This document shows positions 1 through 43,055 of a stretch of DNA of 43,055 nucleotides, in pieces. The notes beneath the pieces are model-generated. The model was not told the origin of the DNA and searched no databases. It saw nothing but the letters and a program-made list of their open reading frames with translations. The first letter of the stretch is position 1; each line of letters begins with the position of its first letter. The stretch comes from Eubacterium sp. (GTDB taxonomy: Bacteria > Bacillota > Clostridia > Lachnospirales > Lachnospiraceae): the NCBI GenBank assembly GCA_022791495.1, contig JAAVZE010000134.1, positions 1-43,055 of the forward strand. Reading direction: 5' to 3'. Both the position numbers and the translations under genes were made by a program.

Positions 1-174
1 ACCACGTACCTGTGCTCTCATTTTCTCGGAAATTGCAAGTCCTGCTGCATCGTCTGCTGCACGGTTTACTCTGTATCCACTGGAAAGTTTCTCTGTGGAT
101 TTTGCAAGGTTTCCTCCTACGATTCCCAACTGTCTGTTGGCGTTCATTGATGTAATATTATGCTGTACTATCAT
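1..174 (-). CDS. hag: Flagellin, N-terminal part (cut by window edge)
   Basis: Only the first 58 codons are present; the rest lies left of the window. The reading frame from ATG at 174 begins [17 protein letters not shown] and continues with the conserved segment [28 protein letters not shown], split here as [15 protein letters not shown] and AGLAISEKM. This is the D0/D1 coiled-coil domain that polymerises the filament and, in the family, carries the TLR5-recognised segment. A strong AAGGAGG ribosome site lies 8 bases upstream. The gene follows a sigma-28-type promoter and a structured leader, consistent with a late, class III flagellar gene. Assignment is very secure; the symbol hag/fliC depends on convention. 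Confidence 0.97.
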
Positions 175-181
175 AATTCAT

Positions 182-213
182 TCCTCCTTGAATTTAAACC
201 GGCTTCCATGCCG
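182..213 (-). promoter_or_regulatory. Putative CsrA-binding leader of flagellin mRNA (hairpin with GGA loop plus ribosome site)
   Basis: On the transcribed strand a short hairpin, CGGC-AUGGAA-GCCG (200-213), presents GGA in its loop. Twelve to eighteen bases further on, the ribosome site AAGGAGG carries a second GGA. Paired GGA sites of this kind, one in a loop and one over the ribosome site, are how CsrA represses hag translation in Bacillus subtilis. Both csrA and its antagonist fliW are encoded at 7338-8016. The sites are seen; the regulation is inferred. Confidence 0.6.
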
Positions 214-237
214 ATATATTTTTTAATTTTATAATAT

Positions 238-295
238 CTAAAGCAGTAACCGTCTTCTCTGCGGGCCCGGCAAAGATGGCAGTCTCCTGCTTTAG
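238..295 (-). other. Long imperfect stem-loop in the flagellin leader
   Basis: A perfect 9-bp inverted repeat, CTAAAGCAG at 238-246 and CTGCTTTAG at 287-295, closes a 40-base GC-rich interior. The interior can pair further (GCC/GGU, UCUU/AAGA, UGC/GCA in the RNA). No U-tract follows, so it is not a standard terminator. The 5' arm reads GCAGGAGACUGC, giving another GGA near a loop and a possible extra CsrA site. It could also stabilise the flagellin mRNA. I do not recognise it as a known riboswitch. Confidence 0.5.
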
Positions 296-337
296 TTACT
301 ATATATCTCCCTTGTCAGCAGTTCTCTGACATTATAT

Positions 338-364
338 ATATCGGAGTACTTTTTAATTCATTAA
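338..364 (-). promoter_or_regulatory. Sigma-28 (SigD/FliA)-type promoter of flagellin
   Basis: On the minus strand TTAA (361-364), 15 bases, then TCCGATAT (338-345). This matches the sigma-28 pattern TAAA-N15-GCCGATAA closely in the -10 element and in spacing. Transcription would begin near 331, giving a leader of about 155 bases. The same pattern occurs ahead of flgM and flaG in this window. Confidence 0.7.
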
Positions 365-387
365 CCCCGATATTTGAAATTACTTAT

Positions 388-436
388 GAAAAATAAAGAT
401 TGGTATGACGTCCATTTCCAAATTATTTACTTTATT
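388..436 (-). terminator. Possible weak terminator after the epimerase gene
   Basis: On the minus strand AATAAAG (430-436) and TTGG (418-421) pair with CCAA (400-403) and CTTTATT (392-398), followed by TTTTTC. The stem is A+T-rich and interrupted, so it may only be partly effective; read-through into the flagellin gene is possible. Confidence 0.3.
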
Positions 437-442
437 GGTTCT

Positions 443-1591
443 TTACGATAGATCCACAAATCGTTTTTGTATCTCACATTTCCAGATATCTTCCTGATCC
501 AGGATCTGCAGAAATTTTTCTGTGCTGTTTCCGAGACCAAAATTGTGGCACCGGATGGCATGTTCCTCTGTCCTGCGTATCGCCTCCGTAATCTCTTCTA
601 CGCTCTCTTCCACGTGCTGGACATTTTTCAAGGTGTTCTGGTCATACCTCCCCTCCTGCCTCGTGCCAATATCCACGGCAGGCACACCATAGATTCCGCT
701 TTCCCGGATCCCGGCGCTGGAATTTCCAATAATAAACTGGGCATGACGAAGCAGTGTCAGAAAATACTCAAACCGCAGTGACGGATACACGGCAAAATGT
801 TCTTCTTCATCCAACTTACGGACATTTTCCAGGATAATCTCCGTTCCTAGATCATTATTAGGATAGATGACAACATAGTTTCTTTTGGAAATGCGCAGTG
901 CCTCGACTACCCTTTTAATATGCTCTCCTAACTGCGCCACTTCTGTCGTGACTGGGTGATACATAAAGATGGCATACTCATCAAAGGTAATATCGTAGTA
1001 TGTCTTTGCTTTATCCAGTGAGGGCAAATGATTTCCCAGCATAATATCTATGTCAGGTGAACCGATCACAAAAATATGCTTTTCACTTTCTCCCAACTGA
1101 ATGATTCTCTTTTTGGCCTCTTCATTACATACAAAATGCAGATGGGCAAATTTAGAGACGGCATGACGGATAGAATCGTCAATGGTACCCGATATTTCGC
1201 CTCCCTCGATGTGTGCGACGAGGATATTATTCAAAGCTCCCGTGATGGCCCCCGCCAACGCATCGATACGGTCTCCGTGTACAACAATCATATCCGGTCT
1301 CACCTGGGCCGTATAGGGGGCAAGATTGGTCAGCACTACTCCAAGATTATAACTCATATCATCGGTATGCTGCTGACCAAAGGCCACATGCACATTCTCA
1401 TACTGATCTTTGAGGACCTCCCGGTAAGTGCTTCCATACTGGGATAGCAGATGCATTCCCGATACATAGATAAATACCTCATACCGGTCTGAGTGGTCCA
1501 TGGTCTTCATAAGTGATTTGATCTTACCATAATCTGCTCTGGTTCCGGTAATAAATAAAATTCGTTTGGGGACATTCTGTTCTTTTCTCAT
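443..1591 (-). CDS. UDP-GlcNAc 2-epimerase (hydrolysing), NeuC/LegG type
   Basis: 382 residues, a typical length for the hydrolysing NeuC-like epimerases of the GT-B fold. The N-terminus RILFITGTRADYGKIKSLM is the family signature. The C-terminal half contains the nucleotide-sugar region with GNSSAGIRESGIYGVPAV at about residues 290-307 and IGTRQEGR after it. Such enzymes release UDP and give a mannosamine-type sugar used to make sialic, legionaminic or related nonulosonic acids. Position directly after the Maf glycosyltransferase and before flagellin implies that the sugar decorates flagellin. The start ATG overlaps the previous stop by four bases (ATGA), implying translational coupling. Substrate (GlcNAc or diacetyl-bacillosamine) cannot be told from sequence. 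No nonulosonate synthase or cytidylyltransferase is in the window. Confidence 0.88.
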   Translation of the reverse strand: MRKEQNVPKRILFITGTRADYGKIKSLMKTMDHSDRYEVFIYVSGMHLLSQYGSTYREVLKDQYENVHVAFGQQHTDDMSYNLGVVLTNLAPYTAQVRPDMIVVHGDRIDALAGAITGALNNILVAHIEGGEISGTIDDSIRHAVSKFAHLHFVCNEEAKKRIIQLGESEKHIFVIGSPDIDIMLGNHLPSLDKAKTYYDITFDEYAIFMYHPVTTEVAQLGEHIKRVVEALRISKRNYVVIYPNNDLGTEIILENVRKLDEEEHFAVYPSLRFEYFLTLLRHAQFIIGNSSAGIRESGIYGVPAVDIGTRQEGRYDQNTLKNVQHVEESVEEITEAIRRTEEHAIRCHNFGLGNSTEKFLQILDQEDIWKCEIQKRFVDLS

Positions 1592-1815
1592 TGCTGTTTC
1601 ATCTCCACCAGTTCATGTTGTATAATATCTGCCGCAAGAATGTAATCCTCTCCTTCAAGAGCATCAAATAAAGGATCGATAAACACCTTCCACTGGGGCA
1701 CCATTCCTATAAATGGCGCTATTTCCATGATCTGCTCCATCCCCTCATCATTTCGCTCCTGATAAAAGCAGTCCGCCAATAAGGTCAGTTTTTCTTTTAA
1801 CTCCTCTTGGTTCAT
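1588..1815 (-). CDS. Small unrecognised protein inside the flagellin glycosylation set
   Basis: 75 residues, acidic and apparently all helical (LKEKLTLLADCFYQERNDEG near the N-terminus). It has no signal peptide and no membrane segment. I recognise no family. It overlaps the Maf gene upstream by four bases and the epimerase downstream by four bases, both as ATGA, so the three genes are almost certainly co-translated. That strict coupling argues for a real protein working in stoichiometry with Maf or the epimerase, perhaps as a small partner or chaperone. This is inference. Confidence 0.75.
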   Translation of the reverse strand: MNQEELKEKLTLLADCFYQERNDEGMEQIMEIAPFIGMVPQWKVFIDPLFDALEGEDYILAADIIQHELVEMKQQ

Positions 1816-3401
1816 TTTCCCGTCTCCTTATCGCTAATTTTCTTATGAATTTCTTCATAGACATAGTCCACTGCCAGCTTAAAACGCTCTTTCCGTTCCG
1901 GCACATCCTTCAGATATCTCATATAACCGATTACCAGATCCATTGCCGGCATCTTATGGTAATCAATTTCAAAAAACGTCTTCTTGTATCCAAGACGCCT
2001 CACCTTCTCTATATCTGCACGCATTCTTACCCAATCTGCCATAATTCCCCGGTATTCCTTCTCCGAGATCTTTACCCGTTCATCCGAGACAACATCCTGA
2101 AAAGAACTCCGACGTTCCGGCAGTTGATCCATCACTTCCTGAAGAGACATCTGAACCGTACCATGAATCTTCGCCCCTCCCTCAGTGGCATTAATAACTA
2201 CCCTGTCGGGCGGCAGAATCTCAATCATTTCCTCAAACCACTCCCGGAATTTCTCCCAGTCCATACGGGTGTATACCATTCCCCCGTAATATCCTTCCGT
2301 CAAGCTCGCCTTTTCTTCCACAAAGCCTTCGTCCCTGCCGTCCGTATGACTTTTTTTATCCTCCGAATAGGCCAGATCCTGTCCCACGAGCACGATCTGT
2401 TTCGTCCCCAGTTCCGTAAGGGCCGCAAAAATTCCGGCAGCGATTCCGAACTGGGCCGGTATCTGTGCCAGCTCGATCCCATGTTTTTCATACATGATCC
2501 TCACTGCCCTGTGGTCATACCCAAAAATTTTAGCATTGGTAAGATTCTTAATAATTTCATGCTTTGTATTACTGGTCACCAAATAGGGTATATCAAAACT
2601 TCCTGGCTCTTCAAAACAGTTCATATTTTTTATGCCATCCGTAGAAGCCACCAGATCCGGAACAATTCCCGCTTTCAGCAGTGTCGGCAGCGCCGCATCC
2701 GCGCAGAACAAGAATGCCCTTTGATCGATCTGTCTGAGAACCTCCATATTCTTTTTCAAGGAAGGTCCCGCCGCCACCATGATCACCGGTATATCCGGAT
2801 CCCAGTATTTTGCCAGACGCGCCAGAGGTATTGCCCCTTTCATATATGGTATATTATCTATTATATTTGCCAGCATCGCTTTCATATGTCTCTGGATCGC
2901 TCCCTGGGTAAATCCCATAGCATCGCACACCAGCTGGCACACGTCCATAAGCATCTTATACTCTTCCTGGTAGTGTGCAAGATAACCCGGATGGGTAAGC
3001 ACCGCTGTGGTCTCCACACAATCGTCATTGAGGATATCCGTTATCACATCACGCAGTGGAATCCACTGATCCTCTCCTCCGTACAAAATATATAATTTCT
3101 CTTTATCCCGAAATTTTGAAAACAAAGGAGATTGGCGGACTTCATGGAAAATGGCAGGATCCGGCTCATACACCAAAATATAACCCGGCACTTTCCTTAG
3201 TAGCTGCTGCACGATCTGACAGTCCCCTAATCCAAATAGAACTACATTTTCCACTCTATCTTCCACATAATGATCCACCCAGCGCTCTGCCGCGTAACGC
3301 CCATTGTAGCTGCTGCCCAGCCGGAACGTTTCTGTCCCTCGATTCACAACTGGAACCACTCCCCCGTCCAATGCTTGTACTAATTCACATATGCTCTTCA
3401 T
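1812..3401 (-). CDS. maf: Motility-associated (Maf) flagellin glycosyltransferase, DUF115/MptE-like
   Basis: 529 residues from ATG at 3401, chosen over a TTG at 3455 because a GGAG sits 6 bases upstream of it. The central region has the DUF115 / 6-hydroxymethylpterin-pyrophosphokinase MptE-like fold, with VIMVAAGPSLKKNMEVLRQI at about residues 208-227, LFCADAALPTLLKAGIVPDL following, and VGQDLAYSEDKKSHTDGR further on. Maf proteins transfer nonulosonic acids (pseudaminic, legionaminic or related) to serine or threonine of flagellin in the cytoplasm before export. Its neighbours, a NeuC-type epimerase and flagellin, fit that role. It is co-transcribed with the flaG-fliD-fliS group. Confidence 0.85.
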   Translation of the reverse strand: MKSICELVQALDGGVVPVVNRGTETFRLGSSYNGRYAAERWVDHYVEDRVENVVLFGLGDCQIVQQLLRKVPGYILVYEPDPAIFHEVRQSPLFSKFRDKEKLYILYGGEDQWIPLRDVITDILNDDCVETTAVLTHPGYLAHYQEEYKMLMDVCQLVCDAMGFTQGAIQRHMKAMLANIIDNIPYMKGAIPLARLAKYWDPDIPVIMVAAGPSLKKNMEVLRQIDQRAFLFCADAALPTLLKAGIVPDLVASTDGIKNMNCFEEPGSFDIPYLVTSNTKHEIIKNLTNAKIFGYDHRAVRIMYEKHGIELAQIPAQFGIAAGIFAALTELGTKQIVLVGQDLAYSEDKKSHTDGRDEGFVEEKASLTEGYYGGMVYTRMDWEKFREWFEEMIEILPPDRVVINATEGGAKIHGTVQMSLQEVMDQLPERRSSFQDVVSDERVKISEKEYRGIMADWVRMRADIEKVRRLGYKKTFFEIDYHKMPAMDLVIGYMRYLKDVPERKERFKLAVDYVYEEIHKKISDKETGK

Positions 3402-3467
3402 AATTTTCTCCACTCCTGCATATTCGTATCTTACCGCCGTTGGCGGCACAATCAATTCATAAAGAAC

Positions 3468-3504
3468 GTATGGAAGCCCGCATATGTCTTCGCAGCTTCC
3501 ATAC
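3468..3504 (-). other. 10-bp inverted repeat between fliT-like gene and maf
   Basis: GTATGGAAGC (3468-3477) and GCTTCCATAC (3495-3504) form a perfect hairpin with a 17-base loop in the gap between the two genes. No U-run follows, so it more likely sets mRNA stability or partial termination than a full stop. It may lower expression of the glycosylation genes relative to fliS. Confidence 0.45.
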
Positions 3505-3509
3505 TAGTG

Positions 3510-4004
3510 TCACTTCGTTTGATTAAAAAAATAGGACTGATCCGGTTTATGCGCTTCCGCCATATTTTGATAATAACTGGATACCGTCTTATTGCTTATA
3601 TGAAAATCCCTTATGTTCTTTCTCTGATTTGCAAGATATATTTTAAAATGCCCGCTGTTCTGGTGCTCCAATGCCTGGATCTGGATCCCTAGTTCTGACA
3701 CCTCTCCGATCAGCTGCTGCATCTGCTGGATCTGCTCCTTATACGCCATTCGGTTCGCCATGATTTCTTTTTCCACATGCTTGAACAGTGTATCAAATCC
3801 ATCATCCATCCGGTTGATCTCGTCGATCTGATCTCCCTTTTCTTCTATAGTCTTTGCAAATTTATCCGGATCCATTTCTTCATCCTTTAACAAACTCTCC
3901 TGCTCTTTTGTCTTTTCCAACAGGAAAAGGAGGATCTGCTTCTTTCGCTTCAATGCATCTACCATCATATTTACATAGACGCTGTTCCCATTCTGTCTCT
4001 CCAT
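3510..4004 (-). CDS. Putative FliT/FlgN-like flagellar export chaperone
   Basis: 164 residues, strongly helical and charged, with a coiled-coil-like stretch at about residues 15-125 (heptad-rich, LLFLLEKTKEQESLLKDEE, then EKEIMANRMAYKEQIQQMQQ). It has no membrane segment. It sits directly after fliS, the position usually held by fliT, the FliD chaperone, in Gram-positive flagellar operons. Length and helical character suit the FliT/FlgN group, but no diagnostic motif is visible, so the function rests on context. The ribosome site is poor (GGATGTGAACTG before ATG). Confidence 0.55.
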   Translation of the reverse strand: MERQNGNSVYVNMMVDALKRKKQILLFLLEKTKEQESLLKDEEMDPDKFAKTIEEKGDQIDEINRMDDGFDTLFKHVEKEIMANRMAYKEQIQQMQQLIGEVSELGIQIQALEHQNSGHFKIYLANQRKNIRDFHISNKTVSSYYQNMAEAHKPDQSYFFNQTK

Positions 4005-4031
4005 CAGTTCACATCCATTCGTTTTTATCGA

Positions 4032-4409
4032 CTAATTTCCTACTCTGTTCAGACGCATAACTTCTTTCCAGGTATCACGCATCTCCCGGATATACTTCAG
4101 GGCATCCTCGATGATCTCGATGTCCTTCTTTATATTTCCCTCCACCAGCCGGCGATAAATATAGTCATAAACGCGCTCAAAATCCTCCCAGACCTTATAT
4201 TTATGATCCAGTGTTGCCCGAAGCTCCGTAATGATCGCCTGCGCTTTTTTGATATTGGTATTCGCTTTCTCATAATCTTTTTTTTCGATAGCAACGATCC
4301 CTATATTACAGAACTTGATCGCTCCTTCATATAACATCAATGTAAGTTCGGCTGAAGATGCCGTCATGATTGCATTTTTCTGATAGGCATTCGCGAAGTT
4401 CGTGTCCAT
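4032..4409 (-). CDS. fliS: Flagellin export chaperone FliS
   Basis: 125 residues, the usual FliS length. The N-terminus NAYQKNAIMTASSAELTLMLYEGAIKFCNIG is the FliS signature (shown as YQKNAIMTASSAELTLMLYE and GAIKFCN). The fold is a four-helix bundle that binds the disordered C-terminus of flagellin in the cytoplasm and delivers it to the export gate. In Gram-positive bacteria it also interacts with FliW-controlled flagellin homeostasis. The ribosome site AAAAGGAG is good. The gene lies between fliD and the fliT-like gene. Confidence 0.95.
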   Translation of the reverse strand: MDTNFANAYQKNAIMTASSAELTLMLYEGAIKFCNIGIVAIEKKDYEKANTNIKKAQAIITELRATLDHKYKVWEDFERVYDYIYRRLVEGNIKKDIEIIEDALKYIREMRDTWKEVMRLNRVGN

Positions 4410-4435
4410 ATGAATCTCCTTTTCTCATTTACTAC

Positions 4436-4473
4436 CACATAAAGAGCAAGAGAAAATTCTTGCCCTTTATGTG
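4436..4473 (-). other. Strong hairpin between fliD and fliS
   Basis: CACATAAAGAGCAAGA (4436-4451) faces TCTTGCCCTTTATGTG (4458-4473), a 16-bp stem with one mismatch in DNA. In the leftward RNA the odd pair becomes G-U, so the structure is best in the sense in which fliD and fliS are transcribed. No U-tract follows. It may protect the 3' end of fliD mRNA or mark a processing site. Confidence 0.5.
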
Positions 4474-4507
4474 TATAAATATGTTTATAAAATGTATTAA
4501 TTTAAAT

Positions 4508-6766
4508 TTAGAAGCCTCCAAACAAACTACCCAGAGAGTTCTGCTGAGACTGTAGTTTTGCAAGTGCAGTTTCCATCGCTGTAAATTTCTTATAATACAT
4601 CTCTTCCATGGAAGCAAGACGATCTTCCCAGTTTTTAATATCTTTTTCATATTGTTTGAGATCATCTTTCATCTTAATGTCATTATAGAAAGTCAGCGCA
4701 CTACTCATCTTATTTCCTGCCATCTTCTTACTCATTGTATCCTTGAGATTGCCAAAGATACCAGTAAGTACATTGATCACTGCATCCGGATCATCTGCAA
4801 GAGCTTTCTTCAACTTATCATCCTTGTCTGCATAGACAGAATCATCTTTATCTCCAAAAATATGAAGCAGGCCTCCCTCAAGATAATCGGTAGAAGTCAT
4901 AATGCCAAAGCTGGCAAGGGAATAGGTCTTTCCTTCATAGTTCACCTGGCTCATCATCGCATTACGCATTCCTGAAACGATTCCGTCCAGCGTTGTGTCA
5001 TTGCGTAATAACGATCCTTTGATCTTATCCTCCCAGAGCTTGATATCATCTTCCGACATCTCCTTCTTCTGCTCACTGGTAAGTGGTTCATAACCTTTCG
5101 CAGAACTAGCGCCAAGAAGTGTATTCATCTCCTTCATGATCTCATTGTAATCTTTTATGAAACTCTTTACAGAATTATATACACTTTCCACATCATTGGT
5201 AATCGAGAAGGTAATCGGTTCATCTGTCTTTGTAAGTCCTGTCAATGAAATCTCCAGACCATTAGCAGATACAACAGAAGAAGAGGAAGTCATTTCCGCA
5301 CCGTTCAGAATGATCTTACTGTCAGAAGCTGCGATCAATGCCATACCTGACGGAATAGAAGTATTAGAGGAATCATTTGCTCCTCCGTTGACACTTACGG
5401 TTCCATCCGCTGCAACTGTAACATCAGCAAGCCCCAAGCCACTCAATGCCGATCCAGAAAGTGTATCATATCGATCGGTAACAGAAGCATAGTTGTTCAC
5501 ATCTGCCGTGATAGCTGCTTTTACACTGTCCTGGGTGTAAGTAGAAGTTCCATCAAATCCCTGAACGCCTGAAGTATAATATTTGTCCTTCGCTACGGTG
5601 GACAGCGCCCCAATATCTGCAACTGTCTTTCCAGCGAACGCTGCCGCCTCGATATCCAGCTTGACATCGTTGTCTGTGCTGATCTTCGTATTGACAAAGC
5701 TGGTCGTATCTGCATCCGCTTTTTTTGCTACCTCTTGATCCAGATCTTTCTTTGCTGCCCAGTCGATATATTCCTCCTTGGTCATACTCTCTACACCAAG
5801 TTTTTCTTTATCTTCCTGAGTCATTACATCGAAGTCATCACCATATTTTTTTACCAGTGTCTCTTTCACTGTTCCATCATCATTATAATAATTGGACTTG
5901 AGACTCTCTTCTGCCTTTGTCTTATATGAATCGTAATTCTCTCCGTAAAGTTTTGCCTTCATATAAGTTGTTGCAGCTGTATTCGCCGCTTCTTTCTTTG
6001 TATCGTAAGCCGCCTTGGAAAGAGCCTCTAACGCCTTGTCATAAGCCTCTGTACCAACACCTGAGTTCTGAAGCTGATCCATGGCCTCGTCCACGATCTT
6101 TTTATTGGCACTGGACATATTGCTGTAGCCCACAGCATTTCGAAGAGCTTCACGCCCGCTCACCTCTGCTGCGGATATGCCAGAAGTAGTAATAGAAAAA
6201 GCATTTTTCAGTCCACTGTCTTTACTACTGATAAAGAATCTCTTCTGCTCCGTATCATAATTGGCAGATAATCCAGCCTCTCCCAGTGCATTCGTAAAGT
6301 CTTGAATCGTCGTATCTGCTGTGACAGCAAATTTCTTCGTCTTATCACCGTTGGTAATCGTGATTTCTTTGTTCAACAGAGATGGATCAATCTCTGTCAG
6401 TTTTGCTTCCACAGAATCCGCATTGATCTTGGCTCCTGTCAAATGCTGGGAAGTCGCAATGTTTTTAATCTCCAACGAATAACTTCCGTTGGCCGCCTTG
6501 TTATTTGCTGTGACACTTGCCTTTGTAGAATCCGACACTGACGCTTTTTTCGTCATATAAGAAGCCTGCAGCTGAAGCTTTGTTACATGTTCATTATAAA
6601 GTTTGAGTAACTTTGTATTTAATTCCGCCCACTTGGTCTGTTTCCACTCGAGCTTGGTTTTCTCTCTTTCTACTTTTGTTTTCTTCAGGCTCTGCGCTGA
6701 CATCAGCGCTCCAACGATCGCCTCTGTGTCAAGCCCTGAAGAAAGTCCGCTCATACGAATTGGCAT
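4508..6766 (-). CDS. fliD: Flagellar filament cap protein FliD (hook-associated protein 2)
   Basis: 752 residues, larger than the roughly 450-500 of model FliD because of an extended, variable central region. The N-terminal FliD_N domain starts MPIRMSGLSSGLDTEAIV, with the characteristic GLxSGLDT(E)xIV, and contains a coiled coil at about residues 25-60. The C-terminal FliD_C domain ends in a coiled coil and the LGSLFGGF-type tail. A low-complexity Ala/Lys/Asp-rich middle at about 210-370 is exposed and likely variable between strains. FliD pentamers cap the filament and fold flagellin as it exits. It follows flaG after 22 bases. Confidence 0.95.
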   Translation of the reverse strand: MPIRMSGLSSGLDTEAIVGALMSAQSLKKTKVEREKTKLEWKQTKWAELNTKLLKLYNEHVTKLQLQASYMTKKASVSDSTKASVTANNKAANGSYSLEIKNIATSQHLTGAKINADSVEAKLTEIDPSLLNKEITITNGDKTKKFAVTADTTIQDFTNALGEAGLSANYDTEQKRFFISSKDSGLKNAFSITTSGISAAEVSGREALRNAVGYSNMSSANKKIVDEAMDQLQNSGVGTEAYDKALEALSKAAYDTKKEAANTAATTYMKAKLYGENYDSYKTKAEESLKSNYYNDDGTVKETLVKKYGDDFDVMTQEDKEKLGVESMTKEEYIDWAAKKDLDQEVAKKADADTTSFVNTKISTDNDVKLDIEAAAFAGKTVADIGALSTVAKDKYYTSGVQGFDGTSTYTQDSVKAAITADVNNYASVTDRYDTLSGSALSGLGLADVTVAADGTVSVNGGANDSSNTSIPSGMALIAASDSKIILNGAEMTSSSSVVSANGLEISLTGLTKTDEPITFSITNDVESVYNSVKSFIKDYNEIMKEMNTLLGASSAKGYEPLTSEQKKEMSEDDIKLWEDKIKGSLLRNDTTLDGIVSGMRNAMMSQVNYEGKTYSLASFGIMTSTDYLEGGLLHIFGDKDDSVYADKDDKLKKALADDPDAVINVLTGIFGNLKDTMSKKMAGNKMSSALTFYNDIKMKDDLKQYEKDIKNWEDRLASMEEMYYKKFTAMETALAKLQSQQNSLGSLFGGF

Positions 6767-6788
6767 AACTTATTCCTCCTTTTTCCTT

Positions 6789-7217
6789 CTATCTCTTCTC
6801 ATCCACTAAGATACCAGCCATCTCCCACATCTTCTGAAGCATATCCAGTGATTTTTCCGGAGGGATCTCCCGAACCACTTCGTTCGTATCGGAATTGATA
6901 ACCTTAATGGACACCCTGTTGGTCTTCTTATGATAAGAATATTCACAGCGAGTATGTTCCATTCTGAGATTCGCTCTTTTCACTGCATCATCCATCGTAG
7001 CCTCGCTCGGTGCATGTTCTCTCTGCTGATCGCCTCCCTGCTGCTCAGCATTTCCCTTTGCATCCACCGGTATTGGTTGTGATGTTTTCGGAACTGCATT
7101 CGTCATCGTATGACTGGTATGCATCTCCTCGGTTTTCACAGGCTTTGGCGCACTTACTTTAGCAACCTCTGCCGAACTATAATTCGAATTTACATTTGAT
7201 ATCTTTTCTAATTCCAT
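6789..7217 (-). CDS. flaG: FlaG family flagellar protein
   Basis: 142 residues from ATG at 7217, which has GGAGGTG 8 bases upstream; an in-frame ATG further up lacks a ribosome site. The C-terminal third holds the FlaG domain, with RVSIKVINSDTNEVVREIPP followed by EKSLDMLQKMWEMAGILVDEKR, the pattern seen in FlaG across Clostridia and Bacillus. The N-terminal half is disordered and Pro/Gln/Thr-rich. FlaG influences filament length in other species by an unclear route. It is the first gene after the second sigma-28 promoter. Confidence 0.9.
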   Translation of the reverse strand: MELEKISNVNSNYSSAEVAKVSAPKPVKTEEMHTSHTMTNAVPKTSQPIPVDAKGNAEQQGGDQQREHAPSEATMDDAVKRANLRMEHTRCEYSYHKKTNRVSIKVINSDTNEVVREIPPEKSLDMLQKMWEMAGILVDEKR

Positions 7218-7269
7218 TTCTAACACCTCCATGTGTATCATATGCAAACTTCAACCGTTCTTACTGAAA

Positions 7270-7296
7270 TTATCGGCATAAAAAAAGGAAAAGTTA
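7270..7296 (-). promoter_or_regulatory. Sigma-28 promoter of flaG-fliD-fliS
   Basis: On the minus strand TAAC (7293-7296), 15 bases, then a perfect GCCGATAA (7270-7277), the best -10 match in the window. Its -35 region overlaps the descending arm of the csrA terminator, and its spacer is the terminator's U-tract. Confidence 0.8.
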
Positions 7297-7331
7297 ACCC
7301 TGTTATCTACATTTTTCGGATCAACTTTTCC
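7279..7331 (-). terminator. Intrinsic terminator after csrA
   Basis: On the minus strand GGAAAAGTT (complement of 7323-7331) pairs with AACTTTTCC (complement of 7287-7295), followed by seven T. It closes the flgM-to-csrA transcript six bases after the csrA stop. Confidence 0.8.
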
Positions 7332-7337
7332 CTTCTG

Positions 7338-7556
7338 CTATTTTAACAGATCCGACAAACTTTCCGGACTAGCCGTATTTACTGCCTCTTTGTTTGCTTC
7401 TTGTATCTGGACGTACAATTCCTTGCGATATACCGGCACAGATTTGGGGGCACTGATGCCGATCTTTACTTGATCACCTTTGATCTCCAGGATCGAAACT
7501 TCCACATTATCATTGATGATAATGGATTCGTTTACTTTTCTTGCCAGTGCTAACAT
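7338..7556 (-). CDS. csrA: Carbon storage regulator CsrA (mRNA-binding translational repressor)
   Basis: 72 residues from ATG at 7556, preceded by AAGGAGGC; an in-frame start 12 codons upstream would add a non-family extension. The sequence MLALARKVNESIIINDNVEV, then ILEIKGDQVKIGISAPKSVP, is classic CsrA, with the first beta strand and the GxSAPKxVxVYRKELYxxI region that binds GGA. In motile Firmicutes CsrA blocks flagellin translation until FliW sequesters it. Here csrA starts five bases after the end of fliW, in the standard fliW-csrA pair. Confidence 0.97.
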   Translation of the reverse strand: MLALARKVNESIIINDNVEVSILEIKGDQVKIGISAPKSVPVYRKELYVQIQEANKEAVNTASPESLSDLLK

Positions 7557-7560
7557 AAAA

Positions 7561-8016
7561 TCACGCCTCCTTCTTTTCTTTGAGGAGATCATATATCTTA
7601 TATTTCACCTCATAATCCTGATTTTCCACTATAAGCTGTGCTCCCTTTCTGGTATCCGCGTTGATGATAATGGGTGCTTTCAGGTTCACAGACATCTCCT
7701 TAATATCATCAGGAACTGTCATCGTTAAAAGGATCACCAGGTTTTCCTCTGAAATCTCTCCGATCCCGGAAAGCAGCTCATCCTCAACCACTGGATTGTA
7801 ATCCTCCTTAACCAGTAGTGGGTTAATCACCGGAAGGGCAAGTGTCGGTTCATCTACGCTCTGAAACCAGGAAATATTGGCTCCGCCTTCTTTTTCGCAG
7901 TCATACAGTATCGTATATTTATTAAATTCCTCAAATCCAAAAAGTCCACGTTCCAACGTAATGATCTTTTCATCCGTCAGGTCGATCTCCCCAAAATATT
8001 TTGTCTGTATCAGCAT
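7561..8016 (-). CDS. fliW: Flagellar assembly factor FliW (CsrA antagonist)
   Basis: 151 residues from ATG at 8016, which has GGAGGT four bases upstream; the longer in-frame extension is rejected. The start MLIQTKYFGEIDLTDEKIIT and the downstream GLFGFEEFNKY are the FliW signature. The C-terminus has APIIINADTRKGAQLIVEN. FliW binds either flagellin or CsrA: when cytoplasmic flagellin is exported, FliW is freed, binds CsrA and relieves repression of hag. The presence of FliW, CsrA and GGA sites ahead of flagellin in one cluster makes this loop very likely here. Confidence 0.95.
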   Translation of the reverse strand: MLIQTKYFGEIDLTDEKIITLERGLFGFEEFNKYTILYDCEKEGGANISWFQSVDEPTLALPVINPLLVKEDYNPVVEDELLSGIGEISEENLVILLTMTVPDDIKEMSVNLKAPIIINADTRKGAQLIVENQDYEVKYKIYDLLKEKKEA

Positions 8017-8163
8017 AATTACCTCCATCTGCGCATGCCTTTTGCGCATCAAAGAACTAATAGTCCTTACCAAGTTTGGGCGTGCGCACAAACCTGCAGA
8101 GCGGGAAATTTATTTTTCACTCTTACTTCCATTCCCGCACAAGTGGTGCCGCCAGCCTAAGTA
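8017..8163 (-). promoter_or_regulatory. Structured 147-base gap between flgL and fliW
   Basis: No gene fits here. Two hairpins can form in the leftward RNA: GCGGGAA with TTCCCGC, enclosing an AUGGAAG loop segment, and TGCGCA (8043-8048) with TGCGCA (8030-8035) just before the fliW ribosome site, itself AUGGAGG. Several GGA triplets close to the start suggest feedback by CsrA on fliW-csrA translation. This is inference. Confidence 0.4.
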
Positions 8164-9648
8164 TTAAATAAAATTGAGCAACGAAGTCCCCAGTATTTTT
8201 GATGTCGCCTGGAGGGATGCCTGGTAGAGAAGATCTGCCTCTGTATAATTAACGTACGCATCCTCAAGATCCGCATCCTCATTCTCTGATTTTGCCTCAT
8301 CCGTTCCTGTCTTCAAAACCTCCAGTCCGCTCTGGGTCATCTTCAGTCTGGAGTATCTCGCACCGTGATCTGCCAAGGATACGTTCAGCTTATTCTTGGC
8401 ATCCTGGAATACCGTGATCGCATGGGAATAGGAGTTGGTCAGCACTGTATTCTGCAACGTAAGCTGTGTGCCGATCTGATCATAAAGCTCCTGCAGATTT
8501 GCCAGCGTTTCCTTGTCATTCGGATCGCAGTCATCAATCCGTTTTTTGACAGCAGCATAATTTTTCTCAATGATCTCCAGATCATTGATCACCTTATAAA
8601 TATCATCTACTACTCTGCCAATAGTTGTGTCAAAGGTGTCACAGGCAAGGGTATTTACTGTCAGTGTCTGGCTGAAATTAACCTGATAGTTGATCTTCTG
8701 CTCGGTTACATTATCATAGTTTTTCACAACACCAGTGGCATTATTCTCTGCCCTGCAGTTAAAATAGTGCTCCGGACGAATATCATTCCCGGTAAACTGA
8801 GTCTTGTTAAACTGCGCTGACAGGCCGGATCCTGCACGGATGGAATCATATATCGCATCCCCGAAAACCAGTTCCCCGGTCTCTGGTACAAAATACACCT
8901 CATTTTCCCCCGGATGATACTGTTCGTTATAAGTCTTATTATCCGGAATGCTCTTTGTAACTGCTGTCACAGTATGGCTGTCTCCGTTTACATCCTTATA
9001 GGTAATCGTAACATCTTCTTTATCACAGTTGCTATAGGATAAAGGAATGCGGTGGGTCTGTAAAAATTCTGACGCCTCATTAGCATAATCTGATGCATCT
9101 TTCGTATCATCATAACTTGGCTGACCATATACATAGGAATATTTTTCAATTTCATTAATCTCCAGGTTCTCCGTAATGGTATACGTCGTATCGCTCTGAT
9201 CTGCACCAAAGAGAAGAGGAACATCGGTACGATATCCGGTAAAGACATAGCGCCCCGCATAATCTCTGTTGGCATGCTCCTGATAAATGGCATCTGCATT
9301 CTGGCGGAGCTGTTTGGCGATAGTCTCCCTGTCGTCTGCGTTATTGGGATCGTTTGCCGCATGGGTCACGTATTCCAGCATGCCGTCCAGAATCTTATTC
9401 ACTTTATCAATCGGCTCTTCTGTGGCATCCATCCAGTTTTCCGCATCGTCACAATTGGAAAGATACTGTTCAATCTCAATCATTGTGGTACGGAACCGAA
9501 GTGCACGCACTGCGATCGTCGGATTATCAGACGGGTTCTGAATCTTTTTCTCTGATGCATACTGCTCAAAATATTTGTTGTATGCTGCCTTATTCTTTTG
9601 AATATGGAGCATTGCATTATTTCTCATCATGTTATTAGTAATCCGCAT
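8164..9648 (-). CDS. flgL: Hook-filament junction protein FlgL (HAP3)
   Basis: 494 residues. The N-terminus MRITNNMMRNNAMLHIQKNK and the segment KKIQNPSDNPTIAVRALRFR match FlgL, a flagellin homologue with D0/D1 coiled coils at both ends. The C-terminus DAYVNYTEADLLYQASLQAT followed by SKILGTSLLNFI is equally typical. Length exceeds the usual 300 because of an inserted central domain (residues about 150-330) rich in Tyr, Asp and Asn. It joins the FlgK ring to the filament. It comes after two flgK genes. Confidence 0.93.
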   Translation of the reverse strand: MRITNNMMRNNAMLHIQKNKAAYNKYFEQYASEKKIQNPSDNPTIAVRALRFRTTMIEIEQYLSNCDDAENWMDATEEPIDKVNKILDGMLEYVTHAANDPNNADDRETIAKQLRQNADAIYQEHANRDYAGRYVFTGYRTDVPLLFGADQSDTTYTITENLEINEIEKYSYVYGQPSYDDTKDASDYANEASEFLQTHRIPLSYSNCDKEDVTITYKDVNGDSHTVTAVTKSIPDNKTYNEQYHPGENEVYFVPETGELVFGDAIYDSIRAGSGLSAQFNKTQFTGNDIRPEHYFNCRAENNATGVVKNYDNVTEQKINYQVNFSQTLTVNTLACDTFDTTIGRVVDDIYKVINDLEIIEKNYAAVKKRIDDCDPNDKETLANLQELYDQIGTQLTLQNTVLTNSYSHAITVFQDAKNKLNVSLADHGARYSRLKMTQSGLEVLKTGTDEAKSENEDADLEDAYVNYTEADLLYQASLQATSKILGTSLLNFI

Positions 9649-9695
9649 AAATCATCCACGTCCTTTTTTATTTGTTATTATATGTGGCAGTTCTT

Positions 9696-11558
9696 TTATA
9701 CTGCCATTTGATTGATCAGTCTGTCAAGCACTTCGTTCATCACCGAAAGTACCTTATACTGGTGAAACAGCATCTGCTGGAAGGTAAGCAGGGACTCCGT
9801 CTCCTCATCTTCATCGGGACCAGATATTGCCTGCCTTTGGATATCCACTGCATCACGTATATGTAACTGGTTTGCTTCCATTGTCAGTGCCTTTTTACAG
9901 TCCACTCCCACATCTGCCGTCATAGACTGCAGAAAAGAATCCGGCGCTCCGTGAAGAAACATCTTGGAATCATCTTTTAAGTCCGAAAGTTTTTTTAGAT
10001 TCAAGCCTTCAGATTTTCCACCCTCCTGCATTCCATTAAAAGCGAGGAGTCTTGGATCTTCCTGAATGGCATCTGTCACACAGATATTTAATGCCGTCAT
10101 ATAGTAATAGCTGCCTGTATAACTTCCATTATCTTCTTTTTTCGCCAGGGAAGTAAAGGATGAGTCATACCCTCCCTCGCCTTTGGATGTAAATATATAA
10201 TTGGCACCATCTGCTGGTACTTTGGCATTGAAGAAATCAATGCCCTGATTCTCATAATCATCGTAACCGCCCTTATGGGTATCATTGAACTTCTGGGAAT
10301 AGGTTCTCACAAATTCATTGAGCTGTGCCATATAATAGGGAACTCCTTTATAGGCCACATTGTCACCAACTACAACGTCTGCCTGGACGTTTACCGCATT
10401 CTGCAACGCTTTTGCCTGATTCACATCCATGTTTAGTTTGAGTGTGAATTTATAAGTAAATTCACCGCTGTCCGAAACCTGTACCTCAAATGTATCATAA
10501 CTGTAAGCGCCGTTATTTATCGTGATTTCCCCGTCCTGTGCTGGTATATTTAACAAATTTACGTCATTAATATTGGCACCGTTCATCGTTACAACGATAT
10601 TACCATCTTTATCATTTTCGATGCCTGCTATCGTTCCTGACAACGTCGTCGAATTATTGCCATCCCGGACTTCGTAAAGTCCCTGCAGTTTTCCACCCAG
10701 GTCAGAACTGTATTCATTAAAGGGAGATCCGTCTGCCCATGACACTTTGTAGAGACCGGATATGTCATTGATGGCCTTTGTCGTATCCATCTCTGTCACC
10801 TTTAATTCATTAACTCGGTAGGTATCCAGAAGAATGCCGCCATTGACATAAAGATAAAACTGAGGCAGTCCGACACCATTTGCCGGTTCTTCTTCCACTG
10901 CTCTCACATTACAGTACTGAGAAAGTTCATCGATGAGTACCTCTCTCTGGTCCCTGAGATCATTTGCTGGATTACCGTATGCTTCCAGGGTATTGATCTG
11001 TTTTGTTACCGCTGCAATCTTTTCTGCAAGGGCGTTGATCTGATCCACACAGCTTTTTATTTCTTCATTGGCTTCCTCCTGCAGATCCCGAAGATCTGAG
11101 GCAGTACTCTGTATAAAAGAGGTCAGTGTATCGGCAACAGTAGTAATTTCCTTTCTCTTTGTGGCATCACCACCATCCCCCACAGACCCTGTAAGAGTTT
11201 TACAAAATTGATCAAAAGCTGTCGTGATACCGCCATCCTCTTCATTTTTTGCGTATATATACGTCTGGACATGTTTCAGATAATAAGAATGGGTACCATA
11301 TTTACTATAAGTAGAATTTTCTTTTCTATACTTGATGTCGTAGTAATTATTGTGCTCCCGCACCACATCCTGCACATATGCGCCGGCTCCTATTACTTTG
11401 ATAGAACTTACATTTCGAGTCTGGGCACATGTTTTCACTACCTGCCTGGAATACCCTCTCGTTCCTACATTAGCGAGATTGTGCGCCGCTGTCTGCATAC
11501 ACGCGTTATAGGTAAGCATTCCTGATTTTGCGATTTCTAATCCTTGAAATGTAGACAT
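9696..11558 (-). CDS. flgK: Second, divergent FlgK-type hook-associated protein
   Basis: 620 residues. The N-terminal rod/hook domain is clear: FQGLEIAKSGMLTYNACMQT, then AAHNLANVGTRGYSRQ, the motif shared by FlgK and other axial proteins. A second FlgK feature, the GNPANDLRDQREVLIDELSQ segment, is at about 215-234. The C-terminus LLTFQQMLFHQYKVLSVMNE ends a D0 helix. It differs from the adjacent upstream FlgK throughout the middle and lacks the usual NTSAHNLAN spelling (AAHNLANV here). It could form an alternative or mixed HAP1 ring. Called as a FlgK paralogue, not a degraded copy, because it is full length and open. Confidence 0.85.
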   Translation of the reverse strand: MSTFQGLEIAKSGMLTYNACMQTAAHNLANVGTRGYSRQVVKTCAQTRNVSSIKVIGAGAYVQDVVREHNNYYDIKYRKENSTYSKYGTHSYYLKHVQTYIYAKNEEDGGITTAFDQFCKTLTGSVGDGGDATKRKEITTVADTLTSFIQSTASDLRDLQEEANEEIKSCVDQINALAEKIAAVTKQINTLEAYGNPANDLRDQREVLIDELSQYCNVRAVEEEPANGVGLPQFYLYVNGGILLDTYRVNELKVTEMDTTKAINDISGLYKVSWADGSPFNEYSSDLGGKLQGLYEVRDGNNSTTLSGTIAGIENDKDGNIVVTMNGANINDVNLLNIPAQDGEITINNGAYSYDTFEVQVSDSGEFTYKFTLKLNMDVNQAKALQNAVNVQADVVVGDNVAYKGVPYYMAQLNEFVRTYSQKFNDTHKGGYDDYENQGIDFFNAKVPADGANYIFTSKGEGGYDSSFTSLAKKEDNGSYTGSYYYMTALNICVTDAIQEDPRLLAFNGMQEGGKSEGLNLKKLSDLKDDSKMFLHGAPDSFLQSMTADVGVDCKKALTMEANQLHIRDAVDIQRQAISGPDEDEETESLLTFQQMLFHQYKVLSVMNEVLDRLINQMAV

Positions 11559-11574
11559 TTATTCTCCTCCATTC

Positions 11575-13356
11575 CTATAAGCTGGTTATCAGATGCTCGA
11601 TCATCTCGTCTACCACAGTGATATATCTTGATGACGCGTCAAAACATTTCTGAAATTTGATTAAATCTGCCAGTTCCTCGTCAGTGGCCACTCCCATCAC
11701 ATTCTGTCTCTCACCCTCTATAGAATTTACTGTGATGACCTGATTTTCTATAATACCCATCCACACATTTCCGTCGGTAGAAAACTGTCCCACCAAAGCT
11801 CCATAATATCCGGCAAAATTGTAGGCAGTCATGGAATTGGGATCCAGCGTAGAAAAATTCTGCTGCCACTTTTCCGCCAGATCAGCACAGATAAACTGGG
11901 TAAATCCATCCGCAAAACCAGAATTCGGATTTGCTGTCAATGGTAGTTTAGACGGATCCCTTAACAGCTCTGGATTCACCTCCAGCTGATCGATGGTATA
12001 CAAGGTGTAACGATCCTCAACATCCTCTTCATTATATTGATAAACCTTAATGTTGCTGGTGGTTCCGTCTTCGTTCATGATTTCCACTGTCTTCTCGGTA
12101 TACCGCGGCGTTTTCCTTCGGATAAAAAGCTCTGTTCCCACCGTCTCATTCGCATCATCACCGACCGGAGCCTTATCGGTATCCAGCACCTTGATCTTTG
12201 TCCCGTCTGCCAGTTCCAGTTCTTTATTCGGACAGAGAGTATCATTCATCATCATGGCAATGCCTCTGACCAGCTGGTCAAACTCCGCCTGAACCTTCAT
12301 CACGATAGAAGGTTCAACATACTCATTATACTCTTCTACATCTTTTTTATATTTTTCATTGGCATTAAACCACGCTCTTTCATCCAGCGTCCCAAATTCA
12401 TCCATGAAGTCTTCCTCCACCGGCTTCACAGGCAGGTCTCTAAAGTCAGCGGCATGATTTCCCCGCGCCACCAGAAGCCCTCTGAGGGATCCAACATCGG
12501 TATTGGTTTCAGTAGAGTATGCCAGTTCTCCCCGGAAAAAGTAATCCTCACCCGTCTCCCATACTGGCTTAAGCAGTTTGGAAGTAGAACTCTCATACGC
12601 CGTAGTCAGCCTGCTCTGGTGATTACCCTCCAGCAGAAACTCTCCCTCTGAATAAATGGAGATCGTACCATCTTTCTCTTCAATCGGCTTAAATTTTATG
12701 ATCGATCCAAGCTGATCCAATAGAAGATTTCTGGAATCACGATAATCATTTGCGCTTTCCCCCGTAGCCTCATACTTGCGGATCAGCATATTATAATCCC
12801 GGATCTGGGACACGATATCATTGATCTCATCTACTTGATTCTGCACCGCAGCGTTCATGTTTTTCTGATAATCATTTAACTGTTGCTGCAAGACCTGGGC
12901 ACGCTCTGTAAACTGGGTTGCCTGAGAAACCAATTCAGAACGGCAGGTAATATCATTCGGTGTTTTGGACAGCTCCTGTACCGCATTCCACAAATCTGTC
13001 ATAGAGGTAAGAAACTCCTGTGCTTCCAACTCTCCAAACAGCTCTTCCATCTCCTGTACTGCCTCATACTGTGCCTCATAAAAACTCTGGCGTCCTACCT
13101 GAACCCGGTACTGGTCATCCAAAAATGTGTTACGAATCTGCCGGATCTTCACTACGTTAGTTCCAAGACCAACCTGTATCTTATTAGAGTACGCCCCATA
13201 CCTGGATGAATAAAAGGCATCTGTCACAACTGCCTGCTGTCTTGTATGCCCTGGCGTAGTCGCATTGGCAAGGTTGTGGGCTGATGTATTCATGGATGTC
13301 TGTGCCGAATGCAGTCCCGAGACACCCGTATTAAAACTTGCAAATAGATTTCCCAT
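11575..13356 (-). CDS. flgK: Hook-associated protein FlgK (HAP1)
   Basis: 593 residues from ATG at 13356, preceded by AGAGGAAAG; the in-frame TTG at 13377 is rejected for lack of a ribosome site. The N-terminus MGNLFASFNTGVSGLHSAQT and MNTSAHNLANATTPGHTRQ are canonical FlgK. ESANDYRDSRNLLLDQLGSI follows at about residues 205-225. The C-terminus DLIKFQKCFDASSRYITVVD plus EMIEHLITSL is the D0 helix. FlgK forms the first junction ring on the hook. It lies 18 bases ahead of the second FlgK-like gene in the same transcript. Confidence 0.95.
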   Translation of the reverse strand: MGNLFASFNTGVSGLHSAQTSMNTSAHNLANATTPGHTRQQAVVTDAFYSSRYGAYSNKIQVGLGTNVVKIRQIRNTFLDDQYRVQVGRQSFYEAQYEAVQEMEELFGELEAQEFLTSMTDLWNAVQELSKTPNDITCRSELVSQATQFTERAQVLQQQLNDYQKNMNAAVQNQVDEINDIVSQIRDYNMLIRKYEATGESANDYRDSRNLLLDQLGSIIKFKPIEEKDGTISIYSEGEFLLEGNHQSRLTTAYESSTSKLLKPVWETGEDYFFRGELAYSTETNTDVGSLRGLLVARGNHAADFRDLPVKPVEEDFMDEFGTLDERAWFNANEKYKKDVEEYNEYVEPSIVMKVQAEFDQLVRGIAMMMNDTLCPNKELELADGTKIKVLDTDKAPVGDDANETVGTELFIRRKTPRYTEKTVEIMNEDGTTSNIKVYQYNEEDVEDRYTLYTIDQLEVNPELLRDPSKLPLTANPNSGFADGFTQFICADLAEKWQQNFSTLDPNSMTAYNFAGYYGALVGQFSTDGNVWMGIIENQVITVNSIEGERQNVMGVATDEELADLIKFQKCFDASSRYITVVDEMIEHLITSL

Positions 13357-13470
13357 AGGATCTTTCCTCTTTTCCAACTATAATTTATTTACAAAACAAA
13401 AGAAGCACACATATGTGGGCAACAAGCGAAACATCTGCCACAGGGAATCTTTGATGCTGCAATTTGTCTA

Positions 13471-13986
13471 TCATTGCTTCGCATCAAAGCTCCCAGCTCC
13501 ATAGGTGGGCATATCCACCTGTGCAGCGTCGCTTGAATAATTACTGCTTCCCGAAGACATCCGTGTACTTCTTATCACATTCATATTATATTCTACCATT
13601 TCTAATGCCTGCGTTAATAACTCTTTATTCTGAGCATTCAGTTCCTGCAGCCGCGCCATGGTCCGTCTCAGCTTGTCATGCAGGTGCTGTAATTTCTTTT
13701 GTTCATCGGGCTGTCTGCCAAGAGTCTGGATGATCTGCTCCAGATTCATATCCCCCGAAGTCTTTCCGAGAACAGTAGCAATATCTTCTGTCACCCGTAT
13801 CCGCTTGGCCTCGAGATTTCCGACTTCGTCCATCATCTTCTGCTCCTCACCGGACAGACGTCCCAGAGCTTCCAGATCATTCGCTACAATCGCCCTTATC
13901 TTCTCCTCCTGAACCGGTATCAGATTGGCATAAATCTTTTCTTCCCGGTCAAGGGTTCCAATCAATTCTTCAATTAAGCTCGCCAA
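13471..13986 (-). CDS. flgN: FlgN-type chaperone for FlgK and FlgL
   Basis: 171 residues, helical, with a long coiled-coil at about residues 5-130 (EELIGTLDREEKIYANLIPV, then EEKIRAIVANDLEALGRLSG). This matches FlgN, the cytoplasmic chaperone that protects FlgK and FlgL before export. The C-terminal tail is Ser/Gly-rich and disordered. Position between flgM and flgK is the standard one. The frame starts with ATG at 13986 after AGGAGG. Confidence 0.85.
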   Translation of the reverse strand: MASLIEELIGTLDREEKIYANLIPVQEEKIRAIVANDLEALGRLSGEEQKMMDEVGNLEAKRIRVTEDIATVLGKTSGDMNLEQIIQTLGRQPDEQKKLQHLHDKLRRTMARLQELNAQNKELLTQALEMVEYNMNVIRSTRMSSGSSNYSSDAAQVDMPTYGAGSFDAKQ

Positions 13987-14005
13987 AGGAACAACCTCCT
14001 GTTAG

Positions 14006-14275
14006 TTATCCAAGCAGACGGTCTGCAAGCTTGTCTGCCACATCCTCTAAGGATACATTGTAGGTTCCGGCTTTCATCCGGTCCATAATATCCTGTACTT
14101 TTTCTTCCCTTATATCAGAATTATCAGACACAGCTTTTCTGGCGACCTGATAATCTTTTCCAATACTGGATATCTCCAGACTGTCCGTCGAATCCGACTT
14201 GGAAGATTTTGCAGAAGATCTCGGCTTACCTGCCTTATAAAGCTGATTTACCTGCATATATGCGTCAATTCTCAT
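14006..14275 (-). CDS. flgM: Anti-sigma-28 factor FlgM
   Basis: 89 residues from ATG at 14275, with GAGGTG 9 bases upstream; a GTG four codons earlier overlaps the ribosome site and is rejected. The C-terminal sigma-binding region DIREEKVQDIMDRMKAGTYN followed by VSLEDVADKLADRLLG is typical of FlgM. It holds sigma-28 inactive until the hook is complete and is itself transcribed from a sigma-28-like promoter, closing a feedback loop. First gene of the flgM-csrA transcript. Confidence 0.93.
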   Translation of the reverse strand: MRIDAYMQVNQLYKAGKPRSSAKSSKSDSTDSLEISSIGKDYQVARKAVSDNSDIREEKVQDIMDRMKAGTYNVSLEDVADKLADRLLG

Positions 14276-14319
14276 AATCTTCACCACCTCAATAAATCTT
14301 TTAACGTTTCTTACAATAT

Positions 14320-14346
14320 GTATCGGACGATTGATGGAACACCTTA
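14320..14346 (-). promoter_or_regulatory. Sigma-28-type promoter of flgM operon
   Basis: On the minus strand TAAG (14343-14346), 15 bases, then TCCGATAC (14320-14327). This is close to TAAA-N15-GCCGATAA and lies about 45 bases before the flgM start. Confidence 0.65.
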
Positions 14347-14350
14347 ACCC

Positions 14351-14407
14351 TAAAAAAAAATTTATCTCAAACAGCCGGACAGCATACGCGTTCCTGCCAT
14401 TTGAGAT
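14351..14407 (-). terminator. Intrinsic terminator after parC
   Basis: ATCTCAAA (14364-14371) and TTTGAGAT (14400-14407) form an 8-bp stem. In the leftward direction it is followed by AAATTTTTTTTTA. It separates the parE-parC transcript from flgM and abuts the flgM promoter at 14346. A shorter T-run on the right arm makes it weakly bidirectional. Confidence 0.7.
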
Positions 14408-14424
14408 GTTTTTATATAAATTCC

Positions 14425-16677
14425 CTAATTTAACGCCGCCTTCTGCCCTTTCGCCGCTCTTTTCCGGTTTCTCACCTTCTTCGCATTCAGGGTTTTACCC
14501 TCGTACTCAAAGGTCTCTGCGTTTACATCTACAACCGTAGAAAACACGAGGCTATCGTTTTTATCCAATGCAATTCCTTTTACTCCCCGGCTGGTTTTCT
14601 TGAATTCACTGACCTCACCCAATGGAAATCCCAGGGATAAACCATTTCCAGTGAGCAGAATTACTTTTTTATTCCCTTCTAACACGTCAGAGGCAGACAG
14701 CGCTGTCACTGCTGTCACCTTGTCTTCCGGATCTAACTTTGTTGCCGCCACCTGAAGGCGGTTGGTCTCAAATTCAGCACCGGACACCAGCTTCACATAC
14801 CCGCTCCCTGTGGCAAAGAAAAGCATGGACTCAAACAGATCCTCAAAAGAAATATACAAAAGGGCATCTTCATCATTGGACATTCTGCACAGGCTGTGGA
14901 CCAGAGTTCCTTTGTCCCTCATCTTACACCGGGGGATCTTCTCCGCCTTGATCTGGTGCATATTTCCCTGATTGGTAAACAGGCAAAGTTTGTCCGTATT
15001 TTTCATTTTTAAAATATGAGGAAACTCTGCCTTCGCCTCCTCTGACGCCCTGGAAAATGCCCCCTCATCCATAGATTTGGTGTATCCAAAACGGTCGATG
15101 CACACATAAATATCTTCGATCTTGATCTCTTCTACATAGGCCTTTGCCGCCACATCGAGAAGTTCTGTGCGGCGTGGCCTTCCAAAAGCCTTCTTAAATT
15201 CCCTCAGCCTTGTCTTGATGACCTTATAAAGTTCTTTCGTGTCCCCCAATACCTTTTCGTACTGTTCAATGTCTGCCAGCAAAGAATCGTTTTCCTCGTG
15301 AAGCTTCAGGATCTCCAGACCGATCAGTTTGCTCAGCGGCATGCTAAGGATGGCATCCGCCTGTACCTCGGTAAATAAAAGAGTCGCCGCCTGCTTTTTG
15401 GAAGCTGCACTTTTAAACTGAATATCCTTGGTGATCCCTTCGATCAGACATGCCTTTGCCTGCTTTACAGAAGAACTGCCCCGAAGGATCTCAATGATCA
15501 GGTCAATGACGTCTGTCGCCTTCATAAGCCCTTCGACGATCTCCAGACGTTTCTTTGCCTTTTCTAACAGAAAATGATACTCTCTGGTATATAAATCCTC
15601 CTGAAACAGGATAAACTCCTCGATCATGGACTTAAGATTGAATAGCCTGGGCTGTCCACCGCAGATCGCCAGCAGATTGACGCCATAGGTATCCTCCATC
15701 TGTGTCTTCTTATACAGTCCGTTTAATAAATTTTCTATGTCACGGTCCTTTTTTACCTCGATCACGATGCGTATGCCTTCCTTGGAAGACTCATCCCTGA
15801 CATCATAGATCTCATCAAATACCTTGTCCTTAACAAGAGAAGAGAGTGTCTCTACCAGCTTGGTCTTATTACCGGATATTGTATAGGGAATCTCGGTGAT
15901 CACGATATTGGTCCGTCCATTGTCCCCCTTCTCGATCTCCGTCCTGGCACGCAGCCTGATCCTGCCTTCCCCGGTCTCATAGATGGAAGACAGCTCCGCG
16001 GAATTGGTAATGATACCCCCTGTGGGGAAATCCGGCGCCGGCACATAATCCATCAGTTTCTGGATGGAAATGCCCGGACGGTCCATACAGGCGATAACCG
16101 CATCGATCACCTCCCCCGGATTATGAGGTGGAATATTTGTCGCCATACCGACGGCGATCCCCGTCGTTCCGTTTATGAGAAGGTTGGGGATCATCGCTGG
16201 AAGTACCACTGGTTCTTTTTCACTTTCATCAAAGTTGGGATTGAACTCCACAAGCCCCTTTTCAAGATTGTCCAGCATCGTCATGGCAGCCCTGGAAAGC
16301 CTTGCCTCGGTATAACGCATGGCAGCCGCCCCGTCTCCGTCTATAGAACCAAAATTTCCGTGTCCGTCCACCAGAGGCGCATTCATGGAATACTCCTCGG
16401 TCATATGAACAAGTGCATCGTAGATCGAACTGTCCCCATGGGGATGGTATTTACCCATAGTATCCCCGACGATACGGGCGCTTTTCCGGTGAGGTTTATC
16501 CGGAGAAAGCCCCAGCTCTTTCATGGCATACAAGATCCTCCGCTGTACCGGTTTTAATCCGTCCCGGACATCCGGCAATGCACGTGATACAATGACACTG
16601 ACGGCATAATCCCGGTAGGAGGTTTTCATCTCCTCCGCAAAATCCAACTGTATGATATTCTCTTTCAGCTGACTCAT
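14425..16677 (-). CDS. parC: DNA topoisomerase IV subunit A (GyrA/ParC family)
   Basis: 750 residues from ATG at 16677, which has GGAGG five bases upstream; the TTG at 16689 is part of that ribosome site. The winged-helix breakage-reunion domain is intact, with [20 protein letters not shown] near residue 31 and the catalytic tyrosine Y122 in [10 protein letters not shown]. Six-bladed C-terminal DNA-wrapping repeats follow from about residue 500. The canonical GyrA box (QRRGGKG) is absent; only the degenerate KTSRGVKG is seen, favouring topoisomerase IV or a second gyrase-like enzyme. The partner parE is immediately upstream (18-base gap). It decatenates daughter chromosomes. Quinolone-determining position: [15 protein letters not shown] with the usual Ser. 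Confidence 0.88.
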
Positions 16678-16695
16678 AGTCTCCTCCAATCAATG

Positions 16696-18624
16696 TTATA
16701 TATCCACATTCGCATACCGCGCTTCTTCCATAATAAACTGTCGTCTGGGTGGGACATTGCTTCCCATCAGGATATCGGTCACCTCATCTGCCTCCACGGT
16801 ATCAGTGATGGATACCTGGGCAAGAACCCGGCTGTCAGGATCCAGCGTCGTCTCCCAGAGCTGTACATCATCCATCTCTCCCAGCCCTTTATATCGCTGC
16901 AGGGCCTGGATCTTCTTTCCTGTCTTTCGGAACTTGTCCAACTCAAAGTCATTGAAAAGGTATTCGCTTTTTTTTACCTTTTTCTTCTTTTCCACATCCT
17001 CATAATCTACCTTATAAAGGGGAGGCAGTCCCCGGTACACCTTGCCCTGATAAATCAGCTCCGGCATAAACCGGTAAAAAAATGTCAGGAGCAGTGTGCT
17101 GATATGGGCTCCATCCACATCGGCATCCGTCAGGATGATAATTTTGTCATACCGGAGTTTATTAATATCAAAATCATCCCCGATCCCGCACCCAAAGGAA
17201 GCAATCATTGACTTGATCTCGTTGTTCAATAGTATTTTTTCCAGCGGTGCCTTTTCCACATTCAGGATCTTTCCACGCAGTGGCAGCACTGCCTGGGTCC
17301 TACGGTTTCTCGCCGTCTTGACGGTGCCGCCGGCAGAGTCTCCCTCCACGATATAGATCTCGCACTCCTCCGGCTTTTTGGATGAACAGGCGGCAAGCTT
17401 ACTCTTCGTGTCTACATTCATCAGTTCCTTTAATACAGAGCGTCTCGCTTTATCACTGGCGGTTCTGGCTTTAAAAGATTTGCGGACATTTTCCAGGATG
17501 GTTTTCAATACCTCTACATTTTTATCAAAATACCGCTGTACCTCCTGGCTGAACACGTCGTCCACCGCTGTCTTCGCATCGGTATTTCCCAGCTTGTTTT
17601 TCGTCTGGCTCTCAAACTGGGGATCCGGATGCTTGATGGAGACGATCGCCACCAGGCCATTGCGGATATCCTTGCCATCGTAATTTTCCTCGTTGTTTTT
17701 GAGAAAACCCAGTTCTCTGGCATACTGATTCATCACGCGGGTCAGCGCCATCTTAAATCCGGTCACCAGCGTTCCCCCATCCGTCACATTGATGCGGTTA
17801 CAATAGGAATTGATCTGCTCCGTAAAGGTATTTACATACTGAAGTGCCACTTCTACCTCGATGTCCCCACTGGTTCCTTCGATATAAATAACATCCTTAT
17901 GCAGAGGTGTTACATCGCGGTTAATATAACTGACATAGCTCTGAATTCCAAATTCTTCCTGAAACACTGCACTTTCACCGGTGTGTTCATCAGTAAAAAT
18001 AATCTTCAAATTTTTATTCAGGTAGGCAATCTCCTTCAGCTTCTTTTTGATCGTCTCCGGCTTGAATTCAACGGTTTCAAATATCGTATCATCTGGATAA
18101 AAGGTCACCTTTGTCCCCGTATCATTTTTTGTACACTTTCCTATCACCGGAAGCTGGCCCTGCTCCAACTTGACTATCGGCTTTCCTCCGTCCTTGTATT
18201 CATCCCGGTACACCCTGCCGTCCTTCCTGACTTCCACAGTCATGCTCTTAGACAGCGCATTGACCACCGATGCCCCTACACCGTGAAGTCCTCCGGATAC
18301 TTTGTATACACTGTTATTAAATTTGCCGCCTGCATGAAGGATTGTATATACGACCCGAACCGTAGGAATTTTCTTTGTGGGATGAATGTCTACCGGCACC
18401 CCCCGGCCGTTATCCTCTACAGACACCCCGCCATCCTTTGTCAGAGTAATATGTATCTCTGAACAGAATCCGGCAAGGTGCTCATCGATGCCGTTATCAA
18501 GAATCTCCCAGATCAGGTGATGAAGTCCCCTTGTCCCAGTGCTTCCGATATACATGCCAGGGCGCTTTCTCACCGCTTCCAATCCCTCTAATATCACGAT
18601 CTGGCTTCCATCATATTTATCCAT
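16696..18624 (-). CDS. parE: DNA topoisomerase IV subunit B (GyrB/ParE family)
   Basis: 642 residues, the usual length for Gram-positive ParE/GyrB. The GHKL ATPase domain shows E40 in EILDNGIDEH, the DNGRG box and the ATP-lid GGLHGVG at 111-117. The TOPRIM domain carries EGDSAGG and, later, DADVDGAHISTLLLTFFYR, the metal-binding acidic residues. It supplies ATP-driven strand capture to ParC. Its own sigma-A-type promoter and a folded leader lie at 18665-18788. Distinction from GyrB rests on pairing with a box-less A subunit, not on a specific motif. Confidence 0.88.
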   Translation of the reverse strand: MDKYDGSQIVILEGLEAVRKRPGMYIGSTGTRGLHHLIWEILDNGIDEHLAGFCSEIHITLTKDGGVSVEDNGRGVPVDIHPTKKIPTVRVVYTILHAGGKFNNSVYKVSGGLHGVGASVVNALSKSMTVEVRKDGRVYRDEYKDGGKPIVKLEQGQLPVIGKCTKNDTGTKVTFYPDDTIFETVEFKPETIKKKLKEIAYLNKNLKIIFTDEHTGESAVFQEEFGIQSYVSYINRDVTPLHKDVIYIEGTSGDIEVEVALQYVNTFTEQINSYCNRINVTDGGTLVTGFKMALTRVMNQYARELGFLKNNEENYDGKDIRNGLVAIVSIKHPDPQFESQTKNKLGNTDAKTAVDDVFSQEVQRYFDKNVEVLKTILENVRKSFKARTASDKARRSVLKELMNVDTKSKLAACSSKKPEECEIYIVEGDSAGGTVKTARNRRTQAVLPLRGKILNVEKAPLEKILLNNEIKSMIASFGCGIGDDFDINKLRYDKIIILTDADVDGAHISTLLLTFFYRFMPELIYQGKVYRGLPPLYKVDYEDVEKKKKVKKSEYLFNDFELDKFRKTGKKIQALQRYKGLGEMDDVQLWETTLDPDSRVLAQVSITDTVEADEVTDILMGSNVPPRRQFIMEEARYANVDI

Positions 18625-18664
18625 CTATTACATCCTTTCAAAAAACAATGTTCCTCACTCATCT

Positions 18665-18743
18665 CGGTGGCACAAACCACCGTCACACTTCGCGGAAATT
18701 TGAACTGACAGACACCCGCCAGGCAACTGGCGGGTGTCCGTCA
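18665..18743 (-). promoter_or_regulatory. Two strong hairpins in the parE leader
   Basis: The larger is a 12-bp perfect stem, GACACCCGCCAG (18711-18722) with CTGGCGGGTGTC (18727-18738) and a four-base loop. Beyond one mismatch it extends with TGAC/GTCA to span 18706-18743. The smaller is CGGTGG/CCACCG at 18665-18682. Both lie downstream of the promoter at 18760-18788, so they would be transcribed as part of a leader of about 130 bases. Alternative reading: the larger one ends the transcript of the upstream ECF operon, although no U-tract follows it. Confidence 0.55.
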
Positions 18744-18759
18744 AGGTTTCCAAAATAAT

Positions 18760-18788
18760 ATTGTAACGGAACATGCGTTTTTTTTCAA
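18760..18788 (-). promoter_or_regulatory. Sigma-A-type promoter of parE-parC
   Basis: Minus strand TTGAAA (18783-18788), 17 bases, TACAAT (18760-18765). Spacing is ideal and both hexamers differ from consensus by one base. It lies in the gap between the DUF4179 gene and parE. Confidence 0.6.
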
Positions 18789-18820
18789 GGAGAACTTTTG
18801 CCCTTCTGGCTTATTTTCCT

Positions 18821-20005
18821 TTATACTTTGATCCGCTGGTCTCCAAACCATATGGCTCTGACATGATCCACATCCACCAGGGTTGAAAAGAGCAGCCTGT
18901 CTTTTGTCTCCCATTTTTTATTCTTTATTTTGATTGCGGTACCATAAGCGCTCCGTACCTGATCCAGATCCGCCTCTGTTTGTTCGGTCTTCTGGCCGAT
19001 AAAACTTCCGTCATCCATCTCCACATACACCTGAGTCCAGCACTGGTCATAATTTTCTTTTTGGGCCTCTGATGACACTTGTTCAAACTGCAGGGCATAA
19101 GGTGTAAGAACGACACGTTTCAGTGTTCCCACAGAGTGATACAGCTCCTTTGTACCGATCTCTGGCAGCCGGATTTTGACATCTGGAGTAAAGACTTTTT
19201 CCTTGCATTCTCCATAATCCAGGACAAAGTCTTCCTGTGCCTCTCCCTTCATGACACGTCCCTCGTCACTCATAAGTCCTTTCAGGGAAAGACGGCATTT
19301 CTCCCCTTTATGGAAATAACTGTTTTTTCCATTCTGTCTTTCGTACTCACAGGTTATGACCATGCGTATCTCATCCGTTCCCTGGTTTTCAATCACCATC
19401 CCGTTATCGATTAAGCATTCTTCCCTATTTCCCAGACCATCCTTGGAAATATTGAAATGAAGAACTGCCTTCTCTGACATCTCTGCCCCCTCTTCCTTTT
19501 CTGTGTCAGCACTGGTCAATACAAAATCATCCTTTTCTCCGGTGAAAGACACGTTTCCAAAATGGTATTTTTTATTTTTATCGAACTTCTTTCCATCCGT
19601 TCTTTTCAGCCGGAGAACAATATAGCTCAGCCGCTCCGTACCTGTCACCTGCTCCACCGACACCTTCAGATTCTTAAAGGTGTTTTTCCCGGATGATACT
19701 TCAGGCTTTGCCGACGACTCTTTGATCACCTCCGTGTCTCCTGCAAAAAGCTTCGTCAGCGATTGAAAACCTCCATTACCAGCCGCTCTCGCCGTCATCG
19801 CCGCCAGCAGACAGCAAAATACAATCCCTGCCGCCTTTACATATCTGAGACGATACACGCTCCGCCGTCTCCTGATATCACAGATCCTCTCTGTCTTTTC
19901 TGTATCCGCTCCGATCTGCCGGTATGCCGCTTTCATTTTCTCCTGAACCACATCCGGCAGTTCAACTTCCTGATCCAATATCTTTTTAACATCGTTATCT
20001 CGCAT
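18821..20005 (-). CDS. DUF4179-type membrane protein, putative anti-sigma partner
   Basis: 394 residues. A short cytoplasmic N-terminus (residues 1-55) with basic RRRR is followed by a single membrane segment at about 56-75 (VKAAGIVFCCLLAAMTARAA) and a large extracellular region rich in beta-strand sequence. Such proteins are usual partners of ECF sigma factors in Clostridia, where the N-terminal part holds the sigma factor at the membrane. The start overlaps the sigma gene by 11 bases. The signal sensed is unknown. DUF4179 membership is from recall of typical neighbours and layout, so moderate. Confidence 0.7.
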   Translation of the reverse strand: MRDNDVKKILDQEVELPDVVQEKMKAAYRQIGADTEKTERICDIRRRRSVYRLRYVKAAGIVFCCLLAAMTARAAGNGGFQSLTKLFAGDTEVIKESSAKPEVSSGKNTFKNLKVSVEQVTGTERLSYIVLRLKRTDGKKFDKNKKYHFGNVSFTGEKDDFVLTSADTEKEEGAEMSEKAVLHFNISKDGLGNREECLIDNGMVIENQGTDEIRMVITCEYERQNGKNSYFHKGEKCRLSLKGLMSDEGRVMKGEAQEDFVLDYGECKEKVFTPDVKIRLPEIGTKELYHSVGTLKRVVLTPYALQFEQVSSEAQKENYDQCWTQVYVEMDDGSFIGQKTEQTEADLDQVRSAYGTAIKIKNKKWETKDRLLFSTLVDVDHVRAIWFGDQRIKV

Positions 20006-20576
20006 AATTTTCCCCTGTCCTTTCCGGAAGCATCATAACTTTTCCCTGCTTCCAATCCATCCTGCTTTCCCTTTTTCCCGACTGTCTCTCATATGCCCTG
20101 CGCAGATCCTCACGCCCCCGGCGCAGCCTTGTCCGTACCGTGGCATCTTTCATATCCAGAAGCTCCCCAATCTCTTTCGTAGGAAGTCCCTCCACATAAT
20201 GCAGCACCAGAATGTCCCGGTACTGTTCATCCACAGACTGGATCAGTTCCTCATACATCATATGTTCCAGCACGCCATCACTGTGCTCCCGGTCCGGGAT
20301 CTCGCCAAAGGCCACTTCCCAGCTGCGTTTTTCCAGAAAATCTTTTGCCTTGTTGATCAGCATCCGGATCAGCCATGTACGGAAATATTTTGGCTGTTTC
20401 AGATCCCCGATCTTCTCAAATGCGGTCAGGATGGTATCCTGTATGATATCCGCTGCATCTTCCGGATTTTTCACATAGCAGACTGCCACTTTATACAGGC
20501 TCTGCCGATTCTCTTCGATCAGCTGGACAAAAGCATCGGCGTCTCCTCCCTGCGCCCGTTTTACAAGTTTTCTCAA
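19995..20576 (-). CDS. ECF-type RNA polymerase sigma factor
   Basis: 193 residues if it starts at TTG 20576, which has AAGGAGGTG 6 bases upstream. An ATG at 20600 in frame would give 201 residues, but it lies at or before the expected transcription start. Sigma region 2 is at about residues 25-85 (CYVKNPEDAADIIQDTILTA, then FEKIGDLKQPKYFRTWLIRM). Sigma region 4 is at 125-180 with the helix-turn-helix LPTKEIGELLDMKDATVRTR. Regions 1 and 3 are absent, as in ECF factors. It is followed, with overlap, by a membrane partner. An ECF-type promoter just upstream suggests that it activates itself. Confidence 0.9.
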   Translation of the reverse strand: MRKLVKRAQGGDADAFVQLIEENRQSLYKVAVCYVKNPEDAADIIQDTILTAFEKIGDLKQPKYFRTWLIRMLINKAKDFLEKRSWEVAFGEIPDREHSDGVLEHMMYEELIQSVDEQYRDILVLHYVEGLPTKEIGELLDMKDATVRTRLRRGREDLRRAYERQSGKRESRMDWKQGKVMMLPERTGENYAR

Positions 20577-20606
20577 ATCTTTCACCTCCTTTTCATTCAT
20601 ACATTA

Positions 20607-20633
20607 GACGGAAAAAACAGGAGAAATGTTTCA
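20607..20633 (-). promoter_or_regulatory. Autoregulatory ECF-type promoter
   Basis: Minus strand TGAAAC (20628-20633), 17 bases, CGTC (20607-20610). TGAAAC-N16/17-CGTC is the form read by SigW/SigX/SigV-like ECF factors. Transcription should start around 20600, about 24 bases before the TTG start at 20576. Confidence 0.75.
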
Positions 20634-20673
20634 TAAAAATAAATTTACTAAATAATTTGTATGCAATGTCATA

Positions 20674-22005
20674 CTACAGATAATGATACACCTTTTTCTT
20701 CCGGATGAAGAATTGGAGTGTCACACCCAATGCCAGCAGCTCTGCCACAAGGATCGCCAGCCAGATCCCATTGAGTCCTAATAATCCCGGCAGGATCAGC
20801 ACCGCCGCCATCTGGAATACCAATGTCCTTAGGAAAGAAATGACAGCCGAAACCAGCCCATTGTTCAGCGCCGTAAAGAAAGCAGAGCCATAAATGTTAA
20901 AACCACTCACCAAAAACGCCAGGGCATACAGCCGGAGCCCGTGACTGGTCATCGCTAACAGTTCTGTATCATAACCGACAAAAAACCGCGCCAGTGGACC
21001 GGAAAGCACAAACGCCAGCAGCATTAACAGCACCCCCCAGCCTCCGATGAGTCTCATACTCTTCCGGAACAGGTTTTTCAGCTCATTATGGTTCTGGGCG
21101 CCAAAGTGGTAACCCACGATAGGAGCGCTGCCGATGGAATAACCGATAAAGGTCGCCAGGAAAATAAAATTTACATACATGATCACACCATAAGCTGCCA
21201 CGCCGTCCTCTCCGGCCAGCTTCATCAATTGTATGTTATATAACATATTCACAAGAGACATGGAAAGATTTGTCATCAGCTCAGAGGAACCGTTGGTACA
21301 GGCTTTTAACAGAATCTTTCCTTTTATCCTTGTCTTTGTCAGCCGGAGAAGGCTCGTATTTTTCCTGGAAAAATAGATCAGTGGTACAATGCCTCCCACG
21401 GTCTCCCCGGCAGCCGTCGCCGCCGCCGCGCCTGCGATGCCCCAGCCCAGCACCACGATAAAGAAATAATCCAATACCATATTGGTCACTCCCGCCGCCA
21501 CCATAACCCCCAGTCCCATATGAGGTTTTTCGGCTGCCACAAAAAAACTCTGAAACACATTCTGAACCATAAAAAACGTCAGAGAAGCCAGACTGATCCT
21601 CCCATAGACCAGGCACTCACCAACCATCTCTCCCTCTGCTCCCAGAGCGGTCACAATGGGACGAAGAAAAACCAGGCCCAGCACGGTTAAGGCCACACCC
21701 CCCGCCAGGGTCACATACACCATCATGGAAAAATAGCGGTTTGCCTTTTTTTCATTTCCTTCTCCCAGCGTTTTTGCCACAATGGCACTTCCGCCGGTCC
21801 CCATCATAAAGCCCAGGGCGCTCAGCATCATCAGCAGGGGCATAACAAGATTCACTGCCGCAAATGCTGTCTTCCCCACATAGTTTGACACAAAAAGCCC
21901 GTCCACCACTCCATAGATCGACGTAAAAATCATCATTACGATAGATGGCAGAACAAAGCGCAGTAATTTTTTATAGGTAAAATGTTCTGATAACTGAATT
22001 TTCAA
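20674..22005 (-). CDS. MATE family multidrug/cation efflux transporter
   Basis: 443 residues with about twelve hydrophobic segments in two similar halves, the MATE layout. The N-terminus has FVLPSIVMMIFTSIYGVVDG and the first repeat GFMMGTGGSAIVAKTLGEGN, typical of the MepA/NorM-like branch. These pumps export cationic drugs or metabolites using a sodium or proton gradient. It lies 16 bases after a MarR-type regulator in the same transcript, an arrangement like mepR-mepA in Staphylococcus. Substrate unknown. Confidence 0.9.
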   Translation of the reverse strand: MKIQLSEHFTYKKLLRFVLPSIVMMIFTSIYGVVDGLFVSNYVGKTAFAAVNLVMPLLMMLSALGFMMGTGGSAIVAKTLGEGNEKKANRYFSMMVYVTLAGGVALTVLGLVFLRPIVTALGAEGEMVGECLVYGRISLASLTFFMVQNVFQSFFVAAEKPHMGLGVMVAAGVTNMVLDYFFIVVLGWGIAGAAAATAAGETVGGIVPLIYFSRKNTSLLRLTKTRIKGKILLKACTNGSSELMTNLSMSLVNMLYNIQLMKLAGEDGVAAYGVIMYVNFIFLATFIGYSIGSAPIVGYHFGAQNHNELKNLFRKSMRLIGGWGVLLMLLAFVLSGPLARFFVGYDTELLAMTSHGLRLYALAFLVSGFNIYGSAFFTALNNGLVSAVISFLRTLVFQMAAVLILPGLLGLNGIWLAILVAELLALGVTLQFFIRKKKVYHYL

Positions 22006-22021
22006 TCTTAATTCCCTCCCA

Positions 22022-22471
22022 TTAATGATCTGCTATCAACATCCTTACTTTGGAATGATAGCCGTCTACATACTGTTTTGTCAGCCGGATCAGTTCCTGT
22101 CTCTCATCCAGCGGCATCTCCTTCCAGACACTGTTTTCAATCTCCACCAGGGGTTCCACCTTTTGTTTTACAAAATCTTTTCCCGCTTCCGTCAGATAAA
22201 TATGCATCTCCCTCCCTTTTCCCTGTTTCATCAGAAGCATCCCTTCTTTCACCAGTTTCTGGATCGCTGAATTAATGGTCTGCTTCCGTCCAAAGGACAA
22301 CGCGCAAATATCTCTCTGCAGACAGCCATCCCCAAGACAATACACTGAATATAAAATATCAAAAGCACTGTCGGACAGCCCGATATGCAGGGCAGTCTCA
22401 TGCCACAGATCATCAAATTCCTTATAAATTCTGTTAAACTCCCTCAACTCATCACATACTCTGTCTTCCAT
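22022..22471 (-). CDS. MarR family transcriptional regulator
   Basis: 149 residues from ATG at 22471, with GGAG 6 bases upstream; a TTG nine codons earlier is rejected. A winged helix-turn-helix lies at about residues 45-100 (GDGCLQRDICALSFGRKQTI, then NSAIQKLVKEGMLLMKQ, and a wing with GKGREMHIYLTEAGKDFVKQ). The flanking helices form the dimer interface. It most likely represses its own operon, including the MATE pump, through the inverted operators at 22498-22545 and releases them on binding a toxic ligand. Confidence 0.88.
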   Translation of the reverse strand: MEDRVCDELREFNRIYKEFDDLWHETALHIGLSDSAFDILYSVYCLGDGCLQRDICALSFGRKQTINSAIQKLVKEGMLLMKQGKGREMHIYLTEAGKDFVKQKVEPLVEIENSVWKEMPLDERQELIRLTKQYVDGYHSKVRMLIADH

Positions 22472-22497
22472 CGCCCTCTCCTTCCCCTCGTCTCCCA

Positions 22498-22553
22498 AGT
22501 ACGAAATCGGATTCCTTGCCCCGTATTATAGTCCGATTTCGTACTCGTGTCAA
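22498..22553 (-). promoter_or_regulatory. Promoter of marR-MATE operon embedded in inverted operators
   Basis: Minus strand TTGACA (22548-22553), 17 bases, TATAAT (22525-22530), a perfect sigma-A promoter. It is flanked and overlapped by a perfect 14-bp inverted repeat: AGTACGAAATCGGA (22498-22511) and TCCGATTTCGTACT (22532-22545). The second copy fills the promoter spacer and the first lies near +15. Each arm contains a CGAnnTCG dyad, so two MarR dimers could bind 34 bp apart. Confidence 0.8.
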
Positions 22554-22588
22554 GAATATTTTTGTAAAGAAAATCCTAACCCCGACAA

Positions 22589-22617
22589 TTGACAGAACGA
22601 ATAAATGTAGCTATACT
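22589..22617 (+). promoter_or_regulatory. Sigma-A promoter of the decarboxylase gene
   Basis: TTGACA (22589-22594), 17 bases, TATACT (22612-22617). It lies 35 bases before the start codon, which has AAGGAGGA upstream. It diverges from the marR promoter 36 bp away. Confidence 0.8.
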
Positions 22618-22652
22618 ATGAAAGTAAAGCACACGGACAAGGAGGAATTATA

Positions 22653-23918
22653 ATGAAAAAAACCATCGTCAATCTGGAACAGGTAAAAGAAATCGAAAAA
22701 ACTTTTCCTACTCCCTTTCATATCTATGACGAAAAAGCAATTCGTGAAAATGCCCGTGCTTTGAAAGAGGCATTTTCCTGGAATAAAGGTTACCGTGAAT
22801 ATTTTGCCGTGAAAGCGACACCCAATCCATTTATCTTGAAAATCCTTCAGGAAGAGGGCTGTGGTGTAGACTGTTCTTCCCTGACAGAGCTGATGATGTC
22901 AGAAGCCCTTGGCTTCAAAGATGATGACATCATGTTCTCATCTAATGTGACACCTATGGAAGAATACCAGAAAGCAGCTTCTCTCGGCGCTTACATTAAT
23001 CTGGATGATTATACACATATTGACTATCTGGCCGAAGGCCCAGGAATTCCAGAGACCATCTGCTGCCGCTTCAATCCCGGCGGAGTCTTTGAGCTGGGCA
23101 CCGACATCATGGACAACCCCGGAGATGCCAAATACGGATTTACGAAAGAACAGCTTGTAGAGGGATTTAAAAAGCTGATGGGCCTTGGCGCTAAATATTT
23201 TGGAATCCATGCATTTATCGCCAGCAATACCGTGAGCAACGACTACTATCCGACACTGGCGGGCATCCTTTTTGAGCTCGCTGTAGAATTAAAAGAAAAA
23301 ACCGGAGCCAATATCCGGTTTATCAATCTCTCCGGCGGTATCGGAATCCCCTACACACCGGACAAAAAGCCAAATGATATAAAGGTGATCGGCGAGGAGG
23401 TCAGAGAGCAGTTTGAAAATATCCTTGTTCCCGCCGGTCTGGGGGATGTGGCGATCTTCACTGAGCTGGGACGTTTTATGCTGGGTCCCTATGGAAACCT
23501 TGTTACCAAATGTATCCACCAGAAACATATTTATAAAGAATACGCCGGTGTAAATACCTGTGCCTGTGACCTGATGCGTCCGGCGATCTACGGCGCGTAC
23601 CACCACATCACCGTTCTTGGCAAAGAAAATGAACCCTGCGACCACAAATACGATATAACCGGTTCCCTCTGTGAAAACAATGATAAATTTGCAGTGGACC
23701 GCCTGCTTCCAGAGATTGAGATCGGGGATTATCTTGTGATCCACGACACTGGAGCCCACGGTTATGCCATGGGATATAATTACAATGGCAAACTCAAATC
23801 CCCGGAGCTTCTTCTAAAAGAAGACGGCAGTGTACAGATGATCCGCCGGGGCGAGACTCCCCAGGATTATTTTGCCACCTTTGATTTCTGCGATATTTTG
23901 AAAGATATGAAATATTGA
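22653..23918 (+). CDS. lysA: Diaminopimelate decarboxylase family enzyme (fold-type III PLP)
   Basis: 421 residues, the only long plus-strand gene in the left 33 kb. The PLP lysine is K54 in YFAVKATPNP. The alanine-racemase-like barrel continues with GVDCSSLTELMMSEALGF and the glycine-rich phosphate loop INLSGGIGIPY. The C-terminal domain has GSLCEN (catalytic Cys) and HDTGAHGYAMGYNYNGK (tyrosine contacting substrate). This enzyme makes L-lysine from meso-diaminopimelate, although related decarboxylases act on other diamino acids. It has its own strong promoter and terminator and no lysine-pathway neighbours. Confidence 0.85.
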   Translation: MKKTIVNLEQVKEIEKTFPTPFHIYDEKAIRENARALKEAFSWNKGYREYFAVKATPNPFILKILQEEGCGVDCSSLTELMMSEALGFKDDDIMFSSNVTPMEEYQKAASLGAYINLDDYTHIDYLAEGPGIPETICCRFNPGGVFELGTDIMDNPGDAKYGFTKEQLVEGFKKLMGLGAKYFGIHAFIASNTVSNDYYPTLAGILFELAVELKEKTGANIRFINLSGGIGIPYTPDKKPNDIKVIGEEVREQFENILVPAGLGDVAIFTELGRFMLGPYGNLVTKCIHQKHIYKEYAGVNTCACDLMRPAIYGAYHHITVLGKENEPCDHKYDITGSLCENNDKFAVDRLLPEIEIGDYLVIHDTGAHGYAMGYNYNGKLKSPELLLKEDGSVQMIRRGETPQDYFATFDFCDILKDMKY

Positions 23919-23949
23919 TAGAAATCCCATCAAGAGAACTCCAAATATA

Positions 23950-24009
23950 AAAAGAGGGCATTTAAGGGACACTTCACATAAGGAAGGGGCTCCCTGGCTG
24001 CCCTCTTTT
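23950..24009. terminator. Bidirectional terminator between convergent genes
   Basis: AAAAGAGGGCA (23950-23960) and TGCCCTCTTTT (23999-24009) form an 11-bp stem with a long 38-base loop. T-runs are present at both ends. It serves the decarboxylase gene rightwards and the riboflavin-to-DUF4129 transcript leftwards. Confidence 0.7.
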
Positions 24010-24015
24010 CATCAA

Positions 24016-25173
24016 TTATTTTCCTTTGGAGGCACAAATCTTTTTCACCTTTTCCGCCTCTTCTTCTGTACATTCCTTTCCACTGTACCTCGCTTTCTCA
24101 TAGAGGCTGACCACCTGTCTCTGTTCCTCCGTAAGACCACTTTCCTGCTCCTCCGGCAGATACTCTCCCGCCAGCTCCCAGGGGGTCATACTGACATCCA
24201 CCTGTTTTCCCGCCCTCTTCCAGATATAACGGTAAAAACAACGACGGATCCGTCCGTTGGCATCTTCTGGAAAAGACGCTTCCCTGCGGACAGTCTGCCG
24301 CAATGGAATATACTCATCCATACCCTCCATCTCTACCTCTTTGTCCTCTTCACTCCATACAAACTCTGGCAGCCGGAAATTTAACAGGCGTTTGAGTATA
24401 ACATAAAGAATCCATAGAACGGCGATGATCAAAAAGAGGATCATGAGAATCTGCATAAATTTCTCTAACAGAAAAAGCAGGACCTGAACAAGAGAACTTC
24501 TCTCTTCCTCCGTCTCCTCCGCGATCTCCCGCTGCCTGGCTTTCATCGGATAAGATTTTGTTTTCTCTTTCCTCTCTATCTTTCTCTGTTCCTGGCGCTC
24601 CCTGGGAACGGATTCCAGCTCTACATCTGTAGACATTCCTGCCACTGCGATGATACATACCACCAGTGCAGCGATTCCTGCTGCCAGTGTCTTCCTCTTC
24701 AAGCTGGCAGCAGTATTTTTCTCAAACCGCTTTATCGTCTCCGAACCCACACACTGATTGGCATACATGGCAAGATATTTTTCATGATAGAATTCTGCAT
24801 ATAGATATACCAAAAAAATAAACAGTACCAAAGCAAAGAGCAGCACTCCCTGAATCCAGCTGATGCTCTGGGACTCCAATGTACCATCTGCGGCGGCATA
24901 GGGCATGAGAAATGAAAAGATTAGCACAAGGATCCAGGGAAGAAGATAACATCTCTTTTCCTTATTTTGTTCTCTCTCCCGCCTGCTTTCATGGCTGCAG
25001 CGATAACTAAAGTAAAAATAACCTGCCGCCCCCAGAATAATACATATGATCCCGGTCTCTCCCAAGCCGCCTCCCATCATAGAGCCAGCTATGATGAAAT
25101 AGCATATAACCATATAATAATAAAAAGTAACAATATGATTATACCGGCGTCTGATATTTTGATTCTTCTCCAT
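24016..25173 (-). CDS. Membrane protein with C-terminal DUF4129-like domain
   Basis: 385 residues from ATG at 25173 with GGCGGAG upstream; an ATG 11 codons earlier overlaps the DUF58 gene and is less likely. About six membrane segments: several in the first 125 residues, one near 165-180, and one near 240-260 (QILMILFLIIAVLWILYVIL). The final 120 residues, soluble, have the pattern GRIRRCFYRYIWKRAGKQVD, then MTPWELAGEYLP, of DUF4129 proteins. In most bacteria this position in a MoxR-DUF58 operon is taken by a TgpA-like transglutaminase ending in DUF4129. Here no transglutaminase Cys-His-Asp core is seen. Confidence 0.75.
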   Translation of the reverse strand: MEKNQNIRRRYNHIVTFYYYMVICYFIIAGSMMGGGLGETGIICIILGAAGYFYFSYRCSHESRREREQNKEKRCYLLPWILVLIFSFLMPYAAADGTLESQSISWIQGVLLFALVLFIFLVYLYAEFYHEKYLAMYANQCVGSETIKRFEKNTAASLKRKTLAAGIAALVVCIIAVAGMSTDVELESVPRERQEQRKIERKEKTKSYPMKARQREIAEETEEERSSLVQVLLFLLEKFMQILMILFLIIAVLWILYVILKRLLNFRLPEFVWSEEDKEVEMEGMDEYIPLRQTVRREASFPEDANGRIRRCFYRYIWKRAGKQVDVSMTPWELAGEYLPEEQESGLTEEQRQVVSLYEKARYSGKECTEEEAEKVKKICASKGK

Positions 25174-25193
25174 ATTTTCTCCGCCTTTCACAG

Positions 25194-26312
25194 CTATGCC
25201 TTCCATCGGTAAATACAGGACTCCAGCGCTGGAAGCAGCTGTCTGGTGTCGTCCTCTCCGCCTGCTGTCACTGCCACCCAGGTCACAGAGATGCCTCGGT
25301 GCAAAATCCCTGCCAGCTCCTGCTGAATCTCAGGCTTCCCTTGGGAAGAAACAAAAAAGAGATGTACATGTTCCGTCAGGTTGTCCCGCTCCCTCTGCAG
25401 CAGCCTCACGCCACTCTGGATCTGAGTCTCGTAGGTTACCCCCGCCAGTTTCCGCCGTACCTGCGCCATATATCCCTTTCCACTGCCCTGAATGCGAAAT
25501 CCCTCACCGCCATTTGCTGCCAGCATAGTCTTCAATCCCCGCCGGTCCAGAAACTGCACAAGAGAATAAGCGATCCTTATATTTTCCTCCATGGCGGTCT
25601 GATTGATAAAATTCCCTGGTGAACCAAGGTTTAACAGGATCAAGACCGGTTCTCCCGCCTTATACGCACTGGTCTTCACCTGCCAGCTTCCCGTCTTTGC
25701 CGAGGCCTTCCAATGGATCCGGTTCATCCTGTCCCCAGGAAGGTATTCTCTCACCCCGACATATTCAAAAGGATCTTCAAACATGGGAACCGTCGTTTTC
25801 ATATCTCCATAACTTTTCTGAAACAGAGGCAGGATCTTCTCAATTCCCACAAAAGAAGGATATACGATCAATCCAGCCTTCACTTCCTTCTTTTCCAGAT
25901 AAGTTCTTTGGAGTAAATAATCCCTGCCAAAAAGCTCCGCTTCCCCTATGGAATAAATCCCCCGTCTGGCACATGTTAACCGGAGTTTCCGCCGCACCTG
26001 CTCATAACCTCTGACACTAATCACATCGTTGCGGTAAAAATAATCCGACACGGAACCACTGTCAAGGTCTTCAAACTTAAGAAATTTAGATGTCTTGAAT
26101 TTGACAGAGACCGCCGGCAAAGTCATTTCCTTATTATTGGTTATAACTTCATAGAGCCAAAGGGTATCCCCCTCTCCCGCCTGTTCCTGGGAAAAGGAAA
26201 TTTCCAGTTCAAAATCCTTCGTCCAGTTCTTTTCATACTGGTATCCCATCCACAGGATAGCAATCCAACAACCCAGCACCACCAGAACTGCTGCCAATAT
26301 CATTATACTCAT
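25194..26312 (-). CDS. DUF58 family protein
   Basis: 372 residues. Two N-terminal membrane segments close together (residues 3-25) are followed by a soluble region with DPFEYVGVREYLPGDRMNRI and HWKASAKTG, the defining DUF58 motif, at about 180-210. The C-terminal part is a von Willebrand A-like fold. DUF58 proteins go with MoxR ATPases and probably assemble or mature cell-surface complexes; the exact role is unknown. The start overlaps moxR by four bases. Confidence 0.9.
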   Translation of the reverse strand: MSIMILAAVLVVLGCWIAILWMGYQYEKNWTKDFELEISFSQEQAGEGDTLWLYEVITNNKEMTLPAVSVKFKTSKFLKFEDLDSGSVSDYFYRNDVISVRGYEQVRRKLRLTCARRGIYSIGEAELFGRDYLLQRTYLEKKEVKAGLIVYPSFVGIEKILPLFQKSYGDMKTTVPMFEDPFEYVGVREYLPGDRMNRIHWKASAKTGSWQVKTSAYKAGEPVLILLNLGSPGNFINQTAMEENIRIAYSLVQFLDRRGLKTMLAANGGEGFRIQGSGKGYMAQVRRKLAGVTYETQIQSGVRLLQRERDNLTEHVHLFFVSSQGKPEIQQELAGILHRGISVTWVAVTAGGEDDTRQLLPALESCIYRWKA

Positions 26313-27268
26313 GCGCTGAATGCTTCCTCCGTCGGCGCCGCCACGGCACCTAATATTTCACGGATATAATCCGCCGGCTCCTTTCCACTCATATAGGAAT
26401 CCGCCAGCAGGACCCGGTGTGACAATACCACCGGCGCCAGCTTTTTGATCATATCCGGAGTGACAAATTCACTTCCCGTCACCGCCGCATAACATCGCGC
26501 CGCCCGCACCAGGGCGATAGCCCCCCGGGTACTGATTCCTATGGCAAGGTTTTTATTCTCACGGCTCTTTTTCGCGATCTCCAGCACATAGCCGAGAATC
26601 AGATCGTGTACACGGACCTGTTCACATGCCTTCTGCATCTGTACAAACTCCTCATGAGTACATACCGGAGAAAGCTTTGTCAGAAAGTCCCCTTCATCCA
26701 TCACCCGGCGAAGCAGTTCAAGTTCACTCTTTTCTGCCGGATAACCCATGGAGAGCTTCATCATAAAACGGTCCAGCTGAGCTTCCGGCAAAGGAAATGT
26801 CCCACTGGTCTCCACCGGATTCTGGGTAGCAATAACAAAAAATGGCGCACCTATTTTCATGGTCTCGCCATCAATGGTTGCCTGACCCTCTTCCATACAT
26901 TCCAAAAGACTGGACTGGGTCCTGGGGGTGGCGCGGTTGATCTCATCTGCCAGGAGAATATGGGTGAAAATACCGCCGGGACGAAATTCAAATTCGCTGC
27001 TCTTCGGATTAAAATAGTGAATTCCGGTGACATCCGAGGGCAGAAGATCCGGCGTAAACTGCACCCTCTTAAAACTCATACCAAAAGACGCAGCCAGACT
27101 TTTGGCAAGCATGGTCTTTCCGGTCCCCGGCACATCCTCCAGAAGAACATGCCCCCCGGCAAGAAATGCCGCCAGTACATATTCCATAACCTCTCTTTTC
27201 CCCAGAATAACCTGCTCCATATTGTCACAGATCCTCTGTGACCGTTCCTGTACCTCATTTACCTGCAT
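26309..27268 (-). CDS. MoxR-type AAA+ ATPase
   Basis: 319 residues from ATG at 27268, with AAAGGAG 8 bases upstream. Walker A is LEDVPGTGKTMLAKSLA near residue 40. Walker B is LLADEINRATPRTQSSLLEC with sensor 1 in FFVIATQNPVETSGTFPLPE. The C-terminal lid domain has STRGAIALVRAARCYAA. MoxR ATPases act as chaperones with DUF58 partners encoded beside them, as here. Confidence 0.95.
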   Translation of the reverse strand: MQVNEVQERSQRICDNMEQVILGKREVMEYVLAAFLAGGHVLLEDVPGTGKTMLAKSLAASFGMSFKRVQFTPDLLPSDVTGIHYFNPKSSEFEFRPGGIFTHILLADEINRATPRTQSSLLECMEEGQATIDGETMKIGAPFFVIATQNPVETSGTFPLPEAQLDRFMMKLSMGYPAEKSELELLRRVMDEGDFLTKLSPVCTHEEFVQMQKACEQVRVHDLILGYVLEIAKKSRENKNLAIGISTRGAIALVRAARCYAAVTGSEFVTPDMIKKLAPVVLSHRVLLADSYMSGKEPADYIREILGAVAAPTEEAFSA

Positions 27269-27311
27269 CACCGTATCTCCTTTACTCTTCTCGCCAAACT
27301 CTGTTGTTTGA

Positions 27312-27683
27312 TCACTCAACCGCCACAGCCTTCAGCCCGTGAGGCGTTTTTTTCCCCTCTTCATCTACACTGACAAAAACAACGCTTCCCTCACAGTGCA
27401 TATCGCCGGAGAGAAAATCCCTTCCTTCAACAGTCAGCTCTACACTTGTAGTTCCTATCTTTTTCACTTCATATCTCAGTTCCAAGATACTCCCGGTATA
27501 GACGGATCTTGTCACACTGATCCCGCGCACCGCCGCCAGTACAAAATGACTGGTGCGCCCCATCACCTCTGCCATGCCGATAAAGGCTGCCTCTGTGATC
27601 CATTCTGATATGTACCCCGCATACAGGCTGTTGTGATGATTCATATACTCCGGACGGACAAAATGTCTTGTTGCTACCTTCAT
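27312..27683 (-). CDS. Hotdog-fold acyl-CoA thioesterase
   Basis: 123 residues, a single hotdog domain. The N-terminus RPEYMNHHNSLYAGYISEWI resembles the YciA/BACH thioesterase pattern in which an Asn or His and a following acidic residue on the central helix act on the thioester. A good AAGGAGAG ribosome site precedes the start. Substrate chain length is unknown. It sits between the esterase and moxR in the long leftward gene set. Confidence 0.75.
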   Translation of the reverse strand: MKVATRHFVRPEYMNHHNSLYAGYISEWITEAAFIGMAEVMGRTSHFVLAAVRGISVTRSVYTGSILELRYEVKKIGTTSVELTVEGRDFLSGDMHCEGSVVFVSVDEEGKKTPHGLKAVAVE

Positions 27684-27714
27684 CGACCTCTCTCCTTCTC
27701 CTTAATCCCCAGAT

Positions 27715-28530
27715 TCACTGCTGAAATATCCGCTTTGCAAATTGATACAATCCATGTTTCCATACCTGAAAATCATGGCCGCCCTCTGTGACATAAAATA
27801 GATGCTCTGTCCCATTTTCTTCCAGAGCCTCGTGGTACATCTGAGGATTCTCTTTTACCACCTCATCCTGGTCTCCGGTGCAGATCAAAAGAAGCGTTTT
27901 TCCATTATAGGAATCCGGCAGTTTTAATGTCTCCCTGGTAAAAAGGCCCGGCTCTGACAATATATCCTCATAGGCAAAAATCCCGAATGCAGGACAGAAG
28001 GCACCGATGCTCCCAAAGCGGTCCGCCATTGTGAGACCGATATACAAAGCCTCTCTTCCTCCCATGGACAGCCCGGCTACCGATGTATATTCCCTGCCCT
28101 CAGCCACCGGATAGTTTGACTCAATATAGGGCATAAGGTCATCCCTCAGATCATGGATAAAATGATCAAAGGCAGTGGTGTTTGCAAGACAGTATACATC
28201 CTCCGGCACGCGGTCGTCTTTTCTCGCCCGCACATTGGGCATGACCACGATCATATCCCTGGCCTTACCCTCCGCCACCAGATTTCCAATGACATACTGT
28301 GGGGTTCCCTCCAGCCACTCTTTGTGGTCACCACCGATGCCATGGAGAAGATAAAGCACAGGATAACTTCTTTTCTCGTCGTAATCTACCGGCAGGAGAA
28401 CACTCGCCTTCCGTGTGGCCTTTGTGGTCATGGAATCATAAGTAATGGTCTCCACATGACCATATCTTCTTCCCTGTACCGGCTGGTCAAAACCATCCGG
28501 TACAGAGTACACTGGATCAATTATATTCAT
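27715..28530 (-). CDS. Putative esterase, CE1/esterase-D-like alpha/beta hydrolase
   Basis: 271 residues, no signal peptide, so cytoplasmic. The nucleophile elbow is GLSMGG with S155. The oxyanion region is YLLHGIGGDHKEWLEG at about 60-75. The acid is D220 or D222 (CTGDQDEVV) and the base H252 (EGGHDF). This is the family of feruloyl/acetyl-xylan and tributyrin esterases in gut Clostridia. Natural substrate unknown. It lies 12 bases after the radical SAM gene. Confidence 0.85.
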   Translation of the reverse strand: MNIIDPVYSVPDGFDQPVQGRRYGHVETITYDSMTTKATRKASVLLPVDYDEKRSYPVLYLLHGIGGDHKEWLEGTPQYVIGNLVAEGKARDMIVVMPNVRARKDDRVPEDVYCLANTTAFDHFIHDLRDDLMPYIESNYPVAEGREYTSVAGLSMGGREALYIGLTMADRFGSIGAFCPAFGIFAYEDILSEPGLFTRETLKLPDSYNGKTLLLICTGDQDEVVKENPQMYHEALEENGTEHLFYVTEGGHDFQVWKHGLYQFAKRIFQQ

Positions 28531-28542
28531 ATGATCTATCTC

Positions 28543-29145
28543 CTAACTTTCAAAGGAACGGATTCGGTAGCTGACACCCAGATCTTCACAGATCCTCCGG
28601 CACCGATTCTCTTCCTCTTCGGTAATGGTTGTCGCCACTGTGGTCATCGTCACGCTGGGCACATGCCGTTTTACATCTCCTGCAAATTTTAACATGGCTT
28701 CAAAGGAACCGATACCAAATTTATTTCTGGTAAGTTCCAGATATTTTTCTGGATCCGGTGTATTCAGGCTGATGGAAATGGCATCTACCTTTCCCTCAAA
28801 CATCGGCGTCACATCTTTTCCGTACATCAGATTAGCCAGACCGTTGGTATTTACCCGGATCTTTTTCCCAAATTTTTCTTTGGCAAAGGCGGCCACCTCC
28901 AGCAGATCCTCCAATCGTTCCGTGGGCTCTCCGTAACCACAGAAAACAACATCCTGATAGGTGTCCGGCGAAAATTTGTCAAACTCTGCTTTCACCTCTT
29001 CTACTGTAGGCTCCCGCTCCAGCCAGAGACTGCCGGAGCCATTCAGCTCGTCTCCGTTCTGGCGGAGGCAGAAGGTACAGGCACAGGGACACCGGTTGGT
29101 CATATTCACATATAGATTCCCATACAGAGGATATAAGATCGTCAT
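28543..29145 (-). CDS. Small radical SAM protein (TatD-associated type)
   Basis: 200 residues, much shorter than typical radical SAM enzymes. The cluster-binding motif is CPCACTFC, giving CX3CX2C with C19, C23 and C26. The GxxEP-like motif is CGYGEPTERL at about 70-79, and SISLNTPDPEKYLELTRNK follows. The partial TIM barrel lacks a C-terminal domain. Similar compact proteins are often encoded beside TatD nucleases, but none is present here. The N-terminus ILYPLYGNLYVNMTNRCPC is characteristic. Reaction unknown; it sits directly after ribH. Confidence 0.8.
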   Translation of the reverse strand: MTILYPLYGNLYVNMTNRCPCACTFCLRQNGDELNGSGSLWLEREPTVEEVKAEFDKFSPDTYQDVVFCGYGEPTERLEDLLEVAAFAKEKFGKKIRVNTNGLANLMYGKDVTPMFEGKVDAISISLNTPDPEKYLELTRNKFGIGSFEAMLKFAGDVKRHVPSVTMTTVATTITEEEENRCRRICEDLGVSYRIRSFES

Positions 29146-29161
29146 GAAAGCTTCCTCCCTC

Positions 29162-29626
29162 TTAGAATTTTTTCATCAGATTTACCATCTCAATGGCAGT
29201 GGTCGCCGCATCATATCCCTTGTTTCCGGCCTTTGTACCAGCGCGCTCGATAGCCTGCTCAATATTATCCGTCGTGATCACTCCGAAGATCGTCGGAACG
29301 CCGGTCTTCAATCCCACTGCGGCAATCCCCTTGCTTACCTCGGCGCATACGTAGTCATAGTGGGAGGTGGATCCTTTGATCACGGCGCCCAGGCAGATCA
29401 CAGCATCGTACTTCCCGGATTCCGCCATCTTCTGGGCTGTCATCGGAATCTCAAATGCCCCGGGCACCCAGGCGAGATCCACATTATTCTCTGTATCCAC
29501 ATCATGCCTCCTCAGGGCGTCCTCCGCTCCTCCTACAAGTTTGGATACAATAAATTCATTAAATCTCGCTGCCACGATACCTACCTTCATTCCATTCCCT
29601 ACTACATTTCCTTCTAACACTCTCAT
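29162..29626 (-). CDS. ribH: 6,7-dimethyl-8-ribityllumazine synthase
   Basis: 154 residues, the normal length. Signature segments are [20 protein letters not shown] near the start, [20 protein letters not shown] and [20 protein letters not shown]. The histidine H89-like base is in the STSHYDY motif. It condenses the ribityl-uracil intermediate with dihydroxybutanone phosphate to give lumazine in the penultimate step of riboflavin synthesis. The start overlaps ribBA by four bases. Confidence 0.97.
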
Positions 29627-30855
29627 TTATTTTCCTCCATTTCTCTTTTATAATTGGTCATATGCTGCATCTTTTCCTGTTTTGTCAGGAGATATTTGAA
29701 ATCTTCCCTCTTCGGTTCGATCTGAATAGGCACCCGCTCTAAGATCTTTATCCCATAGCCGCTGAGACCGGTAATCTTGGTGGGATTATTGGTCAGCAGG
29801 CGCAGCTGCTTCACGCCGAGATCATATAAGATCTGGGCGCCGATCCCATATTCCCTGAGATCCGGGGCAAATCCCAGTTTTACATTTGCCTCCACCGTAT
29901 CATATCCCTGTTCCTGAAGTTCATATGCCTTTAATTTATTGATAAGACCGATTCCCCGGCCCTCCTGGCGCATATACAAAAGGATTCCCCGGCCTTCTGC
30001 CGCAATCTGTTTCATGGCGCTCTCTAACTGTTCTCCGCAGTCGCAGCGTTTGGATCCAAATACATCTCCTGTGAGACACTCCGAATGCACCCGGCACAGC
30101 ACCGGTTCACCGTCAGATATATCTCCCATGGTAAGTGCCACATGGTGTTCTCCATTTAATTTATTTACATAGCCATGAATCCGGAAATCGCCAAACTTTG
30201 TGGGAAGCTTCGCATCTGCTTCCTTTTCCACAAGGCTCTCATCTTCCAGTCTGCGGCGTATGATTTCTTCGATGGTGATCACAGTAAACCCGTGTTCCCT
30301 GGCAAATTCAAGAAGCTCTGTGGTACGCATCATGGTGCCGTCTTCTCTCATAATCTCACAGCAGAGACCGCATTCTTTCAGTCCCGCCAGCTTCATAAGA
30401 TCCACCGTAGCTTCCGTGTGTCCTGCCCGTTTGAGGACGCCGCCCTCTCTCGCCTCCAGCGGAAACATATGTCCCGGTCTCCGGAAATCTTCCGGTTTTG
30501 CCTTCTCATCCACCGTCTTTACCGCTGTCAAAGATCTCTCAAATGCCGAGATTCCCGTCGTGGTCTCCACGTGGTCGATAGATACCGTAAAGGCGGTAGA
30601 ATGGTTATCGGTATTTACCTCCACCATCTGGGTGAGTCCCAGCTTTTCACACATCTTCCGGCTCATGGGCATACAGATCAGCCCCTTTGCCAGACTTGCC
30701 ATGGCATTCACATTTTCCGGGGTGGCATATTCTGCCGCACAGATCAGATCTCCTTCATTTTCCCGATCTGGATCATCGATCACAAGGATCAGTTTTCCAT
30801 CCCTTAAATCCTGTAATGCCTGTTCCATTTTACCAAACTGCTCTTTCCCTTCCAT
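29623..30855 (-). CDS. ribBA: Bifunctional DHBP synthase / GTP cyclohydrolase II
   Basis: 410 residues, the standard fused length. The N-terminal dihydroxybutanone-phosphate synthase domain (about 1-200) has [20 protein letters not shown] and the later [14 protein letters not shown]. The C-terminal cyclohydrolase II domain (about 205-400) has the zinc cysteines in [15 protein letters not shown] and the [20 protein letters not shown] motif. It supplies both precursors for riboflavin. The start ATG has GAGGTAAG upstream. Confidence 0.96.
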
Positions 30856-30984
30856 AACTTACCTCATTTCTGCAAAAGAACTGTTTTGAAACAGTTCCGT
30901 ATTATAAAGTTGAGGCCTCGGATCTCAAGTTCAAAAGCCTTAACCTGCAAGCATGAACGGCTTTTTGACCTTTTGACCCTGGCA
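30856..30984 (-). other. 129-base gap between ribE and ribBA with an inverted repeat
   Basis: No gene is seen. TCAAAAGCC (30931-30939) and GGCTTTTTGA (30959-30968) can form a hairpin with a 19-base loop. It is followed by T residues only in the rightward sense, so it is not a clear terminator for the rib transcript. It might tune ribBA-ribH relative to ribD-ribE. Confidence 0.35.
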
Positions 30985-31638
30985 TCATATAAATCCATGT
31001 TCCATAAGAAACGCATCCGTAATGTTTGATTCTACTCTTGTAGTGCTTTCTGCCGGTTTCATCAGCTTTTCAATATATTTTCCAATCACATCACACTCAA
31101 GATTTACGATGTCGCCCTTCTGCCGAAATCCCAGACTGGTCTCCCCCTGGGTGTGGGGAATGATGGACACGGAAAAATCTCCCTCCGTCACCCTGGCCAC
31201 CGTCAAACTGATACCGTCTATAGCAATGGACCCCTTTTCCACAACATACCTCAGCAGCTGGGGCTCCGCCTCCACTGTGTACCATACCGCGGTCTCATCC
31301 CGGCGGATATCCCGGATCTTTCCGGTGCCGTCGATATGCCCTGCCACAATATGTCCGCCAAAGCGTCCGTCTGCTGCCATCGCCCGCTCTAAGTTCACCG
31401 GACTGTTCTTTGACAGGCTGCCAAGAGAGCTTCGTTCCAGTGTCTCCGCCATGACATCTGCCGTATAGCCCTGTTCATGCAGGCTGGTCACGGTAAGGCA
31501 AACTCCATTGACGGCGATGCTGTCACCGGTCTTCGTCCCCTCCAGCACTTTCTGGCAGCGGATTCCCAGCACTGCCGACTGGGTTCCTTTTTTAATGGAA
31601 TCAATCCTTCCGATCTCTTCGATTATTCCGGTAAACAT
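30985..31638 (-). CDS. ribE: Riboflavin synthase, alpha subunit
   Basis: 217 residues from ATG at 31638 preceded by AAAGGAGG. Two tandem lumazine-binding barrels are visible: MFTGIIEEIGRIDSIKK with NGVCLTVTS in the first half, then GGHIVAGHIDGTGKI and DGISLTVARVTEGDFSVSII in the second. It dismutates two lumazines into riboflavin. The start lies inside the 3' end of ribD (16-base overlap). Confidence 0.96.
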   Translation of the reverse strand: MFTGIIEEIGRIDSIKKGTQSAVLGIRCQKVLEGTKTGDSIAVNGVCLTVTSLHEQGYTADVMAETLERSSLGSLSKNSPVNLERAMAADGRFGGHIVAGHIDGTGKIRDIRRDETAVWYTVEAEPQLLRYVVEKGSIAIDGISLTVARVTEGDFSVSIIPHTQGETSLGFRQKGDIVNLECDVIGKYIEKLMKPAESTTRVESNITDAFLMEHGFI

Positions 31639-32738
31639 ATATCCGCCTCCTTTTCCGGCATTTTTCCCGTGATACAAATATCTTCCCCAAAGGGGATGAT
31701 TTCTATTTCATTTAGAACTGCCGCCTCCCTCATTGTGGCAAAACCAGTCCCCTCCACCGGGGATTTTGCCTCTTTTCCCCCAATTAGTTTTGGGGCGACA
31801 TAGGCGTACACCCGGTTTACAAGTCCGGTCAGAAGAAGGGAACCATGTAACGTTCCGCCTCCCTCCACCAGAACACTGTCAATCTGCCTTTCTCCCAGCT
31901 TGTGAAATAACAGATTCAGGTCAACCTGGTCTCCATCTCCACATCTGATTAGTTCTACTCCCGCAGACAAAAGTTTCTCTCTCTTTTCCTTCTTTCCATC
32001 CCCGGCATAGGACACAATCGTGGGGATCTCTGACGCGGAGGCCACAATCTGGCTTTCCTCTGGAATTCTGAGATGGGTATCACAGATGATACGGACCGGA
32101 TCTGTTCCTTTCGGGATGCGGCAGTTCAGCATAGGATCATCAGCGAGAACCGTATCCACACCTGCCATGATGGCAGAATATTTATTTCGGAGCTCATGCA
32201 CATGCTTCCTGGCTGCTTCCCCTGTCACCCATTTGGAATCTCCAGTGAAGGCGGCAATCTTTCCGTCCAGTGTCATCGCATATTTCATCGCCACAAAAGG
32301 CATTCCGGTGCGGATAAAATGAAAAAATATCTCGTTCAGCTCCAGGCATTCTTTTTCCAGGATCCCAGTCTCCACCTGGACCCCCTTTTCTCTCAGCAGG
32401 CGGACACCATTGCCCGCCACTTTCGGATTGGGATCCATAGCCCCCAAAAACACCCTGCCGATCTTTTTTTCTATGATGATATCCGTACAAGGCGGAGTCT
32501 TTCCCTGATGGCAGCAGGGTTCCAATGTAACATACAGATCTGCCCCCTCCACGTCTTCCCTGCATTTTGTCAGAGCATTTCTCTCAGCATGGAATTCGCC
32601 GTATTTCTCATGACATCCCTCTGACACGATCCTTCCGTCTTTCACCACCACACATCCCACCATGGGATTGGGGGAGGTGTGTCCCATGGCAGTCTTCGCC
32701 AGCTCCAGGGCACGTTTCATATAGTCTTCGTGTGACAT
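31623..32738 (-). CDS. ribD: Bifunctional riboflavin deaminase/reductase RibD
   Basis: 371 residues from ATG at 32738, preceded by AAGGAGGG. The deaminase domain has the zinc motif with H50-A-E52 (FHAERNALTKC) and C75/C84 (LEPCCHQGKTPPC). The reductase domain starts at about 145 with FVAMKYAMTLDGKIAAFTGD and ends with DSVLVEGGGTLHGSLLLTGL. It performs the second and third steps of riboflavin synthesis. It is the first gene after the FMN riboswitch. Confidence 0.97.
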   Translation of the reverse strand: MSHEDYMKRALELAKTAMGHTSPNPMVGCVVVKDGRIVSEGCHEKYGEFHAERNALTKCREDVEGADLYVTLEPCCHQGKTPPCTDIIIEKKIGRVFLGAMDPNPKVAGNGVRLLREKGVQVETGILEKECLELNEIFFHFIRTGMPFVAMKYAMTLDGKIAAFTGDSKWVTGEAARKHVHELRNKYSAIMAGVDTVLADDPMLNCRIPKGTDPVRIICDTHLRIPEESQIVASASEIPTIVSYAGDGKKEKREKLLSAGVELIRCGDGDQVDLNLLFHKLGERQIDSVLVEGGGTLHGSLLLTGLVNRVYAYVAPKLIGGKEAKSPVEGTGFATMREAAVLNEIEIIPFGEDICITGKMPEKEADICLPE

Positions 32739-32769
32739 AAGGATCCCTCCTTCCGCGCGCAGCATATTC

Positions 32770-32807
32770 AAAAAAGCCCTGAATATAATACAATTATATT
32801 CAGGGCT
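32770..32807 (-). terminator. Riboswitch-controlled intrinsic terminator
   Basis: A 15-bp perfect stem, AGCCCTGAATATAAT (32775-32789) with its complement at 32793-32807 and a three-base loop, followed leftwards by TTTTTT. It sits between the FMN aptamer and ribD, so ligand binding most likely favours it and stops transcription. Confidence 0.85.
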
Positions 32808-32842
32808 CGCCAAAATCTTATTTCTCTAAAATACCGAACCAT

Positions 32843-32964
32843 CTTCTTCCATCCAGACTATACTGTCGGCTTTGGAATTTCACCAAATCAGCGGCATCGG
32901 CAACATGTGCCGAACCGGTCGCGGGCTGTAACCGCCGGTGAGGAATTGCACCTCGCCCTGAAGA
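32843..32964 (-). ncRNA. FMN riboswitch (RFN element)
   Basis: On the minus strand the conserved landmarks appear in order: CTTCAGGGCGAGGTG, AATTCCTCACCGGCGGTTA, CAGCCCGCGA, TGATTTGGTGAAATTCC, AAAGCCGACAGTATAGTC and TGGATGGAAGAAG. These are the core of the RFN aptamer that binds FMN and shuts off riboflavin synthesis. All main helices are intact. It stands between a strong promoter and a long terminator hairpin, the standard layout for transcriptional control. Confidence 0.97.
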
Positions 32965-33004
32965 TTGTTTAAGCTCAACGGCACCGTCGAGCTACCAGAA
33001 CTTT

Positions 33005-33033
33005 ATTATATCATGGTGATTCCATTCTGTCAA
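33005..33033 (-). promoter_or_regulatory. Sigma-A promoter of the riboflavin operon
   Basis: Minus strand TTGACA (33028-33033), 17 bases, TATAAT (33005-33010): both hexamers perfect. It lies 41 bases ahead of the FMN aptamer. Confidence 0.88.
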
Positions 33034-33119
33034 ATAATAACGGACAGGCGTTTGTGTCAAGTACTCGTTGGCACTTTTTATTCTTCTTTATAAATTCTTG
33101 ATGATAGCAAGAGTTACTC

Positions 33120-33140
33120 GAACACGGCGTGTTCTTTTTT
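33120..33140 (+). terminator. Orphan rightward terminator
   Basis: GAACAC (33120-33125) and GTGTTC (33129-33134) with a three-base loop, then TTTTTT. It is a good small terminator in the plus direction, but no plus-strand gene lies before it. It probably remains from a gene lost at the junction where A+T-rich accessory DNA begins. The rest of 33034-33218 shows no gene. Confidence 0.45.
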
Positions 33141-33218
33141 GTAAAAGATAAAGGCATAATATACCACCCATGTCATTTTTACCTCTAAAAACTGCATTAA
33201 CCAACAAACAAAATCTGC

Positions 33219-33983
33219 CTAAATCTCTGAAATAAAATTCAAATCGCAAAATACTCCCCAATGGTCACTTGCCGTAAGTTTTGTGTGAAAGTCTATCTTT
33301 TTCCCAAAAGTATCACAACAGACTAAACAAGGAAAATCTTTCGGATAAGGATTTCTAATGAAAATGCAATCACATCTTTGATTGACTTCTATCGTGTTTT
33401 TTCCATTCCAACGGGGATTAGTTCGGAAATCAAGCGTTATATCCGGCTCTATACCTTTTATATCCCCGTAGCTTTCCGCTAAATCATACCAACATGGGTT
33501 TGATTCTTCGTTATACAGAGATTGTTGTCCCAGCAAATAACGATGAACACTTGAATTTGGCGAACAATTTAAATCCCCTGCGATAAATGCAAAATCACTG
33601 TCTATCTTATCCAAATATTTTACAATATGAATAATTTCTTTTTCCCTTTTTAACACACTATCCCAACTCAAATGGACATTTGCCAATGATATTAAATATC
33701 CAGCAACCTCAATAACTGTGATAATAGCATTTGAAATGTATTTACTTTGCTTTATTGGATATCTACTTAATACTGTCAATCCCTCTTCTTCGTTTGTATG
33801 ATTGAAAAAGCAGGAAAATTGGTAATCACATTTCTCTGCAATGTATTCATAATAATTGTAATTCATGACTTCCTGCAAACAGATTATATCAGCATTTATT
33901 GTTTGAATCTGTGTTAAAATAGCCTGTTTCCGTTCAGATAATACTTTATCCGTATTCCAGATATTATAGGTTGCAATTCGCAT
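33219..33983 (-). CDS. Endonuclease/exonuclease/phosphatase family protein
   Basis: 254 residues, one EEP domain. Catalytic features are TYNIWN at 5-10, E38 in CLQEV, the D137/N139 pair in AGDLNCSPNS, D205 in RCDCIF and the terminal D240-H241 in SDHWGVF. It needs a divalent metal and cleaves phosphodiesters; the substrate (nucleic acid, lipid or small molecule) cannot be told. It overlaps the deaminase gene by 20 bases. Its A+T-rich codon use differs from the rib genes to the left, suggesting transfer. Confidence 0.85.
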   Translation of the reverse strand: MRIATYNIWNTDKVLSERKQAILTQIQTINADIICLQEVMNYNYYEYIAEKCDYQFSCFFNHTNEEEGLTVLSRYPIKQSKYISNAIITVIEVAGYLISLANVHLSWDSVLKREKEIIHIVKYLDKIDSDFAFIAGDLNCSPNSSVHRYLLGQQSLYNEESNPCWYDLAESYGDIKGIEPDITLDFRTNPRWNGKNTIEVNQRCDCIFIRNPYPKDFPCLVCCDTFGKKIDFHTKLTASDHWGVFCDLNFISEI

Positions 33984-34380
33984 TCATCTGTCCTTTCCCC
34001 CACCAATCAGGCATGAGTTGATTCAACGTAATTGTTTTTTTCTTTTTGTAATCCACCAATATTTCCATTAACGGACTTTCTCTGTCTAACTGCATAAGAT
34101 ATTCCCTGCAAGCACCACAAGGTGAACCTACGCTTCCATCTTCCATAACACATACAAGTTTTACAATTTTACTCTCTCCATTGGTAATCATATTAGCAAT
34201 AGCATTTCGCTCCGCACACATTCCCAGTGTACATGATGTATCAATACATACTCCCGTATAAATATTTCCTTTATCAGTTAAAATTGCAGCCGCAACACCA
34301 CCCGCTTCAATAAATGGTGATAAAACTCGTGGATTCAACTTTTCCGCAGCTTTTTTATATAACTCATCCCAAATATCCAT
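33964..34380 (-). CDS. Cytidine deaminase-like protein
   Basis: 138 residues. The zinc site is complete: C55-A-E57 in MCAERNAIANM and C88/C91 in SPCGACREYL. Length fits cytidine and blasticidin-S-type deaminases. The N-terminus with NPRVLSPFIEAGGVAAAILT is more like the latter, broader group. Possible roles are pyrimidine salvage or resistance to a nucleoside antibiotic. It is the first gene of a two-gene set with the EEP-family protein. Confidence 0.85.
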   Translation of the reverse strand: MDIWDELYKKAAEKLNPRVLSPFIEAGGVAAAILTDKGNIYTGVCIDTSCTLGMCAERNAIANMITNGESKIVKLVCVMEDGSVGSPCGACREYLMQLDRESPLMEILVDYKKKKTITLNQLMPDWWGKGQMNANCNL

Positions 34381-34456
34381 AGTTTCTCCTTTTTACTCTG
34401 CCAAACTGTAAACTATCCATATTGTTTTCTTTGTCAACTTAAACATTGATGTTTTA

Positions 34457-34465
34457 ATTATACCA
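34457..34465 (-). promoter_or_regulatory. Extended -10 promoter of the deaminase gene
   Basis: Minus strand TGGTATAAT, that is TGn plus a perfect TATAAT, about 77 bases before the deaminase ATG. No good -35 hexamer is seen, as is common for extended -10 promoters. Confidence 0.4.
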
Positions 34466-34518
34466 CTATTATCCACTATTTTCTACAAAAATATAGGGCA
34501 TGACAACCGCCACATTCC

Positions 34519-34707
34519 TTACCGTTCCAACGATTTCTCAATCTTCCACTTCTGCCCTTTTAAATCATTCTGTTTTTCATACAGATTATTGCGCTCTTTA
34601 CAAAGCTCTTTTATACGCTCCAACTGCGCCCGCACTCCCTCCCGGCAATCCGGCTCTATCCTTTTGTATTCCCCGGTCAGACTGCGGATTGTATTGTTAT
34701 TTCTCCT
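34519..34707 (-). pseudogene. C-terminal remnant of an unidentified coiled-coil protein
   Basis: An open stretch of 62 codons ends at TAA 34519. It encodes a charged, helical segment with RAQLERIKELCKERNNLYEK, then QNDLKGQKWKIEKSLER. No proper start codon or ribosome site is visible, and the frame is closed upstream by a stop at 34708. This looks like the tail of a mobilization or recombinase-type protein left after deletion. Identity not established. Confidence 0.45.
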
Positions 34708-34833
34708 TTATCTGCTCTGACGAGCGAGAAAAAGGCGGTACCGTCAAGACAATCCGTTTTAAACACCAATTTCGGAAAGAGCTGCGAGAAATACCGATAG
34801 GGCTAATCTTGGATAAAACCAGGAATGAAAAAG

Positions 34834-34862
34834 TTGCGATGCGGACTGCTCCATGGTATAAT
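34834..34862 (+). promoter_or_regulatory. Possible promoter ahead of the RibD_C remnant
   Basis: TTGCGA (34834-34839), 17 bases, TATAAT (34857-34862), the latter in a TGGTATAAT context. It lies 12 bases from the first available GTG start. It may be fortuitous, given that the gene is truncated. Confidence 0.35.
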
Positions 34863-34874
34863 TAATTTATATCC

Positions 34875-35183
34875 GTGGGGCTGACGACGATTCGGTTGCC
34901 ACAAGAACTGTTGACTAAACTGAAAAGAGAGTATGGGTGCGAGAGAATTACAGTTCAGACAGGCGGAACGCTCAATGCGCTCTTTTTGCGAGCAGGGTTG
35001 CTTGACTATGTGGATATTGTTGTTGCGCCTGTTTTGATTGGCGGAAAGGAAACATCTTCACTGATAGATGGAGCGTCTTTTACAGATGAAATCGAGTTGG
35101 ACAAACTGGGCATATTGGAATTACAAAGTTGTGAAACTTTAGCCCACTCTTATCTGCGGTTGAAATATAATATTATTCGCTAA
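34875..35183 (+). pseudogene. Truncated RibD C-terminal (dihydrofolate-reductase-like) domain
   Basis: 102 codons whose central segment ITVQTGGTLNALFLRAGLLD and VVAPVLIGGKETSSLIDG match the second half of the RibD_C/DHFR-like reductase fold. The NADPH-binding first half is absent, so it cannot work as a reductase alone. It starts with GTG and has no clear ribosome site. It differs strongly from the same region in ribD at 31623-32738 and so is not a recent copy. It is probably the scar of a decayed accessory gene beside the integrated element. Confidence 0.65.
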
Positions 35184-35297
35184 CATTCCATTCATTGGGG
35201 AGTTACATAGAGCGATAAATCGGGATTTGAAGGTAAATCACTCAAACTTTCCCTATTTTTAGGGCTTTATCGTGCCTAAAACCTTATATTATATATC

Positions 35298-35342
35298 GTT
35301 TTCCCTTATTTTTGCCCTCACTGGGTATTTACAAGGGAAAAC
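35298..35342. other. Hairpin at the integrase end, probable attachment-site region
   Basis: GTTTTCCCTT (35298-35307) and AAGGGAAAAC (35333-35342) form a perfect 10-bp inverted repeat 14 bases beyond the integrase stop. Integrases of this type usually end next to one attachment site, so attL is expected within 35184-35355. AAGGGAAAAC recurs at 42755-42764. The hairpin could equally be the integrase terminator. No gene is seen in 35184-35355. Confidence 0.4.
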
Positions 35343-35355
35343 TTTTTGCAAACTA

Positions 35356-36651
35356 TCAATCACTGCCCACTACCTTATCAAGAAGTTTAGCAGAATTACG
35401 CTTTGCCTCCCTGTCGGCATGGGCATATACATTCATGGTAATGCTGATGTCAGAGTGCCCTAAGAGTTCCTGCACATCTTTCGGCTGTGCCCCATTAGCA
35501 AGCAGATTTGACGTATAGGTGTGCCTTAGTGTATGGAAATGGAAGTTTTCAAAGCCCGGAATCCGTTCTTTTATCGTCCGGCAGACAATTCCTATTGTGC
35601 TTGGGGATTCGTATGCCCCATCCGGTCTTAGGCATACAAGGGAAATTTCTGTGTAATCTTCGGGTATCTCTGCTGTTCCGTCTAAATGATACAGTTCATA
35701 GTGTACCCTGTTTTTTTCTGTCACTTCCCTATAATAATTCAGATGGTAAAGCTGTCCGCACTGCAAACGCTGCCGGTGCTGTTCCTTTTTAGCCTTTTTC
35801 AAAATCCTAGTCAGCGTATCGCCAAAGTCTACGGTTCTCACCTTTTTCCGCTTTGTCGGTCCAATCTCCATTTTGTGCCTTGCACCATTGTAACGGACAC
35901 TCCTTCGTACCGTAAGGCACTGTTCGTCAAGGTTGATGTCCTGCCATGCCAGCCCGCAGACCTCACCAAGCCTCAGACCTGTGAAATAGGCTATCTGCAT
36001 TGGCAGGACAGCAGGCTTATTCTTTTGTTCCAGATAAGCCATCAGTTCCTGATACTGCCGGAATGTCAGTGGCGTGGTTTTAACATCTTCGTTTTCCCCG
36101 TCTGTGAATAAGTCAGCATTTTCAGATTTTTTCCTTAACACCACATACTGCATTGGATTAAACGTAATATACTTTTTGGGAAATACCGCAAACCGGAATG
36201 CCTGCTGTAATACAGCCGAAAAAGAATGAATATAATCTTTGCTGTACCCTTTTGAGGTAAATCCCCCGACTGTGCCTCCGAATGTAAGTATGTCCAAAAA
36301 CTGCTGTAAATGCTCGGATGTGACTGATTTCAGTTTACGGTCACTGATGGGGTGCTGTTTGATTCTGCCTATAGTCAGCAGATAATTTTCAACAGTTCCG
36401 TTACTCAATGTCCCCGTTTTCAGTTCTTCGTCTGCCCAGACGTCAAGAAGTTTTCCCAAAGTGATATTCTCCGTCTTTGCCACAAACTTCTTTTCCTCGT
36501 AATCCTCCATTGCCTTGCGGAGCATTTTCTCCGTTTCGCTTTTGCTCTCTGTGCCTGCATACTCCTTCTGCACCAGATTCCCGCTTTCGTTCTCCACATA
36601 AAAGCGGTAGTACCATTTCTTTCCTTTTTTCCTTACAGAACCTTTTGCCAT
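35356..36651 (-). CDS. int: Tyrosine recombinase (Tn916-type integrase)
   Basis: 431 residues with three parts. An N-terminal arm-binding domain (1-60) has AKGSVRKKGKKWYYRFYVEN. A SAM-like core-binding domain spans about 63-175. The catalytic domain is from about 190, with R227 in TGLRLGE, H373 and R376 in HTLRH, H399 in LLGHS and the nucleophile Y409 in NVYAH. All active residues are present. It integrates and, with the excisionase at 37773, excises the element. AGGAAAGGAG precedes ATG at 36651. A long insertion at about 285-345 is usual for this group. Confidence 0.95.
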   Translation of the reverse strand: MAKGSVRKKGKKWYYRFYVENESGNLVQKEYAGTESKSETEKMLRKAMEDYEEKKFVAKTENITLGKLLDVWADEELKTGTLSNGTVENYLLTIGRIKQHPISDRKLKSVTSEHLQQFLDILTFGGTVGGFTSKGYSKDYIHSFSAVLQQAFRFAVFPKKYITFNPMQYVVLRKKSENADLFTDGENEDVKTTPLTFRQYQELMAYLEQKNKPAVLPMQIAYFTGLRLGEVCGLAWQDINLDEQCLTVRRSVRYNGARHKMEIGPTKRKKVRTVDFGDTLTRILKKAKKEQHRQRLQCGQLYHLNYYREVTEKNRVHYELYHLDGTAEIPEDYTEISLVCLRPDGAYESPSTIGIVCRTIKERIPGFENFHFHTLRHTYTSNLLANGAQPKDVQELLGHSDISITMNVYAHADREAKRNSAKLLDKVVGSD

Positions 36652-36876
36652 AATAAAAATCTCCTTTCCTGACCGGCAATCGGAACTGATAAGATATGCG
36701 TGTTAGCATTGAGCCATGCACATGAAAGATGGATTTGGCTGTTGTGTGCTTGCACACAGAAAGACAAATCTTATCTTTCTTGTATTTGGCGATAGCCACG
36801 ACCGAGTGACGCCAGTCACGAGGTACTTGGTTCAAATGCCGTTGCGTGTAGGCATATCAAAACTCCGGTTGCCCCG
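36652..36876 (-). other. 225-base gap with an extended stem-loop
   Basis: Nested inverted repeats at 36724-36779: GAAAGAT/ATCTTTC outside, GATTTG/CAAATC in the middle and TGTGTGC/GCACACA with a two-base loop inside. No U-tract. It lies between the XRE gene and int and may control int expression or bind Int or Xis. No gene is supported in the rest of the gap. Confidence 0.45.
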
Positions 36877-37491
36877 TTACATGGAATGGTCACTCAGCAG
36901 ATTTTTCAGCCTTGTTTTCGCAAGTTCCGGCTCTTTGGCATAAACCCTTACAATGTCACTGATTTCACTCGTGCTGTTGATGAAACGCATAATCTCCCGC
37001 AGGAACATGACATTATTAAACTCCTGCTCGGATTCAAAGCCCATGACTTTTGACATGGCCTCATTGAAATCCCCACTTTTTCCATACTCCTTCAACGCAT
37101 GGGAAAGGGACTGGTTGAACATGCGGTACTCATAAAGGAACAAAAGCAGCAAATCTTTGGAAAAATCGCTTTCCCCCTCTGCCATGTCAAGTGGGAAATC
37201 GCCCATAATCCGGCTCATGGCATATTCAATTTTAAAATCCCTGCTGTCCGCCATATCTGCACCCATATCCTCTGTTTCGCCCCGCAGCCATGCCGCAGAA
37301 ACGTGAAGTGCCTCCGCCAGTCCCTCGACAATGAGTTTCTTGGTGTTGTCAATGCTCCCATTCTCGTATCTCTGGATGGTGGTCTTGTTTACGTCCATCT
37401 GCCCTGCTACATACTGGAGGGGAAGTTTCAGCGACTTGCGGCGTTGTTTCGCCCGTTCACCGATAGTCCTGCGAAGTTCTTTTTTCTCCAT
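36877..37491 (-). CDS. XRE family repressor of the mobile element
   Basis: 204 residues from ATG at 37491, with GGGAGG upstream; a longer frame to 37755 crosses the promoter region and is rejected. A helix-turn-helix lies at about residues 8-65 (LRRTIGERAKQRRKSLKLPL, then QYVAGQMDVNKTTIQRYENG). The C-terminal 130 residues are helical and unrecognised. It resembles ICE/phage repressors that hold int and xis silent. Two perfect palindromes in the divergent promoter region are likely its operators. Confidence 0.85.
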   Translation of the reverse strand: MEKKELRRTIGERAKQRRKSLKLPLQYVAGQMDVNKTTIQRYENGSIDNTKKLIVEGLAEALHVSAAWLRGETEDMGADMADSRDFKIEYAMSRIMGDFPLDMAEGESDFSKDLLLLFLYEYRMFNQSLSHALKEYGKSGDFNEAMSKVMGFESEQEFNNVMFLREIMRFINSTSEISDIVRVYAKEPELAKTRLKNLLSDHSM

Positions 37492-37568
37492 CGTGGCCTC
37501 CCTGTACTGTGTTCCCCCCTGCCTATTATAAGCTGTTAAAGGGGAATGTATTTCTTTGCTACAAGTCC

Positions 37569-37682
37569 ATAATAACACATAAAAACATATATTGCAATAT
37601 GCAAAATAGAAACAACCGCAAAAAGACTTGACAAATAAATCATGGCAGTATATCATGTATTTTATGGTGTTGCAAAATGCAA
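37569..37682. promoter_or_regulatory. Divergent XRE/xis control region with two identical-type operators
   Basis: Two perfect palindromes TTGCA-N3-TGCAA lie at 37592-37604 and 37670-37682. Leftward promoter for the repressor: TTGCAA (37592-37597), 17 bases, TATTAT (37569-37574), so the first operator contains the -35. Rightward promoter for xis: TTGACA (37628-37633), 17 bases, TATCAT (37651-37656), with the second operator just past the start site. The layout implies that the XRE protein represses both itself and excision. Confidence 0.75.
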
Positions 37683-37716
37683 TATCAAAAAAACAACAAG
37701 AAAGGGGGAAACGGAT

Positions 37717-37797
37717 ATGAACAGCAAAGCAAACAGAATAGAAACGGATTATCAAAAGAAATGGGGGATTTTATGGCAGAGGTTAAAATTGGAATGA
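37717..37797 (+). CDS. Possible 26-residue leader peptide overlapping xis
   Basis: ATG at 37717 follows AAAGGGGGAAA and opens a 26-codon frame rich in Lys and Trp (ending WGILWQRLKLE). It ends at TGA 37795-37797, which overlaps an in-frame ATG of the excisionase gene as ATGA. It could couple translation to the excisionase or be incidental. No known family. Confidence 0.35.
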   Translation: MNSKANRIETDYQKKWGILWQRLKLE

Positions 37798-37991
37798 CGA
37801 TAGAAGAAGCGTCCGAGTATACGGGCATCGGCAGGAACACCATGCGGAAACTGGTGGAATGGGAGAAAATCCCGGTGCTGCGGATTGGACGGAAGGCAAT
37901 CATACGCAGGGATGTGCTGGAGAGGTTTATGGCAGCCAATGAGGGAAAAGACCTGCGGAACCGTCCGGACGTGAAAACTGTCCGGACATAG
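37773..37991 (+). CDS. xis: Excisionase / helix-turn-helix DNA-binding protein
   Basis: 72 residues from ATG at 37773, with GGGGGA just upstream; in-frame starts further up lack ribosome sites. The MerR-like winged helix has TIEEASEYTGIGRNTMRKLV, then KIPVLRIGRKAIIRRDVLER, the Tn916 Xis-type pattern in size and spelling. It bends DNA near the ends to favour excision by Int. It is transcribed away from the repressor. Confidence 0.85.
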   Translation: MAEVKIGMTIEEASEYTGIGRNTMRKLVEWEKIPVLRIGRKAIIRRDVLERFMAANEGKDLRNRPDVKTVRT

Positions 37992-38016
37992 TAAGAGGCA
38001 GCCATAACGGCTGCCC

Positions 38017-38094
38017 CCATTGGCAATCAGACCGAAGTCCTGATATACCTACACGCAAGATAAGTGTATCACAGACTCCGGTCTTTATCAATGG
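38017..38094. other. Nested stem-loop downstream of xis
   Basis: Matching arms occur in nested order: CCATT/AATGG at the outside (38018-38022 and 38090-38094), AGACCG/CGGTCT (38029-38034 and 38079-38084), AGTC/GACT, and TACAC-type pairs inside. A separate short hairpin, GGCAGCC/GGCTGCC, precedes it at 37997-38015. It may end the xis transcript or be a DNA structure used in transfer or replication. Confidence 0.5.
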
Positions 38095-38130
38095 AGAACA
38101 GATTTTCGGCTGGGAATAACAGTGGGTGTA

Positions 38131-38275
38131 TGTAGATTTGATATAGGAACGGTGTAGTTTCCGTCAATTATGATGTAGTTTTGGTGTAGGAATGATGTAG
38201 AAAGATACAGTTTTTTCTACACTGTTCCTACACCATTCCTACATCATTTTGTGAAAATCCTACACCAAAACTACA
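38131..38275. repeat. Mirror-symmetric array of TGTAG boxes on an 11-bp grid
   Basis: Five TGTAG boxes on the plus strand start at 38131, 38153, 38174, 38185 and 38196. Five inverted boxes (CTACA) start at 38217, 38228, 38239, 38260 and 38271. Spacings are 11 or 21-22 bp, one or two helical turns. The array has a common axis at about 38208.5, and four of the pairs are exactly symmetric about it. A degenerate TATAG at 38142 partners the last box. The consensus unit is RTGTAG plus four or five bases. This looks like a cooperative binding platform for a protein dimer or multimer. Confidence 0.8.
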
Positions 38276-38324
38276 CCATAAAGAAAATATCCGAGCGAAA
38301 CGGTGCTGTCACTTTTAACAGTTT

Positions 38325-38464
38325 TGCCCGCACATTTGCTTGCACTTTTTCTTTTGATGCCTGCACTTTTGGGGATTTTGCCCGCACCACTGTCTGCACC
38401 GCTTTTTCTACGGAAAATGAAGTGCCTGCACCTATGCCAGCACTTTTTGCGGTTTTGCCTGCAC
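38325..38464 (+). repeat. Second phased array: eight TGCCYGCAC-like boxes
   Basis: Boxes close to TGCCTGCAC start at 38325, 38337, 38358, 38379, 38391, 38423, 38435 and 38456, all on the same strand. Intervals are 12, 21, 21, 12, 32, 12 and 21 bp, roughly one, two or three helical turns. The 32-bp step breaks the reading frame, so the repeats are not a repeated peptide. Many are followed by TTTT. Iteron-like; no replication protein gene is visible next to it. Confidence 0.7.
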
Positions 38465-38583
38465 TATGCTGTTGCTTTCTCTTTATCTGTATATTCCGCT
38501 ATGGAAAAATACAGGCATTAGGAAAAGGCTTGGCTTGCAGATAAAAAGGCAGGAAGTACAGGCAACGTGCAGGAGAAACAAAG

Positions 38584-38651
38584 CCCCCGCATTTTTGGCC
38601 TGCCAAAAATGCTAGGGGGTTATCATTATCGGCAGAGCCGAAATGATAACC
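38584..38651. other. Twin hairpin, candidate origin of transfer
   Basis: First hairpin: CCCCC plus GCATTTTTGG (38584-38598), a four-base loop, CCAAAAATGC then TA and GGGGG (to 38619). Second: GGTTATCATT (38618-38627) with AATGATAACC (38642-38651), enclosing TCGGC/GCCGA. The two share GG at 38618-38619, so they may be mutually exclusive at the base. It lies 125 bases ahead of the relaxase start, where MobV-type oriT sequences are usually found. Confidence 0.6.
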
Positions 38652-38775
38652 GCAGCCCGCCACGTTCCCATCAGCCGAAAGGGAAACCGAAAACTTGAAA
38701 TGATTGGTAAGGAAACCAGCCGGAACAGGAATAACGGATAAGAAAAGATTCCTCTCCGGCAGGAAGGAGGATGGG

Positions 38776-40380
38776 ATGGACGACGTATCATACAGCGCCC
38801 ACATCAGCAATGGGAAAAGTGCCATCAACAGCAAAGCGAAACTGTCCGGCGTGGCAAAACACAATCTGCGGAAATACCGTTCCAAAGAATATGACAGGGA
38901 AAACATTGCCTTGCTCTTTGGCAGTACAAATCTTCTGCGGGATGTGAAAAAAGTCTATAAGGACACATTTACAGAGGCACTACAGCAGTATAACCAAAAA
39001 CAGACAAGGGCTGACAGGCGGATTGACGATTATTTTGAACACGTCTCTGAAAAGAATCAGGATATGGCAGTGGAGATTATTTTCCAGTGCGGGGATAAGG
39101 ATTTTTGGGAATATATCTTTTCTGATACAGATAAGAAAAAAGGAAATAAAGAGAATATCTGCAAGGTGTACAATGCCCTGCTGGAACAGTTGCAAAAGGA
39201 AATGCCGGATTTTAAGGTGGCAAATGCGGTGGTTCACTTTGATGAAGCAAGCCCGCATATGCACGTCGTAGGCGTTCCGATAGGGCGAGGATTCAAGCGG
39301 GGGCTGGAAACAAAGGTGTCAAAACGCTCCGTTTTCACTCCCAAAACACTGGAAACTGTCTTGCAGGACAGTTTACGGGAAACCGCCAATATACAGATGC
39401 TTGTTTACTATGACGTGTTTGTAAAGAGCAAGCAGAAAGGCAAAAACCATGACCTGACGGTGGCGGAGTACAAGGTGCAGCAGGAAACAGAGCGTTTAGA
39501 AAAAATAGAAGCTGGTATTGATGAAAAAGAGGATTTGCTTTATGACGCATTTACCCGCCTTACGCATACAGAGAAAAAAGCTGCGGAGGCGGAAAACCGC
39601 TTATCCGGCACGCAAAGGGAGATTGCCGGGGCAGAGGATGCGTTGTCACAGATACGGGCGGAAGGCAGGGAAACGAAACAAAAGCTGATGGCAGAACAGG
39701 AAGAAATCAAGCAGGAAAACCAGTCCTTAAAAACAGACACGTTTATCCTTCGCTCTAAAAAAGAAATTCTTTTGAGTGATGTCAGCAAAGCAGAGAATGA
39801 GAAAAAACAAATACAAATGAAAAAAGAGGGGCTTTTAGAGGATATCAGTGTGTTAGACAGGGAGTTTGAAAAACGGCTGGATTTTATCAATGTGCTGGAT
39901 AAGCTCAAAGCAATCCTTTACAAACTGCTTTCCATGATTCCGCTGGTGAGGGAATTTGCAAGGCTGGTGGAGGAAAAGCGGAATATAAAAGCAGCTACCC
40001 CGTATGGCTATACCCCTCTCGGCAGGCTGTTGAAAGAGTACCGCACCCCTCTCCCACGATATGAAAGGTTTGTTATCTTCCCGGAGATTGCCTCGTGGCA
40101 GACGTCAAAAGGGGAGGTTGTTCCGGTGTATGAGGATTTCAACGGACGGGGAACGGATTACCGGCCGGCGGGATTTCGGAATGTGCAGACGGAACAGAAT
40201 ATAAGGGTTATAGATATTAAGGACGAGATTATACCGGAGAATCGGATATGCACACTGGAACAGGCAGAGGTGTATGTGAAGGCGGTGGAGAGTTTTATGG
40301 AGGAAATGAAACCGGAGGAAACAAGATATGACCGTTCTGTTTATCGGATAGATAAAGAGATAGATGAGTGGAGCAGGTAA
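38776..40380 (+). CDS. mobV: MobV-family relaxase (plasmid recombination/mobilization protein)
   Basis: 534 residues from ATG at 38776, which has AGGAGG upstream; an in-frame ATG 24 codons earlier lacks one. The metal-binding relaxase motif is HFDEASPHMH at 154-163. Upstream is a MobV N-terminal domain (ISNGKSAINSKAKLSGVAKH). A long coiled coil covers about 235-380, and a helical C-terminal domain follows. It would nick the element's oriT and lead a strand into a recipient, using a conjugation channel supplied in trans. No type IV secretion genes are in the window, so the element is mobilizable, not self-transmissible, as far as seen. Confidence 0.92.
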   Translation: MDDVSYSAHISNGKSAINSKAKLSGVAKHNLRKYRSKEYDRENIALLFGSTNLLRDVKKVYKDTFTEALQQYNQKQTRADRRIDDYFEHVSEKNQDMAVEIIFQCGDKDFWEYIFSDTDKKKGNKENICKVYNALLEQLQKEMPDFKVANAVVHFDEASPHMHVVGVPIGRGFKRGLETKVSKRSVFTPKTLETVLQDSLRETANIQMLVYYDVFVKSKQKGKNHDLTVAEYKVQQETERLEKIEAGIDEKEDLLYDAFTRLTHTEKKAAEAENRLSGTQREIAGAEDALSQIRAEGRETKQKLMAEQEEIKQENQSLKTDTFILRSKKEILLSDVSKAENEKKQIQMKKEGLLEDISVLDREFEKRLDFINVLDKLKAILYKLLSMIPLVREFARLVEEKRNIKAATPYGYTPLGRLLKEYRTPLPRYERFVIFPEIASWQTSKGEVVPVYEDFNGRGTDYRPAGFRNVQTEQNIRVIDIKDEIIPENRICTLEQAEVYVKAVESFMEEMKPEETRYDRSVYRIDKEIDEWSR

Positions 40381-40456
40381 AGGAATAGCTCTGTTGGCAG
40401 ATAATGGTTGTTGGTAGATAGGCATGGTAAAATATCATATTTTTTTAAATAATGTC

Positions 40457-40509
40457 TTGATATTATGTGTACAATGTGTTATCTTAATCTTAGTGTACAG
40501 TATGTTATC
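40457..40509 (+). promoter_or_regulatory. Promoter and direct-repeat operators of the BlaI-like operon
   Basis: TTGATA (40457-40462), 17 bases, TATCTT (40480-40485). A 16-base direct repeat, TGTACAATGTGTTATC (40468-40483) and TGTACAGTATGTTATC (40494-40509), lies 26 bp apart: the first copy over the spacer and -10, the second at about +5. TGTACA cores resemble BlaI/MecI sites (TACAnnTGTA) only in part. The gap 40381-40524 contains no gene. Confidence 0.6.
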
Positions 40510-40602
40510 ATAAAAAGATAAGGAATGCTTTACCGTCAAGAACCTCAGTATATAACCATGGTTAAATTAGGAACTTATTCAATGAAAGGGGAGGTAGATA
40601 TT

Positions 40603-40983
40603 TTGCAACAGGTTTCAGATTATGAATTAGAACTGTTAAAAATTATATGGGCAGGTAATGGCAATCAGGCAATGTATGCAGAAATCGTGGAGGCTTTAGA
40701 AAAAAAAGGACTGTCATGGACAAAAAATACGATTATTACACTGCTCTCGAGATTGGTGAGTAAAGGTTTCTTAAGCGTGCAAAAAATTGGTCGCAGGAAT
40801 CAATACATAGCAATCATATCAGAAGAACGGTACAAAGAGGTGCAGACGCAAAGCCTGCTTGACAGGGTTTATGAGGGAGATGCTAAAGGACTTGTTTGTA
40901 CCTTGATTCAGGGAGCATTGCTTTCACCAGAAGAATATGAAGAATTAAAAATGTATTGGAAGGAGGGAAAAGATAGAAAATGA
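40603..40983 (+). CDS. BlaI/MecI family repressor
   Basis: 126 residues from TTG at 40603, preceded by GGGGAGG with a 7-base spacing. In-frame ATGs upstream would add residues foreign to the family. A winged helix covers residues 1-75 (QQVSDYELELLKIIWAGNGN, then ALEKKGLSWTKNTIITLLSR and GFLSVQKIGRRNQYIAII). The C-terminal dimerisation helices follow. BlaI proteins repress until cleaved or inactivated by a BlaR1-type protease, which is encoded next with an ATGA overlap. Confidence 0.88.
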   Translation: MQQVSDYELELLKIIWAGNGNQAMYAEIVEALEKKGLSWTKNTIITLLSRLVSKGFLSVQKIGRRNQYIAIISEERYKEVQTQSLLDRVYEGDAKGLVCTLIQGALLSPEEYEELKMYWKEGKDRK

Positions 40984-42692
40984 ACGAAGTTTTAGCCGTC
41001 ATTTTATCAATGTCACTGTCCGGTGGAATTGTGATTATCATGCTGTATCTTGTGTTACTGTTGTTTGGAAAGAAATTTTGCAGACAATGGCAGTACTATA
41101 TTTGGATGATAGCCATTATCCGGCTTTTACTTCCTTTTGCTCCACAACAAAATTTGATGAATGAGCTGTTCCAATCTGCAAAGCCGCCAATTAGTGGTAT
41201 AGACAATTCTTCCTTGGAAGGATTGCAGAATGAACAAACGCCAACGGAAGACTTCAAAACAAATGTTATCCAGTCGGAGAATACAGAAGATGAAAAAGGT
41301 AATATACAATCATCGGAAATCAATTATGGAATAACAGATGAAACTGTGGATGAAGTAACTAACAAAGAGCTGACAGGAAAACCGTATGTTTTATCAGATA
41401 TTGTCTGTCAATATTTATGGCTTATCTGGTTGTTGCCTGCAATTATTCTATTTGCAAGGAAAATATTAACATACGAAAAAAAATTGCAATATATTCGTGC
41501 GGGGAGTAAAGAGGTACAAGATATTGTTTTGCTGGAAGAATTTGATAAATTGCTGGAGAAAAATCATGTCAAAAGAAGGATGGCGCTTTCTGTAAACAGC
41601 ATGATAAGATCTCCTATTATGATTGGCTTATTCAATCCTTGTATTATCCTTTCCACAACCCAAATGACGGTTTTGGAGTTTCGGCATACTATTTCACATG
41701 AGCTGGTACATTATAGAAGGAGAGATATCCTGTATAAATGGCTGATACAGATTGTTGTCTGTATACATTGGTTTAATCCTCTTTTGTACATGATGGAACG
41801 GAGTATAAACAGGGCTTGTGAGCTTTCTTGTGATGAGGCGGTAATATGGAACTTAGATAAACAGGAGCGATATGCCTATGGAGATACTTTATTGCGGGCG
41901 GCGGGAAGAAACGTAAAATACAAATTGCCTGTATCGCCTATTGCATTTAGTGATAGCAAAAAAAATTTAAAAGAAAGGTTAGGTGCAATTATGAATTTTA
42001 AAAAATTATCGAAAGTAACTTACATAACAATGTTTTCTTTAACAATAATATTGTTTGTCTGCTCATCTTGTATGGGGGTATATGCAGCAACAAAACGGAA
42101 TGTTGCTGTAACAGACAAATCTAAAGCAAAAACAACATCTTCCAATTCTGTGCAGACACCTCATTCCGTTGTGTATAAAAATGGAGAATATTTTATCCTT
42201 TTTGATAATGCAGGGGAAAAAGATATACCCGGTTCAACTGGACCAGACTACGGAGTGACTTTTAGTGCCGTGTGGCCGGATGCCTATGTTAGTTTTAACA
42301 GTTATTACGTCAACAAAAATCTCAGTAGTAAAATCAAAAAAGAAGGTAAATATATGCAAAACAAGGGATGGCTTACAAAAAAAGAAGCCAATGCAATTAT
42401 TGATGTGGCGCTTAAGGTACAGCAGGGCGATACGAACGGCTTTAAAACGGACAAACAAGAAAAAGAATATACCAAGTGGAATATTACGATAAAAAATGGT
42501 GTTTATTATTATAAAAACAAGCGCATCCGTATTCTTATGGACACAAGAAAAGACCGTTCCTTTAAAAATTTCAGTTATGATAAGAAAGGAAAAGTAGATG
42601 TAAAGGTTATAAGAAACAGTGATAATAAAATTACCAAGGTCAAATATCTGTCTAAGAAAAAAGCACAAGAAATTTTAGAAGATTTAAAATAA
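40980..42692 (+). CDS. M56 family (BlaR1-like) membrane metalloprotease with a non-penicillin-binding sensor
   Basis: 570 residues. Membrane segments at about 5-29, 38-54, 139-160 and 345-368. The zinc protease motif is HELVH at 240-244 with a downstream ligand in CELSCDEAV (E281). The C-terminal 200 residues, presumably outside the cell, are Lys/Tyr/Asn-rich and lack the SxxK, SxN and KTG motifs of the BlaR1 penicillin-binding domain. So the signal is probably not a beta-lactam bound in the usual way. It should sense an unknown ligand and trigger loss of the BlaI-like repressor. No beta-lactamase or other target gene adjoins the pair. Confidence 0.88.
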   Translation: MNEVLAVILSMSLSGGIVIIMLYLVLLLFGKKFCRQWQYYIWMIAIIRLLLPFAPQQNLMNELFQSAKPPISGIDNSSLEGLQNEQTPTEDFKTNVIQSENTEDEKGNIQSSEINYGITDETVDEVTNKELTGKPYVLSDIVCQYLWLIWLLPAIILFARKILTYEKKLQYIRAGSKEVQDIVLLEEFDKLLEKNHVKRRMALSVNSMIRSPIMIGLFNPCIILSTTQMTVLEFRHTISHELVHYRRRDILYKWLIQIVVCIHWFNPLLYMMERSINRACELSCDEAVIWNLDKQERYAYGDTLLRAAGRNVKYKLPVSPIAFSDSKKNLKERLGAIMNFKKLSKVTYITMFSLTIILFVCSSCMGVYAATKRNVAVTDKSKAKTTSSNSVQTPHSVVYKNGEYFILFDNAGEKDIPGSTGPDYGVTFSAVWPDAYVSFNSYYVNKNLSSKIKKEGKYMQNKGWLTKKEANAIIDVALKVQQGDTNGFKTDKQEKEYTKWNITIKNGVYYYKNKRIRILMDTRKDRSFKNFSYDKKGKVDVKVIRNSDNKITKVKYLSKKKAQEILEDLK

Positions 42693-42757
42693 TAACTCAC
42701 TTTTGTCTTTTGGATTTATACTGTTGTTTTATTCTTTTGAGGCGAGTAATAAATAAG

Positions 42758-42802
42758 GGAAAACACATAAAATTTCGTAATATGAAATTCTAAGTGTTTT
42801 CC
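42758..42802. terminator. Terminator between convergent genes
   Basis: GGAAAACAC (42758-42766) pairs with GTGTTTTCC (42794-42802), with further AATTTC/GAAATT pairing inside. T-rich sequence follows on both sides, stronger leftwards (TTTTCCCTTATTTATT). It separates the M56 gene from the leftward gene at 42820. Confidence 0.5.
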
Positions 42803-42819
42803 TTCGTTTCTTTGGTTTA

Positions 42820-43055
42820 TCATACATCTAAGCTGTCTTTAGCGTCTATAAATATCTGCATTTCGTTATTTAGATAAAGCCTTGCATATTCAAGTGGATT
42901 GTCTATTGCCATAGCATTTAGCACATGATCCGTCCATGCTGTGGTCTTTAATCCTTCTTCTGCCTTGTTACAGTCAATCCGTAATATGTAGCCATCAAAT
43001 GTAGTAATATCAATACTGTTATGGTACATATTGTAACTTGCATGTATCAATCTCA
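42820..43055 (-). CDS. Small DUF6061-like protein (start codon one base outside the window)
   Basis: 78 residues if the start is an ATG whose first base lies at 43056: the last window bases read TG-AGA-TTG-ATA on the minus strand, giving (M)RLIHASYNMYHNSIDI. The ending has NPLEYARLYLNNEMQIFI. Both parts resemble DUF6061 proteins, small unexplained proteins common on integrative elements of gut Clostridia. No membrane or catalytic features. Family assignment is from recall and is moderate. Confidence 0.6.
   Translation of the reverse strand, partial: RLIHASYNMYHNSIDITTFDGYILRIDCNKAEEGLKTTAWTDHVLNAMAIDNPLEYARLYLNNEMQIFIDAKDSLDV

Follow-up and report, generated by a model that had tools for sequence, protein, structure and literature searches.

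A phased TGTAG array beside the putative oriT of a Lachnospiraceae mobilizable element matches the array of an ICE and may be a parC-like site

The window, i.e., the whole stretch of 43,055 nucleotides from Eubacterium sp. (Lachnospiraceae) that was analysed, carries a mobilizable element near its right end. An integrative and mobilizable element (IME) comprises an integrase, an excisionase, a relaxase and an oriT, without a conjugation apparatus. In the window, int, xis and mob were recognized by profile and the oriT by conservation; the contig stops at 43055. The features of the element are the following:

35356–36651, minus strand: tyrosine integrase of the element (Pfam Phage_integrase, 2.4e-27)
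36842–36869, plus strand: left copy of a 28-bp inverted repeat that lies on either side of the XRE-xis module (24/28 identical to 38031–38058, inverted)
36877–37491, minus strand: XRE-type repressor (HTH_3, 6.3e-8)
37773–37991, plus strand: excisionase of the Tn916-Xis/excise family (Pfam HTH_17 and Tn916-Xis; TIGR01764, 1e-11)
38031–38058, minus strand: right copy of the 28-bp inverted repeat, overlapping a segment conserved in relatives, where it stands before the arrays
38131–38275, no strand assigned: TGTAG array of ten boxes (five plus, five minus) with a degenerate TATAG at 38142, defined by box positions, phasing and a k-mer match to ICE G270
38330–38464, plus strand: second phased array of eight GCAC boxes, GCCTGCAC being common in relatives, defined by positions, phasing and conservation in L021
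38583–38651, plus strand: putative oriT, with conserved inverted repeats and a TAGGGGGTTATCAT core upstream of mob (conservation upstream of MobV relatives)
38776–40380, plus strand: MobV/Mob_Pre relaxase (Mob_Pre, 1.2e-13; NCBIfam MobV, 5.3e-13, below its cut-off)
40525–42692, plus strand: cargo, a BlaI-type repressor and a BlaR1-type M56 peptidase (Pfam); at this place L024 and L025 have other genes, a phosphate-transport and regulator set by ORF reading

The XRE–xis intergenic region has six TGCAA words, counted on either strand, in a span of ~145 bp (about 37592–37736); they may be operator sites for the XRE repressor. At another place of this genome (G000:C146, about 31250–33998), two fragments (L018, L019) resemble the C-terminal part of the window relaxase (92% and 85%).

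The TGTAG array begins 140 bp downstream of xis and is located between xis and the putative oriT. Its plus-strand boxes start at 38131, 38153, 38174, 38185 and 38196, and its minus-strand boxes occupy 38217–38221, 38228–38232, 38239–38243, 38260–38264 and 38271–38275. A first-pass annotation of this DNA had described ten boxes, five per orientation, with four exactly symmetric pairs about 38208.5, and we confirmed this arrangement; the fifth pair is centred on 38203. Successive steps are 22, 21, 11, 11, 21, 11, 11, 21 and 11 bp. The spacing of 11 or 21–22 bp on one helical face that had been claimed thus stands, with the correction that the lattice has a period of ~10.75 bp (R 0.99) rather than 11. 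One position of this lattice without a TGTAG is taken by the degenerate TATAG at 38142. As had also been claimed, the order exceeds chance, since there are ten TGTAG in 145 bp, whereas 2,000 dinucleotide-shuffled versions of the region gave four at most, and ATATA is the only other pentamer of the whole window that reaches ten in such a span. The window contains 55 TGTAG in total against 52.35 expected by chance; it is the clustering, not the number, that is unusual.

We pooled the steps of five mobilizable-element TGTAG arrays, the window GCAC array and the array of an ICE in the family genome G270, with array limits set by us and G339 kept out for one isolated box 75 bp away. All 58 of 58 steps were 11, 12, 20, 21, 22 or 32 bp, with best periods of 10.65–10.90 bp (R 0.92–0.99). 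The mirror arrangement is exact in the window copy only: at most two box pairs share an axis in L020, L023, L025, L027 and G339, and 14 of 14 boxes of the G270 array have a single orientation. The first-pass annotation had reasoned that a functional array should keep both spacing and symmetry axis in homologous elements; spacing and phasing (11, 12, 20–22 and 32 bp) are kept, the axis is not. A single-stranded DNA hairpin was considered as a shared principle and rejected. The hairpin is strong in the window (z −7.6), L023 (−5.7), L025 (−5.8) and L221 (−7.4); because it is weak in the GCAC array (−1.8) and absent in ICE G270 (+0.5), it is not the common denominator of these arrays.

The GCAC array, which the first-pass annotation had missed, lies just downstream, with all eight boxes in one orientation, steps of 12, 21, 21, 12, 32, 12 and 21 bp, and a period of 10.90 bp (R = 0.96). 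Among relatives it is kept or lost independently, being retained in L021, which has no TGTAG array.

Twenty-four relaxase relatives (MobV loci) were collected from named genomes, of which 13 keep the upstream anchor segment; the array counts refer to these 13. By reading, the TGTAG array is present in ten (L020, L023–L028, L031, L034 and L038) and absent from L021, L022 and L030. The GCAC array, likewise by reading, is present in eight (L021, L023–L028 and L034), reduced to a remnant in L020 and L038, and absent from L022, L030 and L031. L022 and L030, without both arrays, retain the XRE-xis segment, and in L031 the array runs straight into mob. The counted relatives are not independent because several are near-identical copies (L023, L024, L028, L031, L034, L038); L211 and L212, the same places as L028 and L026, were counted once. 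Box number varies among relatives while the phase stays. Given this variable presence, each array is an optional cassette; both lie between xis and the putative oriT, and the MobV mobilizable element that carries them varies in its cargo. The plasmid collection gave no match to 37950–38800, and the pattern GCCTGCACNNNTGCCTGCAC matched none of 200 genomes, missing the window's own genome because the window copy is degenerate.

In a search of 397 family genomes, a three-box TGTAG pattern was found in seven, whereas the reversed control was found in none. In G339 (L177), the array stands, by reading, in an int-XRE-xis setting with a MobA_MobL relaxase, which indicates that the array is not bound to one relaxase type. 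In this locus, at about 8950–9400, TATAG (GATATAG) boxes come after the TGTAG array, as if box specificity were shifting. In G270, the array lies behind a DUF3991/toprim primase and before NikA/MobC, the MOBP relaxase and the coupling protein of an ICE. A search with the primase gave 59 matches, of which 50 were scanned together with G270 (51 loci), the nine left out all being weaker than 1e-34; an array was called at the 3′ side of the primase when at most 2 of 200 shuffles reached it. Arrays were present in all 17 loci at E ≤ 1e-100 (G270 included), between the primase gene and oriT, and in one of four loci between 1e-100 and 1e-60 (L294, with repeats beyond an oriT-like motif); of 30 weaker loci, 3 had an array. 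The 17 ICE arrays contain 14 different box words, as assigned by eye. Among six further ICE primase matches besides G270, judged by eye only, L328–L331 and L333 have an array and L332 does not.

We compared 21 mobilizable-element regions (L007 was left out) with 23 ICE regions. The window matched ICE G270 with z = 16.7 (8-mers, 490-bp region before oriT; 0/300 shuffles), and its TGTAG array alone with a 7-mer z of 15.6. L020, L023, L025 and L027 matched the same ICE with z of 11.0–15.9 (0/300 shuffles), and for all five elements G270 was the only strong match among the 23. In another mobilizable element, G070, the oriT-side array matched ICE G182 only (z = 15.7). The next best element–ICE pairs reach z 4.3 (L009 with ICE L226), for which no match is claimed, and the GCAC array found no good match among the ICE arrays (best z 4.6). 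In terms of 8-mer sharing, the window array reaches 0.30 with G270, compared with at most 0.13 with 41 phage TGTAG arrays. The correspondence does not extend to the oriT, the window having a Mob_Pre relaxase with a TAGGGGGTTATCAT core and the ICE a MOBP relaxase with a TTTTAGGG core. That the row of boxes in the window matches the private row of one ICE suggests that the element borrows a DNA-handling, probably DNA-sorting, protein of that ICE. The earlier view that the mobile element has an ordered, non-coding and probably protein-binding array, whose reader is likely encoded outside the visible sequence, is supported.

Candidate readers were sought among proteins clustered from 18 ICE regions (L176, L310–L326), which were chosen with the arrays already known. 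A parM-like actin gene is present in 17 of 20 ICEs with an upstream stretch; the exceptions are G047 and G110:C28, where the stretch ends at the contig end, and G300:C15, where it may be too short. The three ParM-like proteins scanned all matched ALP_N above its cut-off. The next gene encodes a small, highly divergent protein whose N-terminus is ParR-like; from sequence and position we read it as a putative ribbon-helix-helix protein. The partners scanned gave no meaningful family match. A paper on chromosomal ParMs reports that ParR lacks a key motif (PMC12270681). The ICE array lies about 8 to 21 kb from parMR. Of 16 ICEs, 15 share no more words between the 450 bp before parM and their own array than mismatched pairs do; the exception, G164 (23 against a mismatched maximum of 17), has a possible parC upstream of parM. 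Neither ParM nor ParR was found in the window, up to the contig end at 43055, or in L020–L043.

Two pairs of ICEs are informative about the reader. G164 and G345 have the same box, with identities of 76% for the primase, 75% for the relaxase, 85% for NikA, 72% for cluster 7, 86% for ParM, 86% for DUF5688 and 87% for cluster 6; their ParR proteins are 77% identical overall, and the first 22 residues, through the strand, are identical. In G176 and G268 the array has been replaced, one gap of the blastn alignment coinciding with it among other gaps, while NikA is 99%, the relaxase 96%, ParM 93% and the primase 91% identical. ParR is 68% identical in this pair, and 5 of 7 strand residues are changed (YHNVRIN to FRSYRLN). 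DUF5688 (72%) and cluster 7 (82%) drop as well, so that ParR cannot be told apart from them on this pair alone. Over 14 ICEs, the correlation between array and protein similarity was highest for ParR (rho 0.51–0.52, 0/1000 permutations), in agreement with both pairs, and nearly as high for the primase (0.44–0.47) and DUF5688 (0.43–0.45). Among the ICE proteins compared, the ParR-like protein thus tracks the box best.

Two other proteins were considered as readers and are not favoured. NikA/MobC is 99% identical in G176 and G268 despite the changed array, and its strand motif is common to ICEs with different boxes. The 182-aa protein behind oriT (cluster 7) reached a rho of 0.35–0.39; its cluster is the most divergent of the nine compared (mean 35% between boxes). 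This protein (L176:10596–11141 and relatives, 173–469 aa) is very divergent between ICEs, and the one member scanned had no Pfam or NCBIfam match.

The reading that we hold most probable, at somewhat below an even chance, is that the window's mobilizable element carries, as a cassette and without the helper's genes, a parC-like centromere array of ICE type, namely the TGTAG array. It draws on the element–ICE match, the phasing, the modularity of the arrays and the co-variation of the box with the ParR-like protein. The ParR of an ICE would bind the array of that ICE; the helper's ParR, together with ParM, would bind the window array in trans, and this would allow positioning or segregation of the excised element, or its delivery to the transfer site, along with the helper. 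The GCAC array may likewise be a cassette of this kind, serving a different type of helper.

Several observations speak against a parC-like array. A parC normally adjoins parM, and neither in the window element nor in the ICEs does the array stand next to parM or parR. Both arrays are dispensable in L022 and L030, and the GCAC array is without an ICE match. In addition, no co-resident helper array was seen, since none of 13 host genomes of relatives has a second TGTAG three-box array (strict pattern, draft genomes; that of L024 left out). Eight of the 13 hold one three-box match, seven being the mobilizable element's own and that of G460 belonging to a G339-like element. The window's own genome (83% complete) gave no match to the ICE primase, and across the order the primase query matched 0 of 166 genomes at E 1e-60.

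With primase genes in the neighbourhood of the arrays, replication iterons are the strongest rival. On this account, which we consider unlikely although it fares best among the rivals, the excised element would start its replication at the array, where a primase/helicase provided in trans by a helper ICE or a phage would open the DNA, in the manner of SaPI/SCC replicons. Viral contigs contain at least 120 stretches with the three-box TGTAG pattern. In 15 of 41 non-redundant viral arrays with at least six boxes, a gene ends beside the array (17 ORFs); ten of these ORFs were scanned (Pfam/PHROGs), and nine were primase/helicases of several families and one an amidase. Among the remaining seven, L097 has a Pox_D5 match, and L076 and L119 encode tyrosine integrases with zinc ribbons. 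Within 1 kb of viral arrays (39 proteins), DUF5906 was found seven times and D5_N and Prim-Pol three times each, compared with one D5_N and one Prim-Pol among 67 far proteins, where DUF5906 was not among the best 25 of 43 families; capsid, terminase, methylase and chaperonin genes also lie within 1 kb. It was this neighbourhood that at first suggested replication iterons. Moreover, the ICE arrays too stand directly behind a primase gene, and in SaPI/SCC the origin follows the Rep gene (PMC7581432).

Against iterons, no rep gene is seen in the window element, where the gene upstream of the array is xis, and its genome has just two AAA_25 matches (frames of 467 and 451 aa), both on other contigs. 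The phage arrays have looser spacing and extended boxes that differ from those of the window, and some adjoin integrases instead (L076, L119). In G176 and G268 the primase is still 91% identical though the array was replaced, and primase relatives weaker than 1e-60 are mostly without an array. An iteron origin with an unseen Rep is ranked as a rival because the closest arrays belong to ICEs, in which they track the ParR-like protein better than the primase, the relaxase or NikA. G070 has its own RepA array besides the ICE-type one, so that the extra array need not serve maintenance.

Two further observations concern such neighbourhoods. The TGTAG arrays of L076 and L119, next to tyrosine integrases with zinc-ribbon domains, are possibly integrase arm sites. 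Many RepA-type AAA_25 relatives (L251–L279) have, by reading, a short inverted GACGG- or GACA-type array right behind the RepA stop codon, which looks like a SaPI-style origin.

An improbable explanation is that the array is a relic or a passively recombined ICE segment without present function. The optional nature of the arrays would fit this, with L022 and L030 lacking both, the L031 array running directly into mob, and GCAC remnants in L020 and L038; however, the phase is kept while the box number changes across relatives, and two element–ICE matches exist, in different elements.

Even less probably, the array comprises relaxosome or coupling-factor sites, at which an accessory factor would link the element to the coupling protein of its helper by specificity-site mimicry. 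The arrays adjoin oriT in both ICEs and mobilizable elements, and staphylococcal SmpO sets oriT specificity, with mobilizable plasmids mimicking each subtype (PMC8136818). The near-identity of NikA/MobC in G176 and G268 despite the array change, the strand it shares among ICEs with different boxes, and the occurrence of the array with MOBV (window), MOBP (G270) and MobA_MobL (G339) relaxases argue against it. ParR as the docking factor would merge this explanation with the parC-like one. The first-pass annotation had proposed Xis or the XRE protein of the element as readers, which would make this a regulatory array. The array begins 140 bp downstream of xis, but this explanation is very improbable, as L022 and L030 keep the XRE-xis segment without arrays, the XRE-xis intergenic region is filled by a word of its own, TGCAA, and the oriT-side box of G070 follows a different ICE type.

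The parC-like reading can be set beside known systems. ParMRC systems (type II: R1 parC, the C. perfringens parC families and SrpMRC of SXT/R391) likewise have short repeats that differ between families; the pooled arrays, too, are short repeats at helical-turn spacing. The ParR of C. perfringens plasmids binds its cognate parC only, and R1 ParR uses 11-bp repeats (PMC9426499). A small, cognate DNA-binding partner encoded next to parM is a common feature (PMC9426499, PMC4489591), predicted here, and the ParMRC of SXT/R391 (PMC4489591) provides an ICE-borne precedent. Unlike in ParMRC, a long distance separates the array from parMR in the ICE, such an array is also present on a separate element without parMR, some arrangements are inverted or mirrored, and ParR binding is predicted only.

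SaPI and SCCmec iteron origins behind Rep helicase genes (PMC7581432) resemble the arrays of ICEs and phages as clusters of short boxes beside replication genes, whereas the window element has no visible rep gene and the box tracks ParR somewhat better than the primase. SmpO oriT mimicry (PMC8136818) likewise involves a passenger with a helper-specific recognition site and one mimic per helper subtype; in the window, however, oriT and relaxase are not the helper's (MOBV as opposed to MOBP), and the adjoining array alone matches. SGI1 with its IncC helper (PMC7433901, PMC7826253) is similarly an integrated mobilizable island dependent on a conjugative helper; it encodes a putative replication initiator (PMC5704250), none of which is seen in the window element. 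Related literature includes reviews of IMEs (PMC5704250) and of hitchers (PMC11389934). Among the titles listed in searches on IME iterons, Tn1549 oriT repeats, ICE and Lachnospiraceae repeats, and ICE ParMR, none appears to concern such arrays.

More generally, and as a tentative proposal that is less probable than the parC-like reading of this one array, mobilizable elements may pirate ICE partition or ParR-dependent positioning by centromere mimicry, with one or two helically phased ParR-box cassettes, each specific to a helper, beside their own oriT and with ICEs diversifying box and ParR N-terminus together. If true, centromere-like mimicry would be a further layer of helper exploitation beyond oriT mimicry, and helper–passenger pairs could be predicted from sequence alone. 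Such mimicry would also account for the marked variability of the arrays next to oriT in these ICEs, and the retention of excised mobilizable elements, which a 2017 review treats under the heading "an unexplored world" (PMC5704250), would become testable.
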